Source: a virus. From it: DNA of 64,000 nt. The stretch's first letter is position 1. Each line of letters opens with the position of its first letter. Below are positions 1 through 64,000 of the stretch, one piece after another. The position numbers and the translations under genes were made by a program. The notes beneath the pieces are model-generated. The model saw nothing but the letters and a program-made list of their open reading frames with translations. It was not told the DNA's origin and made no database searches. The stretch lies in the IMG/VR virus record IMGVR_UViG_3300009370_000014, positions 1-64,000 of that record. The stretch is one strand, 5' to 3'.

Positions 1-223
1 CTTTCTCTGCCTCCGAGCCTATCTTCCCAAGGGCCTGTGCTGCGTATTGACGAACGTAGCAATCCTTGTCTTTGAGAGCTTCAGCAAGGGCTGGGACTGC
101 TTTCGCTGCTTTTGGGCCTATCTTTCCAAGGACATAGGCTGCGCGATGACGGACGTATTTATCCTTGTCTTTGAGAGCTTCGGCAAGGGCTGGGACTGCT
201 TTCGCTGCTTTTGGGCCTATCAT
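1..223 (-). CDS. HEAT-repeat protein, N-terminal part (continues past window start)
   Basis: The minus-strand frame opens with ATG at 223 behind an AAGGAG Shine-Dalgarno (SD) site and stays open to the window edge, so the C-terminus is missing. It encodes two near-identical 33-residue units (99 bp of DNA) that begin [12 protein letters not shown] and contain YVR, typical of PBS-lyase/HEAT alpha-solenoid repeats used for protein binding. The protein starts directly in the first repeat. Base composition looks richer in G+C than the neighbours, which may mean recent transfer or repeat amplification. Partner unknown. The plus-strand frame here is only its antisense. Confidence 0.75.
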
Positions 224-292
224 AATAATCTCCTTTCCAAGAGATTTGTAAGTCGAGTCATGCCTAGATCAAAAGTGTCTAAGTTAATGCTC

Positions 293-338
293 GCTTACAT
301 ACTAGATATAACAGGAATACCTCGAAAATTAAGTAGTT
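293..338 (-). promoter_or_regulatory. phage-type promoter upstream of the HEAT gene
   Basis: On the minus strand GTTATATCTAGTATGTAAGC lies 16 nt after an upstream box ending CTACTTAA. It matches the recurring consensus of this window (upstream box like TAGCTATTAA, 16 nt, then GTTATAAGTANTATGTACG) and sits about 70 nt before the HEAT start codon, after the terminator of the preceding gene. Confidence 0.6.
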
Positions 339-348
339 CTGATAGCGA

Positions 349-371
349 AGAAAACCCTGCTTTCACAGGGC
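349..371 (-). terminator. rho-independent terminator
   Basis: Minus strand CCCTG-TGAAAG-CAGGG hairpin followed by TTTTCTT, just downstream of the stop of the 56-residue zinc-ribbon gene. Confidence 0.65.
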
Positions 372-386
372 TTAAGGGGTAGGAGA

Positions 387-557
387 TCAAGAAGAAGTTG
401 GGGGCTCCCCGGTACCCCCGTTCGATAAGCACCATGGCTTATCGCACTTCTTCAAGGTCATAGGTATCAGGCACTTGCACTTAGGGCAAGGCGGAAAATT
501 TTTCTTCCGCTCTTCTTCTGAAGAGATTGCCCATAAAAACAGATTTAGGTCAGTCAC
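387..557 (-). CDS. zinc-ribbon microprotein, 56 aa, GTG start
   Basis: GTG start preceded by a near-perfect GAAGGAGGG SD site. The residues CPKCKC and two later Cys can form a small zinc knuckle. It has its own promoter (607-647) and terminator (349-371), so it is a complete one-gene cassette. Function unknown; phages commonly use such small metal-binding proteins as host-takeover factors, but that is inference. Confidence 0.7.
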   Translation of the reverse strand: MTDLNLFLWAISSEEERKKNFPPCPKCKCLIPMTLKKCDKPWCLSNGGTGEPPTSS

Positions 558-606
558 GACACCCTCCTTCTAGAGTACCCCTGGTTTAATAGCGTAGGGC
601 AAGTGT

Positions 607-647
607 CGTAATTCTTATAACGCTTAATAACTAATAATTGAGTAGTT
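607..647 (-). promoter_or_regulatory. phage-type promoter for the zinc-ribbon gene
   Basis: Minus strand GTTATAAGAATTACGAC with an upstream box ending TACTCAA exactly 16 nt away; about 50 nt before the GTG start at 557. Confidence 0.55.
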
Positions 648-682
648 CTGATAGCAAAAACTGATTCGAATTTAACAGTTTA

Positions 683-727
683 CTTACATATTAGATATAA
701 CAGATAATAGTTCATAATTAAGTAAAC
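683..727 (-). promoter_or_regulatory. second tandem phage-type promoter
   Basis: Minus strand GTTATATCTAATATGTAAG with TACTTAA 16 nt upstream. No gene lies between this and the promoter at 607-647, so it is either a tandem promoter or drives a short untranslated RNA (about 623-680). The segment TTCTGATAGC recurs near 335-347 and 646-655. Confidence 0.5.
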
Positions 728-788
728 TTAACTATGTAGTTAGTACCTTATATGCCGGTAGTAAGGAGGAGTAATAGGAGCGGCTAGA

Positions 789-2561
789 TTAGAAGCCTTG
801 TTGAGATTGCATTTGCTGTTGAGGTTGCATTTCTTGCTGAGGTTGCCCGTCAGGTCCTGGAGGAGCAGGGGCTTGCCCTGAATCTCGTATTCTCTCCATA
901 ATCTTAGAAGCTAAAGCGTATAGAGCAGGGTCTTGTTGAGCCAGATTACCCATTTCCTGTCTACGCTGCTCGTAAGGTAGCTGTAGCCACTGTTCTGCTA
1001 GTTGACTCGCTTGTTCTTCTAATCCTTGGAGAGATGCGGGACCTTGACCACCTTGTGCGTTAGGATCTCCTTCATTTCTTTTCATTTGTTTTTCTTGGAA
1101 TTCTTTTTCTAACTCAGCTTCCAATTCTTGCTGGGAATAACGCTTACGTAATTCATCTTTGATACTAGTACCTATTGTGGACAAGAATGTATCGTCTGCG
1201 ATCTTCTGAGCTCCAACAAGTTGCATCAACAAGTTCTTCTTCTCTAAGTCATCTACTAAAGTAACTTCAGCCCATCTACAAGATATGCGAGGTAAGTGGT
1301 AATACCTAGATATTTTATCTGCACACCATTGAGATAACTTATTCATACCATCTATCCATGTAGACATAGTATTTTCCAGTAAGCGAAGCGCGACGGGGGC
1401 AGACTGTATTGTTAAGTCCCCATAAAAGAGTTGTTGAGGAAAGCCCATACTATTCATTATCTCTTCGTTTGCGAGTTTTATCTCTGGCATCAAATTGAGA
1501 GTTTTTCCCTCACCTCCAATAGGCTGATAACCCACTGGGAAAGGAAAGAAATAAGCATCACCTGGATCCTGTCTATGCTTCTTAACCATTTCTAAAGCAG
1601 CATTTTTAAACCTATTCATATTAACAAACTGCCCAATATCATCTCCACGAGTATCAGGATACATAACTCTAATAGGTGTTAAGTAGTCCAAAGCTATCGC
1701 CTCATTCGCTCTTCTTAAGATAGCATTATAGTAATGCAGTTTAAACGTTCTCAAAGTAGTAGGAATTCCCCACTCAGCATTTAGTCCAGCAAGGGAGCTA
1801 GTCTTAAGATGAAGAATGCTGTCAGAGTTAAATGCTAAAGTCTTATTTTTTTTAACTATGTCGAAGAAAACTTGGGGCAACCCGGCCACAAAGTTAATAT
1901 CTCCAGACTTGATACGTAACTTATCTTTAGGTGGAATTGTATAATAATATTTACTTTCTCCAGTGATACTGTTATGAGCAATATCCATGTAGTGAGGATC
2001 CCAGCGTTTTAAATACAACCCCTTTATGGATCTCGAAGGTCTATCCACTATCTCCATTATTCCTTTATGTCCACATCTACAAGTTGCATGAAACTTGAAC
2101 TCTTCAAATCTTACTTTAATAGCCTGTTTGATAAGAGTTTGCATCTTACACTTATGACATTTTAAGAATCGTGTGAAAGGGAATTGCATAGATACAAAGC
2201 TGTTACCATAAGAGTATAGGTCAATTCCTATATTCCCTATTTGGTCCCTAAACCCAAGCTGATTGGTCATGATTTCTTCATAACGATTCTTGATGTCTGA
2301 GTCTTCAGTTCCAAACTGTAAAGCAGTAATGGGATACTTTACTGTACGTTCAATACAGTTAGCAACTACACCATTGTTGACGTAGATATGCTCTACCCAC
2401 TTAAACATATCTTTAATATTGCGAGGCATAAATTGAGCTGCAATGTCAAAGAAAGGTGAAGGGAAAGAGAAGTTTCCGCGTCCAGATGTACCGGGAAACT
2501 TGTGTATAAGCTCCCTGTCACTAATTCCTGAACCGAATCCTGTAAAGCCTGTGTTGGACAT
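789..2561 (-). CDS. portal protein
   Basis: 590 residues, the usual portal size. The middle part (about residues 260-400, including the SSLAGLNAEWGIPTTL segment and the following helices) has the look of the portal wing/stem of tailed phages, which forms the dodecameric DNA channel at the capsid vertex. Odd features: an inserted zinc-ribbon-like pair CHKC and CRCGH at about residues 135-165, and a C-terminal tail rich in Gln and Pro (QQEMQPQQQM). The start has an AGGATCCTC SD-like stretch. A portal fits with the terminase elsewhere on this molecule. Family assignment is by pattern, not alignment. Confidence 0.7.
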   Translation of the reverse strand: MSNTGFTGFGSGISDRELIHKFPGTSGRGNFSFPSPFFDIAAQFMPRNIKDMFKWVEHIYVNNGVVANCIERTVKYPITALQFGTEDSDIKNRYEEIMTNQLGFRDQIGNIGIDLYSYGNSFVSMQFPFTRFLKCHKCKMQTLIKQAIKVRFEEFKFHATCRCGHKGIMEIVDRPSRSIKGLYLKRWDPHYMDIAHNSITGESKYYYTIPPKDKLRIKSGDINFVAGLPQVFFDIVKKNKTLAFNSDSILHLKTSSLAGLNAEWGIPTTLRTFKLHYYNAILRRANEAIALDYLTPIRVMYPDTRGDDIGQFVNMNRFKNAALEMVKKHRQDPGDAYFFPFPVGYQPIGGEGKTLNLMPEIKLANEEIMNSMGFPQQLFYGDLTIQSAPVALRLLENTMSTWIDGMNKLSQWCADKISRYYHLPRISCRWAEVTLVDDLEKKNLLMQLVGAQKIADDTFLSTIGTSIKDELRKRYSQQELEAELEKEFQEKQMKRNEGDPNAQGGQGPASLQGLEEQASQLAEQWLQLPYEQRRQEMGNLAQQDPALYALASKIMERIRDSGQAPAPPGPDGQPQQEMQPQQQMQSQQGF

Positions 2562-2671
2562 GAGGATCCTCTATAACTGATTTATTTATTTTGATAGTCG
2601 ACTGGATTTATTATAGCTAAAGAAAAGAGTTCATGCCTATCTTTTATTTTTAATAGCTACGGAAAAGCTCG

Positions 2672-3472
2672 TTATCCTGTTTCGAGCTCTTCCTGGATGT
2701 CGTAGAAGCGGAGTTTAGCATTCTCCTCGTATGCTTCTTCCATATCCGAGAAGTATTTCTCCTCTTGGACATCACGGAAGTAAACATCTTTCCCTGCAAT
2801 CCATTCATTAATTCTCTCCCGGAAGTTGATGCTACCGGGGGCGTCCAGTACTACTTGGATGCCGTCTTCTTCATTCCAGAGAATCCAAACAAGGTAGTCG
2901 CTGCACGTAGAGAACCTAGCTTCTCCCGATGATCCTTTAGGATCATGAAGAATACATTCGCTCGTCATTGAGCCGAATAGCTTGGCTTGAGAGCTTAGCG
3001 AGAAATACTCAAGATTCCACATTCGGGTAGTATATCCTGCAGTCCTGCCTTGAGCTAGCAAGGCCCTAATCAAGTACTCAAGGTCCCTTCCTGTTTCTGA
3101 AGGAACAGTTTGCAGAAGATCTACCACAGGATGTTTCGCATCCTTGCCCATGAGATCTAGGATCTCATCTTCGTTGAACCCTAATCCGTAGAGTTCTCTC
3201 TTAGAAAAAGATTCTACGGTGTTACGTATGACATGTGTAATGTCACTTTGCTTTTCCCAATGAGAGTCATGTAAGTACTCTGGATCAGGCTCTCTCTTAT
3301 AAATTTCGTCTATGAATAGGTCAGCTTGTTTCCTAGACAGAAAGGCGGGACTACCATAAGGATTGTACTTAAGAAACTCCTTGTAAGTTACAGGCATTCC
3401 TGACCTGATCTTATAGAAGTAAAGTTGCTTAGGGTCGCCAGTGCGTTCAATGTTTCTAAAGATTGCGTCCAT
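2672..3472 (-). CDS. hypothetical protein, 266 aa
   Basis: I choose ATG 3472 because an AGGAG SD lies 7 nt upstream and the promoter at 3511-3555 is just behind it; the frame extends further upstream but would cross that promoter. Acidic soluble protein (ends DIQEELETG), no family recognised. More G+C-rich codons than the right half of the window. Confidence 0.7.
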   Translation of the reverse strand: MDAIFRNIERTGDPKQLYFYKIRSGMPVTYKEFLKYNPYGSPAFLSRKQADLFIDEIYKREPDPEYLHDSHWEKQSDITHVIRNTVESFSKRELYGLGFNEDEILDLMGKDAKHPVVDLLQTVPSETGRDLEYLIRALLAQGRTAGYTTRMWNLEYFSLSSQAKLFGSMTSECILHDPKGSSGEARFSTCSDYLVWILWNEEDGIQVVLDAPGSINFRERINEWIAGKDVYFRDVQEEKYFSDMEEAYEENAKLRFYDIQEELETG

Positions 3473-3510
3473 GTTATTTCTCCTAGTGTTAGTAAGTATT
3501 AATAAATGTG

Positions 3511-3555
3511 CGTACATATTATCTATAACAAGAAGAGGTATTGTTTTAATAGCTA
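3511..3555 (-). promoter_or_regulatory. phage-type promoter
   Basis: Minus strand TAGCTATTAA, 16 nt, GTTATAGATAATATGTACG; serves the 266-aa gene starting at 3472, with a leader of about 40 nt. Confidence 0.65.
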
Positions 3556-3573
3556 CAGAAGAAGGGGGAGCCT

Positions 3574-3834
3574 TCAACTTAACGCCTCCTTAAGGGCGCT
3601 GATTTTAAGGTCAAGCTCTGAGAGCTCGGCCTCTAATTTGATAATTTCTTTCCGGATACCTGGCAAAGCGATCCCTGCCAGTTCGGAAAGTTCTTGTTTA
3701 TGTCGGCGCTCGACAGAGAGCCAAGTAGCTCTCCGGTCAAATACTTCTTCTCTGACTCGTAAAACCAGAGAAAGTGAGCGTTCGACCATAGGTCGAGAAA
3801 TTCGACCTGCTTTCCAGAGTTCAAGTAGTTTCAT
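3574..3834 (-). CDS. small coiled-coil protein, 86 aa
   Basis: The start at 3834 overlaps the stop of the upstream zinc-ribbon gene (ATGA), arguing for translational coupling. The C-terminal half (IIKLEAELSELDLKISALKE) has a heptad pattern typical of a coiled coil. Last gene of the 4210-to-3574 operon. Two other frames are also open here, so the frame choice rests on the coupling and the heptads. Confidence 0.6.
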   Translation of the reverse strand: MKLLELWKAGRISRPMVERSLSLVLRVREEVFDRRATWLSVERRHKQELSELAGIALPGIRKEIIKLEAELSELDLKISALKEALS

Positions 3835-3980
3835 CTAGTGCAAGCCTTTCCGTTAAAGTGGTCGTCAATGAGCTTGGCACAAATAAAGCACCAGTTCTGT
3901 TCTTTCCCCACCTTAGAATAATCTTCCGGTGGGGCGTCACAGATACAACGAGCATCTGGACGCTTACATTTAGGACACAT
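3831..3980 (-). CDS. zinc-ribbon microprotein, 49 aa
   Basis: Starts MCPKC; pairs CPKC, CIC and CFIC suggest one or two zinc sites. Its ATG overlaps the TAA of the upstream gene (TAATG) and its stop overlaps the next start (ATGA), so it is locked into a three-gene coupled operon. Function unknown. Confidence 0.7.
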   Translation of the reverse strand: MCPKCKRPDARCICDAPPEDYSKVGKEQNWCFICAKLIDDHFNGKACTR

Positions 3981-4210
3981 TATTGGTCCTCCCAAGGGGT
4001 GACGAAAGACTTTTCTTCCTCATCCCATACGAGAGGAAGATCACAAACAGCTATTACAAGCTTTGCTACAGAAAGATCTGCGGCATTTAGTATGTCCATA
4101 ATAGCAGTATTGTCTATTCTGAAGGCCTGCTGAACTTGTGTCCTGTACCAGCCTAAAACTAGAAAGCCTAGCAAAAAGACACAGAGAAACAGTGTAAAAA
4201 CCTGTATCAT
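3980..4210 (-). CDS. small membrane-anchored protein, 76 aa
   Basis: N-terminal hydrophobic helix (residues 4-22, FTLFLCVFLLGFLVLGW) followed by a soluble acidic domain, so probably a signal-anchored inner-membrane protein. SD AAGGATGA. First gene of the coupled operon 4210-3574 behind the promoter at 4236-4279. No family recognised. Confidence 0.7.
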   Translation of the reverse strand: MIQVFTLFLCVFLLGFLVLGWYRTQVQQAFRIDNTAIMDILNAADLSVAKLVIAVCDLPLVWDEEEKSFVTPWEDQ

Positions 4211-4235
4211 AATATCATCCTTTTCTAAAGTACAT

Positions 4236-4279
4236 GTACATATTAGTTATAACCTATCCAAGGCTCAATTTAATAGGTA
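4236..4279 (-). promoter_or_regulatory. phage-type promoter
   Basis: Minus strand TACCTATTAA, 16 nt, GTTATAACTAATATGTAC; 25 nt before the start of the membrane-protein operon. Confidence 0.65.
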
Positions 4280-4289
4280 GAAGAAAGCT

Positions 4290-4655
4290 TCATTTTGAAG
4301 GGTTGATGTTATTAGCTAAATCTAAAAATCCAGCCCAAGCTTCCTCTTCCGTTTGAGTAAATAAAGTCTTGTCTACGAACTTAACCAAAGATTCTATAAC
4401 CAAGCCATGCATTTTTCTTTTGGTTCGTAATCTAGACTTAGCTTGTAGTGTATAACAAGTAGTGCCTTCATCGTAATCTCGAATCATAGCTTGAGCAATG
4501 TACATATACTCCCTAGAGGAAGTAACAAATAGCTTTTTCCCTCGTACTACATGCCAAATAGGTAGAGTGGGATCAGGGACCTCAGGAAATTCCACAGGTG
4601 ATTCCCCATACCTCCAAAGCTTATTAACCCTTACACGTAGACTTCTTCTTAACAT
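4290..4655 (-). CDS. hypothetical protein, 121 aa
   Basis: Basic N-terminus (MLRRSLRVRVNK) and a mixed alpha/beta body. SD AAAGGT. No recognised motif. Stops 11 nt before the promoter of the next operon. Confidence 0.65.
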   Translation of the reverse strand: MLRRSLRVRVNKLWRYGESPVEFPEVPDPTLPIWHVVRGKKLFVTSSREYMYIAQAMIRDYDEGTTCYTLQAKSRLRTKRKMHGLVIESLVKFVDKTLFTQTEEEAWAGFLDLANNINPSK

Positions 4656-4727
4656 GATTATGTACCTTTCATAAGTTGTAAGAGATAAGAGGAAGGGAGT
4701 TATCCTTCAATCTTCTTCCGCCCAGGT

Positions 4728-5090
4728 TCAAGATTTATCCTTGAGAAGTAGTATGCGACATATCCGATTTGACTCGGATCTGTAGTTCCTGCTTCCGTTT
4801 CTCTGAAGTTCACTTTCAGAGGGGATTCCTTTGTTAGCCATGTCCTCTTTTGTCAAAACTTTAGCAGGGTTGAAAGCTTTTTTGTAAAGAATGTTAAGCT
4901 GCTCAGCTGTCACCTTGAGTAACTTAGCTACCTCTCTACAAGATACATCCTGTACCCTTTTATATTCTCGACATGGGCGTTTCTCTTTCCACTCACTTTC
5001 CCAGTACCAAAATTGGTTATCATACCCTGCAATAAAGTATTTACCTTTGAAGGTGTATACTTCTCCAGGGTGGATTTCATTTTTGCCCAT
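4728..5090 (-). CDS. hypothetical protein with possible HTH, 120 aa
   Basis: ATG 5090 is preferred over an upstream TTG because GAGGG sits at SD distance. The segment SCREVAKLLKVTAEQLN (about residues 50-66) resembles a helix-turn-helix. Starts right after the stop of the upstream gene, so co-transcribed with it. Could be a small DNA-binding protein; not certain. Confidence 0.6.
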   Translation of the reverse strand: MGKNEIHPGEVYTFKGKYFIAGYDNQFWYWESEWKEKRPCREYKRVQDVSCREVAKLLKVTAEQLNILYKKAFNPAKVLTKEDMANKGIPSESELQRNGSRNYRSESNRICRILLLKDKS

Positions 5091-5091
5091 A

Positions 5092-5793
5092 TTATCCCTC
5101 AACTCCTAAAGACCTGAGCATTATATCTCGGGCCTTAGCTAGATAGACAGTTTCCCGCTCACCACACCATGCGGCTAACTTCTTAACTGCTATTGGATTT
5201 TCACTTTGCAGCAAAGACTGCAAATGTGACCATCTGGCATTGGTCATGTTGATCCGAGCTTTTAATGCCTTCTGAAGGAAGCTCAGAAATGTGAGAGGAG
5301 CTAACTTTTTAAGTAAGACTAATTTGCCAAATGAGAGTTTTCCCTCGACAGTATGGTTAAGCAGAGTTTGAGCATACACATGCTCATTCGTATGTTTGTA
5401 GAGAGCCAAGAGAAAGCTGTTGAGGAGTAAGTATCCTTCAGATACCCACTGGGTAGAGGCTAGCTCAACTTGACCTTCAGGGAGTTCCAGCGTTATTATC
5501 CCTGGTGAAAAGAGATGGTCTACTGCGTATGCCAACAAATTAGCAGACTCTTTGTCTGCAAAAGTGAGGTACGCATGAATTGCATCGTACAGATATACGG
5601 GACCTTCTCTCTCAAAATCTGAGAATCCTTTTGATAAGAGGTAGATCCAGAGATTAAAATTCCGTGAGTGACTATAATCTTCATCTTGTGCACTTGCAAG
5701 ATGTAAGATCTGTTCTTGGTTTATTTGCAATAGTTCGCGCTGTGCAAACTCTTCTGCTTTAATGCAGAAGTACGACTTGTCCTGTAGTCCCAT
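5092..5793 (-). CDS. hypothetical protein, 233 aa
   Basis: Start at MGLQDKS (5793) has an AGGGG SD; a longer frame would run into the upstream gene. Leu-rich, largely helical protein with no recognised motif. Ends at the start of the 120-aa gene. Confidence 0.6.
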   Translation of the reverse strand: MGLQDKSYFCIKAEEFAQRELLQINQEQILHLASAQDEDYSHSRNFNLWIYLLSKGFSDFEREGPVYLYDAIHAYLTFADKESANLLAYAVDHLFSPGIITLELPEGQVELASTQWVSEGYLLLNSFLLALYKHTNEHVYAQTLLNHTVEGKLSFGKLVLLKKLAPLTFLSFLQKALKARINMTNARWSHLQSLLQSENPIAVKKLAAWCGERETVYLAKARDIMLRSLGVEG

Positions 5794-5857
5794 AATAACC
5801 CCTGTTTGATGTCGAACGAAAAGGAGGAGCAAGTATAAACCTGCTCCTCTAGGTAAA

Positions 5858-6574
5858 TTAGTCACGGTAGGAGAATCCATATGCTTCAACAGAAGCATGC
5901 ATCTTCTCCTGTTGTTGCAGATTCTCCTGCTTAACAAGATCGATGAAGTTACGCGTCACTTTCACCCTACCTTTGTGCTGGTATGGCTTGAGTGATCTGT
6001 CAACCTTAATGTGAGATACACCCAGGAGAATCGCGTCATCCTTTGAGATCCTACGATCTCTGAAAGCTGTCACGTCCGGAATCCGGACCGGCGCATCTGA
6101 GACGCATCCAGGATAGAAAGTAGCAACAACTTCCTTCCCGTTATGTGGGCTGAGAATGATCGTGCCGTGAGACACTTCAGTCTTTAACAAAGCGGTTGCA
6201 GGGAGGTTATCAATATGAACCTCCAAGCAAAGCTCAGGGAAATCATCGGTCTCACGAGGATGCCGGTTGATCAATATCATAGGAGTGTCTTCACTCATAT
6301 GTTTGATATTAAGGATACCGAGGACTCCCGGAATACCTTCAAAGCGAATACCTCGACACACAGCGGAGATTCGAGGATCGTCCATAAAGCCGTCTTCTCT
6401 GTGGCCCAAGACAATCGCATCTGCGATGCTTTGAAACGTCTGAGGAGTCAGGAAGTAAGATCCTGCTCCTTCTCCTGGATTGCGCATATCCAGGGTTCGC
6501 TGTGCATTTGAAGGAAAAGCTTCAACAGCGGCGAGAAAAGTCTCCCGCAGCCTTGCTAGTTTAGAATCAGTCAT
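5858..6574 (-). CDS. hypothetical protein, 238 aa
   Basis: SD TAAGGT. Mixed alpha/beta protein, more G+C-rich than the right half of the window. Contains FYPGCVSDAPVRIPD near residue 150. No firm family. Driven by the promoter at 6668-6712. Confidence 0.65.
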   Translation of the reverse strand: MTDSKLARLRETFLAAVEAFPSNAQRTLDMRNPGEGAGSYFLTPQTFQSIADAIVLGHREDGFMDDPRISAVCRGIRFEGIPGVLGILNIKHMSEDTPMILINRHPRETDDFPELCLEVHIDNLPATALLKTEVSHGTIILSPHNGKEVVATFYPGCVSDAPVRIPDVTAFRDRRISKDDAILLGVSHIKVDRSLKPYQHKGRVKVTRNFIDLVKQENLQQQEKMHASVEAYGFSYRD

Positions 6575-6667
6575 AACTTGCTGACCTTAGAGTTAGAGTA
6601 ATGTGATTGATAAGTATTACGTACGAAAAGACTTGTCTTGAATCAATCAAGCAAGAGTAAGACCTTC

Positions 6668-6712
6668 CGTACATAGTACTTATAACACCTCCTAGGTATT
6701 ATATTTACCAAA
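6668..6712 (-). promoter_or_regulatory. phage-type promoter
   Basis: Minus strand GTTATAAGTACTATGTACGG, about 95 nt before the start at 6574. The upstream box is weak because it overlaps the end of the upstream gene. Confidence 0.5.
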
Positions 6713-7006
6713 TATAGCTCCTAACATAGGAGGCAGTCCTTGGTAGAGTTGTAGGCAGTCTCCATACAGAGAACTGAAGGATTCTCTATTCTCTCCTGTT
6801 CCTCTGTAGTATAAGTCTTCATCATTATAATCAGAGACTTGAGTCAGAAGCTCTCTCACTAACGTACGCCCTTTTATTACTGTGTAGCAACCATTATGCT
6901 CATACCTCAGTTGGATATCTCCTGCCCGAAGTCTATGTACCCAGTAAGCAGGCATGTCCTTAGTAAAGTTTGGGTTTCGTTCAATCTCACGTCTTTCTCT
7001 ATCCAT
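6692..7006 (-). CDS. hypothetical protein, 104 aa
   Basis: Charged N-terminus (MDRERREIERN), no recognised domain. Own promoter at 7021-7056. A single-gene cassette. Confidence 0.6.
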   Translation of the reverse strand: MDRERREIERNPNFTKDMPAYWVHRLRAGDIQLRYEHNGCYTVIKGRTLVRELLTQVSDYNDEDLYYRGTGENRESFSSLYGDCLQLYQGLPPMLGAIFGKYNT

Positions 7007-7020
7007 AGTTTTTACTCCTT

Positions 7021-7056
7021 TCTAGTTACTTATAACAAGGAAAGAGTTAATAGCTA
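7021..7056 (-). promoter_or_regulatory. phage-type promoter with short spacer
   Basis: TAGCTATTAA and GTTATAAGTAACTAG are present, but the spacer is 10 nt instead of 16, the one clear deviation in the family. Confidence 0.5.
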
Positions 7057-7093
7057 AAAGGACTTACATTTACCGAAGTAAAATGCCTTTTTC
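7056..7093 (-). terminator. rho-independent terminator with UUCG loop
   Basis: Long hairpin around a TTCG tetraloop with AAAAAGG/CCTTTT at the base, immediately after the stop of the 67-aa gene; the T-run merges into the upstream box of the next promoter. Confidence 0.65.
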
Positions 7094-7296
7094 TATAAAG
7101 CCCAAACTATTAGAGTTGATAACAGGAATAACAAGCCGTACCCTATCGCTTTCCCTACGGAAAAGCATATTGCATCTACTCTCTTCCTGATTTTTTCTCT
7201 CCTAGCCTGGAGAGATTTAATCTTTAGGGACTGACCTTTGTTCCGTAGCCTCCATCTACGGTCGATCTCCCATTGAAAATATTTTGGATCCATCAT
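7093..7296 (-). CDS. small C-terminally anchored membrane protein, 67 aa
   Basis: Basic cytoplasmic half (residues 10-40), then one hydrophobic helix (YGLLFLLSTLIVWAL) at the C-terminus. Two adjacent ATG codons (7296, 7293) follow GGAGACT; the second has better spacing. The promoter and leader are duplicated upstream of the next gene. Confidence 0.65.
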   Translation of the reverse strand: MMDPKYFQWEIDRRWRLRNKGQSLKIKSLQARREKIRKRVDAICFSVGKAIGYGLLFLLSTLIVWAL

Positions 7297-7321
7297 AGTC
7301 TCCTTAAAGATTAATGTTGTA

Positions 7322-7366
7322 CGTACATATTTCTTGTAACAAGGAGGGCTTAGTTATTAATAGCTA
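7322..7366 (-). promoter_or_regulatory. phage-type promoter (copy A of a duplicated leader)
   Basis: TAGCTATTAA, 16 nt, GTTACAAGAAATATGTACG. The stretch from here to the start codon is almost identical to 7716-7768. Confidence 0.65.
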
Positions 7367-7406
7367 AAAAATTACACTCCCTAGGAAAAACAGTGGGAGC
7401 GTAATT
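7365..7406 (-). terminator. rho-independent terminator
   Basis: AATTACGCTCCC paired with GGGAGTGTAATT followed by a T-run that flows into the next promoter box. Confidence 0.7.
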
Positions 7407-7427
7407 TAGTGGTAAGCCTCCCGAGGC

Positions 7428-7718
7428 CTACCATTCGGTCTCTTCCCAAAGACCGTTTTCAACGGCATATATATATGCCAGGACCCTTTTCTCCCATTCT
7501 TTCTTCCAGGGGGAGTTGGTACCACGTTTTTCAGGAGGTTCTATTTCCCTCCAAGATTTCTCTCCAAGAGCATCCAAAGAACAGCCCTCGATCTTATAAG
7601 TCCAGTATTCTTGGGACCCGTAAAGTATAACTCGGTATGAGTTAAACCCTGTAAGAGAACTGGTGAAATCCTGAGGGAGATCACCTTCCCAGATTTTCCG
7701 AGCAGTAGAAGCCATCAT
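7428..7718 (-). CDS. hypothetical protein, 96 aa
   Basis: Two adjacent ATGs (7718, 7715) follow an AAGGAG SD, as in the upstream cassette. Aromatic-rich protein (many Trp/Tyr), no recognised family. Complete cassette: promoter 7750-7794, gene, terminator 7365-7406. Confidence 0.65.
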   Translation of the reverse strand: MMASTARKIWEGDLPQDFTSSLTGFNSYRVILYGSQEYWTYKIEGCSLDALGEKSWREIEPPEKRGTNSPWKKEWEKRVLAYIYAVENGLWEETEW

Positions 7719-7749
7719 AGTCTCCTTCATACAAAAGATTAATGTTGTA

Positions 7750-7794
7750 CGTACATATTTCTTGTAACAAAGAGAACTTGAATGTTAATAGCTA
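7750..7794 (-). promoter_or_regulatory. phage-type promoter (copy B of the duplicated leader)
   Basis: TAGCTATTAA, 16 nt, GTTACAAGAAATATGTACG; identical core to the promoter at 7322-7366. Confidence 0.65.
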
Positions 7795-7823
7795 AAAAAA
7801 GACAGCCGGATACTATCCGACTG
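7795..7823 (-). terminator. rho-independent terminator
   Basis: CAGTCGGATA / TATCCGGCTG hairpin followed by TCTTTTTTT, ending the transcript of the 80-aa gene. Confidence 0.7.
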
Positions 7824-7861
7824 CCTCTCTCACGACCCGCATGATTGTAGCCCAATTATAG

Positions 7862-8104
7862 CTACTTCGTGACTTCTTTAGATGTTTGGATCACCTCGGT
7901 AAGGACCGCAACCTCGCTCTTTAACGCGTGTAGAGTTGTAAGGGCAGTCAAATGTCTAGATCTTGCAATTTCCCATTCATCGGGAGTAATTGCAGTATAA
8001 GTTTTATTGAATGGCCAAGTTAAGCCTGCCCTAGAAACAGGTGGACCTAATTCATCTATCTTGGCTTCCAGTAAAGCTATGGTCTTTGGATCAGGATTAA
8101 TCAA
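7862..8104 (-). CDS. hypothetical helical protein, 80 aa, TTG start
   Basis: TTG at 8104 with GGAGGG about 10 nt upstream; overlaps the end of the previous gene by 8 nt. Two helices (IALLEAKIDEL and LHALKSEVAVLTEV) suggest a coiled coil. Function unknown. Confidence 0.55.
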   Translation of the reverse strand: MINPDPKTIALLEAKIDELGPPVSRAGLTWPFNKTYTAITPDEWEIARSRHLTALTTLHALKSEVAVLTEVIQTSKEVTK

Positions 8105-8294
8105 GAGTAATGCCCTCCTTTGTAAAGTTAAACCTTTTTTTATGTATGTAAAAAGATCCTCTACCTACAGTAGGTATCGCAATCTCCAAGGTTTCTGTGG
8201 TGGAAGAATTTGAGATAATTTCAAAGTAATCTCCGAGTACGTGGATAAGAGTACCCAGAGCTAATCTGTTATGTGGTTTAAGAGCTAAAACCAA
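8097..8294 (-). CDS. hypothetical protein, 65 aa, TTG start
   Basis: TTG at 8294 preceded by AGGAATTC. Predicted beta-rich (GRGSFYIHKKRFNFT). Overlaps both neighbours by a few nt, consistent with an operon. No family recognised. Confidence 0.5.
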   Translation of the reverse strand: MVLALKPHNRLALGTLIHVLGDYFEIISNSSTTETLEIAIPTVGRGSFYIHKKRFNFTKEGITLD

Positions 8295-8556
8295 TTTGAA
8301 TTCCTAGCATGTTAAGATATCTACAAAGATGAACATCTAGAGTAGTAGTAGATTGTAAGTAAATAAGTCCGCTAGAACTGAACTCAATTGTCGGATAAGT
8401 ATTAGTGATAGCACTAACCTTGTACAAATCAGTATCTAAAATGTTAACTAAAGGAGCACGGTAGCGTTTAAAATTGAATATCATGGTTTTGAAATAAGAT
8501 CTTTCGGATAACAGAGACTCTAGACGGAGAAAAGAAAATTTTACGTTTAGGATCAA
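8278..8556 (-). CDS. hypothetical protein, up to 92 aa
   Basis: The start is uncertain: TTG 8556 or ATG near 8484, neither with a good SD. No recognised motif. Position between overlapping small genes supports it. Confidence 0.4.
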   Translation of the reverse strand: MILNVKFSFLRLESLLSERSYFKTMIFNFKRYRAPLVNILDTDLYKVSAITNTYPTIEFSSSGLIYLQSTTTLDVHLCRYLNMLGIQIGFSS

Positions 8557-8577
8557 GTAAGCTTAGAAAGGATAAAA

Positions 8578-8718
8578 TCATGGTAATGACCTTAAAGCGT
8601 CTTTTTGAGAGATACCCGCAGTAATAGCAGATATCTTTAAATTATCGTCAAGCATCTCCAGAAATATCTTTTGTAGAGCTTGTTGACGTTGCCTTATTTT
8701 TATCCAACTGAAACTCAT
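8578..8718 (-). CDS. small protein, 46 aa, nested overlap
   Basis: ATG 8718 lies inside the 59-aa gene in the +1 frame relative to it; 71 bp are shared. The sequence (KIRQRQQALQKIFLEMLDD, then ITAGISQKDALRSL) looks like a helical HTH-like protein. A +1 frameshift product joining the two frames is possible but I see no classic slippery site. Confidence 0.45.
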   Translation of the reverse strand: MSFSWIKIRQRQQALQKIFLEMLDDNLKISAITAGISQKDALRSLP

Positions 8719-8827
8719 TATCATCTAATAACTCGTTTATAGTTTTAGGTGCACGAGTGGCTTTCTTGCCAGACCCGTCATCTTTGAAAGATTTACCTAA
8801 CTTAAAATCAGCTCTTTTTTCTAACAT
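8648..8827 (-). CDS. small basic protein, 59 aa
   Basis: ATG 8827 overlaps the TAA of the upstream gene (TAATG). Charged, Lys-rich, probably disordered. Function unknown. Confidence 0.5.
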   Translation of the reverse strand: MLEKRADFKLGKSFKDDGSGKKATRAPKTINELLDDNEFQLDKNKATSTSSTKDISGDA

Positions 8828-9327
8828 TATTTAATGACCTTTATACGGTGTTCTGTTTTAGGAACTTTATTAGCATCTTTTAAACGCTCTTTTACAGCAG
8901 TTTTCATGCGATTGAAAGTGTAAATGTTACGTAATACTTTTTCTGCTTTGGACATAGCTCTCTTTACACTAGATCCAGCCATCCTGCCAGGTTCCCGTAG
9001 CATAGAACCTAGTATAGTGTCCGAGTCATAGAATACTTGTCCAAAGGCACTTTTAGGCCTGTAGGACTCTCTAACTGACTCACCGGGAACGTTACTAAGT
9101 ACTTTACCTAGAGAAGCATGGAGAGCTCCCAGTTTGGCTCCATCTTTAATAGATTTGGTATCTATGGTTTTCTTTTTATCTCCATACAATCTACTAGTGA
9201 TAGCACCTACCATACCTCCAGTGAGAGCACCTTCTATAGCATTCTCAGCAATTCCATAGGCATCCCCTGTACTACGAGCTAGTACTCTCTGAACTCCTTC
9301 AGGTATTTGAGATAAGATAGTAGCCAT
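8827..9327 (-). CDS. possible virion or membrane-interacting protein, 166 aa
   Basis: ATG 9327 overlaps the stop of the upstream gene (TAATG) with GAGGA as SD. The Gly-rich helix IEGALTGGMVGAITSRLYG (residues 30-50) resembles a glycine-zipper membrane helix, the rest is basic. Its position beside the 273-aa gene suggests a structural pair; this is inference. Confidence 0.55.
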   Translation of the reverse strand: MATILSQIPEGVQRVLARSTGDAYGIAENAIEGALTGGMVGAITSRLYGDKKKTIDTKSIKDGAKLGALHASLGKVLSNVPGESVRESYRPKSAFGQVFYDSDTILGSMLREPGRMAGSSVKRAMSKAEKVLRNIYTFNRMKTAVKERLKDANKVPKTEHRIKVIK

Positions 9328-10148
9328 TAACATTCCTCATCTAAGATGATAAAGATCACAAACTTTTGACATCTATAATTAAAACTAGTATCCATGTAAG
9401 ACACCGGGTACTCTTCTCCTTTATATTTTAACCTAAATTGACTTCCAACTCTAGGATATAAAGGTGGTTTGCTTCTATTTGTGTCAAAAACCATAACAAA
9501 GCTACGATTAGCAAGAAATGCTTCTTCAGGCTCAAACAAAAGACTTCCTATTTCGGTCTCTAAGAATACTTCTTTTAGAGGAAGTTGAACTTTTTGTAAA
9601 TTAGGTTTAAGCTCGAGAGTGTTTTCTTTAGATGACTTATTAAACAAAGCATCTATCACATCTTTATCTAATTCAGAGGGAGAAGGTATCTCTATACTAG
9701 TCTCCGACATAGTAGCATTTGATAAATCAATACTTAGGTACTCAGGATGACCTTCTACAGGATTGTGATCTCTATCTACAGGACCTATCGTAACTCCCTC
9801 TTCTGTGATTTCCATCCAAGTACCATCCTCTCCTAATGTAAGCAATCTATGTTTAGTAATAGTGTCTGAGTATTCTAAAGGAAACTCATCTCCTGGGGGT
9901 TGAAAAGTGTACTCATAACTGATATCTAAAAAACCATCTACTTCTTTTGTCTTATAAGCTTTTAGAGACTCCATTAGCTCATGCAAATCTTTTTTAGTAC
10001 CAACCTCTCCTCGCTCAATCTGTTGTACTATGGTACCTGCGATAGAGTCATCTTTATTTTCTTTTAAATCTTGATAGATATTTTCAAGCTTAACACGTTG
10101 TTCCGCGCTAACTGATTGAAACTGCTCTATAACTTCCACTAATGACAT
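9327..10148 (-). CDS. hypothetical protein, 273 aa
   Basis: SD TAGGAG. The N-terminal 70 residues are helical, followed by a beta-rich body. No enzyme motif. Translationally coupled to the 166-aa gene. Could be a virion component. Confidence 0.6.
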   Translation of the reverse strand: MSLVEVIEQFQSVSAEQRVKLENIYQDLKENKDDSIAGTIVQQIERGEVGTKKDLHELMESLKAYKTKEVDGFLDISYEYTFQPPGDEFPLEYSDTITKHRLLTLGEDGTWMEITEEGVTIGPVDRDHNPVEGHPEYLSIDLSNATMSETSIEIPSPSELDKDVIDALFNKSSKENTLELKPNLQKVQLPLKEVFLETEIGSLLFEPEEAFLANRSFVMVFDTNRSKPPLYPRVGSQFRLKYKGEEYPVSYMDTSFNYRCQKFVIFIILDEEC

Positions 10149-10212
10149 TGCTTCTCCTATGTGAGAAATAAAGAAGTAAAATTGACTTCCAGCATTCTAC
10201 TCTGCACTACTA

Positions 10213-10392
10213 TCAATCTGCAAAGTTAAAGTTTTGCAAACCCTTCAATAAGGGAGTTAAATCTAAAGCAGGAGTGTCATCATCCATTATAGACTCATAG
10301 ATACAGGAGGTAGCCCAGCTACCTGCCCCAGCTCCAACTAAAATTCCAGCACCGAAAGCAACGCACATACCTGTAGTTAAACCAGTAAACAT
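10213..10392 (-). CDS. small membrane protein, 59 aa
   Basis: Gly/Ala-rich hydrophobic helix (VAFGAGILVGAGAGSWA) near the N-terminus followed by an acidic tail (MDDDTPALDL). Weak SD. Single-pass membrane protein of unknown role. Confidence 0.5.
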   Translation of the reverse strand: MFTGLTTGMCVAFGAGILVGAGAGSWATSCIYESIMDDDTPALDLTPLLKGLQNFNFAD

Positions 10393-10555
10393 ATAAATTC
10401 TCTATTCTGTTATTAGCTTTTAATCTGATAGTTAAATAATTCCAAGGTTTTCTACCGTTTTTCTAAGTTCTATATAGATCTCAGAAATTTCTATCCAGAC
10501 TGTGATCCAGATTAGATCCAATTTGCGGTAGAACCGGAAGAAAACCGTCTTTACC

Positions 10556-10594
10556 TTTTACTTATAACACTTTTTTACAAGTTTTAAGTAAGAG
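10556..10594 (-). promoter_or_regulatory. phage-type promoter
   Basis: GTTATAAGTAAAAGG with TACTTAA 15 nt upstream; about 165 nt before the 59-aa membrane protein. The stretch 10393-10555 holds no convincing gene. Confidence 0.45.
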
Positions 10595-10634
10595 ATAAAT
10601 TTTTCAATCTGGATCATAATACATATACCAGGTA

Positions 10635-10799
10635 TTAGCCTGGTTTTAAGTCCCAAATATGTCTAGCATCTGGGGAGAAAGAAAGTGCTAGGCCTGTATG
10701 ACTAGTTACCAAAATCATCCATCCACCTGGCACTTTCATCCTATATGTAGAAACAGGGTACCCATCATTCAAGGGTTCCCACTTTAATTTTTGCTTCAT
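10635..10799 (-). CDS. small protein, 54 aa, overlapping the 464-aa gene
   Basis: ATG 10799 with GAGG upstream lies inside the last 35 bp of the 464-aa gene in another frame. It runs to 10635, just before a small ACCAGG/CCTGGT hairpin. Beta-rich, no family. Confidence 0.5.
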   Translation of the reverse strand: MKQKLKWEPLNDGYPVSTYRMKVPGGWMILVTSHTGLALSFSPDARHIWDLKPG

Positions 10800-12159
10800 C
10801 ACTAAGTACCTCACTCATATCTACATCATTGAACCACATACAATTTTTTTCATCAGGATTAATATTTTTACATGCTAAATAATGTAAGTTATTAAGTGCC
10901 TTGAATCCGCAAGAAATACACATAGTTTCGTTAGAGAAAGAAGCATTAGCTAGTACTTTAGGTAAGACTAATCTTCCCTTACACATAGGGCATTTTGCCC
11001 CATCTACTTCTACTGTTTTACTCATCTGTATGAGTTTAAGACTACACTGACTAATGAAGCTCAACTTCTTAATAGGTGCCTCATGTATCTTAGTACGACC
11101 AAAGTCTTTACGTTTAGGTGTGGAACTAAAAGGATAGAACTTGAATTCTTTACGTTGTTTAGACTTAGCAATAGCTGCTCGGACAACAGTCAATTCCTGC
11201 CATAAGCTATCATTGATTCCTTGATAACCTATTTGATAGTCTAATCCTCTATCGGTAGCGTATCTCCAATTAGAGTCAACCCAGCCTAAAGTAGCATCCT
11301 TACCATAAGCCAAATTTTTAGAGACCCCGTAATATCTCTGCCAAACTCTTCCTGTCCCCACAAAAGTGTCATCTTTAAGAGATACATATTTAGTATATCC
11401 TTGGTGAATACCTCGTGTATCTCCTGCAGACCCACAATCATAGCCTGAGATCTTTCGGGTAACTGTAGGGTAATACAACGACCAATAGGCTAAGTATCTA
11501 TGGAAAGCATCGAACGGCATAGGAGATTGAGGACCTGTCCCTGCTACAAAGTAATTATCAAGATCATTATCCTCAGTTTGATCAAGTATATCCATATCTA
11601 CAGGCCAAGGAGCAGGGTAATTGAAAATGTCCTCTTTACTAAGTACATTCTTCCCAGTAGGAAAAGTACGATACTTACCTGCTACAAGAGTTAATAAACT
11701 TGGACTATTAAAGGGAGTTACTGTTTCCCAAGCATTACTAAAAAACACTGAATATAAATTACAGCAGGTTTGAAACGCTAAACCATAGTTCACATGAAGC
11801 ATAGGTATAGTTACAAAGTAATGCCGATACACATTAGGCCATCTAGTTCTGCGAACGTTAGCTGTCTTCTCAGGCAAACACAAAGGGTACCCTATCTCTG
11901 GAGCATACAAAACCAATTGAGGAATCTTTAGTCTACCAAGATCTTTCAATGCTACGCGAACACATAAACCAAGGCTAGGGTCTATAGGACGAAAGAACGC
12001 TGGGTTGTTAGAGGTGTCTTTTAATAGTTTAGTTTCTTCCCAGCTCTCAGGAGTACAAATGAACCCTTGTGTCCCTGCTCTTAGACAAAGGTTAGTGTTT
12101 CCTATTACATAATCATTAAAACCCTCAAAATCGGTCGAGAGCTCTCCATAAATCTTCAT
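10765..12159 (-). CDS. hypothetical 464-aa protein with C-terminal zinc ribbon
   Basis: Aromatic-rich, probably beta-structured body (residues 1-370) and a C-terminal zinc ribbon: CPMC near residue 396, CISC near 420 and two further Cys. It sits in the same block as other possible virion genes and could be a minor structural protein, but I do not recognise a family. Directly downstream of the palindromic region. Confidence 0.6.
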   Translation of the reverse strand: MKIYGELSTDFEGFNDYVIGNTNLCLRAGTQGFICTPESWEETKLLKDTSNNPAFFRPIDPSLGLCVRVALKDLGRLKIPQLVLYAPEIGYPLCLPEKTANVRRTRWPNVYRHYFVTIPMLHVNYGLAFQTCCNLYSVFFSNAWETVTPFNSPSLLTLVAGKYRTFPTGKNVLSKEDIFNYPAPWPVDMDILDQTEDNDLDNYFVAGTGPQSPMPFDAFHRYLAYWSLYYPTVTRKISGYDCGSAGDTRGIHQGYTKYVSLKDDTFVGTGRVWQRYYGVSKNLAYGKDATLGWVDSNWRYATDRGLDYQIGYQGINDSLWQELTVVRAAIAKSKQRKEFKFYPFSSTPKRKDFGRTKIHEAPIKKLSFISQCSLKLIQMSKTVEVDGAKCPMCKGRLVLPKVLANASFSNETMCISCGFKALNNLHYLACKNINPDEKNCMWFNDVDMSEVLSDEAKIKVGTLE

Positions 12160-12184
12160 ACGATACTCCTAAAGAGAAAGTTTC

Positions 12185-12800
12185 TATTTCTTAAATGGTC
12201 TACCTATCTGTATAGTGATACCTATCTGTATACTATAACTATAAGGTAGGTATACTGAGGGGTTCAATACGTCATTTTTGTATCAAATAGGTATAAAGTA
12301 TACAGGTATGCTACATTTGCTATATAAGTAAGGATACCATATGCTGTCTAGGATACAAGCCAATTTTAGCCCTTTTTCTACTTATATACATATATTATAC
12401 TTATATGTATACCCCCTAATGTCTCTAGAATTTTAAAAAAGTCGTTTTTTCCCTCTGTATCCTAGTAGTTTGGTCAGAGGAGTTATATTATAAGAGTTAC
12501 AGAGCTATACATATAGGTAGAAAAATGACCAAAATCTAAGGGGAAAAATAAGTGGTACATTTCGCTCTTATATATAGAGAGAAGGGGGGGGTGTAAATAG
12601 GTATAAAGTAGTCACATACGTATAATTTAGCTCAATTTCAGCCTGTAGCCTAGTGTCCATAAGGGATCCTTACTTGTATAGCAAATGTAGCATACCTGTA
12701 TACTTTCTACCTATTGATACAAATATGAGCTATTCGACCCCCAAATTCTACTTACTTGATAGTTTAGCTATACAGATAGGTATACCATTACCCTGACCAC
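12185..12800 (-). repeat. 600-bp imperfect palindrome with iteron-like motifs (possible origin)
   Basis: No gene is visible from 12160 to 12787. The region folds on itself around position 12500. The best part pairs 12295-12335 with 12666-12706: 41 bp with one mismatch. Homology continues outward to copies of TACCTATCTGTATA near 12190-12220 and 12770-12785, and inward to TTTGGTCA near 12469 and 12528. The arms are diverged and contain indels. Roles to consider: replication origin, hairpin RNA, or an inverted duplication of a regulatory region. The end overlaps the last codons of the 96-aa gene. Confidence 0.7.
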
Positions 12801-13078
12801 TCTATGTAAGTTAATCTGCAAGAATTCCCTAGACTTTCTAGCGATTCTTTGTTATCAAGTTTGTCGATAACACTGTACAGGAAATCAACCAATCCTTCTA
12901 CCTCATCTATAGAAAAGCCTGGCTCAAATAAATAGCCAGGCTCACTGGTATACATGTTCTTTACGTATATTTCCGGATACTTAGCAGTCATCCCTAGACT
13001 CACTTCATACTCATAATCCTCGACCAGTATCCTCATCAACTGAACCAGCTTGTTGTAATCTTTCAATGTCCACTCCAA
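12788..13078 (-). CDS. hypothetical acidic protein, 96 aa
   Basis: Overlaps the 3' end of thyX by 68 bp. Start uncertain: TTG 13078 or ATG 13036, both with weak SD. Acidic helical C-terminal half (SIDEVEGLVDFLYSVIDKL). No family. Confidence 0.5.
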   Translation of the reverse strand: MEWTLKDYNKLVQLMRILVEDYEYEVSLGMTAKYPEIYVKNMYTSEPGYLFEPGFSIDEVEGLVDFLYSVIDKLDNKESLESLGNSCRLTYIEWSG

Positions 13079-13934
13079 AGTCTAACGAGTAAATTTTTCG
13101 CCACTGCTCTACTGTTCTATTATTAGTGTGCTTGTCTAATAGTTTTCTTAATTGTATCCAGTTGGTATCTAGGTAGTTGCCAGTTAAGTCAGCTCCTGGA
13201 TAAATTTGAGTATCACATTTAGTTATGTCAACCACTTGATGTTCGAAGGGTGACCAGTGACCTGATTCCTTAAGTCTATGGAATAAGCTACGAGCAATCG
13301 AGACAGATAATCTTCTGTAAGATATCTTAGCACATGTCGTAACTGACTGGATGATCCTTTCTTCCAAAGAAAGTGCTTGGCTGTATGGTAGGTGCCATTT
13401 ATGCTCAGTAGGTGTACTATCATTTATTTCCTGTCTAATCATGTCAGATAATTGATGAATACATGACTGAGCATCAGAAGATGATCTAAGTCTAAAAAAA
13501 TTATCCCAACCTTTTTCGTTGCATACTCCAGTCATAATAGACTTACTAGTCCTAAAAGGAGATAGAGGCCTATTGATTACCTCTTTAGCTATGCCAACTT
13601 GGTACATGTATTTAAAATAGGTATTCATACTATTAAGCTTATCTATCATAGTCTGTTCCAAGTTGGTCCAAAGTCTAACAAAATCTTTGTAGGCCTTGTC
13701 TTCAAAGTAACTGTAACTTTCCATCCCTTTAGACCACTTACCTACCTTTTTAGGTATAAACAAAGGTATATCTCTAAATTTAGAGAAAGGAACAGCACGT
13801 TGGGACTGTGTATTTTTGGATATAGATCTATGTTTATTAATCTGTGCATCTATATAAGTAGGATGCTCAACTTCTAAAGTTGTTATCCTCTGTCCTTTTG
13901 TATTAATACTGTCAAGTATTACTTTTGCGTACAT
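13011..13934 (-). CDS. thyX: flavin-dependent thymidylate synthase ThyX
   Basis: ThyX makes dTMP from dUMP using FAD, NADPH and methylene-tetrahydrofolate, and acts as a homotetramer. The signature is at residues 33-45: KHRSISKNTQSQR, matching the family RHR-x7-S motif with Lys in place of the first Arg. The flavin/dUMP segment WDNFFRLR with a following DAQ is near residue 145. At 307 residues it is longer than typical ThyX (about 220-260), with an extended C-terminus. SD AGGATA. Together with dUTPase, RNR and an HD hydrolase in this window it forms a phage dNTP supply set. Confidence 0.85.
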   Translation of the reverse strand: MYAKVILDSINTKGQRITTLEVEHPTYIDAQINKHRSISKNTQSQRAVPFSKFRDIPLFIPKKVGKWSKGMESYSYFEDKAYKDFVRLWTNLEQTMIDKLNSMNTYFKYMYQVGIAKEVINRPLSPFRTSKSIMTGVCNEKGWDNFFRLRSSSDAQSCIHQLSDMIRQEINDSTPTEHKWHLPYSQALSLEERIIQSVTTCAKISYRRLSVSIARSLFHRLKESGHWSPFEHQVVDITKCDTQIYPGADLTGNYLDTNWIQLRKLLDKHTNNRTVEQWRKIYSLDFGVDIERLQQAGSVDEDTGRGL

Positions 13935-14062
13935 TTGTATATCCTAGAACATATACTTCTGTCGATCTTTTCGACATTCTTTAGTTTGTAAATCTCTTAA
14001 TAGTAGTTGTCGAAAGTTTTATATACTTATCTTAAAGTGATTTAAGAAACTATAGTTAACTT

Positions 14063-14212
14063 TTATGTATTAATCTTAAGATATTCTATAGCTTCTAAAG
14101 GCCAGATTAAGTCTCCGTGAAAATCTACAGAATAAAGATATCCAGTATATCCTGCCTTTCTAATAGCCCTATCTTTAGATAGATACGAATCATCTAGAAG
14201 TTGAATTATCAT
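14063..14212 (-). CDS. microprotein, 49 aa, paralogue of its neighbour
   Basis: The ATG overlaps the upstream stop (ATGA). Contains AGYTGYLYS, matching AGYKGYLYH in the 53-aa neighbour, so the two arose by duplication. Function unknown. Confidence 0.6.
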   Translation of the reverse strand: MIIQLLDDSYLSKDRAIRKAGYTGYLYSVDFHGDLIWPLEAIEYLKINT

Positions 14213-14370
14213 AGCTTAACACCGTTTTCTTTAGCATACTTACGAGCTATTTTACTCCAACCCCCTAAATTGCCTTCTTGAGTATAGTGATATAAATAAC
14301 CTTTGTACCCAGCATTTAACATAAGTTCATCTACTTCTAAGTTAACCGACTTAACCATACTTACTATCAT
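14209..14370 (-). CDS. microprotein, 53 aa, paralogue of its neighbour
   Basis: Middle gene of a three-gene chain with ATGA overlaps on both sides. Contains AGYKGYLYHY, shared with the 49-aa gene. Weak SD (AGGGAC), so probably translated by coupling. Confidence 0.6.
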   Translation of the reverse strand: MIVSMVKSVNLEVDELMLNAGYKGYLYHYTQEGNLGGWSKIARKYAKENGVKL

Positions 14371-14462
14371 GTCCCTAAGGCTATTCCTATCAATATTACT
14401 AATATTACATATAGAATTAAAAATCCCGTAGATAAATTATCATGTAACTTTTTTCTCATCAT
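14367..14462 (-). CDS. single-span membrane peptide, 31 aa
   Basis: Tandem ATGs behind AGGAAC; a basic start (MMRKK) then one hydrophobic helix (FLILYVILVILIGIAL). Ends in an ATGA overlap with the next gene. A toxin-like or membrane-modulating peptide is possible; function unknown. Confidence 0.5.
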   Translation of the reverse strand: MMRKKLHDNLSTGFLILYVILVILIGIALGT

Positions 14463-14471
14463 GTTCCTACA

Positions 14472-14498
14472 TAAAAATAGACAGCTGTATCAGCTGCC
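14472..14498 (-). terminator. rho-independent terminator
   Basis: CAGCTG-ATA-CAGCTG hairpin followed by TCTATTTTT, downstream of the 114-aa gene and just before the small-gene chain. Confidence 0.6.
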
Positions 14499-14530
14499 TT
14501 TTGAAAATACTAAAATATTACTCTTTTAAA

Positions 14531-14875
14531 CTAATAGCTATAAATACCCAATAATACTATAACAATTATTGGAATCAAGATCAATATTTTCATTAAGTTA
14601 AAGATTATCTTTAAGTTTAAAGGTTTCTCTCTTTTAACAATTCTACCAACGCTAAAAATAAGTTCATTATTTGCAAGGTAATCTCCAAAAGATACAGTTA
14701 CTCGTTTTAACTTATCTGTCATTCTTTTTCTATTTAACTTTGTTAAGGATATCTTTAAATTATTATTGGAAGCATACCTTTTCAAATAAGCTACCTCAAA
14801 GGTTGTTGCTTCTACTACTGCTAACATATTTCCTATATAAATTAGATAAACATTTCTATGTATGACTGGTTTCAT
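14531..14875 (-). CDS. C-terminally anchored membrane protein, 114 aa
   Basis: Basic soluble part then a C-terminal hydrophobic helix (ILILIPIIVIVLLGIYSY). SD GAGGTGA. The 9-bp repeat array lies in its 5' region. No family. Confidence 0.65.
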   Translation of the reverse strand: MKPVIHRNVYLIYIGNMLAVVEATTFEVAYLKRYASNNNLKISLTKLNRKRMTDKLKRVTVSFGDYLANNELIFSVGRIVKREKPLNLKIIFNLMKILILIPIIVIVLLGIYSY

Positions 14876-14891
14876 GTCTCACCTCATCTTA

Positions 14892-14999
14892 CTCTCAATG
14901 CTAACAATGCTAACAACGCTCTCAATGCTAACAACGCTCTCAATGCTAACAACGCTCTCAATGCTAACAACGCTCTCAATGCTCTCAATGCTAACAATG
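14892..14999. repeat. tandem array of twelve 9-bp units
   Basis: Twelve consecutive 9-mers of two alternating types, CTCTCAATG and CTAACAAYG, without interruption. It lies just upstream of the 114-aa membrane protein gene (minus strand). The minus strand reads ATTGTTAGC / ATTGAGAGC repeats. It could be a protein-binding array or iterons. It is not a CRISPR, as there are no unique spacers. Confidence 0.8.
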
Positions 15000-15026
15000 A
15001 TTTCAATAAGTAATATAAATTAAATT

Positions 15027-15122
15027 CTAAGCATATAATTCTATGTTCTCTACTACAGCACCCAATGCTTCCATAAGCCTCTCCAATCTCTCTTTAGAAT
15101 ACCTGCTAAAATGAATAATCAT
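15027..15122 (-). CDS. microprotein, 31 aa
   Basis: ATG with a GAGAGGAAG SD; charged helical peptide (SKERLERLMEALGAVVENIE). Low information content, function unknown. Confidence 0.4.
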   Translation of the reverse strand: MIIHFSRYSKERLERLMEALGAVVENIELYA

Positions 15123-15157
15123 CAACTTCCTCTCTTATGTACTGCATAATTCTAGCA

Positions 15158-15310
15158 TTAGTTAATTCCATATATAAGTAGCATTCTCACACGGAGTGAT
15201 CTCCTTCTTACATAATTTTCCATAGTATCTTTCCCAGGTAATCTATTTAGTCGCTGAATTTCGTCAGAAATCCATTCTTTATCTTTAGAACTCACAAATG
15301 TAACAAACAT
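15158..15310 (-). CDS. microprotein, 50 aa
   Basis: Strong GGAGG SD. Basic, helical, resembles a short DNA-binding peptide (NYVRRRSLRVRMLL) but no family is recognised. Confidence 0.55.
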   Translation of the reverse strand: MFVTFVSSKDKEWISDEIQRLNRLPGKDTMENYVRRRSLRVRMLLIYGIN

Positions 15311-15348
15311 CTTCTAATTGCCTCCGTTAATTTACAGATGTCTTTACT

Positions 15349-15525
15349 CTACTTCGTCGGTTTTATTAAGTCAATGTACTTCAACTGAGTTAGTTTTTCA
15401 TGTCTAGTAAATAATTCATTTAAGATATTTGAACGCTTGTAAGGTACCCAAGATGATTTGTGAACTTTATGAAATACTTCCCTTAAATTAGTTATATCCT
15501 TGGGATGTAATAATATCAGTATCAT
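15349..15525 (-). CDS. microprotein, 58 aa
   Basis: AGGAG SD 4 nt before ATG. Basic, helical, no recognised domain. The stretch 15526-15745 holds no convincing gene, although a frame without a proper start (15575-15690) has coding-like composition. Confidence 0.5.
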   Translation of the reverse strand: MILILLHPKDITNLREVFHKVHKSSWVPYKRSNILNELFTRHEKLTQLKYIDLIKPTK

Positions 15526-15745
15526 ATGGCTCCTATTCCATATAACTAGTAGCTAATCCCTGTACTGGTAGCTAACCAATTTATTATGCATATAAACCAA
15601 CTGTCCACCACATATAGGATGTAGGATGCTTATACTTAGAATCACTTCTATACTTTTTATATGAAATAATCAAGAGACCATCCCAGGTAATACATAAACT
15701 TCATAGTTTCATGTAAATAATACTTATTTGCTCTCCATGCAAAAA

Positions 15746-16408
15746 TCATATAGTCTCTATTCTAAATGTATCTTCTAGATAGTCTCTAAAAGCATCCCCA
15801 TGAAATTTAGTCAGTGATCTCAGCTTATGTATTACTTTTAGAGTACTCGAATATATTTTGTTGCCTGGCCTAAAAAGCTCTTTTTGATCATTACATACTC
15901 TAATAAGAGTTTCCTCTAAGAAATTATCACTTATAAGATCAACATCTTTCTGAATAATTTCAATATTATCGAGTATGTTTGACCAGGCGTCACCTTGTAA
16001 TAACAATCTAGCTTCCATGACTAAAGATATTTTATCTGCATACGAAACTACTGGATCTATACATTCAAAGTTATAATTTTGACTTCGAAATATGTTAGTT
16101 GCTGCATATTTTTCAAGATCTCTTGTAGCCTTGTTCTTGAAGGGTGTAGGTATATCTCCAAACATACACTCAGTAGCGTCATGCACAAGTCCTTGCAGTA
16201 TAAGATGATCATACCCTAGTACCCATAGAATGTAAGCTACATGTATGCTATGCGCGAAAACATTAAAGTCCCAAATAGTATTACCTGAGAATCGAGCTAT
16301 TCTGCCTAAAGATACTAAAATATCTTCTATATTTGGAGGATCATCTACGCTGCATAACTTACCACTATAAGTGTAAATTTGATGTTTGAACCCTAAGTCT
16401 GTACACAT
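15746..16408 (-). CDS. HD-domain phosphohydrolase (YfbR-like)
   Basis: Metal-dependent HD hydrolase, probably acting on nucleotides. The family residues are visible: His in FAHSIHVA (about 53), the HD pair in GLVHDATE (about 75-80) and Asp in SYADKISLVMEA (about 123). YfbR-type enzymes dephosphorylate dNMPs; phage relatives adjust nucleotide pools. It fits with thyX, dut and nrdJ. Substrate not provable from sequence. Confidence 0.75.
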   Translation of the reverse strand: MCTDLGFKHQIYTYSGKLCSVDDPPNIEDILVSLGRIARFSGNTIWDFNVFAHSIHVAYILWVLGYDHLILQGLVHDATECMFGDIPTPFKNKATRDLEKYAATNIFRSQNYNFECIDPVVSYADKISLVMEARLLLQGDAWSNILDNIEIIQKDVDLISDNFLEETLIRVCNDQKELFRPGNKIYSSTLKVIHKLRSLTKFHGDAFRDYLEDTFRIETI

Positions 16409-16460
16409 CTTAATTTTATCCCATTAGTCTGTAATTCTTCTCCTAATATATAAGATCCTA

Positions 16461-16604
16461 TCACAATTTGTCGCCAAGTCCTGTATTTTTTGTAACTGAT
16501 AACCAACTCAGTATATCCTCATCTATATCCTTTTCAAAATCATTCATTAATTCTCCAGCTAACCATTTGGCCCAATTTTCACAATTTCCAAAACTTATAA
16601 TCAT
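16461..16604 (-). CDS. acidic microprotein, 47 aa
   Basis: ATG 16604 with a weak TAGAG SD. Acidic and Trp-rich (WAKWLAGEL). The frame stays open upstream into the 95-aa gene without an ATG, so the start is uncertain. Confidence 0.45.
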   Translation of the reverse strand: MIISFGNCENWAKWLAGELMNDFEKDIDEDILSWLSVTKNTGLGDKL

Positions 16605-16644
16605 CTCTACTCTATTTATTTTCCTAGCTAAAATTTTAGTAAAG

Positions 16645-16932
16645 TCATACTTCGAATTTTTTGTATCTATTGCAAGTAGATATTGACATATCGTGAAATT
16701 CTTTATTTTTATCAGTATCTACTATATCCTCTATCTTATCTGGAAAGTAACAGTAACATATAGTCATCTCTATTTCTTTAGGATTCCCAATAGAAGGTTT
16801 CTCTCCTTTCCAAGATTCCCAATCTTCTCGTCCTTCTTTTATTACATCACTTAATCCATCTCGATGTACATATACTCCCTCTATGTATTGACCATAAACA
16901 CATGTCTTACAAAGATTTTCACCTTCTGCCAT
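16645..16932 (-). CDS. hypothetical Cys-containing protein, 95 aa
   Basis: Strong AGGAGG SD. CKTC near the start, CYC in the middle and a late Cys suggest a small metal site. Function unknown. Confidence 0.65.
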   Translation of the reverse strand: MAEGENLCKTCVYGQYIEGVYVHRDGLSDVIKEGREDWESWKGEKPSIGNPKEIEMTICYCYFPDKIEDIVDTDKNKEFHDMSISTCNRYKKFEV

Positions 16933-17004
16933 ACAACCTCCTACTAGTTAGTCGTAGAAGCAGGAGGGGCTAAAGCCCACTCCTGTTCTACGTCTACTTT
17001 AGGT

Positions 17005-17235
17005 TTATTTATCTACCCTTTTAACTAGTAATCCTATAAGCTTCACTATAGATTCAATATCCTCAATTTTAGTTTTAACTTTAATATTGGCCTCAAAGTC
17101 AATAAGTTCTTCAGTCTTATTACCTACACTGTTGATGCTTACATTGCCTGATTCCCCTACTGGAAGTGAAAAGCTAAATGTAAGATTACGACCAGTTACT
17201 TTTTTTTTAGAGTCAGTTTTCATTTTTTCTATCAT
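17005..17235 (-). CDS. hypothetical protein, 76 aa
   Basis: Basic N-terminus, beta-rich middle, helical end (IEDIESIVKLIGLLVKR). No family recognised; fills the operon between two small Cys-containing genes. Confidence 0.55.
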   Translation of the reverse strand: MIEKMKTDSKKKVTGRNLTFSFSLPVGESGNVSINSVGNKTEELIDFEANIKVKTKIEDIESIVKLIGLLVKRVDK

Positions 17236-17297
17236 ATCTACTATCTTCCTAAATCTTAGAGTATTTTGTTCATTGCTTTGAAGTTACTTTATAAATC

Positions 17298-17561
17298 CTA
17301 CCATATATGAAATTTCCATCTAGGCTGACGCCCCTGACGTATATGGTCTTCTAATATTGATTCCAGCTGGTTTCTAACTTGAGATATATGATTTTCGCAA
17401 GCATAAGAAATAGGAATAACATCTAAATACTCGCTACTAACTAATAACTGGTATATACCTTCTTTCCTTTGATAAAAGAAAACCAGTGCTTCTATGCGAC
17501 TACCTGTTTCACATCCTCTACATAGAGGAACTTGATACTCGGATAAATGTAAACAAGCCAT
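17298..17561 (-). CDS. hypothetical protein, 87 aa
   Basis: CRGC and a later CENH could bind a metal. Upstream lies the 660-bp structured non-coding block. No family. Confidence 0.6.
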   Translation of the reverse strand: MACLHLSEYQVPLCRGCETGSRIEALVFFYQRKEGIYQLLVSSEYLDVIPISYACENHISQVRNQLESILEDHIRQGRQPRWKFHIW

Positions 17562-18225
17562 AATCTAATACCTACATTGAGAGAAGAAGAGCTCTCGAGC
17601 GCTGTCGACTTCTTTATTATCGCATATCGGAGATATGCTTTACAATATTGCTTTATATGCAACTACTTACGTATTAGACTTTAAACTGCAACTTACAAAG
17701 TTCAGTAGTTACTACCGACAGACTAAGTAACCTCAGATTAGATTTTTGAATTTATTTTAGATAAGAACAATATACCTTGAAGCGAGAGATGCATTAATGA
17801 AGTTTGCATCTTCTTGCTCTAGGATATCTCTCCAGTACTCACGTTAGTGAGCAACACAATCTTGAGCTTAACTCGAGGGAGTACGTATAATTATTCTTAA
17901 ATATCAACACATATACAATAATTCCATGCTAACCTTACTATGATTTCGAAAATCTAAAAGATTTCTGTTTAACTTACTTAAGTTAAATGGAATTTTTAGA
18001 TTTGCGTTTTCATAGAAATTACAATACTAAGCTTAACTTAGTGAAGTACGAATTAATTACATATTGATATCTATGTATAGCTTACAAAGATATTAATAAT
18101 TTCAACAGAAAGCCTGCGTACACATCTCATTTTACCGGTACGCTCCTTGATTTATCAAGGGTGTATTGAAAAATGAGGATGCAAATACAATACCAAGGTT
18201 ACCTTAGTTAAGTACAAATTATTAG
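17562..18225. other. 660-bp gene-free block with tandem structured units
   Basis: No frame here looks coding. At least three units repeat about every 165 bp. Each has a long hairpin, then ACAAT, then a small hairpin with a CTTAA or TTA loop (about 17861, 18025 and 18193), then GTAC; a weaker unit is near 17704. The clearest fold is 17938-18015: CTATGA/TCATAG, AATCTAAAA/TTTTTAGATT and GTTTAACTT/AAGTTAAAT nest around an ACTT loop. A second is 18121-18185, where CTCATTTT pairs with AAAATGAG around CCTTGA/TCAAGG. Candidate ncRNA array or regulatory region; strand unknown. Confidence 0.6.
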
Positions 18226-18429
18226 CTAGAACCCTTGGACATAATCATCTATAGTTCCATCTTCATCAACTATCGCTAAGCGAAAACCAAACTCTTTGGC
18301 TTCACAGACCAAATCCAGTAAAGCAAGTGCGTTGGCTATAATCTCTGACTCGCTACCAAAATTTGTTTTTTCTAAAAGTTCTTTGAATAAATCATCAAAA
18401 CTATCTTCTAAATTTATGATAAGGCCCAT
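18226..18429 (-). CDS. small acidic protein, possible RHH-like, 67 aa
   Basis: TAGGAG SD. The segment SESEIIANALALLDLVCEAKEFG looks like the second helix of ribbon-helix-helix (CopG/Arc-type) proteins. It could be a repressor or antitoxin; it is the first gene downstream of the structured block. Assignment is weak. Confidence 0.5.
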   Translation of the reverse strand: MGLIINLEDSFDDLFKELLEKTNFGSESEIIANALALLDLVCEAKEFGFRLAIVDEDGTIDDYVQGF

Positions 18430-18443
18430 GCTGACTCCTAATC

Positions 18444-18938
18444 TTAAATTAAACTAAAACTTAGTTGGAACATAGTATCAGTTTCTGGATTAGTATACAC
18501 TCGGAAACATTTATCTCTAGAAATATCAGTCATTCGATCTATAACTTTTAAAGTTAAGTTAACAATGCTAACGTCGCTCTCTTGGTAGAAGGCATTTAAC
18601 TTGTCTAATGTAGTACCTAAGAATTCAATATCAGGAGCATAATCTTTAAGTATTAGTTCAAGAACAGGTTCTCCTAACATTTCTTCTATTAGGTTACAGC
18701 AAGGGTAGTTTAGTTTATTTTTTCTACCTAGAAATTTTTTATGATCTATACTGCGACCCCATTTATCCATAAGAGGTAATGTTTTTTGAACTAAACCTTG
18801 TAAGATAACAACGATATCTTCATATCCGACATAAACGCCATCTTCAATGTCAGCCTCTACTCCCTCCCTGTAGTTTATTAGACTCGGGTTTTTGGATACT
18901 TTGAGCTGAACTCCGTTGTACGTGTTGAATAGTCCCAT
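18444..18938 (-). CDS. hypothetical protein, 164 aa
   Basis: GGAG lies 12 nt before ATG. Overlaps the 109-aa gene by 89 bp in another frame. Mixed alpha/beta, no motif recognised. Confidence 0.6.
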   Translation of the reverse strand: MGLFNTYNGVQLKVSKNPSLINYREGVEADIEDGVYVGYEDIVVILQGLVQKTLPLMDKWGRSIDHKKFLGRKNKLNYPCCNLIEEMLGEPVLELILKDYAPDIEFLGTTLDKLNAFYQESDVSIVNLTLKVIDRMTDISRDKCFRVYTNPETDTMFQLSFSLI

Positions 18939-19179
18939 GTTTTGGAATCTCCAATATTGATTCTTTCATGAACAGAATAGATACACCTACGTCTGTTTGG
19001 GTAAACGAAATAGTTAGCTTGTTAGCATCTCCTACTTCTTCGAGTATTAATTTAACATTCTCAGTCATCTCTTCTTTATTTCCAGATACATCTGGCAGAA
19101 GAGATTTTAAAGCTTCTCTGATTATCATGCCGGGATCATCAAAGGTTAAATCAATTCTAGCCACAGGCAATACACTCAT
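18850..19179 (-). CDS. hypothetical protein, 109 aa
   Basis: GGAAAGAG precedes ATG. The last 30 residues overlap the next gene. No family recognised. Confidence 0.55.
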   Translation of the reverse strand: MSVLPVARIDLTFDDPGMIIREALKSLLPDVSGNKEEMTENVKLILEEVGDANKLTISFTQTDVGVSILFMKESILEIPKHGTIQHVQRSSAQSIQKPESNKLQGGSRG

Positions 19180-19203
19180 ATCTCTTTCCTAACTATCAAC
19201 ATA

Positions 19204-19338
19204 CTATTTTACCTTATGTTTTTCCCAAAAATTAATAACAGCTTTAAAATTATCTATATTTTTAATATACATACTTTTAACATTCAACTCACCCCCTATG
19301 AAAGTAGGAATGAGCGTAACCTTTAAACTAATGACCAT
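19204..19338 (-). CDS. microprotein, 44 aa
   Basis: ATG overlaps the last codons of the nucleotidyltransferase-like gene, with GAGAGAA as SD. Continuous to 19204. Function unknown. Confidence 0.45.
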   Translation of the reverse strand: MVISLKVTLIPTFIGGELNVKSMYIKNIDNFKAVINFWEKHKVK

Positions 19339-20258
19339 TTTCTCTCAATTAATTTTATACAAAGCTTTTCTATTTTTTCATAATTTGGCTCTTGAGGCAG
19401 TATTTTGGGATCCGAGCCAGAGAGCGTATCCATACGTGTAAGGAGATTCTCCGATTCTTCAATGATATGACTATAATTCCATTCCCCATTTCTTATTGAT
19501 GACAGCTCTTTCCAGTCTGGTCGAAGTACCAGTACTTTTCCCGTTTCCAAGATTTCCACTCCCATGCGGAGTAACCGTATGCAATCAAACGCATGCTCAG
19601 TATCATACTTTACTTCCCCGATTAGATTAACTTTCTTTTCATCTTTCCATGATTTATATTTTTTATAGTAAGCCATTTTAAGTTTATACGTTTTACCGTG
19701 AAACCATGAAAACGACTTAGCATCTCCAAAATAAGCTTTAACGCGTTCTTTATCTACATGTTGGGGGAACTCATCATGGGGAATATTGAAAAAGTTATCT
19801 ATTTCTTTTATTTGTTGTTGGCTAATAGGAAGCTTAAAAGCACCTGGATGCTCAGGAGGATTGTCCCATCGTTTATATTCTTGCAATTTTTTGAGCTTAA
19901 ACTTGGCATACGCTTTAAACGTATTTTCAGCTTTCTGTGATAGAAATATATCTCGATGTTCTAAAAGCTCTTCTCCTACACTGTCTATATGAAGTATATT
20001 TTTCTTATCTGTAAATAAGACTTCCAGTATATTGGGATTACATTCACTAGCTCGCTTACAAAAAGTTCTGATTTCATACATAACTGCATTTGAATCTTTA
20101 GACTCAAGTGGGTTAAGTTTAGTAAAAGGAGAGGTATAGTATCTACGTTCTGGGATATAAACACCTTTCTCCTGTCTAGAACTATCTTTTCTCTCAACTC
20201 CATAAGCATGTGATCCACATAATACTTTTAATACATCCCAATTTTGGCTACACGTCAT
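19323..20258 (-). CDS. RlaP-like nucleotidyltransferase-fold protein, catalytic motif altered
   Basis: 311 residues. The N-terminus GSHAYG (14-19) and GVYIPERRYY (32-41) match the pol-beta-type nucleotidyltransferases of bacterial RNA-repair operons (RlaP/YcgL type), which transfer NMPs to nucleic acid. In that family the stretch after GSHAYG carries an SDxDxxG pair of metal-binding Asp; here it reads DSSRQEKG, so both Asp appear lost. It may be inactive, a binding protein, or use other residues. Long helical C-terminal part. SD GGAG. It sits in a phage that also carries Ro60, Thg1 and tmRNA, so an RNA-linked role is plausible. Confidence 0.65.
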   Translation of the reverse strand: MTCSQNWDVLKVLCGSHAYGVERKDSSRQEKGVYIPERRYYTSPFTKLNPLESKDSNAVMYEIRTFCKRASECNPNILEVLFTDKKNILHIDSVGEELLEHRDIFLSQKAENTFKAYAKFKLKKLQEYKRWDNPPEHPGAFKLPISQQQIKEIDNFFNIPHDEFPQHVDKERVKAYFGDAKSFSWFHGKTYKLKMAYYKKYKSWKDEKKVNLIGEVKYDTEHAFDCIRLLRMGVEILETGKVLVLRPDWKELSSIRNGEWNYSHIIEESENLLTRMDTLSGSDPKILPQEPNYEKIEKLCIKLIERKWSLV

Positions 20259-20280
20259 CTCATCTCCTTGTAACTACTTA

Positions 20281-20460
20281 CTATAAATAAATTCTGTTTA
20301 CCAGTAATCTTAGTGAGGGTTTAACTCTTTGTAAATCTTCAACTTCATATAGTTTTCCAAATTTTCTCCAGATAGGACTACAACTCCAGAAACTTATTAT
20401 AGATCTTTTTATAGGTTTAGGTTTAGCTAAGCAAGCTTCTATAAAACTCTGTGACTTCAC
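20281..20460 (-). CDS. microprotein, 59 aa, GTG start
   Basis: GTG 20460 with AAGGTA upstream. Basic (KPKPIKRS), ends VNRIYL. Overlaps nothing; fills the gap after the Cys-rich gene. Confidence 0.5.
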   Translation of the reverse strand: MKSQSFIEACLAKPKPIKRSIISFWSCSPIWRKFGKLYEVEDLQRVKPSLRLLVNRIYL

Positions 20461-20464
20461 TACC

Positions 20465-20725
20465 TTACATTCTCCTAACTAGATTTTTTGGAGAGGGAAA
20501 CTTATTTTTAGCCAGTTCCCTAACATTGGAAGGTAAATTTTCTACCGTATTATTCTCACGGCATTTATCTATTGGACATACTGTATAATAATAAATAGAT
20601 ATCTGTCTACCATCCACCCTATCTTCATATATGAACTTACTAACATCTTTATTTTTTATCTCTATTGTAGAGCCACACTTGCAGCAGATAATGTTCCTCT
20701 TCCAAGTATGGTTAACTATTCTCAT
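20465..20725 (-). CDS. zinc-ribbon protein, 86 aa
   Basis: CCKC near residue 14 and CPIDKC near residue 50 form a likely zinc ribbon. AGGAGG-type SD. Function unknown. Confidence 0.6.
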   Translation of the reverse strand: MRIVNHTWKRNIICCKCGSTIEIKNKDVSKFIYEDRVDGRQISIYYYTVCPIDKCRENNTVENLPSNVRELAKNKFPSPKNLVRRM

Positions 20726-20766
20726 CTTCTACCTCCTAGAAAACTTTTTTACATAGTAATCTTTAT

Positions 20767-20892
20767 TTAAAAAAAATAGTTCCCACACTTAGGGCATTTT
20801 CCATACTTTTCTCTACATGCAGGGCAATCACATGCTTGAAGTAAGAAGTCCATATCCCAGACTACGAAGCATTCAAAGCATTCTACTCTCAT
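20767..20892 (-). CDS. zinc-finger microprotein, 41 aa
   Basis: Eight Cys in 41 residues: CFEC, CDCPAC, CPKC. ATG overlaps the upstream stop (ATGA). Ends in FF before a T/A-run. One of many Cys-rich microproteins in this window. Confidence 0.65.
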   Translation of the reverse strand: MRVECFECFVVWDMDFLLQACDCPACREKYGKCPKCGNYFF

Positions 20893-21176
20893 AAAGAAAG
20901 ATCTTCTTTTTCTTTTTTAACTACTTCTATTACTTGATTAAAGTTAAGTGACCATAATTTATCTATATTGTTAAACGGGAGACATATTTTAGTTTTATCT
21001 TTAAATTCTAATATTATATTATGGCTGTCAAACCAAACTAAGTAGCCCTTGTACTCTTCACCTTTTACTTCAGCAATTAATAACTCTGTCTTATAGTGCT
21101 CTAAGAATAATAGGGCTACCTGGACTCTTCGAGGATCTTTACTATTCTTGGACCAAATAACTCTTTCTTTTTCCAT
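20889..21176 (-). CDS. possible Sm/Hfq-like RNA-binding protein, 95 aa
   Basis: The middle (about residues 40-75) reads EYKGYLVWFDSHNIILEF then KTKICLPFNNIDKLW. This is the pattern of a bent five-strand Sm fold (G-x-L-x-x-FD-x-x-N-I-x-L followed by a short loop and I-x-x-I). True Hfq has a YKH signature, which is absent. So an Sm-like fold is a guess from pattern. Coupled to the 41-aa zinc-finger gene. Confidence 0.45.
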   Translation of the reverse strand: MEKERVIWSKNSKDPRRVQVALLFLEHYKTELLIAEVKGEEYKGYLVWFDSHNIILEFKDKTKICLPFNNIDKLWSLNFNQVIEVVKKEKEDLSL

Positions 21177-21216
21177 TACAAACCCCAGCTTCCTTACTGT
21201 ATTTTTTTACTTAATA

Positions 21217-21360
21217 TTACTTAGAACGCCACCATAAACATGGGTATCTACATCTAAAACATTTAATAGGGGTATCGTAAGCGATTCTACTCATAATTTC
21301 AGGTGTCTGCCTTAGCCATTGAATATAACAGTTAAGGCAATTAGCTTTATATAAAAAAAT
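21217..21360 (-). CDS. zinc-finger microprotein, 47 aa, apparent ATT start
   Basis: A perfect AAGGAGG lies 6 nt before an ATT codon at 21360; no ATG, GTG or TTG fits. Pairs CLNC and CFRC plus a late Cys suggest a zinc site. Alternatives: a non-AUG start as in infC, or a length change in the T7 run just after the start. Confidence 0.4.
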   Translation of the reverse strand: MFLYKANCLNCYIQWLRQTPEIMSRIAYDTPIKCFRCRYPCLWWRSK

Positions 21361-21519
21361 AAGATACCTCCTTCTTATATTTTTAATTAAAGACTACTGC
21401 TAAATAATATGGAATTTATTCTTTAAATCCCCAAGTTTACAAGTCTACTCTCTCTCATCTAAGCAATTCTAAGTCTTTCAGAGTACACTTATAACCATCC
21501 TCCTAGAGGAGCATACAAC

Positions 21520-21768
21520 TTAAAGTTTAATATACATAGAAGAGGTTTCTTTTGCAGCTCGTTGTATACCTATTAAGTATAATTTATGGGTAATACTTAA
21601 TTCAGGTTGAATAATAATCTTATGTTCTAGCTCTAATTGTCCTTCTTCTGAAAAATAGAAAGAAGGAGAGCCGCATCTAGAGCACTCTCCTTTTTTATTT
21701 CCAGGAAGATAATTAATATTAGATCTACAGCACTGACTTTTGGCTCTCTTCATCTTGTTGTTTGACAT
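21520..21768 (-). CDS. zinc-ribbon protein, 82 aa
   Basis: CC near residue 13 and CSRC near residue 29 form a likely zinc ribbon. Overlaps the end of the AAA+ gene by 44 bp. The start could be ATG 21768 or an internal Met; SD weak. Downstream, 21380-21519 holds only very short frames. Confidence 0.55.
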   Translation of the reverse strand: MSNNKMKRAKSQCCRSNINYLPGNKKGECSRCGSPSFYFSEEGQLELEHKIIIQPELSITHKLYLIGIQRAAKETSSMYIKL

Positions 21769-22927
21769 CACTAATTTTTTCTTTCAGGAGATCCTGAATG
21801 TAGTAAAGATCAACAAGCTCATATCTTTCTTCCTTATTTTTTAGAGTAGGAAGTAACTTTCTAAAATGAGCTCGTTGAGCTTCTGGAGCCCAAGAAATAG
21901 CTTCAGATAAAGTGAATCCTTTGAACTCTGTTACTCCGATACATCTGCGTGGTCGCTTGATGGCCGGATCGATTTCTTTAATATCCTCATTAGCAGTAAG
22001 TAGGAAAATAAGTCTAAGTCCTTGACCTAAGATTCCATCTGTAAGATTAAGTATAGTACTAAGACCTTTACTTTCCCGACATTTAGCTGTGAATAATTCT
22101 GCATGATCTTCTAAAATTATTAGTCTAATAGGATTATCCTGATATCTGGAGTAGGACTTACTAAGAGCTACTTGTCTCATGTAGGCTGATTGATTTAGGA
22201 ATTCGTGAGGATCAAGAATAATCTCAATAGAAGCTCCTTTACGAAAGGCCCAATCTCTCGCAAGAGCTCGAGCAGCATAAGTCTTCCCTCCCCCAGGTTT
22301 ACCATGCCAGATGATAACTTTACCTTTTTTCTCAGGATTATCTAGATTCTGTATATGTTTTAATTGCTTGAATACTGAGGGGGTATAATTCTTTTCAATA
22401 TCTTCTAATCCAAGGCATTCCTGTACTCTGTCATAACTAATAGCTCTTCCTTGAAAATAATGCCAGAATTTAAATTTAACTAATTCTTTAGAACACTTAG
22501 GTTTAGATTCTTCTGTAAACTTAGATATGAAGTCTTCACAGCTAGCTCTTAGACTAGATATATTTCCTCCAAAAATTTCAGTACTAACTTTATTCTCATT
22601 TTCAAAAGTCACAGTAAGGACTTCTAGTTTAATTGGATGGAGAAATATAAAATCTGCATAAAGATTTTTCTTAAAACAATCAGTAAGGTGTTTAAGTTTA
22701 AATCCCAATCCCTCAGCAATCTTTATAATTTTCTCAGGAATATTACCTGTTTTTTTCAGGTCAATATTTCTCACAGGACCCTTTAAATTCACATTAAGCT
22801 TATATTTCTCTAAAAGTTTTATAATATGATGCTGCCTCCACAGTCGACTGTAATAGTCACTGCCATCGTGGATTACTTGCAAGGATCTCTCCTGTATGTA
22901 AGGGAAAAAAGATGTCCCGCCCTGCAT
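21725..22927 (-). CDS. AAA+ ATPase, 400 aa
   Basis: C-terminal AAA+ module: Walker A GKPGGGKT (about residue 205), Walker B LIILEDH (about 268), sensor 1 LLTANED (about 307) and an arginine finger in PAIKRPRR (about 320). The N-terminal 190 residues are unlike known adaptors and may bind the substrate. AAA+ proteins (MoxR type) often pair with vWA proteins; here the vWA-bearing Ro60 is encoded about 1.2 kb upstream on the same strand. SD CAGGAG is predicted to be buried in a hairpin. Substrate unknown. Confidence 0.8.
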   Translation of the reverse strand: MQGGTSFFPYIQERSLQVIHDGSDYYSRLWRQHHIIKLLEKYKLNVNLKGPVRNIDLKKTGNIPEKIIKIAEGLGFKLKHLTDCFKKNLYADFIFLHPIKLEVLTVTFENENKVSTEIFGGNISSLRASCEDFISKFTEESKPKCSKELVKFKFWHYFQGRAISYDRVQECLGLEDIEKNYTPSVFKQLKHIQNLDNPEKKGKVIIWHGKPGGGKTYAARALARDWAFRKGASIEIILDPHEFLNQSAYMRQVALSKSYSRYQDNPIRLIILEDHAELFTAKCRESKGLSTILNLTDGILGQGLRLIFLLTANEDIKEIDPAIKRPRRCIGVTEFKGFTLSEAISWAPEAQRAHFRKLLPTLKNKEERYELVDLYYIQDLLKEKISDVKQQDEESQKSVL

Positions 22928-22953
22928 CTCCTGAGGTTATAACCCCCCAGGAG
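22928..22953 (-). promoter_or_regulatory. hairpin burying the SD of the AAA+ gene
   Basis: Minus strand CTCCTG (22953-22948) pairs with CAGGAG (22933-22928), the SD placed just before ATG 22927, with an inner GGTT/AACC. This would limit initiation until opened. The loop GTTATAACC also looks like the core of the phage promoter. Confidence 0.45.
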
Positions 22954-22983
22954 AATACAAAGCTTGAGTTGCGACCTCAGGGA

Positions 22984-23057
22984 TAACGCGAGTAGGATTC
23001 GCACCTACGACCTTGGGGTTATGAGCCCCACGAGCTGCTAGACTGCTCCACCGCGCT
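22984..23057 (-). tRNA. tRNA-Met (CAT), initiator-like
   Basis: Cloverleaf: acceptor AGCGCGG/TCGCGTT, D-stem GAGC/GCTC with A11-U24, anticodon stem TGGGG/CCCCA around CTCATAA, T-arm GTAGG-TGCGAAT-CCTAC. Consecutive G-C pairs in the anticodon stem and A11-U24 are initiator hallmarks; pair 1-72 is a weak A-U rather than the classical mismatch. CCA is not encoded. Confidence 0.9.
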
Positions 23058-23088
23058 ATGAACTAGGAATCAGGAGGTACTGCCGTTG

Positions 23089-23145
23089 ATAAATCCGAAG
23101 GACCTGAGTCCACTAAGCCTCACCCGAAATAGAGGTCTGATTTAT
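23089..23145. other. three-way-junction RNA motif
   Basis: Plus-strand reading: ATAAATC pairs with GATTTAT, enclosing GGAC-CTGA-GTCC and CCTC/GAGG hairpins. Lies between tRNA-Met and the first GAAGTAA unit. Strand not established; the gene context favours minus. Confidence 0.5.
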
Positions 23146-23161
23146 TCCCTAGTAATAAGAT

Positions 23162-23229
23162 AGACACAGATAATGTAGAAGAGGGATATGAAGAAGTAAA
23201 TGAAGTAACTCTCCTGTTTTAAAGTGTCT
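23162..23229. repeat. GAAGTAA hairpin unit 1
   Basis: Outer stem AGACAC/GTGTCT encloses an inner hairpin AGAG/CTCT whose loop ends ATGAAGTAA (plus-strand reading). One of four related units around the tRNA-like RNAs. Confidence 0.55.
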
Positions 23230-23231
23230 AA

Positions 23232-23311
23232 CCACTGGAGTAGGATTCGAACCTACGTCTTCAAGGGCATTACCTTGCTGCTAAAGCCTTGCACTACTCA
23301 GCTATCCAGTG
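23232..23311 (-). ncRNA. tRNA-like RNA 1 (no canonical anticodon arm)
   Basis: 80 nt with a perfect acceptor stem CACTGGA/TCCAGTG and T-arm GTAGG-TTCGAAT-CCTAC. The middle lacks a normal anticodon stem-loop; instead CAAGG pairs with CCTTG. The D-region GCTGAGTAGTGCAAGGC resembles a class II D-arm. It could be a degraded tRNA or a Y-RNA-like tRNA mimic near Ro60. Confidence 0.55.
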
Positions 23312-23322
23312 ATAAAACATTG

Positions 23323-23589
23323 TTATTTGATTATACCTAATTCATATGCCCTCTTACCGATTTCGGAATAGAGAGCGGCATTAGGAGATGATCTATTAAA
23401 TTGAGGCAACATACTTGCTAGCATGGAGCCGTAATCCGGGCCTTCAGATGAGAACCGAGCAATAAGTGATGGTCCGCCTATCTCAGAAGGACAAACCCAC
23501 AAGTCATACTTGCGATCTTGAGCCCTATAAGGGCCAAGAAATACACAAGCATCACAATCATGTGTATATTGAGGCAAAGACTTACTCAT
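23323..23589 (-). CDS. hypothetical protein, 88 aa
   Basis: AGGAG SD. CDAC near residue 12 and a further Cys near 33. It lies between two tRNA-like RNAs in the Ro60 cluster, on the same strand. Not recognised. Confidence 0.6.
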   Translation of the reverse strand: MSKSLPQYTHDCDACVFLGPYRAQDRKYDLWVCPSEIGGPSLIARFSSEGPDYGSMLASMLPQFNRSSPNAALYSEIGKRAYELGIIK

Positions 23590-23623
23590 AATTTTAATCT
23601 CCTGTGTGGTGGTAAGAAGTTAA

Positions 23624-23756
23624 ATAACGCGAAGAGGAGTCGAACCTCTACTCTCGAGATAAGAGGACTCTAGCAAGCCATTATCTCAACAGAACACCCT
23701 TTGATGTATTCTTCCTCGTAATGCTAGTTATAAAGAAGCATCAGTGATCCGCGTTA
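23624..23756 (-). ncRNA. tRNA-like RNA 2, 133 nt
   Basis: Ends pair as an acceptor-like stem TAACGCG/CGCGTTA. A standard T-arm AGAGG-TTCGACT-CCTCT precedes the 3' strand, and a long stem GAGATAA/TTATCTC precedes the T-arm. CTAGCA and TGCTAG could add a pseudoknot. No anticodon arm. Size and tRNA-like T-arm plus acceptor recall bacterial Y RNAs of the YrlA type, which bind Ro60. Confidence 0.5.
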
Positions 23757-23760
23757 CATA

Positions 23761-23823
23761 CTACTACAGATAGTATTAAAGAGAATTTTAATAAAAGAAG
23801 TAACTCTTTTAGTTAGGTAGTAG
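23761..23823. repeat. GAAGTAA hairpin unit 2
   Basis: Outer stem CTACTAC/GTAGTAG, inner stem AAAGAG/CTCTTT, loop ending AAAGAAGTAA. Begins 4 nt beyond tRNA-like RNA 2. Confidence 0.6.
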
Positions 23824-23828
23824 ACACT

Positions 23829-23919
23829 TTTTGTCGCAAATAGGTTGAAGAGTTTAAAGTTATAGAAGTAACTCTTCTACATGGACCTTTAACATCCTGC
23901 ATTCTTCAGGGCGACAAAA
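23829..23919. repeat. GAAGTAA hairpin unit 3 (with an extra hairpin)
   Basis: Outer stem TTTTGTCGC/GCGACAAAA (9 bp), inner GAAGAG/CTCTTC with loop ending AGAAGTAA, plus CCTG-CATTCTT-CAGG. Abuts tRNA-like RNA 3. Confidence 0.6.
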
Positions 23920-23998
23920 TACGGAGATCCGGATTTGAACCGGAAACTCATAGCTTTTTTATAAACCATGTGAAATGCGCTAATTTTTCTATCTCCGT
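23920..23998 (-). ncRNA. tRNA-like RNA 3 (no canonical anticodon arm)
   Basis: 79 nt: perfect acceptor ACGGAGA/TCTCCGT, perfect T-arm TCCGG-TTCAAAT-CCGGA. An 8-bp hairpin (CATGGTTT with AAGCTATG) replaces the anticodon arm and no D-stem is evident. Same architecture as the other two elements. Confidence 0.55.
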
Positions 23999-24003
23999 AA
24001 GTG

Positions 24004-24067
24004 AGCTCAAATAATTAATAAAGGGAATTTCTAGTTTCGATGAAGTAACCTTTATAAGTAGGAGCTC
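24004..24067. repeat. GAAGTAA hairpin unit 4
   Basis: Outer GAGCTC/GAGCTC, inner ATAAAGG/CCTTTAT, loop ending ATGAAGTAA. Lies between tRNA-like RNA 3 and the 3' end of the Ro60 gene. Confidence 0.55.
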
Positions 24068-24102
24068 GTAGAACCAGATTCTAAATTAGAGAACCGAATT
24101 TG

Positions 24103-25866
24103 TCAAATTTGGTTTATCAAGAAAGCATCTACTGCAAGAACTTGATGTTTACTAACTATATCACTAAGAGTATTAATTTGCTTACCTGCTCTAGTCGGTA
24201 TAACTTGAGTACTTTCTGCTTTTAAAATCATAGTAATAATTTTTTCGCTGAAACCCCCTAAGAGGTTTACTCTTGGATGATTAGCTTTCGCCATAGACAC
24301 CTGGGAAGCTGTTAAGTCTACACTATGTAACCATACATCTGGATTAATCTTTTTTCGATAACTTATAAGATTATCTTCAAAAGTCTTGCGACTAAATCTC
24401 TCTCCATAAGTCTGTAAATCTGAAAGTATAATTATTCTGTCTACTTTAATATCGTTCGTAATTAAGTAACTAATGCATGATCCAGCGTCTGTCCCATGTC
24501 CATGGATCCTTTCATGCTTACTTAGCTCTTCGGCATTCTGTATAAGTGATCCACCTCTCACTAAAATTATAGGAGCAACTATACTTCCAAAAGGAAAAGC
24601 AAACGATTCTTTACTTTTAGCATGGAAAATAGCTCCTAGCAGATTACCTATTTCCCCACAGGACATCGTTGACTTTCTTGATACAGGCGCACACATGCTT
24701 CCGCTGTTGTCAATGAATACTGCGGTATTTCCTGGAATATCTGCTAAATTTTGAATACTGATCTTTAAACATTTTTCAATCTTATTTAAAATTTCATCAG
24801 TAGATAATTCAGAGTCTAGATCTCGAATAGCTTTATACGCCGCATAATATCTAAAGGGTAATTGTTTACTATTTAGAACTTTCTTTTCATCGGATATTTT
24901 TGCAATAATAGAATCTAAGCCAGATACTTGGTGTTCTATAGCATTACGTAGATTTCGTAAAGTAGCCATATAAGGCATAAAGTTAAATGCTGCACTCCAA
25001 ACTTGTTGTTTCTCTTTTTCAGCTTCTGGCCGATTTCCCATTGCAGATACAAAATTCTCCCAAGTTAACCCAGCTTCCTTAGCTATAGAGGCTAAATTTT
25101 CAATACTAGCAGTATTCGATATAGAATAAAACTCTTTACGTGCTTGTAAAATCCTAGGAGCCGTATCTACCACTTTATTATTTACAAGAAATTCAAACAT
25201 AGCTTTACTTATAGGGAATCCTTCTTTATGGCGAAATCTTTTAGGGAGTATGCCTCCTCTAATTGAAAGTAGTAAGTCTTTGAAGTTAGGATGTTGAGTT
25301 GGCTTATTGTACTTAATTAGAGAATATGAACTGTATGTCATTAATGCAAAAGCCATACCTTTCTGCAAGCACCCTGGTATATTAGCTCTAGGATATCCCT
25401 CTTCCCATGTACCAAACAAACAGTTGTATATTTCCAATAGTTGCAACAAATCATCAGGTCTACTACATACAGCAGGAACATATCTACTTACAGGGTTCAT
25501 AGTCTTGTCATCTCCTCTAATATATTTACTAGCTACAGCGACTAGTAGTTGAGGAAATAGACGCATATGCATCTCTTGTCTTGCCCATTTAGCGATACAT
25601 AGAAGATTTTCTGGATTATCACCTTTAGCTATCTTAATAGCTGTATTTAAAATATCAGTTCCTCGTTCATCAAGAACCTTATCGTTAAATTCATTATTCG
25701 ACGCAATAGCAGCATCTGGATAGAATCCTGGCTCACCCATGTACGCCACCGAAGCAATTAGCTTCTCGGCTGGATTAGATATCGAGTAGACTATACCACT
25801 CTCCTTATTTAGTACAATACTGGTGTCCATTGTAGCCTTACTTTTATTAAATCCAACTTTTGCCAT
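24103..25866 (-). CDS. Ro60-like TROVE-vWA RNA-binding protein
   Basis: 587 residues, the usual Ro60/Rsr size. The N-terminal two-thirds is the helical TROVE ring (ICIAKWARQEMHMRLFPQLL, LPFRYYAAYKAI), which in known Ro60 proteins binds misfolded RNA ends in its cavity and Y RNA on its surface. The C-terminal third is a von Willebrand A domain with a MIDAS motif DNSGSM (about residue 385), a Thr (HGTDAG) and Asp (ILSDLQ). The start has no strong SD; it follows the TAA of the 56-aa gene (TAAATG), so coupling is likely. Three tRNA-like RNAs lie just downstream. Known bacterial Ro60 helps rRNA and RNA quality control under stress. Confidence 0.88.
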   Translation of the reverse strand: MAKVGFNKSKATMDTSIVLNKESGIVYSISNPAEKLIASVAYMGEPGFYPDAAIASNNEFNDKVLDERGTDILNTAIKIAKGDNPENLLCIAKWARQEMHMRLFPQLLVAVASKYIRGDDKTMNPVSRYVPAVCSRPDDLLQLLEIYNCLFGTWEEGYPRANIPGCLQKGMAFALMTYSSYSLIKYNKPTQHPNFKDLLLSIRGGILPKRFRHKEGFPISKAMFEFLVNNKVVDTAPRILQARKEFYSISNTASIENLASIAKEAGLTWENFVSAMGNRPEAEKEKQQVWSAAFNFMPYMATLRNLRNAIEHQVSGLDSIIAKISDEKKVLNSKQLPFRYYAAYKAIRDLDSELSTDEILNKIEKCLKISIQNLADIPGNTAVFIDNSGSMCAPVSRKSTMSCGEIGNLLGAIFHAKSKESFAFPFGSIVAPIILVRGGSLIQNAEELSKHERIHGHGTDAGSCISYLITNDIKVDRIIILSDLQTYGERFSRKTFEDNLISYRKKINPDVWLHSVDLTASQVSMAKANHPRVNLLGGFSEKIITMILKAESTQVIPTRAGKQINTLSDIVSKHQVLAVDAFLINQI

Positions 25867-26037
25867 TTAGTCTGCTTTCTTCTTATTTTTAGAGCGGACA
25901 GCATCTTTATATAAGGTATTGCTAATGAAGCTCCATGTTCCTTTAGCTACTAATACATCTGCTTGAAATCTAGTAACTCTCTTAACTTTTCCGGTACTAT
26001 TATGCTGTATATTTATAGATCTATTTTCGTTTCTCAT
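25867..26037 (-). CDS. small basic protein upstream of Ro60, 56 aa
   Basis: ATG 26037 lies inside the end of the 78-aa gene; the stop TAA abuts the Ro60 ATG. Very basic (ends SKNKKKAD), so it could bind RNA. No family. Confidence 0.6.
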   Translation of the reverse strand: MRNENRSINIQHNSTGKVKRVTRFQADVLVAKGTWSFISNTLYKDAVRSKNKKKAD

Positions 26038-26254
26038 AATATCCCACTTTTTCTATGTTCCATCCACTCCTACTTGAAGGAGTCAGTTTTAACTTCTTGC
26101 CTGAAATATATTCTTCAGCTAAACGGAATAGCCGGTCTTTAGAAATTTTATGAATTCTAGAAAGATGATTAAGACTCAGTATCTTATACTTACTATCCTC
26201 ATAAATCTTAAACATTTTAAATATTTCTTTTTTTGAAATAGGAGCTTTTTTCAT
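26021..26254 (-). CDS. small basic HTH-like protein, 77 aa
   Basis: ATG 26254 has AAGGATGG at SD distance; ATG 26260 is two codons upstream. SLNHLSRIHKISKDRLFRLAEEYI (about 28-51) looks like a helix-turn-helix. First gene of the Ro60 operon, behind a structured leader. Could regulate the operon; inference. Confidence 0.55.
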   Translation of the reverse strand: MKKAPISKKEIFKMFKIYEDSKYKILSLNHLSRIHKISKDRLFRLAEEYISGKKLKLTPSSRSGWNIEKVGYYEKRK

Positions 26255-26276
26255 AGCCATCCTTATCTACATTTAT

Positions 26277-26452
26277 ATTTCGCACCGAGGGTAGTTCCCG
26301 TAGGTCGAGAAATTTGTGTAGACGAATAGTCAAACAAATTCGCAGAACCGTAGGGTGAACGTACCTGGTGAAAGTTCAATAGAACTGTAGAAGTTCCAGG
26401 ATACATAAGGGGAGATCGTCTCTACTCGTCAGAGTAAAGATCTTTGGCTTTC
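26277..26452 (-). other. structured leader or ncRNA upstream of the Ro60 operon
   Basis: At least three stable hairpins: 26311-26340 (AATTTGT/ACAAATT with inner GAC/GTC), 26361-26404 (GTACCTGG/CCAGGATAC with inner AGTTC-AATA-GAACT) and 26413-26443 (AGATC/GATCT with TACTC-GTCA-GAGTA). No coding frame. It could be a riboswitch-like leader or a separate ncRNA such as a Y RNA, which often lies beside the Ro60 gene. The strand is assigned from context only. Confidence 0.5.
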
Positions 26453-26533
26453 TCTAGAAGTGATGTATGATCTGGATCTTCAGATCTATACACCTAAATA
26501 AACCAATAAAGAACATATTTGGTATGCTCATCT

Positions 26534-26683
26534 TTAATAATAAAATCCAGCTAGGCATAAATCACATATCCAACTATAAGGATATCCTATTCTTAAATAT
26601 CGACCTGAGTTCCTCCATTTACGATTCTTTTGTTGATTACTGTTACATATAGAACAGTCGGGATACCAAAAGTTTATAATCAT
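26534..26683 (-). CDS. zinc-finger microprotein, 49 aa
   Basis: CSIC near residue 10 and CDLC near 41 flank a basic stretch. Weak SD (GGATTT). Behind a promoter-like site at 26715-26752. Confidence 0.5.
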   Translation of the reverse strand: MIINFWYPDCSICNSNQQKNRKWRNSGRYLRIGYPYSWICDLCLAGFYY

Positions 26684-26714
26684 AAATAAAATCCAGATTA
26701 AAGAGGTGGAAGCC

Positions 26715-26752
26715 TAGTACTTATAACATCATCTAAATCGAATTAAACTTTA
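26715..26752 (-). promoter_or_regulatory. phage-type promoter
   Basis: GTTATAAGTACTAGG with a TTTAA-ending box 15 nt upstream, 31 nt before the zinc-finger gene; overlaps the end of the 78-aa gene. Confidence 0.45.
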
Positions 26753-26969
26753 GGTCTAATTTAACTTGGTCAATTTTGGACGCATCAGCTCCGTTTAACC
26801 ATGTATTTATATGTTTCGATGTAGTTACCGACCAGAATGCATCAGTCTTATAAAAACAAGACTCCTGAGGCGAATACATCGCAACAGGAGTCTCGTAGCT
26901 TACCAATATACTTGTTCCGTCAGATAGATTTATTTCTGTTGACGTATTACTTAGTTTCTTTACTTTCAT
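26733..26969 (-). CDS. conserved-type phage small protein, 78 aa
   Basis: Pattern KKLSNTSTEI, SYETPVA and WSVTTSKHINTWL is one I associate with a widespread family of uncharacterised phage proteins. No function known. Coupled to the upstream acidic protein by overlap. Confidence 0.65.
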   Translation of the reverse strand: MKVKKLSNTSTEINLSDGTSILVSYETPVAMYSPQESCFYKTDAFWSVTTSKHINTWLNGADASKIDQVKLDLKFNSI

Positions 26970-27159
26970 ATCTTTTTAAAATATTTTCTATTTGCCGAAG
27001 ATTAAGATATCCTTCATCGTCAGATTCATCATCTTCCGAATTTAATTTAAGATTTTCTATCTTATTCTCAGCTTTAATTTCAGCCTCAGATTCTGACTCA
27101 GCTTCTACAGCTATAGTCGCTCTTTGCTCTCTAATATATGTGTATGTATATAGATCCAT
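26947..27159 (-). CDS. small acidic protein, 70 aa
   Basis: Start chosen at MDLYTYTY (27159), which has AAAGGT upstream. Beta strand start, then an alternating Glu/Ala/Ser segment (VEAESESEAEIKAENK). Function unknown. Confidence 0.55.
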   Translation of the reverse strand: MDLYTYTYIREQRATIAVEAESESEAEIKAENKIENLKLNSEDDESDDEGYLNLRQIENILKRYESKETK

Positions 27160-27195
27160 ATTTACCTTTATTGCAAACAATAGTTTTAACATTTA

Positions 27196-28041
27196 TTAAT
27201 AAAAAAGCTTAGCTTTTTTCTTAGATTTTACTTTCGGTAAAAACTTAAAGAACTTATGACTAGAATCACCATGAGGGAAGATATTATAATCATCAAATTC
27301 TGCTTTTTTTTTAGTCTTAACTTCAGGACTAGTAGTTTTAGAATCAAAAAGATAATAAATTTTTTCTTCTTTAGCCCATTTTATAATCTGTCGTATAGGT
27401 ACAAATAAGCCTTGCTTATAAGTTAGTATTACTACAATACCTATGCATTTAAAATCTTTTTTAAAAAAAACACCTCCCCCTGAACACCCAGGAATTACCT
27501 GGATATTAACTTGATCTTTAGGTGTTAAAGCAAAAGGTATTTTTCTATCCAAATAAGAAATAATTCCATCGAACAATGATATAGGTAATCTATCTCCATA
27601 AGGAGAACCTATATGCCAGACTTCAGAGCCTACTTTAGGTATAGCTTTTTCTAAATAAAATTTAGTAGAAGATTTCAAAAAAAGTTTAGGAAGTATATAC
27701 AACACTGCTGCATCAATCTTAGTACTGTATTTAAGTATCTCTGCTTTAATTGTAGTAAGGCCTATTTTAATACCTGAATCATTATAAAGTTCTCTAGTTA
27801 TAGTGATAGAATATTCTTTTTTAAATTTTTTAGCTTTAATGGATGAATTTATTACATGAGCTGCTGTAAGAATATAAGTGGACTTATCTCTATTAAACAG
27901 CACTCCAGTTCCCATTGAAGTACGTCCATTTACTATAGATTTAACTAAAACAGAGTTTTCCCTAATAGAGGTTACTGTAGCGTACGCGGGACTAACAAAA
28001 AAGATACTTAAAAGGAGGACATAAAAGGTATATTTTCTCAT
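27196..28041 (-). CDS. secreted trypsin-like serine protease
   Basis: 281 residues with a signal peptide (MRKYTFYVLLLSIFFVSPAYA, cleavage after AYA). The chymotrypsin-fold triad is visible: His in LTAAHVI (about 60), Asp in TKIDAAVLY (about 106) and Ser in GCSGGG (about 171). This is the HtrA/trypsin-like family without a PDZ domain. It would act outside the membrane, for example on envelope or competitor proteins; target unknown. Unusual cargo for a phage. Confidence 0.85.
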   Translation of the reverse strand: MRKYTFYVLLLSIFFVSPAYATVTSIRENSVLVKSIVNGRTSMGTGVLFNRDKSTYILTAAHVINSSIKAKKFKKEYSITITRELYNDSGIKIGLTTIKAEILKYSTKIDAAVLYILPKLFLKSSTKFYLEKAIPKVGSEVWHIGSPYGDRLPISLFDGIISYLDRKIPFALTPKDQVNIQVIPGCSGGGVFFKKDFKCIGIVVILTYKQGLFVPIRQIIKWAKEEKIYYLFDSKTTSPEVKTKKKAEFDDYNIFPHGDSSHKFFKFLPKVKSKKKAKLFY

Positions 28042-28145
28042 GTAAATTTCTCAAACTTTCCTCTACAAGATACTAACTGGAGGTATACTACTATTTTACA
28101 AAGACAGATATACATTCGAAAGTAAAAAGAAGTTCAGATATATCT

Positions 28146-28481
28146 TTAATTAAAAGAGGTATCTTCATCCTCGTCTGAAACCCAAGAACTCACAACTATC
28201 ATTTCATACTCAATAGCTTTTTTAAATTTTTGTAATAAAAAATTTTCAAATATTTCTGCAGTATCACTATCTAGAACAACTCCTAGATCCCATCCAGAAA
28301 GTCCACATCCAGCATAAGATATAACGTACCCTTTATTTAAAATAGCTCTATGGACTGCTTGAGACATCCCTCCTGCTTTATCCATTTTATCTTCGATAAA
28401 GGTATCGTCATTTGCTACTTCAAGATCATCTAAGTCAAAAATAATTTGTTCATTTCCATGAATATTAATAACTACAATCAC
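28146..28481 (-). CDS. hypothetical protein, 111 aa
   Basis: Acidic alpha/beta protein (SYAGCGLSGWDLGVVL around residue 60). SD GGAGG. No family recognised. Confidence 0.6.
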   Translation of the reverse strand: MIVVINIHGNEQIIFDLDDLEVANDDTFIEDKMDKAGGMSQAVHRAILNKGYVISYAGCGLSGWDLGVVLDSDTAEIFENFLLQKFKKAIEYEMIVVSSWVSDEDEDTSFN

Positions 28482-28530
28482 GTATCCTCCAATTACAGAT
28501 AAAACGTATTACCTAATCTAAGGTTATACC

Positions 28531-28728
28531 TTAGTTATATCCATAATCCTTACACATAAGAAGATCTTCACGCCTTCGTATTTTTCGTCGTCTTTTTTTG
28601 GCAAGTTTACGGAGGATCCTTGCCTCTCGTTTATATTCCGGGTTAGTAGCTAAGCAGTCGGCTATCTCTAAATCCATTTCACTTGAAGCTATACTTCTCA
28701 GTAATCTTTTGATCTGTCTAGTGTTCAT
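28531..28728 (-). CDS. small very basic protein, 65 aa
   Basis: ATG 28728 has a GGAG SD. The KLAKKRRRKIRRREDLL stretch suggests nucleic-acid binding. Overlapping upstream frame was rejected for lack of SD. Confidence 0.6.
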   Translation of the reverse strand: MNTRQIKRLLRSIASSEMDLEIADCLATNPEYKREARILRKLAKKRRRKIRRREDLLMCKDYGYN

Positions 28729-28762
28729 AGTAGGATCTCCTTTTTTATTATTTTTAAGATGT

Positions 28763-28921
28763 TTAGGAAGATATATCCTCTCTAATAACAAGTTTAAATC
28801 CCCTTCCATCTAAATAAACCATAATTCCAAAGAAAGCTTTTTCCGCATTAACGCCTTGAATATTAAGAGCATCTAATACAAAATCTCGTAGTTCCAATTC
28901 TTTATCATTAAATCCTGCCAT
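28763..28921 (-). CDS. small protein, 52 aa
   Basis: ATG 28921 with AGAGGA upstream. Acidic helix then beta hairpin (FKLVIREDI). Lies between the Fe-S carrier and the basic protein. Not recognised. Confidence 0.55.
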   Translation of the reverse strand: MAGFNDKELELRDFVLDALNIQGVNAEKAFFGIMVYLDGRGFKLVIREDISS

Positions 28922-28946
28922 TAGACATATCCTCTATCTGGCTGCC

Positions 28947-29312
28947 TTACATTGAGAATGATATTCCACAACCACATGTACCAGTGCTACTGGGATTATG
29001 GAATACAAATCCTGCTCCTGTGAGTCCATCTCTGTAATCTATAATAAGGCCAGTTAAAAAGAACATCGATTTAGCATCTATAATAACTTGGTGATTAGTA
29101 TCTTTAAAAAAAATAGTATCAAATTCAGTAGTTGTTTCAGTAAGATTACAAAGATACTCAAACCCTGAACAACCACCTCCTTGGATCCCAATACGTATAC
29201 CTATGGAATTATTGTCTTTAGTAAGACATATAATCTTATCCTTAGCTAGAATTGATAATTCAACTCCAAGATCTATGACACTCTCTAATTGTTTCGTGTC
29301 CATCGTACTCAT
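28947..29312 (-). CDS. A-type iron-sulfur cluster carrier (IscA/ErpA-like)
   Basis: 121 residues. Three conserved Cys of the HesB/IscA family are present: one in GGGCSGFEY (about residue 51) and CGCG at the C-terminus (TGTCGCGISF). These proteins deliver Fe-S clusters to apo-enzymes. The DinG-like helicase here has a probable Fe-S domain and could be a client. Overlaps the upstream 128-aa gene. Start at MSTMDTK or the next Met. Confidence 0.8.
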   Translation of the reverse strand: MSTMDTKQLESVIDLGVELSILAKDKIICLTKDNNSIGIRIGIQGGGCSGFEYLCNLTETTTEFDTIFFKDTNHQVIIDAKSMFFLTGLIIDYRDGLTGAGFVFHNPSSTGTCGCGISFSM

Positions 29313-29646
29313 CTATGTACCACCCATTTTCATTGTTAAAAGGTATATCTATTATACTTAAAGCTGAGCCGGAACCGTTAGCTTTAATACCAAGTTCTCT
29401 AATTACTTGAAGTAATATGGGATTTATTCTAAAACTTAAGTTATGACACTTATTACCAAAGTATTTAGTACTATATTTATTCCCCTCTACATAGTCCTCA
29501 TTTAAGAAAAACTCAGCATCTGGATTTTCTAGATCATTAGTTTCATCCAATATATATGTAGCAGTCATTCCTAACTGCAGGCATCTCTCTATAGCTTCTA
29601 AAGATAGGGAAAACCCTCCAAAACACTTATTAATTACTACTTCCAT
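29260..29646 (-). CDS. conserved-type phage protein, 128 aa
   Basis: Begins MEVVINKCFGGFSLSLEA and ends with a YIDEYDGHETI segment before a final HRSWS. I associate this layout with a common uncharacterised phage family. Function unknown. Confidence 0.65.
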   Translation of the reverse strand: MEVVINKCFGGFSLSLEAIERCLQLGMTATYILDETNDLENPDAEFFLNEDYVEGNKYSTKYFGNKCHNLSFRINPILLQVIRELGIKANGSGSALSIIDIPFNNENGWYIDEYDGHETIRECHRSWS

Positions 29647-30370
29647 TTTTAAGTTTATACTTTCTAAGATCTCTCTTATTTAATTGTTTTTTTTCTATGC
29701 AGCGCTGTCCTTTTTTATAAACCCTTATTAAATCATTAAAACTAACTTTCCTTTGGAAAAGATAATCATAATAATTCTCCCAACTACGGTATTTTGATTC
29801 AGGAGTTGATATAGATTCATATTTTACCCAATACCAGATATCATTTAATCCTTTAGCTAAATTATAATTATTTTTAAATAAAAATCTTTTAGGATATTCT
29901 TTTTTTCGATCCCAAGTATCTGTTTTTTCTCGCAAGCAAAGTATGCCTTCGGGATTAACGTATAGTAACTCATCGTAAGGTTGAAATTTATATAATTTAT
30001 TATCTCCATCAGAGTTAATAATTTCAGTGTAAGGTACACAAATTTCATTATCTTCATAAAAAGTATAAGTCTGAACTAAATCTTTAATATGATTTCTAAG
30101 ATGATACCCTCTAATATTTCTATTATCGGTATCTTTACAAATATCGGAGTATACGTTATTCCATTTATCTCCAACTCTAGACCTTAAGGTTCTCCATAAA
30201 GGACCTAGTCTATCTGTCATCTGTTTAGAGCTATACCTTCTTCTAGGTAACATTCTTTCAGTAGCAAGATCTTTAGGCCATTTATCTGATCTTCTTCGTG
30301 ATCTATAGTTAAATCTCTTGCTATTACATCGACCAGTATCAATGATAATATGTTTCATGCTTCTCTTCAT
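29630..30370 (-). CDS. basic hypothetical protein, 246 aa
   Basis: ATG 30370 has AGGGG upstream; longer frames were rejected. Rich in Arg/Lys/Tyr/Trp throughout (RSRRRSDKW, KKGQRCIEKKQLNKRDLRKY), so probably binds nucleic acid. No family. Confidence 0.6.
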   Translation of the reverse strand: MKRSMKHIIIDTGRCNSKRFNYRSRRRSDKWPKDLATERMLPRRRYSSKQMTDRLGPLWRTLRSRVGDKWNNVYSDICKDTDNRNIRGYHLRNHIKDLVQTYTFYEDNEICVPYTEIINSDGDNKLYKFQPYDELLYVNPEGILCLREKTDTWDRKKEYPKRFLFKNNYNLAKGLNDIWYWVKYESISTPESKYRSWENYYDYLFQRKVSFNDLIRVYKKGQRCIEKKQLNKRDLRKYKLKNGSSN

Positions 30371-30392
30371 ATTTCCCCTATAAGATATCGTT

Positions 30393-31061
30393 TTAGATAA
30401 GTTTACTACTTGATTCCTTAGAAATAAGACTCTCCTTTCCAAACCAAGTACCATATTTGAATTTAGACGGATAATTATCCCACTCGATCCCTACTTTCGA
30501 AAGCATACAAAGGAGAGCCTCTTGATCTTTTCCGGCACACTCCTTACGGCTGAATCGCGAACATGCAGCTGATCGAATACTGTGTCTTTTAGCATCCTGT
30601 TGTCTCCAAATTAAAGCATTGCAAGCTTCGGTTAAGCTAGGGGTTTGAAAAGCACGACAATCAAACATAGGGATCTTCCCTGCATGAGCACCGGGCATAT
30701 TAATTAAAGCATTTGTATTAAAATAAATTGTACAAGCAGAAGCTAGAACAGATACCGTTTTCTGGATCCTACCCTCCAAAAAGGGTTGAGATTTATCTGA
30801 ATCATTTATAAATATCAAAGTAATCTCATCTGATTGAGTATACCCTATATCTGCTCCGACATGAGCTACCAGCTGTTTAGTAGTATCTTGCATAGTAGTA
30901 ACCATGCGTTCATCAAAAGGCTTGTCTAAATTTTTTGTATAGCTGCTAAAATCATGTCCATCTAGCATGACTACTATAGGTAAGAAGGGAGTAAATATAC
31001 GAGAAGCTTCTTTACTCTCATATGATTCCATGCGAACACTTAAGGGAATTTCACATCTCAC
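30393..31061 (-). CDS. Thg1-like 3'-5' RNA polymerase (tRNA-His guanylyltransferase family)
   Basis: 222 residues. Thg1-family enzymes add nucleotides to RNA 5' ends in the reverse 3'-5' direction; bacterial members repair 5'-truncated tRNAs. Visible motifs: metal-binding Asp in LDGHDFSSYTK (about residue 33), palm motif SDEITLIF (about 75) and FDCRAFQTP (about 133). GTG start with AAAGGA upstream. It follows the tmRNA by 46 nt on the same strand, so the two may be co-transcribed; a role in 5'-end repair of phage tRNAs or tmRNA is an attractive inference. Confidence 0.85.
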   Translation of the reverse strand: MRCEIPLSVRMESYESKEASRIFTPFLPIVVMLDGHDFSSYTKNLDKPFDERMVTTMQDTTKQLVAHVGADIGYTQSDEITLIFINDSDKSQPFLEGRIQKTVSVLASACTIYFNTNALINMPGAHAGKIPMFDCRAFQTPSLTEACNALIWRQQDAKRHSIRSAACSRFSRKECAGKDQEALLCMLSKVGIEWDNYPSKFKYGTWFGKESLISKESSSKLI

Positions 31062-31107
31062 TTTAATCCTTTAACATATATGCTTATATATAGTTCATAT
31101 AAACCTT

Positions 31108-31524
31108 TGGAGGCGCAGGGAATTGCACCCTGGTCCTGGAAATACTGCTTGATTAGTCTCTACGTGCGTATTCTTTATTTTTTGTATGTCTGCAGTTACT
31201 TCGAAAAGACAAACGAGTGTAATTAGCATAACCCTCTTATTCCTGAGAAGCTGACAGAGGGTCTAGGCTTCCCGAGGCTTGTATTATTATCAATCTATCT
31301 AAACGCCACAAGCGAGGCTCCTAGTAGATCGTCTGGCCTGTATCAGGCAGCTATGAGAGCGTCAGAACCTGCCCAAGAAGCAGCAAATTCATCAGCAGTC
31401 ATAGCAACAGATGTATTATTGTCTATTTTGACAATTAAAGTTTTGTAGCTTTTTTAAGTGGCCTGCTACTCCACTGCACGCAACATCCTCCGCCTAGTAT
31501 CCAGTCGAAATCTAAATCGCCCCC
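31108..31524 (-). ncRNA. ssrA: transfer-messenger RNA (tmRNA)
   Basis: 417 nt. The 5' end GGGGGCGATTTAGATTTCGA pairs as acceptor stem with 3' CGCCTCC and holds G3-U70, the alanine identity pair. The T-arm is CAGGG-TGCAATT-CCCTG. The tag frame runs about 31346-31420, begins NNTSVAM after ATAGAC, ends SDALIAA, and stops with TGA at 31343-31345; an ALIAA end fits the ssrA degron (usual ALAA). The exact resume codon is uncertain. CCA is not encoded. It rescues stalled ribosomes. Confidence 0.9.
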
Positions 31525-31539
31525 GTTAAATATACGGGC

Positions 31540-31893
31540 TTATGAAATTTTATTAAAAACATAGTTTTGAAACCACTCTTTTACAAACTTTTTATCACCA
31601 ACTTGTTCAGCTATAACTAGCATCGACAAAAAAATCTGCTTATCTTGATCCATGTTTATACCAAACGTATATTTCTTCCAAGAATGTTTATGTATATATT
31701 TCCTAGAATTAGTCATAACAAATCCCTGCTTATTAACAAGTAATATAGACCATAATGGAAGTCTAACTCTATTCCAACGATTACTGATTACAGATTGTAT
31801 AGCTCCAATGAAATGCTGCAGATGTTGAGGAGAATCATGATAAACATTCCAAGAAAGATCATCTAATTCTAATAAGTACAATGAAGATTTCAT
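31540..31893 (-). CDS. hypothetical protein, 117 aa
   Basis: Ends 16 nt before the tmRNA 5' end. Alpha/beta, aromatic, no recognised family. Upstream lies a promoter-like GTTATATTACTTAAAA near 31930-31945. Confidence 0.6.
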   Translation of the reverse strand: MKSSLYLLELDDLSWNVYHDSPQHLQHFIGAIQSVISNRWNRVRLPLWSILLVNKQGFVMTNSRKYIHKHSWKKYTFGINMDQDKQIFLSMLVIAEQVGDKKFVKEWFQNYVFNKIS

Positions 31894-31949
31894 AAGTTGA
31901 TTCCTGTTTTACACTTTAAAATTTTAAGTAATATAACTGTAATAGAATC

Positions 31950-32330
31950 TTAAAACGTTTTCATGATTTGCACCCATTTAAACCAGGCTACGCCTTTGGT
32001 TAGAATGCTCTTACAATTCAAAAGTATATTTTGATAGGTACAAAGCGCTTTAGATGTAGGATCTAAAAATTACAATTAAAGCTTTTAATTAGCCCTTCAA
32101 GCTGGGGAGGGTATGTAGGTAATCCTAACACCACCAAGCATATATATTTTAGCATTAAGTAGCTAAGTCTTGCTTAACAAGATAAAGTACAAGGGCTTTG
32201 CGATATAGAATCTGTCAAGAAATATAGCACGCTGCAGCCGTCTCGGCGGAGTGCTGCTCCAGGGCTAGGAGACAAGCTTAGCGTAGCTAACAAGTACATC
32301 TTATCTGTAGAAGATAATAGTTACACAGAG
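31950..32330. other. 400-bp gene-free block rich in hairpins (ncRNA candidate)
   Basis: No coding frame. Hairpins include TTTAGAT-GTAGG-ATCTAAA, AATTAAA/TTTTAATT, TTAGC/GCTAA, CTTG-CTTAA-CAAG, AGCAC/GTGCT around GCCG-TCT-CGGC, and TTATCT-GTAG-AAGATAA. AGCCCTT and AAGGGCT (about 32092 and 32190) can pair over a distance. It lies upstream of the tmRNA region. It may be a large structured phage RNA; I cannot match it to GOLLD, ROOL or RNase P. Strand unknown. Confidence 0.5.
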
Positions 32331-32335
32331 TTCTT

Positions 32336-32758
32336 TTAGCTAGAATGTAAATTTATAACCCAGTCATCATAGGCCTTCCAAGAATTAGGATTATCTCCTA
32401 CCAAATAAAGGGTATCTTTTAATATAACTAAAGTTAGCATATCTTCTCCTTCAGGGAGACGATCAAAACTTTTAATAAGTAAACTTCTTCTATTATCTAT
32501 GTAAGTTTTTTGGATCTTACCTTGTCTTCTTAGAATACAGATACATTCACTAATATTAATGCTATCTCTCTTAAGCTTACTTTTTAACTTAAGCAGTAAA
32601 GTTGCATCTAAATAGACAGGTCCCTCTATCTTAGCTAATTCCAAATACACTTGTTTTTCTAAAGTAAGGCTGGGTTTTCTGTTATAGACTGACTCAAATA
32701 ACAGGACTGCAGTTAGCAAACAAATCAGTGATACTAAAGGAAGAATAAGTCCTAGCAT
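32336..32758 (-). CDS. membrane-anchored protein, 140 aa
   Basis: N-terminal hydrophobic helix (LILPLVSLICLLTAVLLF, residues 3-20), then a soluble domain that ends in a beta-rich segment. Follows the metallopeptidase-like gene by 2 nt. Function unknown. Confidence 0.65.
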   Translation of the reverse strand: MLGLILPLVSLICLLTAVLLFESVYNRKPSLTLEKQVYLELAKIEGPVYLDATLLLKLKSKLKRDSINISECICILRRQGKIQKTYIDNRRSLLIKSFDRLPEGEDMLTLVILKDTLYLVGDNPNSWKAYDDWVINLHSS

Positions 32759-32760
32759 AT

Positions 32761-33198
32761 TTAGACCTTTCTTACTGTAGTAATTAAATTACGAATAGAT
32801 ATGCTAACCTGAAGTTCTTTTTCGGAGTATTCTTGTAGTAACTCAGCTTCTATTTCATATTCTTCATTAAGTTTAGGGTCATGAAATCTTTCCGATCCAT
32901 CCTGTAAAAACTGCATATAATGGACTATTTCATGTTTAATATAAGTCTTTTTCATACCTTTTTTATAGAAAACCACGTAAGGACGTTCTTCAGTACTGAC
33001 TGAAAAATAAGCGAGAACATCAATTCCCTGCTCGTGACCGTAGTCTTTCTCGGGAATAACTATTATTCTAAGTTTTGGAAGCTCAAGATACGCACACAAA
33101 TTAGTGATATACTTCCTAAGAGTACTCTTTTTTAGAAAAGTATTACTAGCTTTACTAAAGTACCTCTCCAGTTTTTTGGCATAATCGATGTCTAACAT
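32761..33198 (-). CDS. zinc metallopeptidase-like protein, 145 aa
   Basis: ATG 33198 with GAGG at SD distance. HEIVH (about residue 89) is an HExxH zinc motif followed by Glu-rich EEYEIEAELL, as in small zincin-type phage peptidases. Soluble and short. The substrate is unknown; the membrane partner downstream may be relevant. Confidence 0.65.
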   Translation of the reverse strand: MLDIDYAKKLERYFSKASNTFLKKSTLRKYITNLCAYLELPKLRIIVIPEKDYGHEQGIDVLAYFSVSTEERPYVVFYKKGMKKTYIKHEIVHYMQFLQDGSERFHDPKLNEEYEIEAELLQEYSEKELQVSISIRNLITTVRKV

Positions 33199-33494
33199 GC
33201 TTAGCCTCACACCCAGGAGCAGGACAAAACCATAACTCCAGTTTGTTATTCCACTTATAAGGTATTGGTCTCCCAAATCGTTCACAGTTACAAGGAGCTT
33301 CTGTAAGTAATCCTTGTCTAATTAGTGTATCACGGAGCCTTTGGTTTAACCTGACTTTGCGTGGATTTTTTTTTCTCAAATTGTTTCCATATTTTCTCAA
33401 GGGGGTTACTTGTCTTGTAAAAATAGAAATTTAAATGTAAATCACAATAAGTTCCTCTACCTTTGTCTTCTGCCTTACAAACTTTACACTTCAT
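33155..33494 (-). CDS. zinc-ribbon protein split by a frameshift at an A9 run
   Basis: ATG 33494 (GAGG upstream) starts MKCKVCK and runs in one frame to 33330. The second half in another frame (to 33155) holds CNC, CPAPGC and a late Cys. A run of nine A (minus strand, 33366-33374) lies where the frames meet; eight A would give one 112-residue protein with four Cys clusters. Either transcriptional slippage, a recent frameshift or a sequencing error. Confidence 0.55.
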
Positions 33495-33669
33495 CTAATT
33501 TTTTCCTCAAAGCAGAGTTTTTAACTATAATATCAGTTAGTAAGTCATTAACGAACTCCAGTAATTCTTCTTCCAGTTCATCCTCACAGTCTTCCTGGAT
33601 AAAATCACAATAGTCCACAAACACCTTTACTCGGCGCTCTATTTCTTCTATATTAATAATTACCTCCAA
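33484..33669 (-). CDS. acidic helical protein, 61 aa
   Basis: Very acidic (EDCEDELEEELLEF). Overlaps the zinc-ribbon start by 11 nt. Function unknown. Confidence 0.55.
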   Translation of the reverse strand: MEVIINIEEIERRVKVFVDYCDFIQEDCEDELEEELLEFVNDLLTDIIVKNSALRKKLDEV

Positions 33670-33675
33670 TAGACT

Positions 33676-34104
33676 CTAATCTCCTCGATAGGTTCTAAAT
33701 ATAATATCCCATAATGGATAAGTGACACACCAGTTAGCATTTGTGTACATGCTGTGATGAGTATAATGCCAAGGTATCCACTTAATCATCCAGTCTACAT
33801 CTAAATGTGCTTTAGTATGTATACCCCAATAAAGAATGCATCCCGATAATGCACCTAAAAAGAGCCATGTTGAAAAATATAACAGCCATACATGGATTAA
33901 GGAAAGTAAAAATAAATAAAAAGCCTCATAGACTGAAGGAGAATCTGCCATACTATTAAAAGTACATACACTGTGATGCTCTATATGGAAATGAAACATA
34001 CTGTATTTATTTTTACCCATCCTATGAAGTATATACTTATGTAAAATCCACTCCATTAAATTAGCATAAATAAGTCCTAATAAAAATAACAGTACGGATA
34101 TCAT
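33676..34104 (-). CDS. fatty-acid-hydroxylase/desaturase-like membrane protein
   Basis: 142 residues with three hydrophobic segments (residues 3-14, 60-78, 80-95) and His clusters typical of the membrane di-iron hydroxylase superfamily: HKYILH, HFHIEHH, HTKAH and HYTHH. Such enzymes hydroxylate or desaturate lipids using two iron atoms held by eight or more His. It may alter host membrane lipids or phage-induced lipids. Shorter than most members; substrate unknown. Confidence 0.75.
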   Translation of the reverse strand: MISVLLFLLGLIYANLMEWILHKYILHRMGKNKYSMFHFHIEHHSVCTFNSMADSPSVYEAFYLFLLSLIHVWLLYFSTWLFLGALSGCILYWGIHTKAHLDVDWMIKWIPWHYTHHSMYTNANWCVTYPLWDIIFRTYRGD

Positions 34105-34178
34105 ACAATTATGTATCTATAAGTAGAGGTACTAACTCTAGAATACCAATTAATATAAATTTTCAATTTAGTATACAT

Positions 34179-34436
34179 TTATTCCTCTTTGTAAATTTCC
34201 AATTCACCTACAACTTGAGCACCTTCCATTAAAATTAATTTTTCAAAATTACTAGTTTCTAATATTTTCTTCCCATATTCAGAAAAAGCTTCTACTTTTA
34301 CATTTTTTTTGTCAGGTAGAATAATTACAACTAGCTGAAAAGACTGACCGTTTAGTGTAGTAGTGGGTCGATATACAACTCCAGGAGCAATCTCTTGTTG
34401 TTTAGCTCTAGTAATCCAAGAAATCTTAGCTCGCAT
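34179..34436 (-). CDS. hypothetical protein, 85 aa
   Basis: ATG 34436 with AGGAG. Beta-rich (GQSFQLVVIILPDKKNVKVEAF). No family recognised. Confidence 0.55.
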   Translation of the reverse strand: MRAKISWITRAKQQEIAPGVVYRPTTTLNGQSFQLVVIILPDKKNVKVEAFSEYGKKILETSNFEKLILMEGAQVVGELEIYKEE

Positions 34437-34490
34437 GTATTCTCCTATACAAATCCCAACATACTCCAATATAAATTGTAAGTATAAATA

Positions 34491-34655
34491 TTACTTAGAA
34501 AGATGCTCCTTTACATACGCTATAAGTCTATCTAGAGCAATTACTTCTTCATATTGCTCTTCAGAAATAAGCTTATCTCTGTAAACATAAATAATTCGAA
34601 AAGCTCCTTTTATCAGCTTATCAAAGTCATCCTTTTTTAGATCTTCCTGACACAT
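34491..34655 (-). CDS. hypothetical helical protein, 54 aa
   Basis: ATG 34655 with GGAG, overlapping the end of the Cys-containing gene. Helical, Glu/Lys rich. Not recognised. Confidence 0.5.
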   Translation of the reverse strand: MCQEDLKKDDFDKLIKGAFRIIYVYRDKLISEEQYEEVIALDRLIAYVKEHLSK

Positions 34656-34929
34656 AAAATAGCTCCTTTGCAAGTGCTATTCTATCTCCTTCTTTCCTCC
34701 AAGGAAAGGGTGTAGATAAATTTCCACAAGTGGTACATTTAAATTTTTCATTTTTTAAATCAGAAGCTAGAGTAAGTAACTCTATCTCAGAAAAATTTTC
34801 AGCTAACCTGACGTATTCATCTAAATTTATGTTTAACAATCTACAATCAAGTGTTTTAGTTTGAGTCCAAGATCTACCATAACACTTCAACGTACTGCAT
34901 TTAATCCAAACTGTGTCAAACATCCCCAT
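34627..34929 (-). CDS. zinc-ribbon protein, 100 aa
   Basis: Starts MGMFDTVWIKC; CTTCG near residue 66 and earlier Cys (CSTLKC) form a likely zinc site. Resembles common small phage MFD proteins of unknown role. No strong SD seen. The stretch 34930-35041 holds no gene. Confidence 0.6.
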   Translation of the reverse strand: MGMFDTVWIKCSTLKCYGRSWTQTKTLDCRLLNINLDEYVRLAENFSEIELLTLASDLKNEKFKCTTCGNLSTPFPWRKEGDRIALAKELFYVSGRSKKG

Positions 34930-35041
34930 AAAATCTAAGATCTCCCACTTACTAGCTAAAGATAGAGAACAGGTAGATTTAAACTTATACCTCTAACTTT
35001 ACAAGTATAGTTATCTCTGCTGATTCATAAAAACCCTTAAC

Positions 35042-35290
35042 TTATTCTGATTGATCCTTTTCTAATTCCTTAAGTTTTATTTTCATACTAATGAATGTTC
35101 TACGTAAACATTCCTCACAAGGGTCTATTTCAATAGATTTTACTTTCTTTAGTAATTCTTCTCTTTCCAGATGATTTAATTTGGATTCATGTGCACTACA
35201 ACCACCGATAGAAAGAATAAGAGTAATAAAAACTAAAGCTATACACATTACAGTTGTTTTAAGTAATCCTACATCAGGATGAGCAGGCAT
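35042..35290 (-). CDS. small lipoprotein, 82 aa
   Basis: ATG 35290 with AAGGAG. Hydrophobic signal then a lipobox-like IGGC near residue 28, followed by a Glu/Lys-rich helix. Could be an outer spanin-like or exclusion lipoprotein; no partner is identified. Confidence 0.6.
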   Translation of the reverse strand: MPAHPDVGLLKTTVMCIALVFITLILSIGGCSAHESKLNHLEREELLKKVKSIEIDPCEECLRRTFISMKIKLKELEKDQSE

Positions 35291-35370
35291 TAAGGCTCCT
35301 TTCAACTAGTTAAGGGAGATTTAAGGTAAAGCCAGTAGTAGAATATACTACCAGCGCACCTTCTAGCTAT

Positions 35371-35802
35371 TTACTTGACCCAACGCCATGTTTTACGATT
35401 TACAACATTAGATATTGTAGAATCAGCTACATCATAAAGATCGGCAAGATCTCTTTGGGATAACTTAGACTTACGAATAATCTTTACAGCCGAGGCATTA
35501 AGCTTAACAGCTCTAGAATATACATTAGCTTCAACTACTGGACGTAAATCTCTAAATTTTACATTCCCACGAAGTTTATCAATCTGAACTGTAGAAGAAT
35601 TTCCATCTTTGGAAAGAGTAACAGTTTTGCTCTTACCCCTCTTACCACTCTTGCGAATCTTAAGAGACTTAGGAGTCCCTCTTTTGACTGAGACAACCTT
35701 ATCTATATCCCGATCAATAAAGTAACCTGGAAAATTTTCAATAGAAGCTAATACACTTCCAGTTGAAGTCTGTACCGAGGTTAATGTCATACTTTTAGTC
35801 AT
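35371..35802 (-). CDS. HTH protein of the homing-endonuclease-associated type, 143 aa
   Basis: The C-terminus RKSKLSQRDLADLYDVADSTISNVVNRKTW is the helix-turn-helix seen at the end of HNH/GIY-YIG homing endonucleases (NUMOD-like). The middle is very basic. No HNH nuclease motif is visible, so it may be a domesticated or truncated element or a regulator. The flanking 35803-35912 holds no gene. Confidence 0.65.
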   Translation of the reverse strand: MTKSMTLTSVQTSTGSVLASIENFPGYFIDRDIDKVVSVKRGTPKSLKIRKSGKRGKSKTVTLSKDGNSSTVQIDKLRGNVKFRDLRPVVEANVYSRAVKLNASAVKIIRKSKLSQRDLADLYDVADSTISNVVNRKTWRWVK

Positions 35803-35912
35803 TAAATAATTTCTTTCTGTTAATTCTGAAAATCAGAATAATCCATAAGTATTATTAAATAGTAACTTCATTAGTAAGATTTTATAAAACAATAAACAAG
35901 ATAGTCTAAAAG

Positions 35913-36113
35913 TTAGTTTATTCCTGACTCACATCCACAATTATGACAGATAGACGTATACTCAGGATGAGTTAGTTCTAATATATGATCGCCATGCTCG
36001 CTACATGCAACCACCACTTCGAATTCAATTTGATCAAATACAAGACTAAGGTCCTTGAAAGGTGCTTTACACCCTTCAACTACACAGCAGTCTTCAAGTT
36101 CTAATATTTTCAT
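35913..36113 (-). CDS. Cys-rich small protein, 66 aa
   Basis: ATG 36113 with TAGGAG. CCVVEGC and a C-terminal CHNCGC suggest a zinc site. Function unknown. Confidence 0.6.
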   Translation of the reverse strand: MKILELEDCCVVEGCKAPFKDLSLVFDQIEFEVVVACSEHGDHILELTHPEYTSICHNCGCESGIN

Positions 36114-36149
36114 CTTTTCTCCTAAACTCAACATGAAATATAAATATCT

Positions 36150-37121
36150 CTAATTACATCTAAAAACAGGACCATGGCGGGTAGGATAATTTATAAATCC
36201 AGTATCTGAACCTAGAGTTGTACGATCTACTAAGAATACATCTCCTGACTTAAACTTAGTTAGGTTTATAACTAATCTAACCAAGGTATTCTTTGGAATC
36301 GCTTCTCCGAAGAAAAACAGCTTGTAGTGTTGTGAGGTGTGATGTCCCGCTATAGGGATTTCATCTATTTTCTCCCATGTAGATGCCCCTACCTTCTTTA
36401 CATCCATACGAATTATTCCTCGCATAGCTATATTAGTATAAGCATTTCGATTTCCTGCTCTAAATCTAAACTCGTAATCATAGAGTTCTTGTTCAAGCCC
36501 AGAAAGATCCTCAAGTCTTTCTTGCCAGACTGTTATCTCATTTGTACCTACTTGGTAGGGGATAAATAGAGGTATCTCGTCTACTCGTGCTCGAAAGATT
36601 CCTCCTGTATTGACAGTTATTTTTTGGGAAGGGATGATCGCTACTTCTTCTTTAGAGTCTATAAAAAAATTATGAACTATAATAGTGAGGCTATCTTTTT
36701 GCAGTAGAGAATGTGGATTGACTAGTACATATGCCATTACAGATTCCCCAGGATCCAAAGAAACATCACACTTTAAATGAGTCTTTATATTTCCAATTGC
36801 AGGGTATACCTCAGATACCTTTTTACCTTCTATAATAAATTCGATATTTATCTTATTAAATAAAGGATTTGAAGAAGTGAATGACACATTAAATCCGTTG
36901 AATGTGTATTTCTGGGTGCCTTCATTTTTCACTATACATCTTAGTATATTATTAAAAGGCAGTACTTGATTTCTGCCAATAGGGAGTACCTGGAAAGTCA
37001 AAGTTTTATTGGAATTCCTTATAGACGCTAAGGAAGCTCCGGCTAAAGAACTGCTTGAGCCTCCCCCAGAAGATCCACATCCCAGTAAGACACTAACTAT
37101 TATTAATACGTACTTATTCAT
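36150..37121 (-). CDS. lipoprotein, 323 aa
   Basis: Signal peptide with lipobox LLGC (Cys at residue 15), then a Gly/Ser linker and a beta-rich ectodomain of about 290 residues. It would be anchored to a membrane. Possible roles are surface exclusion or a receptor change; no domain recognised. Confidence 0.75.
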   Translation of the reverse strand: MNKYVLIIVSVLLGCGSSGGGSSSSLAGASLASIRNSNKTLTFQVLPIGRNQVLPFNNILRCIVKNEGTQKYTFNGFNVSFTSSNPLFNKINIEFIIEGKKVSEVYPAIGNIKTHLKCDVSLDPGESVMAYVLVNPHSLLQKDSLTIIVHNFFIDSKEEVAIIPSQKITVNTGGIFRARVDEIPLFIPYQVGTNEITVWQERLEDLSGLEQELYDYEFRFRAGNRNAYTNIAMRGIIRMDVKKVGASTWEKIDEIPIAGHHTSQHYKLFFFGEAIPKNTLVRLVINLTKFKSGDVFLVDRTTLGSDTGFINYPTRHGPVFRCN

Positions 37122-37200
37122 ACTTCTTTCCTATCTTTAGATTTTAAGACATAGCAGGGTTGTTAAAGATTAAATTATATAGGTAATAAAAATTTTTTAA

Positions 37201-37638
37201 TTAAAGTGACATGATAACCCCGACTCCACTAGAGAGTCCTGTATGAGAATCTTTAATTCTTATGTATACTTTTCGGTTAGTAGGTATATTTTTATAAAAT
37301 TCAAATATTCTAGAAGTCTTAGAGATTCCATTTATCGTATCTAAATTAATGTTATCTTCTTCCCAAACTATTGAGAAATCTTTTCTAGGGGAAAATTGAA
37401 TAATACCTTTTCCATAAGGAAGATAATAATCTACAGATAATGACCTGCATTCTATCAATTTATACTTACTAGGAATTTTAGTATATCCTAAATAAAAAAT
37501 ACGAGGTTTTTCACTAATTAAATTTTTAGGCTTAATGTATGAAGTTTTTGTAGAGACTGTAGAAACTTTGTTTTTACACCCAAAAAGTAACCAACCTAAA
37601 GCAAGCAAGGTACTAACTATTATTATTTTTCTTTTCAT
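37201..37638 (-). CDS. lipoprotein, 145 aa
   Basis: MKRKIIIVSTLLALGWLLFGC: clear signal with lipobox LFGC, then a short beta-rich domain. Tandem with the larger lipoprotein, so probably functionally linked. Confidence 0.75.
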   Translation of the reverse strand: MKRKIIIVSTLLALGWLLFGCKNKVSTVSTKTSYIKPKNLISEKPRIFYLGYTKIPSKYKLIECRSLSVDYYLPYGKGIIQFSPRKDFSIVWEEDNINLDTINGISKTSRIFEFYKNIPTNRKVYIRIKDSHTGLSSGVGVIMSL

Positions 37639-37664
37639 AATTCCTCTTTTCTTTGTACTAAAAA

Positions 37665-37737
37665 TACTCGCACCAGGATTTGAACCTGGAATCGTCTGAT
37701 TAGAAGTCAGATGCCTTATCCATTAGGCCATACGAGC
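37665..37737 (-). tRNA. tRNA-Arg (TCT)
   Basis: Acceptor GCTCGTA/TGCGAGT, anticodon loop CTTCTAA in stem CTGA/TCAG, T-arm CCAGG-TTCAAAT-CCTGG. Reads AGA, the favoured Arg codon of AT-rich phages. CCA not encoded. Confidence 0.92.
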
Positions 37738-37938
37738 TTAAAGAATTCCACACCAGTCATCTGTACCAAAGCTTTTTACTACTTCTCCTTCAATCACTGC
37801 AATATCTCTAAAATTATGATTCTGTCTAAGTTCCAAAATCTCTTCTTTAGTTAAGCGCTCAATAATAGGATATTCTCTATTATCAATATAGTAAATTACT
37901 AGATAATCTACTGGTTTTTTAAACCTATTTGGTTTCAT
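37738..37938 (-). CDS. hypothetical protein, 66 aa
   Basis: Ends exactly at the tRNA-Arg 5' boundary. Alpha/beta (DYLVIYYIDNREYPI). No family. Confidence 0.55.
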   Translation of the reverse strand: MKPNRFKKPVDYLVIYYIDNREYPIIERLTKEEILELRQNHNFRDIAVIEGEVVKSFGTDDWCGIL

Positions 37939-37995
37939 TATTCTACCTTATATTTAAATCTTTAAATTAAAAGAAGCCTCTTTGTCATTATTCTA

Positions 37996-38069
37996 TAGGC
38001 GATGTGGGACTTGAACCCACAACCTCTTGGGTGTAAACCAAGTGCTCTATCCAATTGAGCTAATCGCCT
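37996..38069 (-). tRNA. tRNA-Val (TAC)
   Basis: Perfect acceptor AGGCGAT/ATCGCCT, D-arm TAGCTCAATTGGATAGAGC, anticodon loop TTTACAC, T-arm GTGGG-TTCAAGT-CCCAC. CCA not encoded. Confidence 0.93.
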
Positions 38070-38196
38070 TTAGTATAAGATCGGCCTAATTATTCATTTC
38101 CCAATTACGCTTATGGCTGCAATGGGACGGAGGAACCTTAAGATGCCCCACCAAGTTTCCCCGGTAAATAAAAAGGCCTAAATTTCTAAGTATATA

Positions 38197-38268
38197 TGGG
38201 TAAGGAAGGATTCGAACCTTCAAAGGAAATATCCAGGAGGGTACCTTCTCCCCAGGCTAACCATACCT
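38197..38268 (-). ncRNA. tRNA-like element (no canonical anticodon arm)
   Basis: 72 nt with a good T-arm GAAGG-TTCGAAT-CCTTC and a partly paired acceptor (AGGTATG/CTTACCC, mismatches at two positions). D-like GCC/GGT. I cannot draw an anticodon stem. Degenerate tRNA or a relative of the elements near Ro60. The stretch 38075-38190 holds no other clear gene. Confidence 0.4.
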
Positions 38269-38288
38269 GCTATCTTACGCCTTGATGA

Positions 38289-38362
38289 TGGGCCGGGGCG
38301 GACTTGAACCGCCAACCTACGCTTTATGAGAGCGTAGCTCTAACCAATTGAGCTACCAGCCC
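38289..38362 (-). tRNA. tRNA-Met or tRNA-Ile2 (CAT), elongator type
   Basis: Acceptor GGGCTGG/CCGGCCC, anticodon stem ACGCT/AGCGT around CTCATAA, T-arm GGCGG-TTCAAGT-CCGCC. No initiator features. CAT could be elongator Met or lysidine-modified Ile2. CCA not encoded. Confidence 0.92.
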
Positions 38363-38371
38363 GAGTGAACA

Positions 38372-38596
38372 TCACCTACACCTCTTATCATGCTCCCCCT
38401 GTAAGAACTTTATTTCCTCTACCAGGTCAACCAGTTCTTCCAGAGGCATTGTTACTGCCTCTGTTTCCCAGTCTATTTTGCGATGCTCTGAGTCTGGAAT
38501 AGTGTCTCTTTTAAGGCAGACAGCACACCTACTCTTTCCCGTAGTTATCATTAATACTACCACAGCCCCACACACGAAACTTAGGATTTTTCCCAT
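38372..38596 (-). CDS. small membrane-anchored protein, 74 aa
   Basis: Hydrophobic N-terminus (ILSFVCGAVVVLMI), a CAVC pair, then an acidic helix. Preceded by a 320-nt leader from the promoter at 38921-38965. Confidence 0.6.
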   Translation of the reverse strand: MGKILSFVCGAVVVLMITTGKSRCAVCLKRDTIPDSEHRKIDWETEAVTMPLEELVDLVEEIKFLQGEHDKRCR

Positions 38597-38599
38597 TTA

Positions 38600-38920
38600 T
38601 TCTTTTCCTATCTATTAATACTTAAGCCAAAACCCCTAAGGGGTTGATTCCCGGCCAGTACTCTATTTAATAAGGCATGGCGGGTACGACAGGTACGACG
38701 TAAGAGCGAGTTTTAGTAAAAAACTCACTTTTTTAAAATGAGATTATTCAAATAAGTCCTCCTAAGACTTCATCACCTTTGCTGCGGCTATCAACCCTTT
38801 AAAGGTGACTACTTCTTTTTATGAAATTGTACGTATTACCCACGAACCGTTCTAGGCAATTAGGTTGAGTCGAGAGGTTTTATTATTTTTCTCCCACTAT
38901 TACCATCTCACGTACATATT
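38600..38920 (-). other. long leader or ncRNA below a phage-type promoter
   Basis: No coding frame. CACCTTT/AAAGGTG (about 38783-38815) and AACCCC/GGGGTT (about 38625-38642, followed by TTTTGG) are the clearest hairpins; the second may be a terminator. Either an ncRNA of about 300 nt or the long 5' UTR of the 74-aa gene. Confidence 0.4.
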
Positions 38921-38965
38921 ACTTATAACTCAAAAGAGCTATAGTTTAGGTTCGTTTGGTTTACG
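38921..38965 (-). promoter_or_regulatory. phage-type promoter
   Basis: GTTATAAGTAATATGTACG matches the consensus exactly; the upstream box (CCTAA end) is weaker. Points into a 320-nt gene-free stretch. Confidence 0.6.
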
Positions 38966-38974
38966 GAGCGACTT

Positions 38975-39178
38975 CTATCTTTTCTGCCCTCGTACATATG
39001 AGCGAAGTCCTGTTAATACTTGATATCCAATTTGAGGAGCTCTAGTGCAGCCTCGAGTTCGAGGCACACGAGTTTCTAACTCGCAGCTAGTGCATAATCC
39101 TATTTCTCTACGATAGGAGGAAATACAGCACTCACATTTTTTACATTTAATTTCAGGGTTAAGATTATGAGTAGTCAT
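38975..39178 (-). CDS. zinc-ribbon protein, 67 aa
   Basis: ATG 39178 with GGAGAG. CKKCECC and CTSC form a zinc ribbon. A longer frame upstream crosses tRNA-Leu exon 2 and was rejected. Confidence 0.65.
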   Translation of the reverse strand: MTTHNLNPEIKCKKCECCISSYRREIGLCTSCELETRVPRTRGCTRAPQIGYQVLTGLRSYVRGQKR

Positions 39179-39266
39179 CTTTCTCTCCTTAAAATTTAGT
39201 TTTCTAATTAATAAAAATAAGTATAGTGGGATTCGAACCCACACTCCCATACGAGAAGCAGATTTT

Positions 39267-39945
39267 CTTACTAACTACAGTTTTCACTGCCAAGCGGTTA
39301 ACTTGTTTGTAGTCTGGACTTTCTCTTTACCTTATAATAAGATTCACTTAGGTATTTTACGTAAAGTCTCTACACTCAAAGGAAATTAACATGAAGTTTA
39401 GAAAATATTCGGAAAACCAATTGAGAAACGCTGTAAAAGAAAGCGAGTCTATTAGATCCGTACTGTCTAAACTTAATCTCAAACAAGCCGGAGGAAACTA
39501 CAGAACTTTTAATAAAGCTGTAGCTTACTTAGACTTAGACATCTCACATTTCAAAGGTCAGGGATGGAATAAAGGACAAAACTTTGGACCCAAAAGACCT
39601 TTAAGTGACTACCTAGACAAGGGAATCCCTATCCAATCCAGTAAATTACGTAAGAGACTTATTCAAGAAGATATTTTCTGTCATAAGTGTTATAGATGTA
39701 ACTTAACTGAATGGCAAGAACATCCTATTCCTTTGGAGCTAGATCATATCAATGGAGAACATTTAGATAATAGATTAGAAAATCTAAGACTATTATGTCC
39801 AAATTGTCATGCCCAAACTCCTACTTATCGAGGTAAGAATATTAAATTTCCTCTTAGCTCGGGATTGCCATCAGCTTTACCTGGTAAGGTTTCCCCGAAT
39901 TAGTAAAATCCATTTTCTTTATTTCTAAAGAAAAGCTCAATTTTC
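39267..39945 (-). other. group I self-splicing intron, 679 nt
   Basis: The 5' splice junction is U|G, and the intron ends in G (position 39267), as required. Core elements in order: P-like AAAATTGAGC at the 5' end, Q-like GGCAATCCCGAGC (39860-39872), R-like TGTAGAGACTTTACG (about 39365-39383) and S-like AAGAGAAAGTCC (about 39324-39336). Most of the interior is taken by an antisense HNH gene, whose 3' end overlaps the Q segment. Splicing yields tRNA-Leu(UAA). Confidence 0.88.
39391..39903 (+). CDS. HNH homing endonuclease inside the tRNA-Leu intron (antisense)
   Basis: 170 residues. HNH motif about residues 110-150: ELDHINGEHLDNRLENLRLL then CPNCHAQ, with paired Cys (CHKC, CRC, CPNC) binding zinc. 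AAAGGA SD before ATG. It lies on the strand opposite to the intron, so transcripts of intron and endonuclease differ. Its last 20 codons (about 39845-39900) overlap the conserved intron core, so that protein tail is constrained by RNA structure. The enzyme would cut intronless tRNA-Leu alleles and spread the intron. Confidence 0.88.
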   Translation: MKFRKYSENQLRNAVKESESIRSVLSKLNLKQAGGNYRTFNKAVAYLDLDISHFKGQGWNKGQNFGPKRPLSDYLDKGIPIQSSKLRKRLIQEDIFCHKCYRCNLTEWQEHPIPLELDHINGEHLDNRLENLRLLCPNCHAQTPTYRGKNIKFPLSSGLPSALPGKVSPN

Positions 39946-39989
39946 AAGTCTGCTGCGTCTACCAATTCCGCCATATACTCTTAAGATAT

Positions 39990-40041
39990 CCATCACCTTA
40001 ACTTTAATAGGATTCTCTTCTTATAAAGTTAAAAGTGATGG
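39990..40041 (-). other. long hairpin between promoter and tRNA-Leu
   Basis: CCATCAC paired with GTGATGG and TTAACTTTA with TAAAGTTAA form a stem of about 17 bp immediately 5' of the tRNA. It may be a processing signal for RNase III or a stop for transcription from upstream. Confidence 0.5.
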
Positions 40042-40048
40042 AATCCTA

Positions 40049-40085
40049 TTACTTATAACGCATAAGAATCCTTATTTAATTTTTA
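40049..40085 (-). promoter_or_regulatory. phage-type promoter for tRNA-Leu
   Basis: GTTATAAGTAATAGG with a box ending AATTAA 16 nt upstream; the first product downstream is the intron-bearing tRNA. Confidence 0.5.
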
Positions 40086-40552
40086 GATCCAGGCTGTACC
40101 TTAATAAGGGTTAGTAGCCTTACAGACTTATCCTTATAAAGTTCCTTAATAGTTCCATGAAGAGTTTGGCCCTCTTCATTTAAGTCATTAAATGTACCAT
40201 ACCAATATCGTTTTGAGATGACATCAAAGCCTGTCCAGTCAATAATTCCAAGAGGGAGTATACATACATAATCCACTGTTAACAGATCTTGATTATCAGC
40301 CATAATAACAGCTTCCTCAAACATATATTTACTCATAAAAACACCTAAAGGTGAGCCTGAGAGATCATCTCCCATAAGCTCACCTTTTGGATATTTAAGA
40401 TTTAAAGGAAATTCATCCCACAAATCTACTTCATCTTCTGATAAAACAACCAAACAAACTACAGTTAAACCTTCTTCAGTATCCTCCCACTGACCATAGC
40501 ATTCAGTAGGAAAGGTAACTAATCCTTCCTCCAAAAACATAGCTTCGACCAC
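40076..40552 (-). CDS. hypothetical protein, up to 158 aa
   Basis: GTG 40552 or ATG 40540; both weak SD. Acidic, mixed alpha/beta. Overlaps the upstream gene by 34 bp. No family. Confidence 0.6.
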   Translation of the reverse strand: MVEAMFLEEGLVTFPTECYGQWEDTEEGLTVVCLVVLSEDEVDLWDEFPLNLKYPKGELMGDDLSGSPLGVFMSKYMFEEAVIMADNQDLLTVDYVCILPLGIIDWTGFDVISKRYWYGTFNDLNEEGQTLHGTIKELYKDKSVRLLTLIKVQPGSKN

Positions 40553-40833
40553 CAGCTTCTTTTTTTAGATTCTAAGAATTTAGTACTTTCTAGAAAATCA
40601 ACTTCATGAACGATTCTTCCAAATTGATCTAAGTAAGTAATCATGCGAAATTCTCCCTCAGCAATCTGCTTAGGTTTCGAATGATGTACTCCTCCAGGTC
40701 TGAACACTTTAATGAGATTCATATTTATCTTAGATCTACTCACGAAAATATCAGGTCCATATTCATTTCTAAGGTAGTCATCTTGATCTACATTAGACTC
40801 CAATAGAGATAAATCATTTTCATCAAAATCCAT
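40519..40833 (-). CDS. hypothetical protein, 104 aa
   Basis: ATG overlaps the upstream stop (TAATG). Ends in a basic Trp-rich tail (SKKRSWWSKLCFWRKD), which might contact membranes. No family. Confidence 0.6.
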   Translation of the reverse strand: MDFDENDLSLLESNVDQDDYLRNEYGPDIFVSRSKINMNLIKVFRPGGVHHSKPKQIAEGEFRMITYLDQFGRIVHEVDFLESTKFLESKKRSWWSKLCFWRKD

Positions 40834-41039
40834 TAACTCTCCGATACTGTAACAGGAAGAGTTGCATTATCTTTAGGTTTTTTAGATTTTCTGATCTTCT
40901 TGATTGGTTCTTTTACCTCTGCAGGAATATCTTCTTTTTTCTCTCCAGTTAGGTGATCTGCTATTCGCTCTACTGATTCAACTAAGCGTTCAGATAGTTT
41001 AGCAATACCTTCAAGGATTTTCCACTCATGTGTTCTCAT
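40833..41039 (-). CDS. hypothetical protein, 68 aa
   Basis: Helical N-terminal half (EGIAKLSERLVESVERIADHL) with coiled-coil heptads, Lys-rich C-terminal half. Coupled to the 104-aa gene. Function unknown. Confidence 0.55.
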   Translation of the reverse strand: MRTHEWKILEGIAKLSERLVESVERIADHLTGEKKEDIPAEVKEPIKKIRKSKKPKDNATLPVTVSES

Positions 41040-41145
41040 ATAGATCTTTCTATTAAATTTACCACTATTATTAGATGTGGTGGATTATTTTTATCAATAT
41101 TGTTTTAGAATATTCTACTTCAAAACTAGAAATAGAAGTTCTACG

Positions 41146-41541
41146 TTACCTAGAGTATTGTAAATTCTTTTTAGCAAATCTAAATGTTCTATGATCACCA
41201 AAAGAAACGGCTCCAGGACGTAACTTGATATTCTTTTCTTTACGTTCTTTAGGAGTAATAACACCCCATTTTTCTAAATGAACGCTGAAAGAATCAGTAT
41301 ATGCTTTGTTGTCAGGAAATACAGTCATTACTGAATTAGTAGGTAGAGAACATATTTCCCCGACCCCTACAATACTTCCTTGATGGGTAAATATAACCCG
41401 ATCTCCAGGAGTTCCGGTTTTATTTAACAGATTATAAGGAAATTTTCCGTGAGGAAAACTCCAGATGTTAGTATCACGTAAGGCTGCCATATTTTTAACA
41501 TCACCTACTGCGAATTTATATACATTAATTTTACGAGTCAT
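41146..41541 (-). CDS. hypothetical protein, possibly EVE/PUA-like, 131 aa
   Basis: NIWSFPHG then GDRVIFTHQGSIVGVGEI (about residues 45-62) resembles the beta-barrel core of EVE/PUA proteins, which bind modified RNA or DNA bases. Only a pattern resemblance. Overlaps the next gene by 11 nt. Confidence 0.5.
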   Translation of the reverse strand: MTRKINVYKFAVGDVKNMAALRDTNIWSFPHGKFPYNLLNKTGTPGDRVIFTHQGSIVGVGEICSLPTNSVMTVFPDNKAYTDSFSVHLEKWGVITPKERKEKNIKLRPGAVSFGDHRTFRFAKKNLQYSR

Positions 41542-41764
41542 TCTCGATTACCTTTTTTCGAATTGTTGCTAGATGAATACTCTTTCTTTTACAGAGTTCA
41601 TCTTCATCCGAATATAACATTTGATTAATAGCAGACTTCAATTGAAGTAAGTCTTCAGCATCAGAAATTAAATCTAGAAACCACAAGGGCACTGAGATTC
41701 TAGTCTGACAATCCGAGTCTCTGTCTGTGCTTAGACTCAGAATTTTTATAGAGTAATTATCCAT
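41531..41764 (-). CDS. hypothetical protein, 77 aa
   Basis: ATG 41764 with TAGGAT; small alpha/beta protein (WFLDLISDAEDLLQLK). No family. Confidence 0.55.
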   Translation of the reverse strand: MDNYSIKILSLSTDRDSDCQTRISVPLWFLDLISDAEDLLQLKSAINQMLYSDEDELCKRKSIHLATIRKKVIENDS

Positions 41765-41797
41765 ATTATAAATCCTAGTAACGCATAGTAACAAGCA

Positions 41798-42613
41798 TTA
41801 GCTTCCTAATGCACCTAAAAGATCAATAAGTTCCTGTTGGCTTTTACCTTCAAATTTTTCTTTAAGATCCCTAGAAATTTCCTCAAGCTTTTCCCTAGTT
41901 TCATTATCAATACTAGACAAATCAGTGAAAAACTTGTGCTTGTAATGTTGGAAAGCTCTACCTAAGGCTCTAAGGTTCCCTTCCTTCCGAATGTATTCAT
42001 CTCCCACAGCACAGGCACTAATGCCTCGAGCAATTGGTTGAGGACGAGTACCTGCATCTAACATTACTCTCTTTTGCACACCTTCTATATCTTTTGAAAC
42101 AAACTTAGGAGGATCTCTCCGCCATTCTTTCTCATCATATATAATACATTCAGTTACATGATTAGCTAGAGTGTTATGCTTTAAATCTTTACGGGAGATA
42201 TTTCTTCGCTTCCATATACTATAATTATCTCTAAAGTCAGATAAAGCAGACTTAACGCCCTCTTTTGTATGTAAGAAAGCCCTGCCTCCTTTAGCTCCTG
42301 AGACAACCTTATAGCTCTTTTTTCCTGTCACTTTATCAGTAACAGCATACTGAGCATAACTTGGAATTAGGAAGTTAAACTTTTTAGTTTCAAATTCGTA
42401 AGTATCCATATCGGGTCTAAGATCCCAATTAGGCTTACCTTCGCTAGTCTTAGCATTGATATTCTTATCAACTAAATAGAGATGAGGTGCTTTATGTTGG
42501 ATAAATCTTACCCTAATTTTTCGGTTAACAGTTCCTGATCCTGAAATATCATATGTCTGTATAGGGTGATTATTACCTAGACTATCTGTTACGGTATTCC
42601 TAACAATTTTCAT
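41798..42613 (-). CDS. hypothetical protein, 271 aa
   Basis: ATG 42613 overlaps the exonuclease stop (ATGA), with GAGGA as SD. Basic, mixed alpha/beta; ends with SQQELIDLLGALG. Coupling to a 3'-5' exonuclease suggests a replication or recombination role, not proven. Confidence 0.6.
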   Translation of the reverse strand: MKIVRNTVTDSLGNNHPIQTYDISGSGTVNRKIRVRFIQHKAPHLYLVDKNINAKTSEGKPNWDLRPDMDTYEFETKKFNFLIPSYAQYAVTDKVTGKKSYKVVSGAKGGRAFLHTKEGVKSALSDFRDNYSIWKRRNISRKDLKHNTLANHVTECIIYDEKEWRRDPPKFVSKDIEGVQKRVMLDAGTRPQPIARGISACAVGDEYIRKEGNLRALGRAFQHYKHKFFTDLSSIDNETREKLEEISRDLKEKFEGKSQQELIDLLGALGS

Positions 42614-43281
42614 ATCGTCAGAATTCCTCTCTTTGAAGATACATTTAGTGCTTTTACTAGGTATGGCCATGATTTAGTAAGATCTAGATAATATTTTTGT
42701 TTCTTTGGATCACAAAGTTTAAACAGATAATCATGAATCCACTTACCGTAGACTACATCGTATACGCAATATTTTCTCATCTCCATGGACCATTCAGAAT
42801 AAGGTAAGTGCCAAGGCGAAATACTTAGCATTCCTTTTGGTAGTTCTAAACCACAGATGCTCTTCACTAAATCTGTATACCTATTATTAGATCTACCTAA
42901 TAACTTGGACAGAGCCTTCGTACATTTGATAGTACTAGGTACTATACCATAGTGGTCATATATAGCTGGAGCATCAAAAGCAGCATGGTGAATATACGTA
43001 ATAACATCTGGATTCTCTACTAGGTTTTTAAAAACATCCAAGTTAGATTCACGATCTACCTTACATATCACTGCTTTAGTAAATCTACCATCAGCTAATG
43101 GAGAATAGCCCATACTGATAATATTAATATCGTCTTGTTCATCTTTACAATGATACTCTCCAAAGTTTAATCCTGTACTTTCTATATCTAGATGAACTTC
43201 TAATCCAAAATTTATTTCTTTAGGAAGATCATCATGCACAAAAGTTGTTTCAATCTCTGGAAAATTTTCATATATACTCAT
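42610..43281 (-). CDS. DnaQ/RNase D-like 3'-5' exonuclease
   Basis: DEDD-type motifs: DIESTG (Exo I, about residue 33), HHAAFDAPAIYDHYG (Exo II, about 97) and YCVYDVVYGKW (Exo III, about 178). 223 residues, stand-alone. The polymerase here has its own exonuclease, so this one may act in repair or in RNA/DNA trimming. Confidence 0.75.
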   Translation of the reverse strand: MSIYENFPEIETTFVHDDLPKEINFGLEVHLDIESTGLNFGEYHCKDEQDDINIISMGYSPLADGRFTKAVICKVDRESNLDVFKNLVENPDVITYIHHAAFDAPAIYDHYGIVPSTIKCTKALSKLLGRSNNRYTDLVKSICGLELPKGMLSISPWHLPYSEWSMEMRKYCVYDVVYGKWIHDYLFKLCDPKKQKYYLDLTKSWPYLVKALNVSSKRGILTI

Positions 43282-43939
43282 TTATAGATTTCTCCTTTAT
43301 TTTCAATAAAATATTTTTAGAAGATGTATATCTATATGACTCTATATAAACATCTAAATTATTAATTTTACTCAAGTTATTTAAGGCTCTTTTCCAAAAA
43401 AGTTGAGACATATTAAGACAATCATTTTCTATACGACAAGTATTAGAAGAACCGTGGGATACTGAAAAATAACCATAATCTTCTAAAAAATCCCATATCA
43501 CTTTCCAGCCACAAAAAGGATCTTTTTTACCTGACCTAACTTCACTTAAACCTAAGACTTTAAACTCAGGTATTAACTTAAACAGCTTCTGTTCACTGTT
43601 ACCATGCTTCTTTAAATGAAAAGGTATCCCAAAGTCTATAAAGAATTCTTTAAATCTTCTCATTTCACTAGAACTTTTTCTTCTATCAACTATCAACTTT
43701 CTTCCTTTTTTATATTTTTTACTGAAGAACAAAAGTAAGGGATAATGTTTGTAGAGTATTAAACCAGATGGTTTTTTACTAACCATAGAAGTGCTCAAAA
43801 TTTTTACTCTATCTTCTATTTCTCCTTTAGAAAAATAAAAAGATAGGTTTTTTGAAAGATAATCTGTATCAGCTGCTTTACTAGGATAAGCTTTCTGTAG
43901 GTAGAGCAGTCTATCTATTACAGCTTCATCAACAATCAT
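43268..43939 (-). CDS. hypothetical basic protein, 223 aa
   Basis: Lys-rich, no recognised domain. Overlaps the exonuclease start by 14 nt. Divergent from the plus-strand gene at 43983; only 43 bp separate them, so promoters for both strands must be packed there. Confidence 0.6.
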   Translation of the reverse strand: MIVDEAVIDRLLYLQKAYPSKAADTDYLSKNLSFYFSKGEIEDRVKILSTSMVSKKPSGLILYKHYPLLLFFSKKYKKGRKLIVDRRKSSSEMRRFKEFFIDFGIPFHLKKHGNSEQKLFKLIPEFKVLGLSEVRSGKKDPFCGWKVIWDFLEDYGYFSVSHGSSNTCRIENDCLNMSQLFWKRALNNLSKINNLDVYIESYRYTSSKNILLKIKEKSINEYI

Positions 43940-43982
43940 GGATTTTCCATTCCTTCCATGGTATGATTTATAAGAGGATATT

Positions 43983-44720
43983 ATGATCTATACCAGAGAA
44001 TATAGCTTGCCGGGTCTTGTGACCTCACTTTGTTGTACCATTCGTGACAATCTGTCTAAAATCTTGCTCCCAATAGAGGATGCAGGGACAGTAACTATAA
44101 CTGCTAAGTGTGGTACGGTAATCGCCACTTTAGACCCTTCTGTATACAGGACAGGTAGACTATTTGTAGAGTGGGACGTTCCTCAAGATTTAAAACCAGG
44201 AGTTTACACTGAAGAATGGACTAACATACTATTAACAGATGGTAGAACCTTAGACAGAACATATAAGATATGGGTCTCTGATGAACCTTACTGTTTTGAG
44301 CAAATACCAATACCTGAGCTCGATATTAGGATAAACAAAATTACATTATATAAACCTACCGTAGAACCTGTAATATTCACAATGGATAATCCAAAATTTA
44401 TTATTTTTCCTAAAACTGAAGCACGATTATTTAGATCTACAACTATACCTGTTTCTATGAAAGTAACTGTAACAGAAGGAGGTCCTGGATTTAATATACC
44501 TGTACAATTTAACTCCTTTGATGAGCCTGTACTGATAGTAGATAAAGATATAACTGCTACTACAGAATTCTTCTCTTTAACTTCCTGGGAGGATAAAGCT
44601 TATTTTCTATTAGACACAACTGACTTAATCGCTACCACATATAGAGTTCAATTAAGAATTTACTTAGGTGAATTCCAATATGTTGAGAGACACTTTTCAT
44701 TCGAATTAAAGGAGTTTTAA
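43983..44720 (+). CDS. possible virion protein, 245 aa
   Basis: AGAGGAT precedes ATG. Nearly all beta strands in two similar halves with Ig-like pattern (GRLFVEWDVPQDLKPGVYTEEW and later FQYVERHFSFEL). On the same strand as the terminase, unlike the metabolic genes, which hints at a late structural gene. No family recognised. Confidence 0.6.
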   Translation: MIYTREYSLPGLVTSLCCTIRDNLSKILLPIEDAGTVTITAKCGTVIATLDPSVYRTGRLFVEWDVPQDLKPGVYTEEWTNILLTDGRTLDRTYKIWVSDEPYCFEQIPIPELDIRINKITLYKPTVEPVIFTMDNPKFIIFPKTEARLFRSTTIPVSMKVTVTEGGPGFNIPVQFNSFDEPVLIVDKDITATTEFFSLTSWEDKAYFLLDTTDLIATTYRVQLRIYLGEFQYVERHFSFELKEF

Positions 44721-44721
44721 A

Positions 44722-45114
44722 ATGGCTTTAACTTGTGACCCTGCCTCTCTAGAAATTAAATTTAATACGATATGTGAAGATGATCAATTTTGCTTAGAAA
44801 TTTCAGTCATCGTGAATACAAATATAGACCCTGAAATATTTGTACATCGGCAAACTCCTGAAACAGGGCCTACAGGTTGCCCTTTAGATCACTTCTGTGC
44901 TGTAGCAAACTCTGCCCAAATGAAGGACCTTCCAGTAGGTCCACCAGGAGATCCCTTTTATAGGAAAAGAGAAGCTAAGGCCTGCTTTAGCTCCAACAAA
45001 GAACTATGTGATGCCAAGGCTTTACTTGCTGATCAGATAGACAGTCTTCTTAACTCTTGGAATAAACTTCTTCTTCTTGCTGACTATGACATTGTTCTTT
45101 TTCCAAGATCTTAA
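44722..45114 (+). CDS. Cys-rich hypothetical protein, 130 aa
   Basis: Starts 1 nt after the previous stop (AAGGAG overlaps that stop). Eight Cys spread over the first 100 residues. The last 65 bp overlap the end of a convergent minus-strand gene. Possibly a second structural gene. Confidence 0.6.
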   Translation: MALTCDPASLEIKFNTICEDDQFCLEISVIVNTNIDPEIFVHRQTPETGPTGCPLDHFCAVANSAQMKDLPVGPPGDPFYRKREAKACFSSNKELCDAKALLADQIDSLLNSWNKLLLLADYDIVLFPRS

Positions 45115-45868
45115 ATCCTTGGCTAACCGCAACTTCTTCCGGTAAAATATCTAACTCATTCATTGCATACATCATCATCAAAAGATATTTATCAACTCTA
45201 ACTTTAATAGATACCATACAATTTTGAATTCTAGTCAATTCAAACTGCGTTAGGCCTATGCACCTAGCAAATTTTATATCACTATGGGGTCTTCTACAGG
45301 TCCCGTATGCAGTTATAGTTTCTACGTTAGATTTAACATTAGAAAGAAAACTATCTTCAGAGCCTTCCTCTGTATAATAACCTTCTTTAAATAAGTCACA
45401 TGAAGGAAAATTTGGAAAATAATTTTGAAGCTGGTCAGGACTAAATTCCTTCTTAAAATAACTTTTTAATATTTCATACATTCCTTTCCAGTTTTCCTCT
45501 AAGAATAGAGCACATACTTTATTAAAATTGTATGTCACATGGCCATAGTAGAATACAGAGTTACGCATAAGGTAATCTCTTTGGGGTTCCTTCCATGTGT
45601 ATATATGACTAGTTCCAGCAGGTGCTGAGTTCAGATCAAAAGTTCTTAATTTAGGTAAGTTTGAGATATTAAAAAAATAAGAGTATACCTCCTCCACCTT
45701 TCCTTCAAAATGAGACAATATAGCCTCGTACCATCTCCCTCTAGACACAATAAACTTTCTTTTAGAAAGATAGAGAGTAAATGGTTCTATGTCTGTACCC
45801 ATTGGGTTACTAAGAGATTCAAATATTGATACAGACGCAAACCTCTCAAGATATTTTTTTGTATTCAT
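45050..45868 (-). CDS. hypothetical protein, 272 aa
   Basis: ATG 45868 with GAAGGA. Aromatic-rich, mixed alpha/beta. 3' end overlaps the plus-strand gene by 65 bp. No family. Confidence 0.6.
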   Translation of the reverse strand: MNTKKYLERFASVSIFESLSNPMGTDIEPFTLYLSKRKFIVSRGRWYEAILSHFEGKVEEVYSYFFNISNLPKLRTFDLNSAPAGTSHIYTWKEPQRDYLMRNSVFYYGHVTYNFNKVCALFLEENWKGMYEILKSYFKKEFSPDQLQNYFPNFPSCDLFKEGYYTEEGSEDSFLSNVKSNVETITAYGTCRRPHSDIKFARCIGLTQFELTRIQNCMVSIKVRVDKYLLMMMYAMNELDILPEEVAVSQGFKILEKEQCHSQQEEEVYSKS

Positions 45869-46547
45869 TACATCCTTCAATAATCATATGATATACAGTA
45901 TTAAAATAGAGAAGCTTAGTATAATATTTATCAAGTTCATTTATCTCTACACTAGATACAAAAAACACTTTCTCTAATAATTCTGGACTCATACCTTTAT
46001 CAGTGAAAAATTGAGTATTAGAACTGTCTATTCTCAATTTACTAGTTACGCTAAGATTAATATTATCGTGGAACTTTACTTTTTTAGCCAACATTCCTGC
46101 ATACCTGGAACTCCAGTTAGGTATCATTGACCTAGGAACCTTGAAAGTAAAGACATTCTGGCCCTTACTAAATAAACTAAATTCCTTAAGGATATCCTCG
46201 CACTTATTAGCTAAAAACTTTTTAGAGTGACTTACCAAAACATGATGAACATACCCTAGATATAAGTATACATTACTCATCATTTCATAGTAGAGATTCT
46301 TAGCAAGAAATTTAGCGTGAGTAGGAGGAAGAGGCTTTGTATCACTTTTAGGCAAGTCTATATATTCTAATGGAATATTGAATTCGCCCAAAATCTTTCC
46401 TCCATACTCCCAGATACCAGGACCGTATAATTTATGGTACGTCCGTCTTGGGATATACAATAACCTGGAAGGAGGTGCGCTCGGAGGGCCACTATCATAG
46501 AACTTCATTACCTCTTTAGTTATCACTTTTTTTATGTCTTCTAGCAT
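45846..46547 (-). CDS. hypothetical protein, 233 aa
   Basis: AGGATC precedes ATG. Tyr-rich with a metal-like cluster HHVLVSH (about residue 95). Overlaps both neighbours. No confident family. Confidence 0.6.
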   Translation of the reverse strand: MLEDIKKVITKEVMKFYDSGPPSAPPSRLLYIPRRTYHKLYGPGIWEYGGKILGEFNIPLEYIDLPKSDTKPLPPTHAKFLAKNLYYEMMSNVYLYLGYVHHVLVSHSKKFLANKCEDILKEFSLFSKGQNVFTFKVPRSMIPNWSSRYAGMLAKKVKFHDNINLSVTSKLRIDSSNTQFFTDKGMSPELLEKVFFVSSVEINELDKYYTKLLYFNTVYHMIIEGCNEYKKIS

Positions 46548-46842
46548 TTAGTAGATCCTGACTAGAATGAAACATATTAGCTAGACGATGAATACTAAAT
46601 ACTAATATGGGTATAAGGAATAAATAGGAAGAATATTTTAAGTATAATACTAATAGTATAGTGTTGAAACCAGCAACCCAAACACTTAAACAGTAGGGGC
46701 AGGTTAGCAACCTAGAGAAGAAATCATCTCTAAGTGCTAACTTGGACATCAAAGGAGCAAATATATCAGACTTAGTAATTATCTCGGTTATTGCTTCAGT
46801 AGTAATAGCTCCTAAAACTATCAATAAAACTAGCTCAAACAC
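46516..46842 (-). CDS. DUF1360-like membrane protein, 108 aa
   Basis: Three hydrophobic segments and the signature CPYCLSVWVAGF (about residue 48-59), as in the DUF1360 family of small bacterial and phage membrane proteins. Function unknown. Confidence 0.7.
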   Translation of the reverse strand: MFELVLLIVLGAITTEAITEIITKSDIFAPLMSKLALRDDFFSRLLTCPYCLSVWVAGFNTILLVLYLKYSSYLFLIPILVFSIHRLANMFHSSQDLLNARRHKKSDN

Positions 46843-47320
46843 CAGTAGACCCGAAGCCGTTTTCTCCTCTTTCAGATTCTACAAGTTCAGGAACAATTTC
46901 TAACCTAGTTTTAGGAACTTTACGAAAAGCTATTTGAGCAATTCTCATTCCATCCTTAATAATCACAGACTGTTCATTTTTAGCAGGGTACATAAAACTT
47001 TCATTTCTTTTAATCAGTTTAGGTAAGCTTAGTACTACTTTAACTTCTCCTCTATAGCCTGAATCTATAGTTCCAGGAGAGTTAGCAACAGTAAGGCCTA
47101 CTTTACTAGCCAGTCCCGATCTGGGACGGATAATCGCTTCCCAATCAGTAGGCAGTTGTAAGCTAACTCCAGTTTCCACTGTTTTGATTTCTCCAGGAAC
47201 TATTTCAATCTCATGCTCTAACCTAGCTGTAAGATCATAACAAGCATCTCCAGTATGAGCTTTTATTGGTGTATATTTTTCATCTTTGACTTTAATTTTT
47301 ATCGTTTGTGCTCTTACCAT
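46835..47320 (-). CDS. dut: dUTPase (trimeric)
   Basis: 161 residues, hydrolyses dUTP to dUMP, lowering uracil incorporation and feeding ThyX. All five motifs are visible: AGDACYDL-like TGDACYDLTA, RPRSGLASK, GTIDSGYRGE, DGMRIAQIAF and the C-terminal GENGFGSTG. ATG 47320 is preferred because GGGAG is at SD distance; an upstream ATG (47356) has none. Confidence 0.93.
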   Translation of the reverse strand: MVRAQTIKIKVKDEKYTPIKAHTGDACYDLTARLEHEIEIVPGEIKTVETGVSLQLPTDWEAIIRPRSGLASKVGLTVANSPGTIDSGYRGEVKVVLSLPKLIKRNESFMYPAKNEQSVIIKDGMRIAQIAFRKVPKTRLEIVPELVESERGENGFGSTGV

Positions 47321-48224
47321 TAGTCTCCCAATGCTCTCTATTAAAAATGACTCCATCTAGAGTCGATGTAAATAACTTATTTTCATCCTTAGCTTTTTCC
47401 AACTTATAAAGTCTTATCGTAGCATCTCTAGCATTTCGAAAAACTATTGCTTCGGGAGTTAGTAAGTTTTCATTAAAACAAGTATGAATAATTTCTTTAA
47501 AAGTATACATGTCAATAGATTTACCTTCTCGAAAAGCCTGGTTCTTTAAATTTTCCAAAACTAAGGTACTCTCTATTTTCATATTACTTAAATAATATGT
47601 CTCAGTGGGTTTCATTCTTTGGAAAGAAGCGACACTTCCTAGATGATGAAATAGTATCAACGCAACCACGATCTCTCTATTAACCTTGGAAAATCCGGAA
47701 GATATATCAAACATGCTTCGTAGGTACTGCACCAATCCTGATTTGCCATAGTAGTAATCCTTATACGCAGGAACGTTATAAAAATTAGAATCCTCCTCAA
47801 TAGAATTCTTTAAAAACTTTTCTCTAAAAACAGAAACAAGACTCTTTAAAGTCTCATTCTTAAAGGGGTAGTCTATTACAGGAGAGATCTCCTCTAAAGG
47901 ATCTATTCCTACTTGAGCAGCAAATAATTCGTCTCCCCCATAAGCACTTTTAATATAATGAGAAATACTCCATTGAGAACCCCACTTACCTTTATCTTGA
48001 ATCTCCATCCACATTTGAACAAAATCATCTTCATTCAAGTCTTCATGAGGGGACCATATCTTAACCTCACTAGTGCCATATTTGTTGTTTAACCAGGCAG
48101 AATAATATTTTTTATTAGTACGAGTGACTCCTACCTCTATCTTCTTAACTAAAAAGACTTCCCCCTTTATTTTCTTTCCAGGAGTAAGGATAGCTAGGTT
48201 AGTCTCATGAATCTTTTCAGTCAT
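47292..48224 (-). CDS. YhaM-like OB-fold/HD protein, 310 aa
   Basis: ATG 48224 with AAGGAC. The N-terminus (GEVFLVKKIEVGVTRT through EVKIWSPHEDL, residues 15-70) looks like the OB fold of YhaM-type 3'-5' exoribonucleases, followed by a helical region where an HD site would sit; here it reads LILFHHLGS, so the metal site is altered. Possible RNA or DNA binding. Overlaps dut by 29 nt. Moderate confidence. Confidence 0.5.
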   Translation of the reverse strand: MTEKIHETNLAILTPGKKIKGEVFLVKKIEVGVTRTNKKYYSAWLNNKYGTSEVKIWSPHEDLNEDDFVQMWMEIQDKGKWGSQWSISHYIKSAYGGDELFAAQVGIDPLEEISPVIDYPFKNETLKSLVSVFREKFLKNSIEEDSNFYNVPAYKDYYYGKSGLVQYLRSMFDISSGFSKVNREIVVALILFHHLGSVASFQRMKPTETYYLSNMKIESTLVLENLKNQAFREGKSIDMYTFKEIIHTCFNENLLTPEAIVFRNARDATIRLYKLEKAKDENKLFTSTLDGVIFNREHWETNGKSTNDKN

Positions 48225-48564
48225 ATAAAGTCCTTGCTTCATGACTAAACTCAGAGTACTGAGGATACTCTTCTTCTATAGTCCTTTTTAGAGCCTCATA
48301 CTCTAAAGGAGTGAGTCTCTTACGAGCTTCTTCTGCAATGTCATCTGAAGCATCATCTAAGTATTCTTCTAGATCTTGATAAACTGGAATACTAGATTTC
48401 TGCAAACCTTCTATATAATGTTCTGTAACTTGGTTAGCTAAGTCCTCATTAAAAGTACACATATTAATGCGTTTAGCTTTAGAATTCCAAACAACAAAGA
48501 TAGTGGTTCTATCTATCTCATCAGCTCTATCCAAGTCAGTAATTTCATGTAAATGCTCAGCCAT
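48217..48564 (-). CDS. hypothetical acidic protein, 115 aa
   Basis: Asp/Glu-rich. GAGAGAA upstream of ATG. Overlaps the YhaM-like gene by 8 nt. The gap 48565-48735 has only a weak 30-codon frame. Confidence 0.6.
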   Translation of the reverse strand: MAEHLHEITDLDRADEIDRTTIFVVWNSKAKRINMCTFNEDLANQVTEHYIEGLQKSSIPVYQDLEEYLDDASDDIAEEARKRLTPLEYEALKRTIEEEYPQYSEFSHEARTLYD

Positions 48565-48735
48565 ATCGAGTTTCTCTCATTCCTTTGATTCTCAAAAGAT
48601 TATAAGTAAATTCGCCAAATTCCGTAACCTTATTAATAGTAGTTAAGATTTTTTAGAAGAAATAATATATATAAACTCTGCGCTAAGGTACCTTGCTTAG
48701 GCATATGAATAACATTTAATAACATATAAGTTTTA

Positions 48736-50694
48736 TTATAAAGAACAGACATCTGAGTCACAGTACTTCTCAGGAGTAGATTCTTCATTTTCGGTCCACT
48801 TAATAGGGTTTAATCTTAATACCATTTCATTATACTGTTGTTCCGAGATAGCCTCATATGTCATTTGGGGATAAATACTGCTATCTCTAGGGAGGAAACT
48901 CACTCCTTTAAGTTGGTATTGAAAATAGTTTAAAGCATGATGAATCTGACATCCTTCGGTGTCAGGATCAAAATTCACAGTAGCAGATACTTGATTATCT
49001 GCCCAATACTTTTGCATAAAAGCACAAAGACTTAATTTTTCCCACATAGAGATACTGGATTCAGCTCTAATATTTCCTACATCTACTGGAAAACTAGTAA
49101 TCATAGTATTTTCTGGATTTGTCACATCTGCTTCCATATCGTAGCCTGCATTAAATACATTCTTAAGAATCTTGTGATTTTTATTAGCTCTTACACGTAC
49201 GATATAAAATCTACTAATAGGATAATGAATTCCGGGTGTAGCTCCAGCCAATAAACTAACGGACCCAGAAGGCTTGACTGATGTACATTTGATACTTTCT
49301 GGTATACATAGCCATTCACTATACGTTTTATCATAGGCTTTAACTGCTGCATATCCTTGTTCACACCATTCTTTAAGTATATGAAGTCCTCTGCCCTCAA
49401 TAAATTGAGCAATTCCCGACATTGAACAGCCTATACGTCTATTTCGAAGCATTACTCTATTTGTTTCAGGCCAATGACTTTGGCCGAGAGTTACAGTTTT
49501 AGCATATAGATATGCAAACTTTAAAGTTCTAATATAATCTTCTAGATCTATATTTCTATGAGGAAAAGTTTCAACTAAACAACATAACTCGTAAGATTCT
49601 AAGGTTTGCTCTAAGCAGGGATTTCCACCTTCAGCTCTTGCATCTTTATTATCAGGAGCTTCAACCATTCTACTATACGCTTGCATATTTTCTAACCAAG
49701 CATATCCAGGTTCTCCATGCATATGAGTTCTGGAAGCAGGATATGTGTAATCCATACCTAGTTCACTAAAAATAGAGTTATTACTAGCCCACCTATGATG
49801 AATACACTCTTTTTCAAAGAGCTCTCTATTTTTGAGATTCATAAATTCTTCATCATTAGGAGATCCAAAAGCAATCTCAGCTGAACGACGAACGTTCCCT
49901 GCAACTACACAGCGACCTATCAGATTCATGATGTCAACTATTAAAGTTACAGTGATAGGGCTGTCATGGATAGAATCTAGTGTCTCCCGTAAGCTCAGAT
50001 GAAGTTCCTTTAAAGGATCTGGACCTGAAGAAGTTCCGCCAAATCCTTTAATAGGTAATCCAGCTTCCCTAATCTTAGAGTAAATAAATTTAACCGTAGA
50101 ACTGCCTTCTATGAAATAACTGTTTAGCAGCATTTCTACACTTTTAACCCACCCTTCTCTACTATCGGGAATAGTATATTGAGTGGTCTTCTTAGTTCCA
50201 GGAGTTCTTACTATTAATTTATGTTTTCCTTTGGTATCAAATCCAACGCCTACGCCAAGCATAGACATATCCATTAGAAAACTAAAAGGCTTAGCTAAAT
50301 CTTTATCTAGGTTTTTAGTAGAAACCATAGCACAGTTATTGAGAGCCGCAAATACTTTACGTTCCTTAGTAACTGCACTTCCCATAGCCCAAAGACCTCT
50401 ACCTGGTGGTAAAAACTTCATATAAAATATACGGTCGTACATTTCTTGAGCACTAATTTGAGCTTTCTTAGAATCCCAGTCTAAACCTCTCTCCTTTATC
50501 CATTCTTCCTGCATTCCATAGCAACCATTAACTACTCTTTCAATAGTTTCATACCAATATTCATTAGTACCATTCGGTTTTAATCTCGAATAAGTTCTCC
50601 TGTATACAAAATTACCTAACCCATTAAATCCAAAAGGAGGGTTCAAATCTGCATAGGAAAGTACAAAATTTTTATCTAAATTAAAGTTAGTCAT
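48736..50694 (-). CDS. nrdJ: class II (adenosylcobalamin) ribonucleotide reductase
   Basis: 652 residues, monomeric RTPR-like size. Catalytic landmarks: Cys in NNCAMVS (about residue 118), radical Cys and Glu in GNPCLEQ (about 355), SVKPSGSVSLLAGATPG (about 480) and a C-terminal redox pair CDSDVC. Reduces ribonucleotides to deoxyribonucleotides using coenzyme B12 and no oxygen, so the host must make or take up B12. Neighbours give it a place in the dNTP set. Confidence 0.92.
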   Translation of the reverse strand: MTNFNLDKNFVLSYADLNPPFGFNGLGNFVYRRTYSRLKPNGTNEYWYETIERVVNGCYGMQEEWIKERGLDWDSKKAQISAQEMYDRIFYMKFLPPGRGLWAMGSAVTKERKVFAALNNCAMVSTKNLDKDLAKPFSFLMDMSMLGVGVGFDTKGKHKLIVRTPGTKKTTQYTIPDSREGWVKSVEMLLNSYFIEGSSTVKFIYSKIREAGLPIKGFGGTSSGPDPLKELHLSLRETLDSIHDSPITVTLIVDIMNLIGRCVVAGNVRRSAEIAFGSPNDEEFMNLKNRELFEKECIHHRWASNNSIFSELGMDYTYPASRTHMHGEPGYAWLENMQAYSRMVEAPDNKDARAEGGNPCLEQTLESYELCCLVETFPHRNIDLEDYIRTLKFAYLYAKTVTLGQSHWPETNRVMLRNRRIGCSMSGIAQFIEGRGLHILKEWCEQGYAAVKAYDKTYSEWLCIPESIKCTSVKPSGSVSLLAGATPGIHYPISRFYIVRVRANKNHKILKNVFNAGYDMEADVTNPENTMITSFPVDVGNIRAESSISMWEKLSLCAFMQKYWADNQVSATVNFDPDTEGCQIHHALNYFQYQLKGVSFLPRDSSIYPQMTYEAISEQQYNEMVLRLNPIKWTENEESTPEKYCDSDVCSL

Positions 50695-50915
50695 CCTAGA
50701 TTCTCCTGAGAGCTAATAGTTGTGAAGAGAGACTCTTCATTTTTAAGAGCTAACTGAGAAAGTCTTACAGAAGTAGCTAGTATTTCATCAGTTAACATTT
50801 TTACATGAAAATTTAGGGGAGAAGTTGTGTCTTCCTTGAAAGCTAATATAAATTTCTCAGCTTCAAGATTCATTGACTCCCCATTAGGATGTTTAATTAT
50901 TATCCTTGTTTTCAT
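50691..50915 (-). CDS. hypothetical protein, 74 aa
   Basis: Overlaps the RNR start by 4 nt; may be a co-translated accessory. Beta N-terminus, helical middle. No family. Confidence 0.6.
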   Translation of the reverse strand: MKTRIIIKHPNGESMNLEAEKFILAFKEDTTSPLNFHVKMLTDEILATSVRLSQLALKNEESLFTTISSQENLG

Positions 50916-50940
50916 AATATCCCCTGTATATACATATAAA

Positions 50941-50970
50941 TAAAGGGCACCATATAAGTGGGTGCCCTTT
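50941..50970 (-). terminator. rho-independent terminator
   Basis: GGGCACC / GGTGCCC stem with loop CACTTATAT and a TTTATTT tail, after the stop at 50994. Confidence 0.75.
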
Positions 50971-50993
50971 CATTTAATAATTTTAGTGTAAAT

Positions 50994-51365
50994 TTAAGCC
51001 AAAGTGGAAGCTAATTTAACCGAAGCAGATACTGTATCTTCAACTTTTTTTGAGGCAGTAGAAGGAGTATTATTCTTTTCCCAGAATTCTGACAATTCAC
51101 GAATTCTTACAAGAGTCTCTTCTCTTTCATCTATGATTGTCTCTTCTTCATCTATCTGAGGAGTAGTAACTATGTAAGTCTTGCTTAGAAATTTAGGGGT
51201 ACCATCAACTATTTCAGGAGTTGGAATTGTAACTTTAAAGCGAATGCCTTTTGCTTTACCTTTGGTAGAGTATTTTACCTCAAATGAGGTAATTCCAAAT
51301 AACTTATTACCATCAAGATTTACGGTAGGTACAGCAAAATCATCATCAGTTGTTAATGTTAACAT
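50994..51365 (-). CDS. hypothetical protein, 123 aa
   Basis: Beta-rich N-terminal part, acidic middle (DEEETIIDEREE) and Ser/Thr tail. Last gene before the terminator at 50941-50970. No family. Confidence 0.6.
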   Translation of the reverse strand: MLTLTTDDDFAVPTVNLDGNKLFGITSFEVKYSTKGKAKGIRFKVTIPTPEIVDGTPKFLSKTYIVTTPQIDEEETIIDEREETLVRIRELSEFWEKNNTPSTASKKVEDTVSASVKLASTLA

Positions 51366-51523
51366 TTAAGATCCTTTGAACTTTCATATTGTCGCTGCCA
51401 GGCAGCAGACCTATAGCCTAAGAAGTACTTTACAATCTTAGGTCGGGTTTTTAAATCTTCTTTACGTTTTTTATCTAATTGCTCCTGTATAGAGCAGTTA
51501 TCATTTTCATTTGGACATGTCAT
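51359..51523 (-). CDS. small protein, 54 aa
   Basis: ATG 51523 (MTCPNEND). Two Cys near the start; basic middle. Overlaps neighbours by a few nt. Not recognised. Confidence 0.5.
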   Translation of the reverse strand: MTCPNENDNCSIQEQLDKKRKEDLKTRPKIVKYFLGYRSAAWQRQYESSKDLKC

Positions 51524-51647
51524 TTGAGTCGTCCTTAGACATATAAGCCATAATATCAAAGCCTAGGGAGATAGACTCTAGACAAAGAGAATCTTTATCA
51601 GTCTTAATATGTTTCTCCAGTGCTTTTAGTAATCTTTTAATAATCAT
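51507..51647 (-). CDS. small protein downstream of the RT, 46 aa
   Basis: ATG overlaps the RT stop (ATGA), so it is probably translated by coupling with the RT. Acidic helical protein. Could be a retron-linked accessory, but nothing is recognised. Confidence 0.55.
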   Translation of the reverse strand: MIIKRLLKALEKHIKTDKDSLCLESISLGFDIMAYMSKDDSNDMSK

Positions 51648-52777
51648 AGTATCGGAATCTCCGTTATTAATTCATTATAACCTTTAGTTTTTAGTATAAA
51701 ATCGAATTTATCTTTTAGTTTTTTTCCTTTTATTTCATTAACTTGGATAAAATAATTAATCTGTCCTCGAATCCACTCTAAAAATTGAATTTCTGTTCGA
51801 TTTGTTTTAGCAGCCTCCTTAGCGATGCTATTTTGAGTCATGTTATGCAAGATACATTTTAATAATTCACGCTTCCGACGTAAGAGATCAGGCTTATCGT
51901 TTACCACCATACCTAAGACGTATTGTCTAGCTGGAGTCCTGTATACTTTTGTCTTACGGGTATTCAAAGTAAATCCTTTAGAGCTAAGAACATCAGACAT
52001 CTTAGTTATAACAGTATCTATCTCACTTTTTACATATACGTTTCCTTCTTTATCAGTATATTCTTTTTTTTCAAAATCTTTATCTGTACTTAAAGTTATG
52101 TCATCAGCATATCTAGTATAGGCAAACCCTGCATCTCTAGCAAGTTTACGTAAATCCTCATCAAAATAGAAGTGACCTACTAAATTAGATATAGTAGGAG
52201 AAGTAGGTGCTCCCTCAGGTACAAAAAATTTAAATGTGCAAAGCTCTGAGAGATACCTGGATACATTATCAGGATACTTAAAATGTTTCTGAAATAACTC
52301 GTATAAGTGTTTCTGCTTAATTGAATTGAAGTAATGTCTGAGATCTAGAGAAACAACAATCTTTTTGTTAGCATGTACTTTAGCCGTATCTCTAGTCTTT
52401 TTTCCTTTTCTAAATCCTGTAATATAATCGGGTAGGAAAGTATCAGCAGGATCTAGTATCTTTCGTTTTATCTGTTTCTGAACATACATCATGCAATCTT
52501 TAGGCTCCTGTAATTTTCGAAACTTTCCTTTATTAGACTTACCTTTTTTAGGAATACTCCAAAACTTATATTGCTGATTTTTATCTTTACGTAACCAATT
52601 AACAGTTCTTTTTTTTACTCCTAATGTATCTGCAAGCATACCTATATCAAGAATCACTGGAAATCCCGAAGTTTCTTGATACTTTAAAATGGAACTTAGA
52701 TCACAAATTTCAAATAAAGAGGGATTAACTCCTTGAAAACCTACTTGCTCTAAACGATAAGGTGATATTTCTATCAT
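51644..52777 (-). CDS. retron-type reverse transcriptase
   Basis: 377 residues. Motifs in order: IPKKGK and RKLQEP (RT1 region), ITGFRKGKKTRDTA then SLDLRHYFNSI (RT2-3), PEGAPTSPTISNL (RT4), YTRYADDITLS (catalytic YADD, RT5) and YVLGMVVNDKPDLLRRK (RT7), the pattern of retron and retron-like RTs. DGR RTs use a different segment before YADD, so DGR is unlikely. No msr-msd RNA is recognised: the upstream side is the terminase gene. Its ATG (52775-52777) overlaps that of the divergent terminase (52776-52778). SD GGAGAG lies inside the terminase gene. Confidence 0.85.
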   Translation of the reverse strand: MIEISPYRLEQVGFQGVNPSLFEICDLSSILKYQETSGFPVILDIGMLADTLGVKKRTVNWLRKDKNQQYKFWSIPKKGKSNKGKFRKLQEPKDCMMYVQKQIKRKILDPADTFLPDYITGFRKGKKTRDTAKVHANKKIVVSLDLRHYFNSIKQKHLYELFQKHFKYPDNVSRYLSELCTFKFFVPEGAPTSPTISNLVGHFYFDEDLRKLARDAGFAYTRYADDITLSTDKDFEKKEYTDKEGNVYVKSEIDTVITKMSDVLSSKGFTLNTRKTKVYRTPARQYVLGMVVNDKPDLLRRKRELLKCILHNMTQNSIAKEAAKTNRTEIQFLEWIRGQINYFIQVNEIKGKKLKDKFDFILKTKGYNELITEIPIL

Positions 52778-54437
52778 GAAAATATTCTCTCCAGCTCAGT
52801 ACAAAGCAGAAAATTCTGACGTTATGCAGGGACTTTCTAAATCTCAATTTGCTGAGTCAGTAATGCGACTAAAAGGTCAAAGATATAGTTTAGATAGATA
52901 TCCTATGTTCAGGGCTATTTATAATGTTAGTGACGAGGTAACTGAGACACTGTTAAAGACAGGAAGACAAGTTTCTAAGTCTACTTTTAATGCTAAAGAG
53001 ATACTTGTAGATTCAATGAGAATCCCTCATTTAAATACATTATTCGTAACTCCTCTACAGGAGCAAACAGCCCGTTTCAGTAGGAACTATTTAGGGGAAG
53101 GTATAGCGAATACCCCTTTTATACAAAAGTATTTTTGGCACACAATGTGTCAAAATAATATTTTCTCTAGAGGATTATCAAACGGTAGTCTTGTTCAATT
53201 AACTTACTCCTTGTTAGATGCGGAACGCGCTAGGGGAATACCTGCTGACAAGTTAGTATTTGATGAAGTCCAAGACATACCTATAGACAACATACCTATC
53301 ATTAATGAGTGTCTATCTGCTTCTCCTTATAAATGGAAAACTTATACTGGAACTCCTAAAACATTAGACAACACTATAGAGTATTATTGGCTTAAATCTA
53401 CAATGTGTGAATGGGGAGTTATATGTCCTTTCTGTAGAAATATGAATATACCTGATGATGATCATGTTTGGGATATGATTGGACCGCAAGGACCTATTTG
53501 CCTTAAATGTAAAGCAGATCTACGGAATGATATTCATAAAGGAACTTGGGTTACTACAAATAAGGATTATTTAAATGCAGAGGTAGTTGGGTTTCACTTA
53601 CCTCAAATTATTATGCCCATTCATTACGATAGTAAGAAAGCTTGGAAAGAACTACTAATCAAGAAAAATAGGTATTCTCCTGCACAGTTTGCCAACGAAT
53701 GCTTAGGGTTAAGTTATGATCAAGGAGGCAGATTACTTACCCTGTCAGAACTTAAGTCAGTATCTACAGGTCGTGTTTGGGAGAAATGGGATCCTGATAT
53801 TCCTATTGAACATGCTTTTGCAGGAATTGATTGGGGCATTTCAGCACAAACTAGTTACACTGTCTTAGTCATAGGAGGAATAGATCCTTTAGATAAAAGA
53901 TTTAAGGTAGTATATATCAAAAAATTCTACTCCACGGATACGCTTGATCAGATTGACCAAATTATCGGAATCTGTAAGAACTTTAATGTACTACGTATAG
54001 GAGCAGATGTAGGTGTAGGACATACTAACAATCTCATACTTGATGAAAATTATGGGATTCATAGAGTCTTTAAAATGAACTATACAGCAACTCGTAAAAG
54101 AGTTCTCGAATATAATAAACGAGGTTTCTTCTCTTTGGATAGAACTATATCTTTAAACCTTATGTTTATGGCTATAAAGCAAGGACAAGTAGAGTTTCCT
54201 TCTGAATCATTTATGGATTTATTTTATCCAGATTTCATGACTATGTACGAAGAGATCGTAGAATCACGACGAGGTATTTCTAAAGTATTTACTCGAAATC
54301 CTAAAATTCCTGATGACGTAGTTCATGCTCTTAATTTTTGTATGTTCACAGCTTACAAATACTATGATCATGAATACACTCGTATGGCTACTAATCATGA
54401 TTTTCTTGTGGATGATGAATTAGGACTTGAGTTCTAA
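52776..54437 (+). CDS. terL: large terminase subunit
   Basis: 553 residues. Walker A LLKTGRQVSKST (about residue 60), Walker B-like ADKLVFDEVQD (about 165), a Cys4 zinc site CPFC / CLKC (about 215-250), and RNase H-fold nuclease residues in AGIDWGIS (about 350), ADVGVG (about 410) and PDDVVHALNF (about 518). It packages DNA through the portal. SD AAGGTGAT lies inside the RT coding region. Plus strand, against most of the window. Confidence 0.9.
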   Translation: MKIFSPAQYKAENSDVMQGLSKSQFAESVMRLKGQRYSLDRYPMFRAIYNVSDEVTETLLKTGRQVSKSTFNAKEILVDSMRIPHLNTLFVTPLQEQTARFSRNYLGEGIANTPFIQKYFWHTMCQNNIFSRGLSNGSLVQLTYSLLDAERARGIPADKLVFDEVQDIPIDNIPIINECLSASPYKWKTYTGTPKTLDNTIEYYWLKSTMCEWGVICPFCRNMNIPDDDHVWDMIGPQGPICLKCKADLRNDIHKGTWVTTNKDYLNAEVVGFHLPQIIMPIHYDSKKAWKELLIKKNRYSPAQFANECLGLSYDQGGRLLTLSELKSVSTGRVWEKWDPDIPIEHAFAGIDWGISAQTSYTVLVIGGIDPLDKRFKVVYIKKFYSTDTLDQIDQIIGICKNFNVLRIGADVGVGHTNNLILDENYGIHRVFKMNYTATRKRVLEYNKRGFFSLDRTISLNLMFMAIKQGQVEFPSESFMDLFYPDFMTMYEEIVESRRGISKVFTRNPKIPDDVVHALNFCMFTAYKYYDHEYTRMATNHDFLVDDELGLEF

Positions 54438-54508
54438 ATTAGAAAATATATTTTTAGATACATCAAAAGCATCTATTTAAAACTAGGAATCTCTAAAAGA
54501 TATATGTA

Positions 54509-54772
54509 TCATGATAATTTTTTATCAAAGATATATTTTTGAGCTTGAGCTGTATATACATAACCTATAATAGGTGTTTCTCCATCACCTAGAGAAACAG
54601 CTTCTACTAGTACAGGATACTCCTTTGGCCCCTTATGAACAAAATCAGGACACTTTTGAGAGATAAAATCTGTAAAAGCTCGTTTATTTATAATAAGCAT
54701 AGCATCTTTAAACAGAGAGTAACGATCTCTTACTTGTTCTAAGATATGCATATCCCGGTTTTCAGTTTTCAT
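54509..54772 (-). CDS. hypothetical protein, 87 aa
   Basis: ATG overlaps the upstream stop. Alpha/beta (EYPVLVEAVSLGDGETPIIG). No family. Confidence 0.55.
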   Translation of the reverse strand: MKTENRDMHILEQVRDRYSLFKDAMLIINKRAFTDFISQKCPDFVHKGPKEYPVLVEAVSLGDGETPIIGYVYTAQAQKYIFDKKLS

Positions 54773-55104
54773 TAGATTCCTTCTGACTCTGGAGTAGTAC
54801 CGAAGGCCTGTTTACGTATCTTTCTTTCTAACTCCTCTAAAGCTTTATAATCTTTATTATCTAAGGCTAATTTAATAGTATCTGCTAAAATCATAGCAGA
54901 ATCTCTTCCTATTTTTTGTATCTTATGGGACATATCATCTAAAGTCTTTTTAGACTCTGTCTTGTCTATTTTTTCCTCTAAATGATAGATATATCCTTTC
55001 TGAAGTCTAATCAAATCAGTTACAGGAATAACTACCATGTATCCTTCTTCAGGTTTAGGGTCTCCTTGTAGGGGATTAAAATTAAATAACTTTGATAAAT
55101 CCAT
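54772..55104 (-). CDS. hypothetical helical protein, 110 aa
   Basis: Helical with coiled-coil character (YIYHLEEKIDKTESKKTL). Follows the helicase gene; possible accessory. No family. Confidence 0.55.
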   Translation of the reverse strand: MDLSKLFNFNPLQGDPKPEEGYMVVIPVTDLIRLQKGYIYHLEEKIDKTESKKTLDDMSHKIQKIGRDSAMILADTIKLALDNKDYKALEELERKIRKQAFGTTPESEGI

Positions 55105-55119
55105 TGATATGTATCACTC

Positions 55120-56748
55120 CTAAACATCAAATATCTCTTTTTGGTAATCTGAGAGATAGTGTCTAATTCTGGGTATAAATTCGAAGAATCTAGCATCCAA
55201 TAAATAAGTAGTACAAGTATCATTTTCTGTTCTGATACTTCTACCTAAAGATTGCAGAAGAGCTATAGAAGTAGACCACTCCTTATAACCAGGATTTGTA
55301 ACAAATTTCCACATTGTATAATGGTTATACACAGGAAATGGAACGCAAACTATTATTTGAAAAGTAGATTCTGTTCCAACTAAGTTTACTCCTTCTTTCA
55401 TACCTGGAGCAACTAATACAGAGTTCGGTTTATTTCTATGGTTTTCCAGGAGTCTCCCTCTACTTTTTGCCTGGTATGTAAAACGAGGAGACTTAAGTCT
55501 TATAACAATATTATCAAGAATATTAAAACTTTGAGTATGAATCAATCCTTTTTCATTGGGATGATTTTTTAGTATATCACGTATATCTTCTATCAATACA
55601 GGAAGAGAATCTTTTCGTTGAGAATATGCCATACTAGGACCATCCTCAGCATGTACATATACTACCGAATGATTACCTGACTCAAAACTAGTAGGTACTT
55701 TATAATGAAATACTTCTTCTGGTTTTAAACCAAGCTCCTTACAGAAGATTTTAGTATCCAAAATAGTAGCACTCATAAATATAATTATATTATTAATATC
55801 AAAGAATTGGGATTTCAATATACCCTTTACTGAGATAGGAGTAGATGTAAGCTTTTTTATTCCATTAGATTCTGAGAACGTATACGAGAAGAAAGCAGTA
55901 TTAATATTCTTTCTCTGAAACGATGCTTGACCAAGTTTCTCTTTATAGGTAAGTAGCATTCGTTTTATAGATGACTTACTTGAGTGCGGTTCAAGAGATA
56001 GAATTTCCTTCTGCATTTCATAAATATAATTATCAAATAGGTCCTCTAAAAATTGAGGTTCTATTACATCCACAGATTTAGTAAATTTGAAGTTTCTATT
56101 AGAGAAACATATACTAGGATCAGGAGTATTAAAACTGACGAAGGGTTCTTCTTCGAAGGATCTCTGAAATAAATCAGTTACAATCTTAGGAACATTATGT
56201 CCTTCGTCTAGTACTAGGTTAGTACCATTAAATATTCCCATTCTCATCTTATTTTGAAAATAAAAACTATGGTAATTTAGGATCGAATAATCTGCTTCGG
56301 CTGTTTCCTTTAAAGCACCTTCATAGATGCATTCATGACATCTAGAAAAAGCACCTAATCTTTTGTTAAACCATTTAGTAGCTTCATTGCAATTTTTCTT
56401 CTCAGCACACTGGTTCCATTGCTTAGCTGTAGTAGGTATAACACCTAAGTTTTTAGGAGGTCCTTTTAAATGACACCTATAGTGAGAGGCTCCCTTCAAA
56501 AGTTTAAACTCAGGATAATCCGAAACATACTGGTCTTGCAATATAACTTGAGGAGTCAGAATTCTACCTGAACCTAAATGACGTAATATCTCAACAGCAA
56601 TAGCAGACTTACCGGAACCAGTAGGTGCTTCTAGTATTATGTATTTAAACTTTTTTTTTACAGCAGATACACAACAATCAATTGCTTCTTGTTGCTCTTT
56701 TCTAAAACTTTTAAACGGGTGGATCCCCTTCATTGTTGTTGTCGTCAT
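55120..56748 (-). CDS. DinG/XPD-like superfamily 2 helicase
   Basis: 542 residues. Motif I APTGSGKSA (about 40), motif II LDEGHNVP (about 195; DEGH instead of DEAH), motif III-like MSATILDTK, and motif VI QSLGRSIRT (about 505). Several Cys (CHLK, CAEKKNC, CHEC; about residues 87-145) are placed as in the Fe-S domain of XPD/DinG. Would unwind DNA 5'-3' in replication or repair. A-type Fe-S carrier is encoded in the same genome. Start either at 56748 or the sixth codon. Confidence 0.85.
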   Translation of the reverse strand: MTTTTMKGIHPFKSFRKEQQEAIDCCVSAVKKKFKYIILEAPTGSGKSAIAVEILRHLGSGRILTPQVILQDQYVSDYPEFKLLKGASHYRCHLKGPPKNLGVIPTTAKQWNQCAEKKNCNEATKWFNKRLGAFSRCHECIYEGALKETAEADYSILNYHSFYFQNKMRMGIFNGTNLVLDEGHNVPKIVTDLFQRSFEEEPFVSFNTPDPSICFSNRNFKFTKSVDVIEPQFLEDLFDNYIYEMQKEILSLEPHSSKSSIKRMLLTYKEKLGQASFQRKNINTAFFSYTFSESNGIKKLTSTPISVKGILKSQFFDINNIIIFMSATILDTKIFCKELGLKPEEVFHYKVPTSFESGNHSVVYVHAEDGPSMAYSQRKDSLPVLIEDIRDILKNHPNEKGLIHTQSFNILDNIVIRLKSPRFTYQAKSRGRLLENHRNKPNSVLVAPGMKEGVNLVGTESTFQIIVCVPFPVYNHYTMWKFVTNPGYKEWSTSIALLQSLGRSIRTENDTCTTYLLDARFFEFIPRIRHYLSDYQKEIFDV

Positions 56749-56995
56749 TTTTAAGATCTATCCTCCCTTCACAGCCTACCATCTCAATTAAGGTAGTTAG
56801 ATCTTCACCTACTCTTGTTATGTCCACACCATACGGAACTTCTATCTCCATAGAAATTTTTAATTTAGAGTTATACTTATCTAATGAATCTTCTTTAAAG
56901 CTAAGATTTTTTATAACTGATTTATTAAAAATTAGGAATCCGCCCACTTCCTTTTCAACTGTATCTTCAGTCTTCTCTTTTTCCGAACCACTCAT
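56711..56995 (-). CDS. hypothetical acidic protein, 94 aa
   Basis: Acidic at both ends, overlaps both neighbours. The middle (LKISMEIEVPYGVDITRV) is beta-rich. No family. Confidence 0.55.
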   Translation of the reverse strand: MSGSEKEKTEDTVEKEVGGFLIFNKSVIKNLSFKEDSLDKYNSKLKISMEIEVPYGVDITRVGEDLTTLIEMVGCEGRIDLKNDDNNNEGDPPV

Positions 56996-57287
56996 TTCCG
57001 TCCCAAAATCTATCCGGTCTTACGAAATCCGGATCTTCTTTTCTGTTTATAGAATCTTGGTAATGTAATATTCCATAGGTTAATAACATGCCTTCTACAA
57101 ATGATCTAGGATCAAAAGAGTCGTTCTCCTCTAGATCTAACATACTATGAGCTACTTGTGATACCATTCCCTGCAGCTTAGCATTTTCACGTTTTATATG
57201 GTCTGCAACATCCATTATGGTGAACTCTCCAGCAGCTAAGCTATGAAAAAATTTACTAGCAGTTTTTCCTGTTATTTCAGGTAACAT
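56967..57287 (-). CDS. hypothetical protein, 106 aa
   Basis: ATG 57287 with GGAGG; overlaps the polymerase stop (TAATG). Helical. Placed between polymerase and helicase, so possibly replication-linked. No family. Confidence 0.6.
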   Translation of the reverse strand: MLPEITGKTASKFFHSLAAGEFTIMDVADHIKRENAKLQGMVSQVAHSMLDLEENDSFDPRSFVEGMLLTYGILHYQDSINRKEDPDFVRPDRFWDGNEWFGKRED

Positions 57288-59998
57288 TATATTTCCTCCA
57301 GTTCTCCCCAACTGTAACCTTTCTCGAGATCTACTTTTAAGTTAACCCCACTTAAAAATGAATAAGATAACTTAGGTTTTTCTATACATATCTCTCTATA
57401 AATTTTACATGCCGCTTCTATGGACTCAGGGGTATCATCTACCTCACTAATAATACTATCATGTACTGTTCCAATAACTTCTCCTCCTATTTTAGGCATT
57501 GCTTCAGCTAAATCTATAACTGCATTAAGAGTAATATCTGATGCCCCTGATTGAATTGGATGGTTTTGAGCTTTTCGTTTGCACGAATTATCAACCCATC
57601 CTCGGACATCAATAACTGGAAATCGCCTTCGCCTACCAAAGGGCGAAACACTAAAGTGCTCATCCTTAACCTGTTGATGTTTGGCCGAGATATACTTCTT
57701 AATACCTGGAAATTCTCTAAAGAAAGCATCAATGAGCGCTTGAGCCTCTTGCTCTTTGATTCCCTGCTTTTTAGCCATTCCCCACGCAGACGAACCATAG
57801 ATAATACCAAAGCCTACTGCTTTTGCTCTACTTCTAAGCTTCTCGTATTTCTTATCTAAGTGTTCCTTTACTTTACTCTTCTTAAACATAACATCGTACT
57901 CAATATTAAAAACTTTAGAAGCAATATAACAATGTAAATCTAATCCTTTATTTACAGCTAACTTCAGAGTATCGTCACCATAACTTGCAGATAATCCAGC
58001 AAGAACAGCAAATTCCATCTGACTATAATCTGCATAAAGTAAAATTTTACCTGGAGGAGCTATAAAAAGTTTCTTGATACTAATGATCTCTCCATCAGGC
58101 AATTCAATCTCTTTAGGCATTTGTTGAATATTAGGACCTCTACAAGATAGCCTTCCAGTTTTTGTAACTCCTAGAAAATAAGTAGGATGTACTCGATCAG
58201 TTTTAGGTGAGATAAATTCTTCTATCTTGTTAAGAAAACTACCGTCTAACTTTTTTAACTTTTTATAGCCAAGTATTCCAGTGATAATAGGACTAGGGTA
58301 TTTCCTGTTGTAAGCCTCTAAGACATCTTTAGAAGTTTTAGCCTGCCCTTTATCTGTTAGAAACTTTTTATCAGTAGGCTTAGGAATTCCTAAATAGCTA
58401 TGAAGTAACCATATAATATCAGCTGTTTTTGTAAGAGTAACTTCTTTCCCGCAAGTATCTCTAATAAATCGTACAGTTTCTTTCATTTTATTTGGAACTT
58501 CTTTTTTTAGTTTAGCTAGGTAAACTCTATCAATAAACATTCCTGTCTTCTTTATCTTGGAGATAGTGTAAGTAGCTTTTGGCATAAATTCTGCACATAA
58601 ACTGTACAGTTGTTTATCGTAAGTACGGGAAGAATCTGCCATTCTTATTCTGAGCTCCTGAGTAGTTGCATTATCTGGCAAACCGTAGATTCTACGCATT
58701 TGTTTGTTATTAAGCTGAAACGTAACATCCGTATCGCCTGCTGCGTATCTAAGAAGAAGAGGTACTGGAATTTCTAAAATTTCACCAGCCTTAATCTTCT
58801 TGATCACATCTCCATCTTCTTCATATCCTCCGTACTCAGGAAGATAATCCCAAGCAAGTTTCTTTAACGTATACTCTCCTGCAAGCATACGTTCATCTCC
58901 TCCACCTCTATTCTCGTCTAACAGATATTCATTTAACATAGTATCAAAGATAAGATTCTCTACCTTTATTCCCCACTGTTCCCAAATATACTCAATATCA
59001 AACTGCCCATTATGAGCTTCCTTAAGCGTGGAAGAAGTGAGAAATCTTTTAATAACACCTAAAGACTTTTTAGGTAAATTCCTAGTATTAATAGCGCAGG
59101 ATTTACCAGGTGCCCATGCAAAAGATATTGCAATTACTTCCGCGTTAACAGCCCTAGAGTCTAATCCAGTAGTCTCAATATCAAAAGCAACTACCATGTT
59201 AGGTTGATCTGTAAGAGGACCTAACGTATTAAATATTTCTTCATATGTAGAAGGGTAAGTATAATCCTTCGAAATATCCATAATGTCCGGAGGAGTAAAA
59301 CCGTATTTAAATACCTTTATAGCCTTTCCTAAATCGATTAAGACTGTAGACCACAGGTTAGGAAATTTATTTACATCCCCTACAGAGTGAGTAGGTATGA
59401 AGAATACATCTCTATCTCCTACGTTATGCTTATAAATCTTTCCCCGGACTTTATCGATTGACGTAATTTTCTGTAAAGCCTGTACCGGGGATCCTTTGCA
59501 TGCCGCTCGTCCCATAAGGACCACGACTTTGCATCTAGAGAGAAATATCTTGCGGCGAAGAATATTTCCACACTGTCGGATAACTTTAATTGGATAATCA
59601 CTGGTCTTCTTTTTCTTATCAAAACACATTACACCTGTAGTTAATCCAAATTTAATTAGATTACCTTGGTGAATGTAGTTTCTTTTTATAAACTTCTTAA
59701 CCCCATACCACCGCTTACCTTTAAACTCCCAACCAGTATCTGGATTTGCAGAACTTTTAGGAGGATATGGAATATCTTCTTCTGCAGGTTTATCTCCTAC
59801 AATAAGGATATCCACACCTGTCTTAAGTATCGGTTGCTCTCTTGTTCTAGGGTTGCAATAATATGGGCAACCGGAACACTCGGTAAACTTTGGTTGTACT
59901 TTTCCCCTAGTGAGCGTAAAGTAATCCATCTCATCGATAAGATCATTCAGACACTCTTGAGGTGGTTGCGGGTGGTTCCGCGTTGGTATTGCTGTCAT
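57287..59998 (-). CDS. family A DNA polymerase with N-terminal UDG-like domain
   Basis: 903 residues. N-terminal 230 residues resemble a uracil-DNA glycosylase fold (family 4/5): CPYYC with VGDKPAEEDIP, VVVLMGRAA and PTHSV; catalytic motifs deviate (GDKPA instead of GEAPG), so activity is doubtful. Then a 3'-5' exonuclease (FDIETTGLD, HNGQFDIEY, AAGDTDVT) and a PolA palm and fingers: motif A YADYSQMEF, motif B RAKAVGFGIIYG, motif C TVHDSIISE. Main phage replicase. Overlaps the primase by 56 nt. Start could also be the Met at about 59926. Confidence 0.92.
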   Translation of the reverse strand: MTAIPTRNHPQPPQECLNDLIDEMDYFTLTRGKVQPKFTECSGCPYYCNPRTREQPILKTGVDILIVGDKPAEEDIPYPPKSSANPDTGWEFKGKRWYGVKKFIKRNYIHQGNLIKFGLTTGVMCFDKKKKTSDYPIKVIRQCGNILRRKIFLSRCKVVVLMGRAACKGSPVQALQKITSIDKVRGKIYKHNVGDRDVFFIPTHSVGDVNKFPNLWSTVLIDLGKAIKVFKYGFTPPDIMDISKDYTYPSTYEEIFNTLGPLTDQPNMVVAFDIETTGLDSRAVNAEVIAISFAWAPGKSCAINTRNLPKKSLGVIKRFLTSSTLKEAHNGQFDIEYIWEQWGIKVENLIFDTMLNEYLLDENRGGGDERMLAGEYTLKKLAWDYLPEYGGYEEDGDVIKKIKAGEILEIPVPLLLRYAAGDTDVTFQLNNKQMRRIYGLPDNATTQELRIRMADSSRTYDKQLYSLCAEFMPKATYTISKIKKTGMFIDRVYLAKLKKEVPNKMKETVRFIRDTCGKEVTLTKTADIIWLLHSYLGIPKPTDKKFLTDKGQAKTSKDVLEAYNRKYPSPIITGILGYKKLKKLDGSFLNKIEEFISPKTDRVHPTYFLGVTKTGRLSCRGPNIQQMPKEIELPDGEIISIKKLFIAPPGKILLYADYSQMEFAVLAGLSASYGDDTLKLAVNKGLDLHCYIASKVFNIEYDVMFKKSKVKEHLDKKYEKLRSRAKAVGFGIIYGSSAWGMAKKQGIKEQEAQALIDAFFREFPGIKKYISAKHQQVKDEHFSVSPFGRRRRFPVIDVRGWVDNSCKRKAQNHPIQSGASDITLNAVIDLAEAMPKIGGEVIGTVHDSIISEVDDTPESIEAACKIYREICIEKPKLSYSFLSGVNLKVDLEKGYSWGELEEI

Positions 59999-62900
59999 CT
60001 GTGCCTATAAACAATTCTTTATCAAATTCGTATCCCCTATTAGATACTCTTTTACATAACCCTTTATGAGTTAAATCCTTTAGCATCTGAGGCAATAGTG
60101 TTCTATTGCGACCAAAGGTACCATGCTTTTTCATACCGATAATAAGCTTCTGTATATCTAAAACTACTTTATCTTTATCTGTAATATATCCTACTTCAAT
60201 AGATCCTTCCTGGTATCCATGTATTGAGAAGAACTTAGTTTGAATAAGAGCTGAGATTTCACCAATAATAGAGGTCTCAGTAGACTGTTCTTTAATATTA
60301 CATAAATTTCTAGATAATACTTCTAAACCTACTACTTTAGCTTCATCCATTAATTCCACTACTCTAGACTTAGGTAATTTAGCATCTGACTCCAGATAAC
60401 ATAAAAAAGTATTCAATCCAGTTAACATCTTGGTTATCTGGTGGTAAGATCTTTCTAACTTGTGATCCGGCATTTCTAAATCATATAAGTCTACGTGTCT
60501 TGAATCATATGTATATTGTAACCACCTGATAAATCCAGGAGTCACATGTCTTAGATATTCCACGTTATCTTTCAACTCTTCAATAATACTTAAATCAACG
60601 TCTTGCTTCTTGAATTCAATCTGGACCATCCTAGATAAGATAGATAGTTGATTAGTAGGAATCATTTCACCTGTAACAATTAAGGCCTCATTAGATACTG
60701 AACGGCCTTTTCGGAAAGAAAGATCCTTGTTAAGACGGGATCTCCCTTGTCTGTCGTACAGGCTCTGGATAATGAGCATGATTTTTTCCGCACTGTCTCT
60801 TTCCGGTTTAACGTCATCCAGTAAGAGTGGAGCATTATTAACATAAGATATAGCCATTTCTACGGACATAGGAGTGTCATTAGCATGAGGCCATTTTATC
60901 TCAAAAGGATCTGAGTAAAATAGGCCCATTGTTACCTGGGCAAAAGTCGATTTAAAAGACCCAGCAAGTCCTCTAAAAAAGAGAGCATGCGGAGGAGGTA
61001 GCTTTCTAAAATACGGCGTAAGCAATGAACTAAAGGCATGACCTAAAGTCAGTAAACTATTTCTTCTATTTAGGGAATTTAGATACTTCTCTATTATTAA
61101 ATCTCTACTAGTTTCTAAGTCATAATATTTCAAATCCTTTAAAGTGAAGTCTACAGCATTAAAGAAGTTACCTATTGTATGATCTGCCTTAGTTACATTA
61201 AAATCAGTGTTTACTCTGAATTCTCCGTTTTCAACTATAGTAGAAGGAGTGACATAAGACCTTGTTCCGGGAATATATCCAACACGATCTATTCCTTTGA
61301 ATACCGGTGTCTCTGCATTTGTCCTAGAAATAAGCTCGGGTAAAACTCCTTTAATCTCAGTAAGTCCTTGGACACCAATAGGAAATCTAGTAGTGACAAA
61401 CTTAACAAAGTCCTCTGGAGTGATAAGCTTAGAACTTGGGAGACTAAAGGGATCTCCTGTTTTCTTTCCATTTAATAACACATGTCCTTCTATTTCAAAC
61501 TCATCCTTATCTGGAAACTTGACGATCTTATCGTACCGCACAACGAAGTTAGTGATTGGTCGATAATGACCATTTCCATCTTGGTCAGGTACCCACACCA
61601 TATACCCTGAGTTATCAATTGAAAACGCCCCTGCCCTGCCAATTCTAACAGATTTCTGACGCTTAGTTTTTCGTTCAAGTGCGGCTCTAAGTCTCTGATA
61701 GCCTAGTTGAGGATCTGAAATTCTTTGTTGAAGCTCACTAGCATATTCATCTCTCATTAGATCTGATAAACCATAATCATTTGCAAGATCAACCACTAAG
61801 TTAATCCCTTTGATTCTAAGATTAGCTGGATCCGTTTCATTTAGATTAGAGTAAGCTATGTGTCCTTCTTCTGCTAAATAAGAAGATATGGATTTCCTAT
61901 CGTTTACTAGGCAATCACGTATGTCATCTGCCTTTAAATCTTTAAATAAATCCGCAGGATCAGTTCCAGGATTAGAAGCATATTGACTAGGAGTAATAAC
62001 ATCTACAGTCATATGATTATTAATAGAGGATTTAGCGCACTTCTCTACAAATGTTTTTCCTCCTGCGTCATTATCTGGAAGTATAGTTATATGACTAATA
62101 CCATGTTGTCTTATGCTATCAAAGGTTTTAGGATTGGTAGCAGCAGAGCCCGATCTGCAGACCATAGAGAAGACATTACCATATCGTGAGAGAGCTTTGT
62201 ACTGTGGTATGAGAACATCGAACTCTCCTTCAAGGAGGATAAGATCGTTGTCGGCAGCCCCATCGCTTGAAAAAGCTGTAAGTCCAAAAAATCCAATGTC
62301 TGATGCAGTTCCTTGAGGCCCACACCAAACTCTAGTTTTAGTGTCAATATCATAGAATTTAATTCCTGAGATCTCTCCAAAAGTTCTTTCGTAAATAAAG
62401 CAGAAAGACTTTTCTACTTTGAGCTTCCCAGCCTTATCTAGTAAATGAAGAGATTTTAAATCTCTTTTAGTAAATTTATATGCTTCCAACATTTTAGAAT
62501 CAAAATAACCTATATGAAAGCGATCAATCAATACAGTTACGTCTTGAATACCTCTAGTATATAAGTAATTTCGTATAGAGTGAGCTTCCTCAGAATCCGA
62601 TTGTAGACGGTCTTTAATAAACTTTATAAATTTGGTATAGAGCTTCTCTCTAGAGATCATCTTCTCTATAGAAGAAATTAATCCCTTTTTTTCGTCTATA
62701 TTTTTAAAATTAAGTTTACTTACTAACTCTTTTTCAACGATAAAATTAACAGCATTCTCTACATTAATAGATACTTTAGAAGCCAGTAGAAAATCAATAG
62801 CTGTCCCTTTACCACACCCAGCCCAACAAACCCAACGATCTATTCCGTCTACTGTTCTCATCCCAAAGGAAGGATTATTATCACTATGAAGTGGACATTT

Positions 62901-63005
62901 ACTTTTCCCTCTTTTATTAATGAAGACCCCTGGATGGGTAACTGAAACAAGATCAACCATATTGATCTGTTTTAGTATGTCTTTTGGATTAAATTTAGGT
63001 CTCAA
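59943..63005 (-). CDS. primase-helicase fusion
   Basis: 1020 residues. N-terminal CHC2-type zinc site CPLHSDNNPSF ... VCWAGCGKG (about 38-66), then TOPRIM: LILLEGEFDVL (about 255) and LPDNDAGGK (about 313). C-terminal ATPase with Walker A RGLAGSFKST (about 690) and LLDDVKPERD (about 735), resembling SF3/DUF927 helicase modules. Makes RNA primers and probably unwinds DNA. TTG start at 63005 (AAAGGTG upstream); ATG 62957 is an alternative. Confidence 0.88.
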   Translation of the reverse strand: MRPKFNPKDILKQINMVDLVSVTHPGVFINKRGKSKCPLHSDNNPSFGMRTVDGIDRWVCWAGCGKGTAIDFLLASKVSINVENAVNFIVEKELVSKLNFKNIDEKKGLISSIEKMISREKLYTKFIKFIKDRLQSDSEEAHSIRNYLYTRGIQDVTVLIDRFHIGYFDSKMLEAYKFTKRDLKSLHLLDKAGKLKVEKSFCFIYERTFGEISGIKFYDIDTKTRVWCGPQGTASDIGFFGLTAFSSDGAADNDLILLEGEFDVLIPQYKALSRYGNVFSMVCRSGSAATNPKTFDSIRQHGISHITILPDNDAGGKTFVEKCAKSSINNHMTVDVITPSQYASNPGTDPADLFKDLKADDIRDCLVNDRKSISSYLAEEGHIAYSNLNETDPANLRIKGINLVVDLANDYGLSDLMRDEYASELQQRISDPQLGYQRLRAALERKTKRQKSVRIGRAGAFSIDNSGYMVWVPDQDGNGHYRPITNFVVRYDKIVKFPDKDEFEIEGHVLLNGKKTGDPFSLPSSKLITPEDFVKFVTTRFPIGVQGLTEIKGVLPELISRTNAETPVFKGIDRVGYIPGTRSYVTPSTIVENGEFRVNTDFNVTKADHTIGNFFNAVDFTLKDLKYYDLETSRDLIIEKYLNSLNRRNSLLTLGHAFSSLLTPYFRKLPPPHALFFRGLAGSFKSTFAQVTMGLFYSDPFEIKWPHANDTPMSVEMAISYVNNAPLLLDDVKPERDSAEKIMLIIQSLYDRQGRSRLNKDLSFRKGRSVSNEALIVTGEMIPTNQLSILSRMVQIEFKKQDVDLSIIEELKDNVEYLRHVTPGFIRWLQYTYDSRHVDLYDLEMPDHKLERSYHQITKMLTGLNTFLCYLESDAKLPKSRVVELMDEAKVVGLEVLSRNLCNIKEQSTETSIIGEISALIQTKFFSIHGYQEGSIEVGYITDKDKVVLDIQKLIIGMKKHGTFGRNRTLLPQMLKDLTHKGLCKRVSNRGYEFDKELFIGTDDSNTNAEPPATTSRVSE

Positions 63006-63054
63006 GATGCAACACCTTTCGGGAACCTAGGAAAACCCAGGTCCCCTTTTGGCT

Positions 63055-63825
63055 TTATACGATATTAGAAGGAGGAGCTTTTTCCACTGACTCAGTCTTA
63101 TGATGTCGAGTGGTAAATCCACGGACAACTTCCAGATACTTTTTCTGGATAAATTTTAGTGCAGGGAATAATGCAGGATCTGTTAGGAAAGTTCCTTTTT
63201 TAATAGGAACATAAAAGCGTCTTTTATTCTTAGTTTCTTGTTTAGTAGCTAGAGTAAAAGTTGTCTCATAAACAGCTTTTGAGTTTCGTTTAGTAAGCTT
63301 GGCAATATCTTTACCTAATCTTGCTCCTGATCTAGAAAACTTTAGCACAAAAGGAGTACTCTTAAAATCTGAAGGAACAAACAATACATTTAAAGCTTTA
63401 GTGCAAGCAGGAGGTTTTTTACCTTCCCATTTACTGAACTGACAATTTTCACATTTCTTTGAAAATTTTGTAGGATCAATAGGAGTAATCCCATCTGGTG
63501 ACTTACAAACAGGACTAGAAGTGTCCTGTACAAAATAAGCTCTATCTCCCCACATAACTAAGGGAATTAAATCTATCTCATTACCTAAAGCTAGATCTTC
63601 TAAGAAGAAGTCTCCATACTTGATATCTTTAAAGGGCCCTTCTCCAACATCAATACTTGTAGTTGAGCTCTGTAAAATACTACAATACTGTAACTCTATA
63701 CCGAACTCATCATCTAAAAGATCACCTTCTTTTTTTCCGCCTGCTGAGAAAAAGGATTCTACCCTGGCTAGTAATTCAGTATCTTCGATTTCAAGTTTTG
63801 CAATTTCAAACGTCTTTTCTGACAT
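63055..63825 (-). CDS. replication-associated protein with Cys4 motif, 256 aa
   Basis: CENCQFSKW with a preceding CKSP and a later ACTK suggests a zinc knuckle at about residues 105-140, flanked by beta-rich parts. Position next to the primase suggests ssDNA binding or replisome assembly. I do not recognise a named family. Confidence 0.6.
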   Translation of the reverse strand: MSEKTFEIAKLEIEDTELLARVESFFSAGGKKEGDLLDDEFGIELQYCSILQSSTTSIDVGEGPFKDIKYGDFFLEDLALGNEIDLIPLVMWGDRAYFVQDTSSPVCKSPDGITPIDPTKFSKKCENCQFSKWEGKKPPACTKALNVLFVPSDFKSTPFVLKFSRSGARLGKDIAKLTKRNSKAVYETTFTLATKQETKNKRRFYVPIKKGTFLTDPALFPALKFIQKKYLEVVRGFTTRHHKTESVEKAPPSNIV

Positions 63826-64000
63826 TAAGTTTCTCCATTAGTTTAATAGCATCTATATGCTTCTTATTTTGGTTTATAGAATAAAGAATATCTCCACTAC
63901 AACACCTATTAGGAATTTCAGAATAGGTGAGAGGGCGAGTATCTCCTTCCTTGAAGAAGAGCTCCTTTTGATAAGGAAAGTTAACTTCTTCGAATTTAGG
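63806..64000 (-). CDS. hypothetical protein, C-terminal part
   Basis: Frame open from the window edge to TGA at 63806, overlapping the next start by 20 nt. 64 residues of the C-terminus with CCSGD; no family. Confidence 0.55.
   Translation of the reverse strand, partial: PKFEEVNFPYQKELFFKEGDTRPLTYSEIPNRCCSGDILYSINQNKKHIDAIKLMEKLNVRKDV

Follow-up and report, generated by a model that had tools for sequence, protein, structure and literature searches.

The window, by which is meant the whole stretch of viral DNA analysed (64,000 nucleotides of the IMG/VR record IMGVR_UViG_3300009370_000014), most probably harbours a phage tRNA-Leu(UAA) gene interrupted by a group I intron of the mobile type, whose P6 loop contains an antisense HNH endonuclease gene derived from a free-standing family targeting tRNA-Leu genes. 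The probability of this reading is put at roughly 0.8. The element consists of the following features:

39946-39980, minus strand: 5' exon of tRNA-Leu(UAA), 35 nt, ending at U34 with the last letters ...GCAGACUU.
39267-39945, minus strand: group I intron, IC3-like (cyanobacterial tRNA-Leu type), 679 nt, recognized by two covariance-model matches flanking the ORF and by covarying helices.
39218-39266, minus strand: 3' exon of tRNA-Leu(UAA), 49 nt, assigned by ARAGORN on the joined exons.
39391-39903, plus strand: intact ORF for a homing-type HNH endonuclease, 170 aa, antisense to both tRNA and intron.
39380-39387, plus strand: Shine-Dalgarno-like AGGAAATT preceding the ATG of the HNH ORF by 3 nt (7 nt from AGGA to ATG).

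The exons 39980-39946 and 39266-39218, spliced by script before scoring with ARAGORN, form an 84-nt class II tRNA-Leu(taa) in which all stems are paired. The preliminary description had proposed a full class II tRNA-Leu with anticodon TAA from two exons and had named the scoring of the spliced exons as a check; the full tRNA was indeed called, and the proposed coordinates were exact to the base on the minus strand. As read from the window exons, the spliced junction is predicted to be GCAGACUU joined to AAAAUCUGC. UUA is the commonest Leu codon of the window phage (395 of 1086 Leu codons), and no second tRNA-Leu was found within the 64-kb window. In the unspliced region 39980-39218 ARAGORN reported no tRNA, and the intron mode of the program also missed the gene.

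The ends of the intron are those of group I. The U preceding the 5' splice site (...GACUU followed by GAAAAUUGAG) is involved in a U-G pair with the guide sequence and the last intron residue is a G (...UAAG followed by AAAA), which bears out the group I junction at U34 that had been suggested beforehand. The conserved P3-P8 core is present, including the P3/P7 pseudoknot, and every helix pairs in the window:

39913-39934, minus strand: P2 hairpin, 9 bp with a GAAA loop, strands TTTTCTTTA and TAAAGAAAA; covaries in the alignment.
39903-39909, minus strand: P3 5' strand ATTTTAC, pairing with 39360-39354 (GTAAAAT); covaries across 28 introns.
39845-39852, minus strand: P6 5' strand AGGAAATT, pairing with 39387-39380; its loop is filled by the HNH ORF.
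39363-39368, minus strand: P7 5' strand GACTTT (R segment), pairing with 39322-39317 (AAAGTC, S segment).

The strands of P4 (TCGGG with CCCGA), P8 (ACCT with AGGT) and P9 (CAGT with ACTG) pair as well, and pair 5 of P7 is AU, UA or CG among sister introns. These sister introns were fetched from phage and bacterial contigs by a short core motif, and their exons were solved by script. Alignment with MAFFT comprised 27 other tRNA-Leu introns and the window intron without its ORF (28 in total). The structure that was counted consisted of P2, P3, P4, P5, P6, P7, P8 and P9 plus the P3/P7 pseudoknot; a P9.0-type pairing was excluded because MAFFT misplaces its columns. Pairing was seen in 91.2% of the alignment cells compared to 69.1% in shuffles, and covariation was 0.572 compared to 0.163 in shuffles and at most 0.146 for the slid structure. 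A covariance model (R1), built from the 27 other introns only and with the window excluded, matched the 5' half of the intron independently (39947-39814, 57.3 bits, E 2e-20) and the 3' half (39489-39267, 64.2 bits, E 5e-23) not fully independently, since the training introns had been fetched via a 25-nt motif shared by the window. The next best match in the 64 kb scored 7.5 bits. The P, Q, R and S-like segments noticed earlier are real in view of these paired helices and model matches.

The empty ARAGORN result on the unspliced sequence, and the fact that Rfam does not call the intron (see below), might be taken to mean that the exons match by coincidence and that ordinary intergenic DNA holding an HNH gene separates them. 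This explanation is scarcely credible, as R1 matches on either side of the ORF and the U34 junction (CTT followed by AAAA) is identical in dozens of loci. Coincidental exons were rejected as refuted by the spliced tRNA, the helix covariation and the R1 matches.

Introns of Planktothrix, Microcoleus and a Cyanobacterium are included in the same alignment and in R1, which indicates that the window intron is of the classical cyanobacterial kind. Its subgroup, judged by the alignment and R1, is IC3-like: the insertion follows U34 of tRNA-Leu(UAA) and the core is common to the cyanobacterial members. The 679-nt gap is thus confirmed as a group I intron of the cyanobacterial type (IC3-like), inserted at U34. 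The insertion site had been likened before to that of cyanobacterial and plastid tRNA-Leu introns, and the alignment adds the same core to the same U34 site. Of the original interpretation, the interruption at U34 by this kind of group I intron holds, while the antisense HNH gene in P6 had been missed and the supposed rarity is not supported (see below).

With the Rfam model RF00028 the window intron scored 15.8 bits, below the gathering threshold of 50. Lack of an RF00028 match in 39267-39945 had been named in advance as a reason to discard the intron, and on this point the outcome went against the preliminary description; the test itself was judged too insensitive. Only one of four ORF-free sister introns used as positive controls passed (L058; not L001, L011 and L017). 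Since ORF-free sisters mostly fail RF00028 too, the low score reflects model sensitivity, and RF00028 was dropped as the deciding test. A sub-threshold score could also be expected of a decaying relic that no longer splices and leaves the split tRNA gene dead, and splicing of the window intron rests on sequence. Such a relic is very improbable nevertheless: all core helices, P3 and P7 included, pair in the window's own letters, the exons give a clean tRNA, the HNH gene is intact, and the most used Leu codon would be left with no other tRNA-Leu found in the window.

The HNH ORF of the window matches Pfam HNH_3 (E 1e-5) and phrog_10822 (E 2e-48). The catalytic residues H119, N131 and H140 and two CxxC pairs are intact and are invariant across 43 aligned proteins. 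An AlphaFold model (mean pLDDT 87) is confident except for the last ~18 residues, whose codons lie on the reverse strand of the ribozyme core; the stop codon (39901-39903, plus strand) coincides in part with the end of the P3 5' strand. The Shine-Dalgarno-like sequence is the reverse strand of the P6 3' side, an overlap also found in L037 and L059. A profile sequence search against solved structures yielded no match for the HNH protein, and a fold search in the PDB matched HNH nucleases but weakly (best E 0.14). The product is probably an HNH-fold protein with its catalytic residues in place, of the homing type by family and with predicted activity. The gene lies in the P6 loop with R1 matches on both sides, leaving the ribozyme core unbroken, and the insertion point in P6 is common to the window, L037, L059, L206 and L277. 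A consensus scan for an antisense HNH promoter gave no more than chance (4 found against 4.5 expected); the TATAAT that L8 of the window contains was considered as HNH promoter and judged unconvincing.

Two separate retrievals, by intron core and by protein, agree that at the sequence level the HNH family is associated with tRNA-Leu. Among the matches listed for 118 loci fetched by intron core alone, 32 loci had an HNH relative less than 1 kb from the core, and only 2 HNH matches lay elsewhere in the 1.06 Mb of these loci; by our own estimate a uniform spread would place about one fifth of the HNH matches within 1 kb of the core. Protein-only retrieval gave 80 loci, and in the best 45 of these 80 the relatives were located in or beside tRNA-Leu genes in 41 cases: 19 of the 45 at 13-112 nt from an intact tRNA-Leu(UAA), and 22 in or beside an intron-containing tRNA-Leu. 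The other 4 had neither nearby. Weaker relatives often adjoin other tRNA-Leu isoacceptors, and so do relatives in the cultured phages mistaenkt, pSJ21, PPSC2 and GodonK (tRNA-Leu(UAG) included). In mistaenkt, a phage of E. coli K-12, the neighbour of the HNH relative is tRNA-Leu(UAG). Inside introns the HNH gene occupies the P1 loop (L045, L104, L278, L289, L293, L296, L304 and L313), P6 in sense orientation (L015, L024, L074, L177, L215, L324 and L337) or P6 in antisense orientation, the last in five cases (the window, L037, L059, L206 and L277). As a separate observation, L016 (Dulem virus 42, 2420-3465) has an HNH relative whose upstream neighbour, at a distance of 65 nt, is a predicted permuted tmRNA and not a tRNA-Leu.

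Many relatives are free-standing beside an intronless tRNA-Leu, including those in cultured phages beside tRNA-Leu(UAG), which implies that the enzyme does not need the intron. This leaves room for the view that the HNH gene is a mere hitchhiker, a free-standing tRNA-cluster endonuclease that landed in a tolerated loop and spreads the whole tRNA region, not targeting the intron site. SegB of T4 is said to spread the tRNA region as a whole. We regard this view as unlikely, though worth keeping in mind: the HNH gene is strongly associated, in both directions, with tRNA-Leu as well as the intron, the five antisense cases share one position in P6, and moves into the P1 and P6 loops were repeated and independent.

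The preferred reading, a mobile-type intron with an HNH gene from a tRNA-Leu-targeting family, is consistent with alleles with and without the intron in relatives. L063 and L274 have the same arrangement of tRNA-Leu and HNH gene and differ by exactly the intron (198 nt, between ACTT and AAAAT); the same holds for L085 and L273 (200 nt, same site). The comparison was limited to these pairs, which have a clean single gap at the site. A search by neighbour protein and by DNA found no phage closely related to that of the window with an empty site. All five P6-antisense rows cluster, in a tree of 68 HNH proteins, within a single group of 12 rows (support 83/87; the bootstrap had not stabilized), which also holds the four I+DNanti rows and one of the two I-DNanti rows (L262); the other I-DNanti row, L319, is found elsewhere in the tree, next to L024 and L328. 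The exact neighbours of the window inside the 12-row group are not settled by the tree. Orientation changed 3 times on the tree against a shuffled mean of 10.4, inside or outside position 12 times against 16.9, and intron presence 16 times against 18.6. The conserved orientation combined with the labile position suggests that the HNH gene shifts between flank and intron without flipping.

It had been supposed that a phage tRNA-Leu of this kind is rare. At least 51 solved phage loci, a lower bound from a core-motif scan of viral contigs with some loci being near-duplicates, contain a tRNA-Leu(UAA) split at the same U34 site. Among the matches listed, the phage tRNA-Leu(UAA) introns are mostly 196-215 nt and without ORF, and tRNA-Arg, -Thr and -Met cases are also present. 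The cultured Agrobacterium phage Atu_ph07 (490-kb) harbours a tRNA-Leu(UAA) that is missing from its annotation and is split at U34 by a group I intron of 278 nt (L254, 1493-1771). The best spliced reading of L037, one of the antisense-HNH introns, is a tRNA-Leu with anticodon UAG (CTT followed by AGGA), which places the insertion at the same site of a different isoacceptor. A restriction of the element to cyanophages was considered and ruled out, as introns and enzymes occur in huge phages, the Agrobacterium phage and bacterial MAGs. Further core-like sequences were observed: a second intron-model match on the same contig stretch of L104 (9830-10027, minus strand, 90 bits); tRNA-Leu intron core-like pieces between two capsid-gene fragments in Pelagibacter phage HTVC120P (L257, 1501-1653) and in uncultured phage C739 (L258, 1501-1578); and, close to the integrase gene of Gordonia phage Daredevil (L255, ~1340-1650), an intron core within a tRNA-like sequence that lacks annotation and seems to be split.

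The arrangement is not rare but little described. All phage introns known by 2014 were located in protein-coding genes and none in phage tRNA genes, according to a review (PMC3984707), and introns are not mentioned in a 2019 survey of viral tRNA genes (PMC6409571). The open-access literature, subscription journals lying outside the search, yielded no report of group I introns in phage tRNA genes; likewise, no report from this literature was found to describe an antisense homing gene for any phage or tRNA intron.

Three other features of the window were recorded. A phage tmRNA (31107-31524, minus strand; RF00023, 116 bits) was missed by ARAGORN, and one of its frames ends in a plausible tag, ...DALIAA*. 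A Ro60-like protein (TROVE + vWA) is encoded at 24103-25866 (minus strand), ~0.8 kb from a tRNA-Met/tRNA-Cys pair. A reverse transcriptase gene (51644-52777, minus strand; RVT_1, phrog_2825) directly adjoins the gene for the large terminase, which lies on the opposite strand.

The window intron resembles the cyanobacterial and plastid tRNA-Leu(UAA) U34 introns (IC3) in gene, site and P2-P9 core, and the cyanobacterial members L168, L171 and L178 align in the same model. Unlike these, it resides in a phage and has an antisense HNH gene in P6, whereas the classical IC3 members compared here are ORF-free and about 200-330 nt. An intron with an anticodon-region endonuclease is known from tRNA-fMet of Synechocystis (Bonocora and Shub 2001, as cited in PMC3984707). 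This likeness is drawn from the title of that paper; the window tRNA is a different one and its enzyme is an antisense HNH protein for which cleavage is predicted. In collaborative homing, a free-standing endonuclease beside an intron-containing gene is thought to cut the intron site (Bonocora and Shub 2009; Zeng et al. 2009, both via PMC10448857), and that source describes it as a proposed path to mobile introns. Among relatives of the window element, similarly, a gene split by an intron can have a free-standing endonuclease gene as its neighbour. In contrast to those cases, the target here is a tRNA gene, and one family comprises a natural series of genes located outside the intron, within the P1 loop, and in P6 in either orientation. 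At site L2066 of myxomycete nuclear rDNA, introns carry sense or antisense homing genes and the antisense one is expressed (PMC9548176); the antisense orientation as such therefore has a precedent. That system concerns eukaryotic nuclear rDNA, a His-Cys box enzyme and P9.2, and the present one a phage tRNA, an HNH enzyme and P6. SegB (T4) and HegA/F-TflIV (T5) are likewise encoded beside phage tRNA genes, and T5 hegA has a match at the DNA level in the HNH region. Unlike the window HNH gene, segB and hegA do not lie in an intron, and T5 hegA adjoins tRNA-Ile(CAU), not tRNA-Leu.

According to the proposed mechanism, the minus-strand transcript folds as a ribozyme that would excise itself at U34, leaving the two exons ligated as a functional tRNA for UUA. 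The insertion-tolerant P6 loop houses the HNH gene on the opposite strand, which implies that production of the enzyme must depend on a plus-strand transcript of its own. Its most likely action is to nick or cut the tRNA-Leu gene in the DNA of co-infecting phages without the element, and repair of the cut would copy intron and HNH gene together into the element-free phage. The family apparently began free-standing beside tRNA-Leu, a starting point as in collaborative homing, and may next have cooperated with introns in the same gene and moved repeatedly into intron loops; in the window, the orientation of antisense free-standing relatives would have been kept on entry. More specifically, the chances seem evenly balanced that one HNH family is a dedicated tRNA-Leu parasite with a DNA target coinciding with the U34 intron site, captured several times independently by the local group I intron (P1 loop, P6 sense and P6 antisense) and retaining in every case its former orientation beside the tRNA.

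Earlier descriptions of phage group I introns concern protein genes; in phage tRNA genes they are common here. tRNA finders and Rfam overlook many such introns, which means that phage tRNA sets are undercounted. The window element poses the question of how a gene lying antisense within a tRNA transcript can be expressed and leave the tRNA unharmed. The graded set of HNH genes beside an intact tRNA, beside a split one and inside the intron in both orientations makes the entry of homing genes into introns directly testable. If a tRNA-Leu parasite has indeed been captured repeatedly, this would be the first antisense case of such a kind in phages, and the family would become a natural time series of free-standing endonucleases becoming intron-borne.
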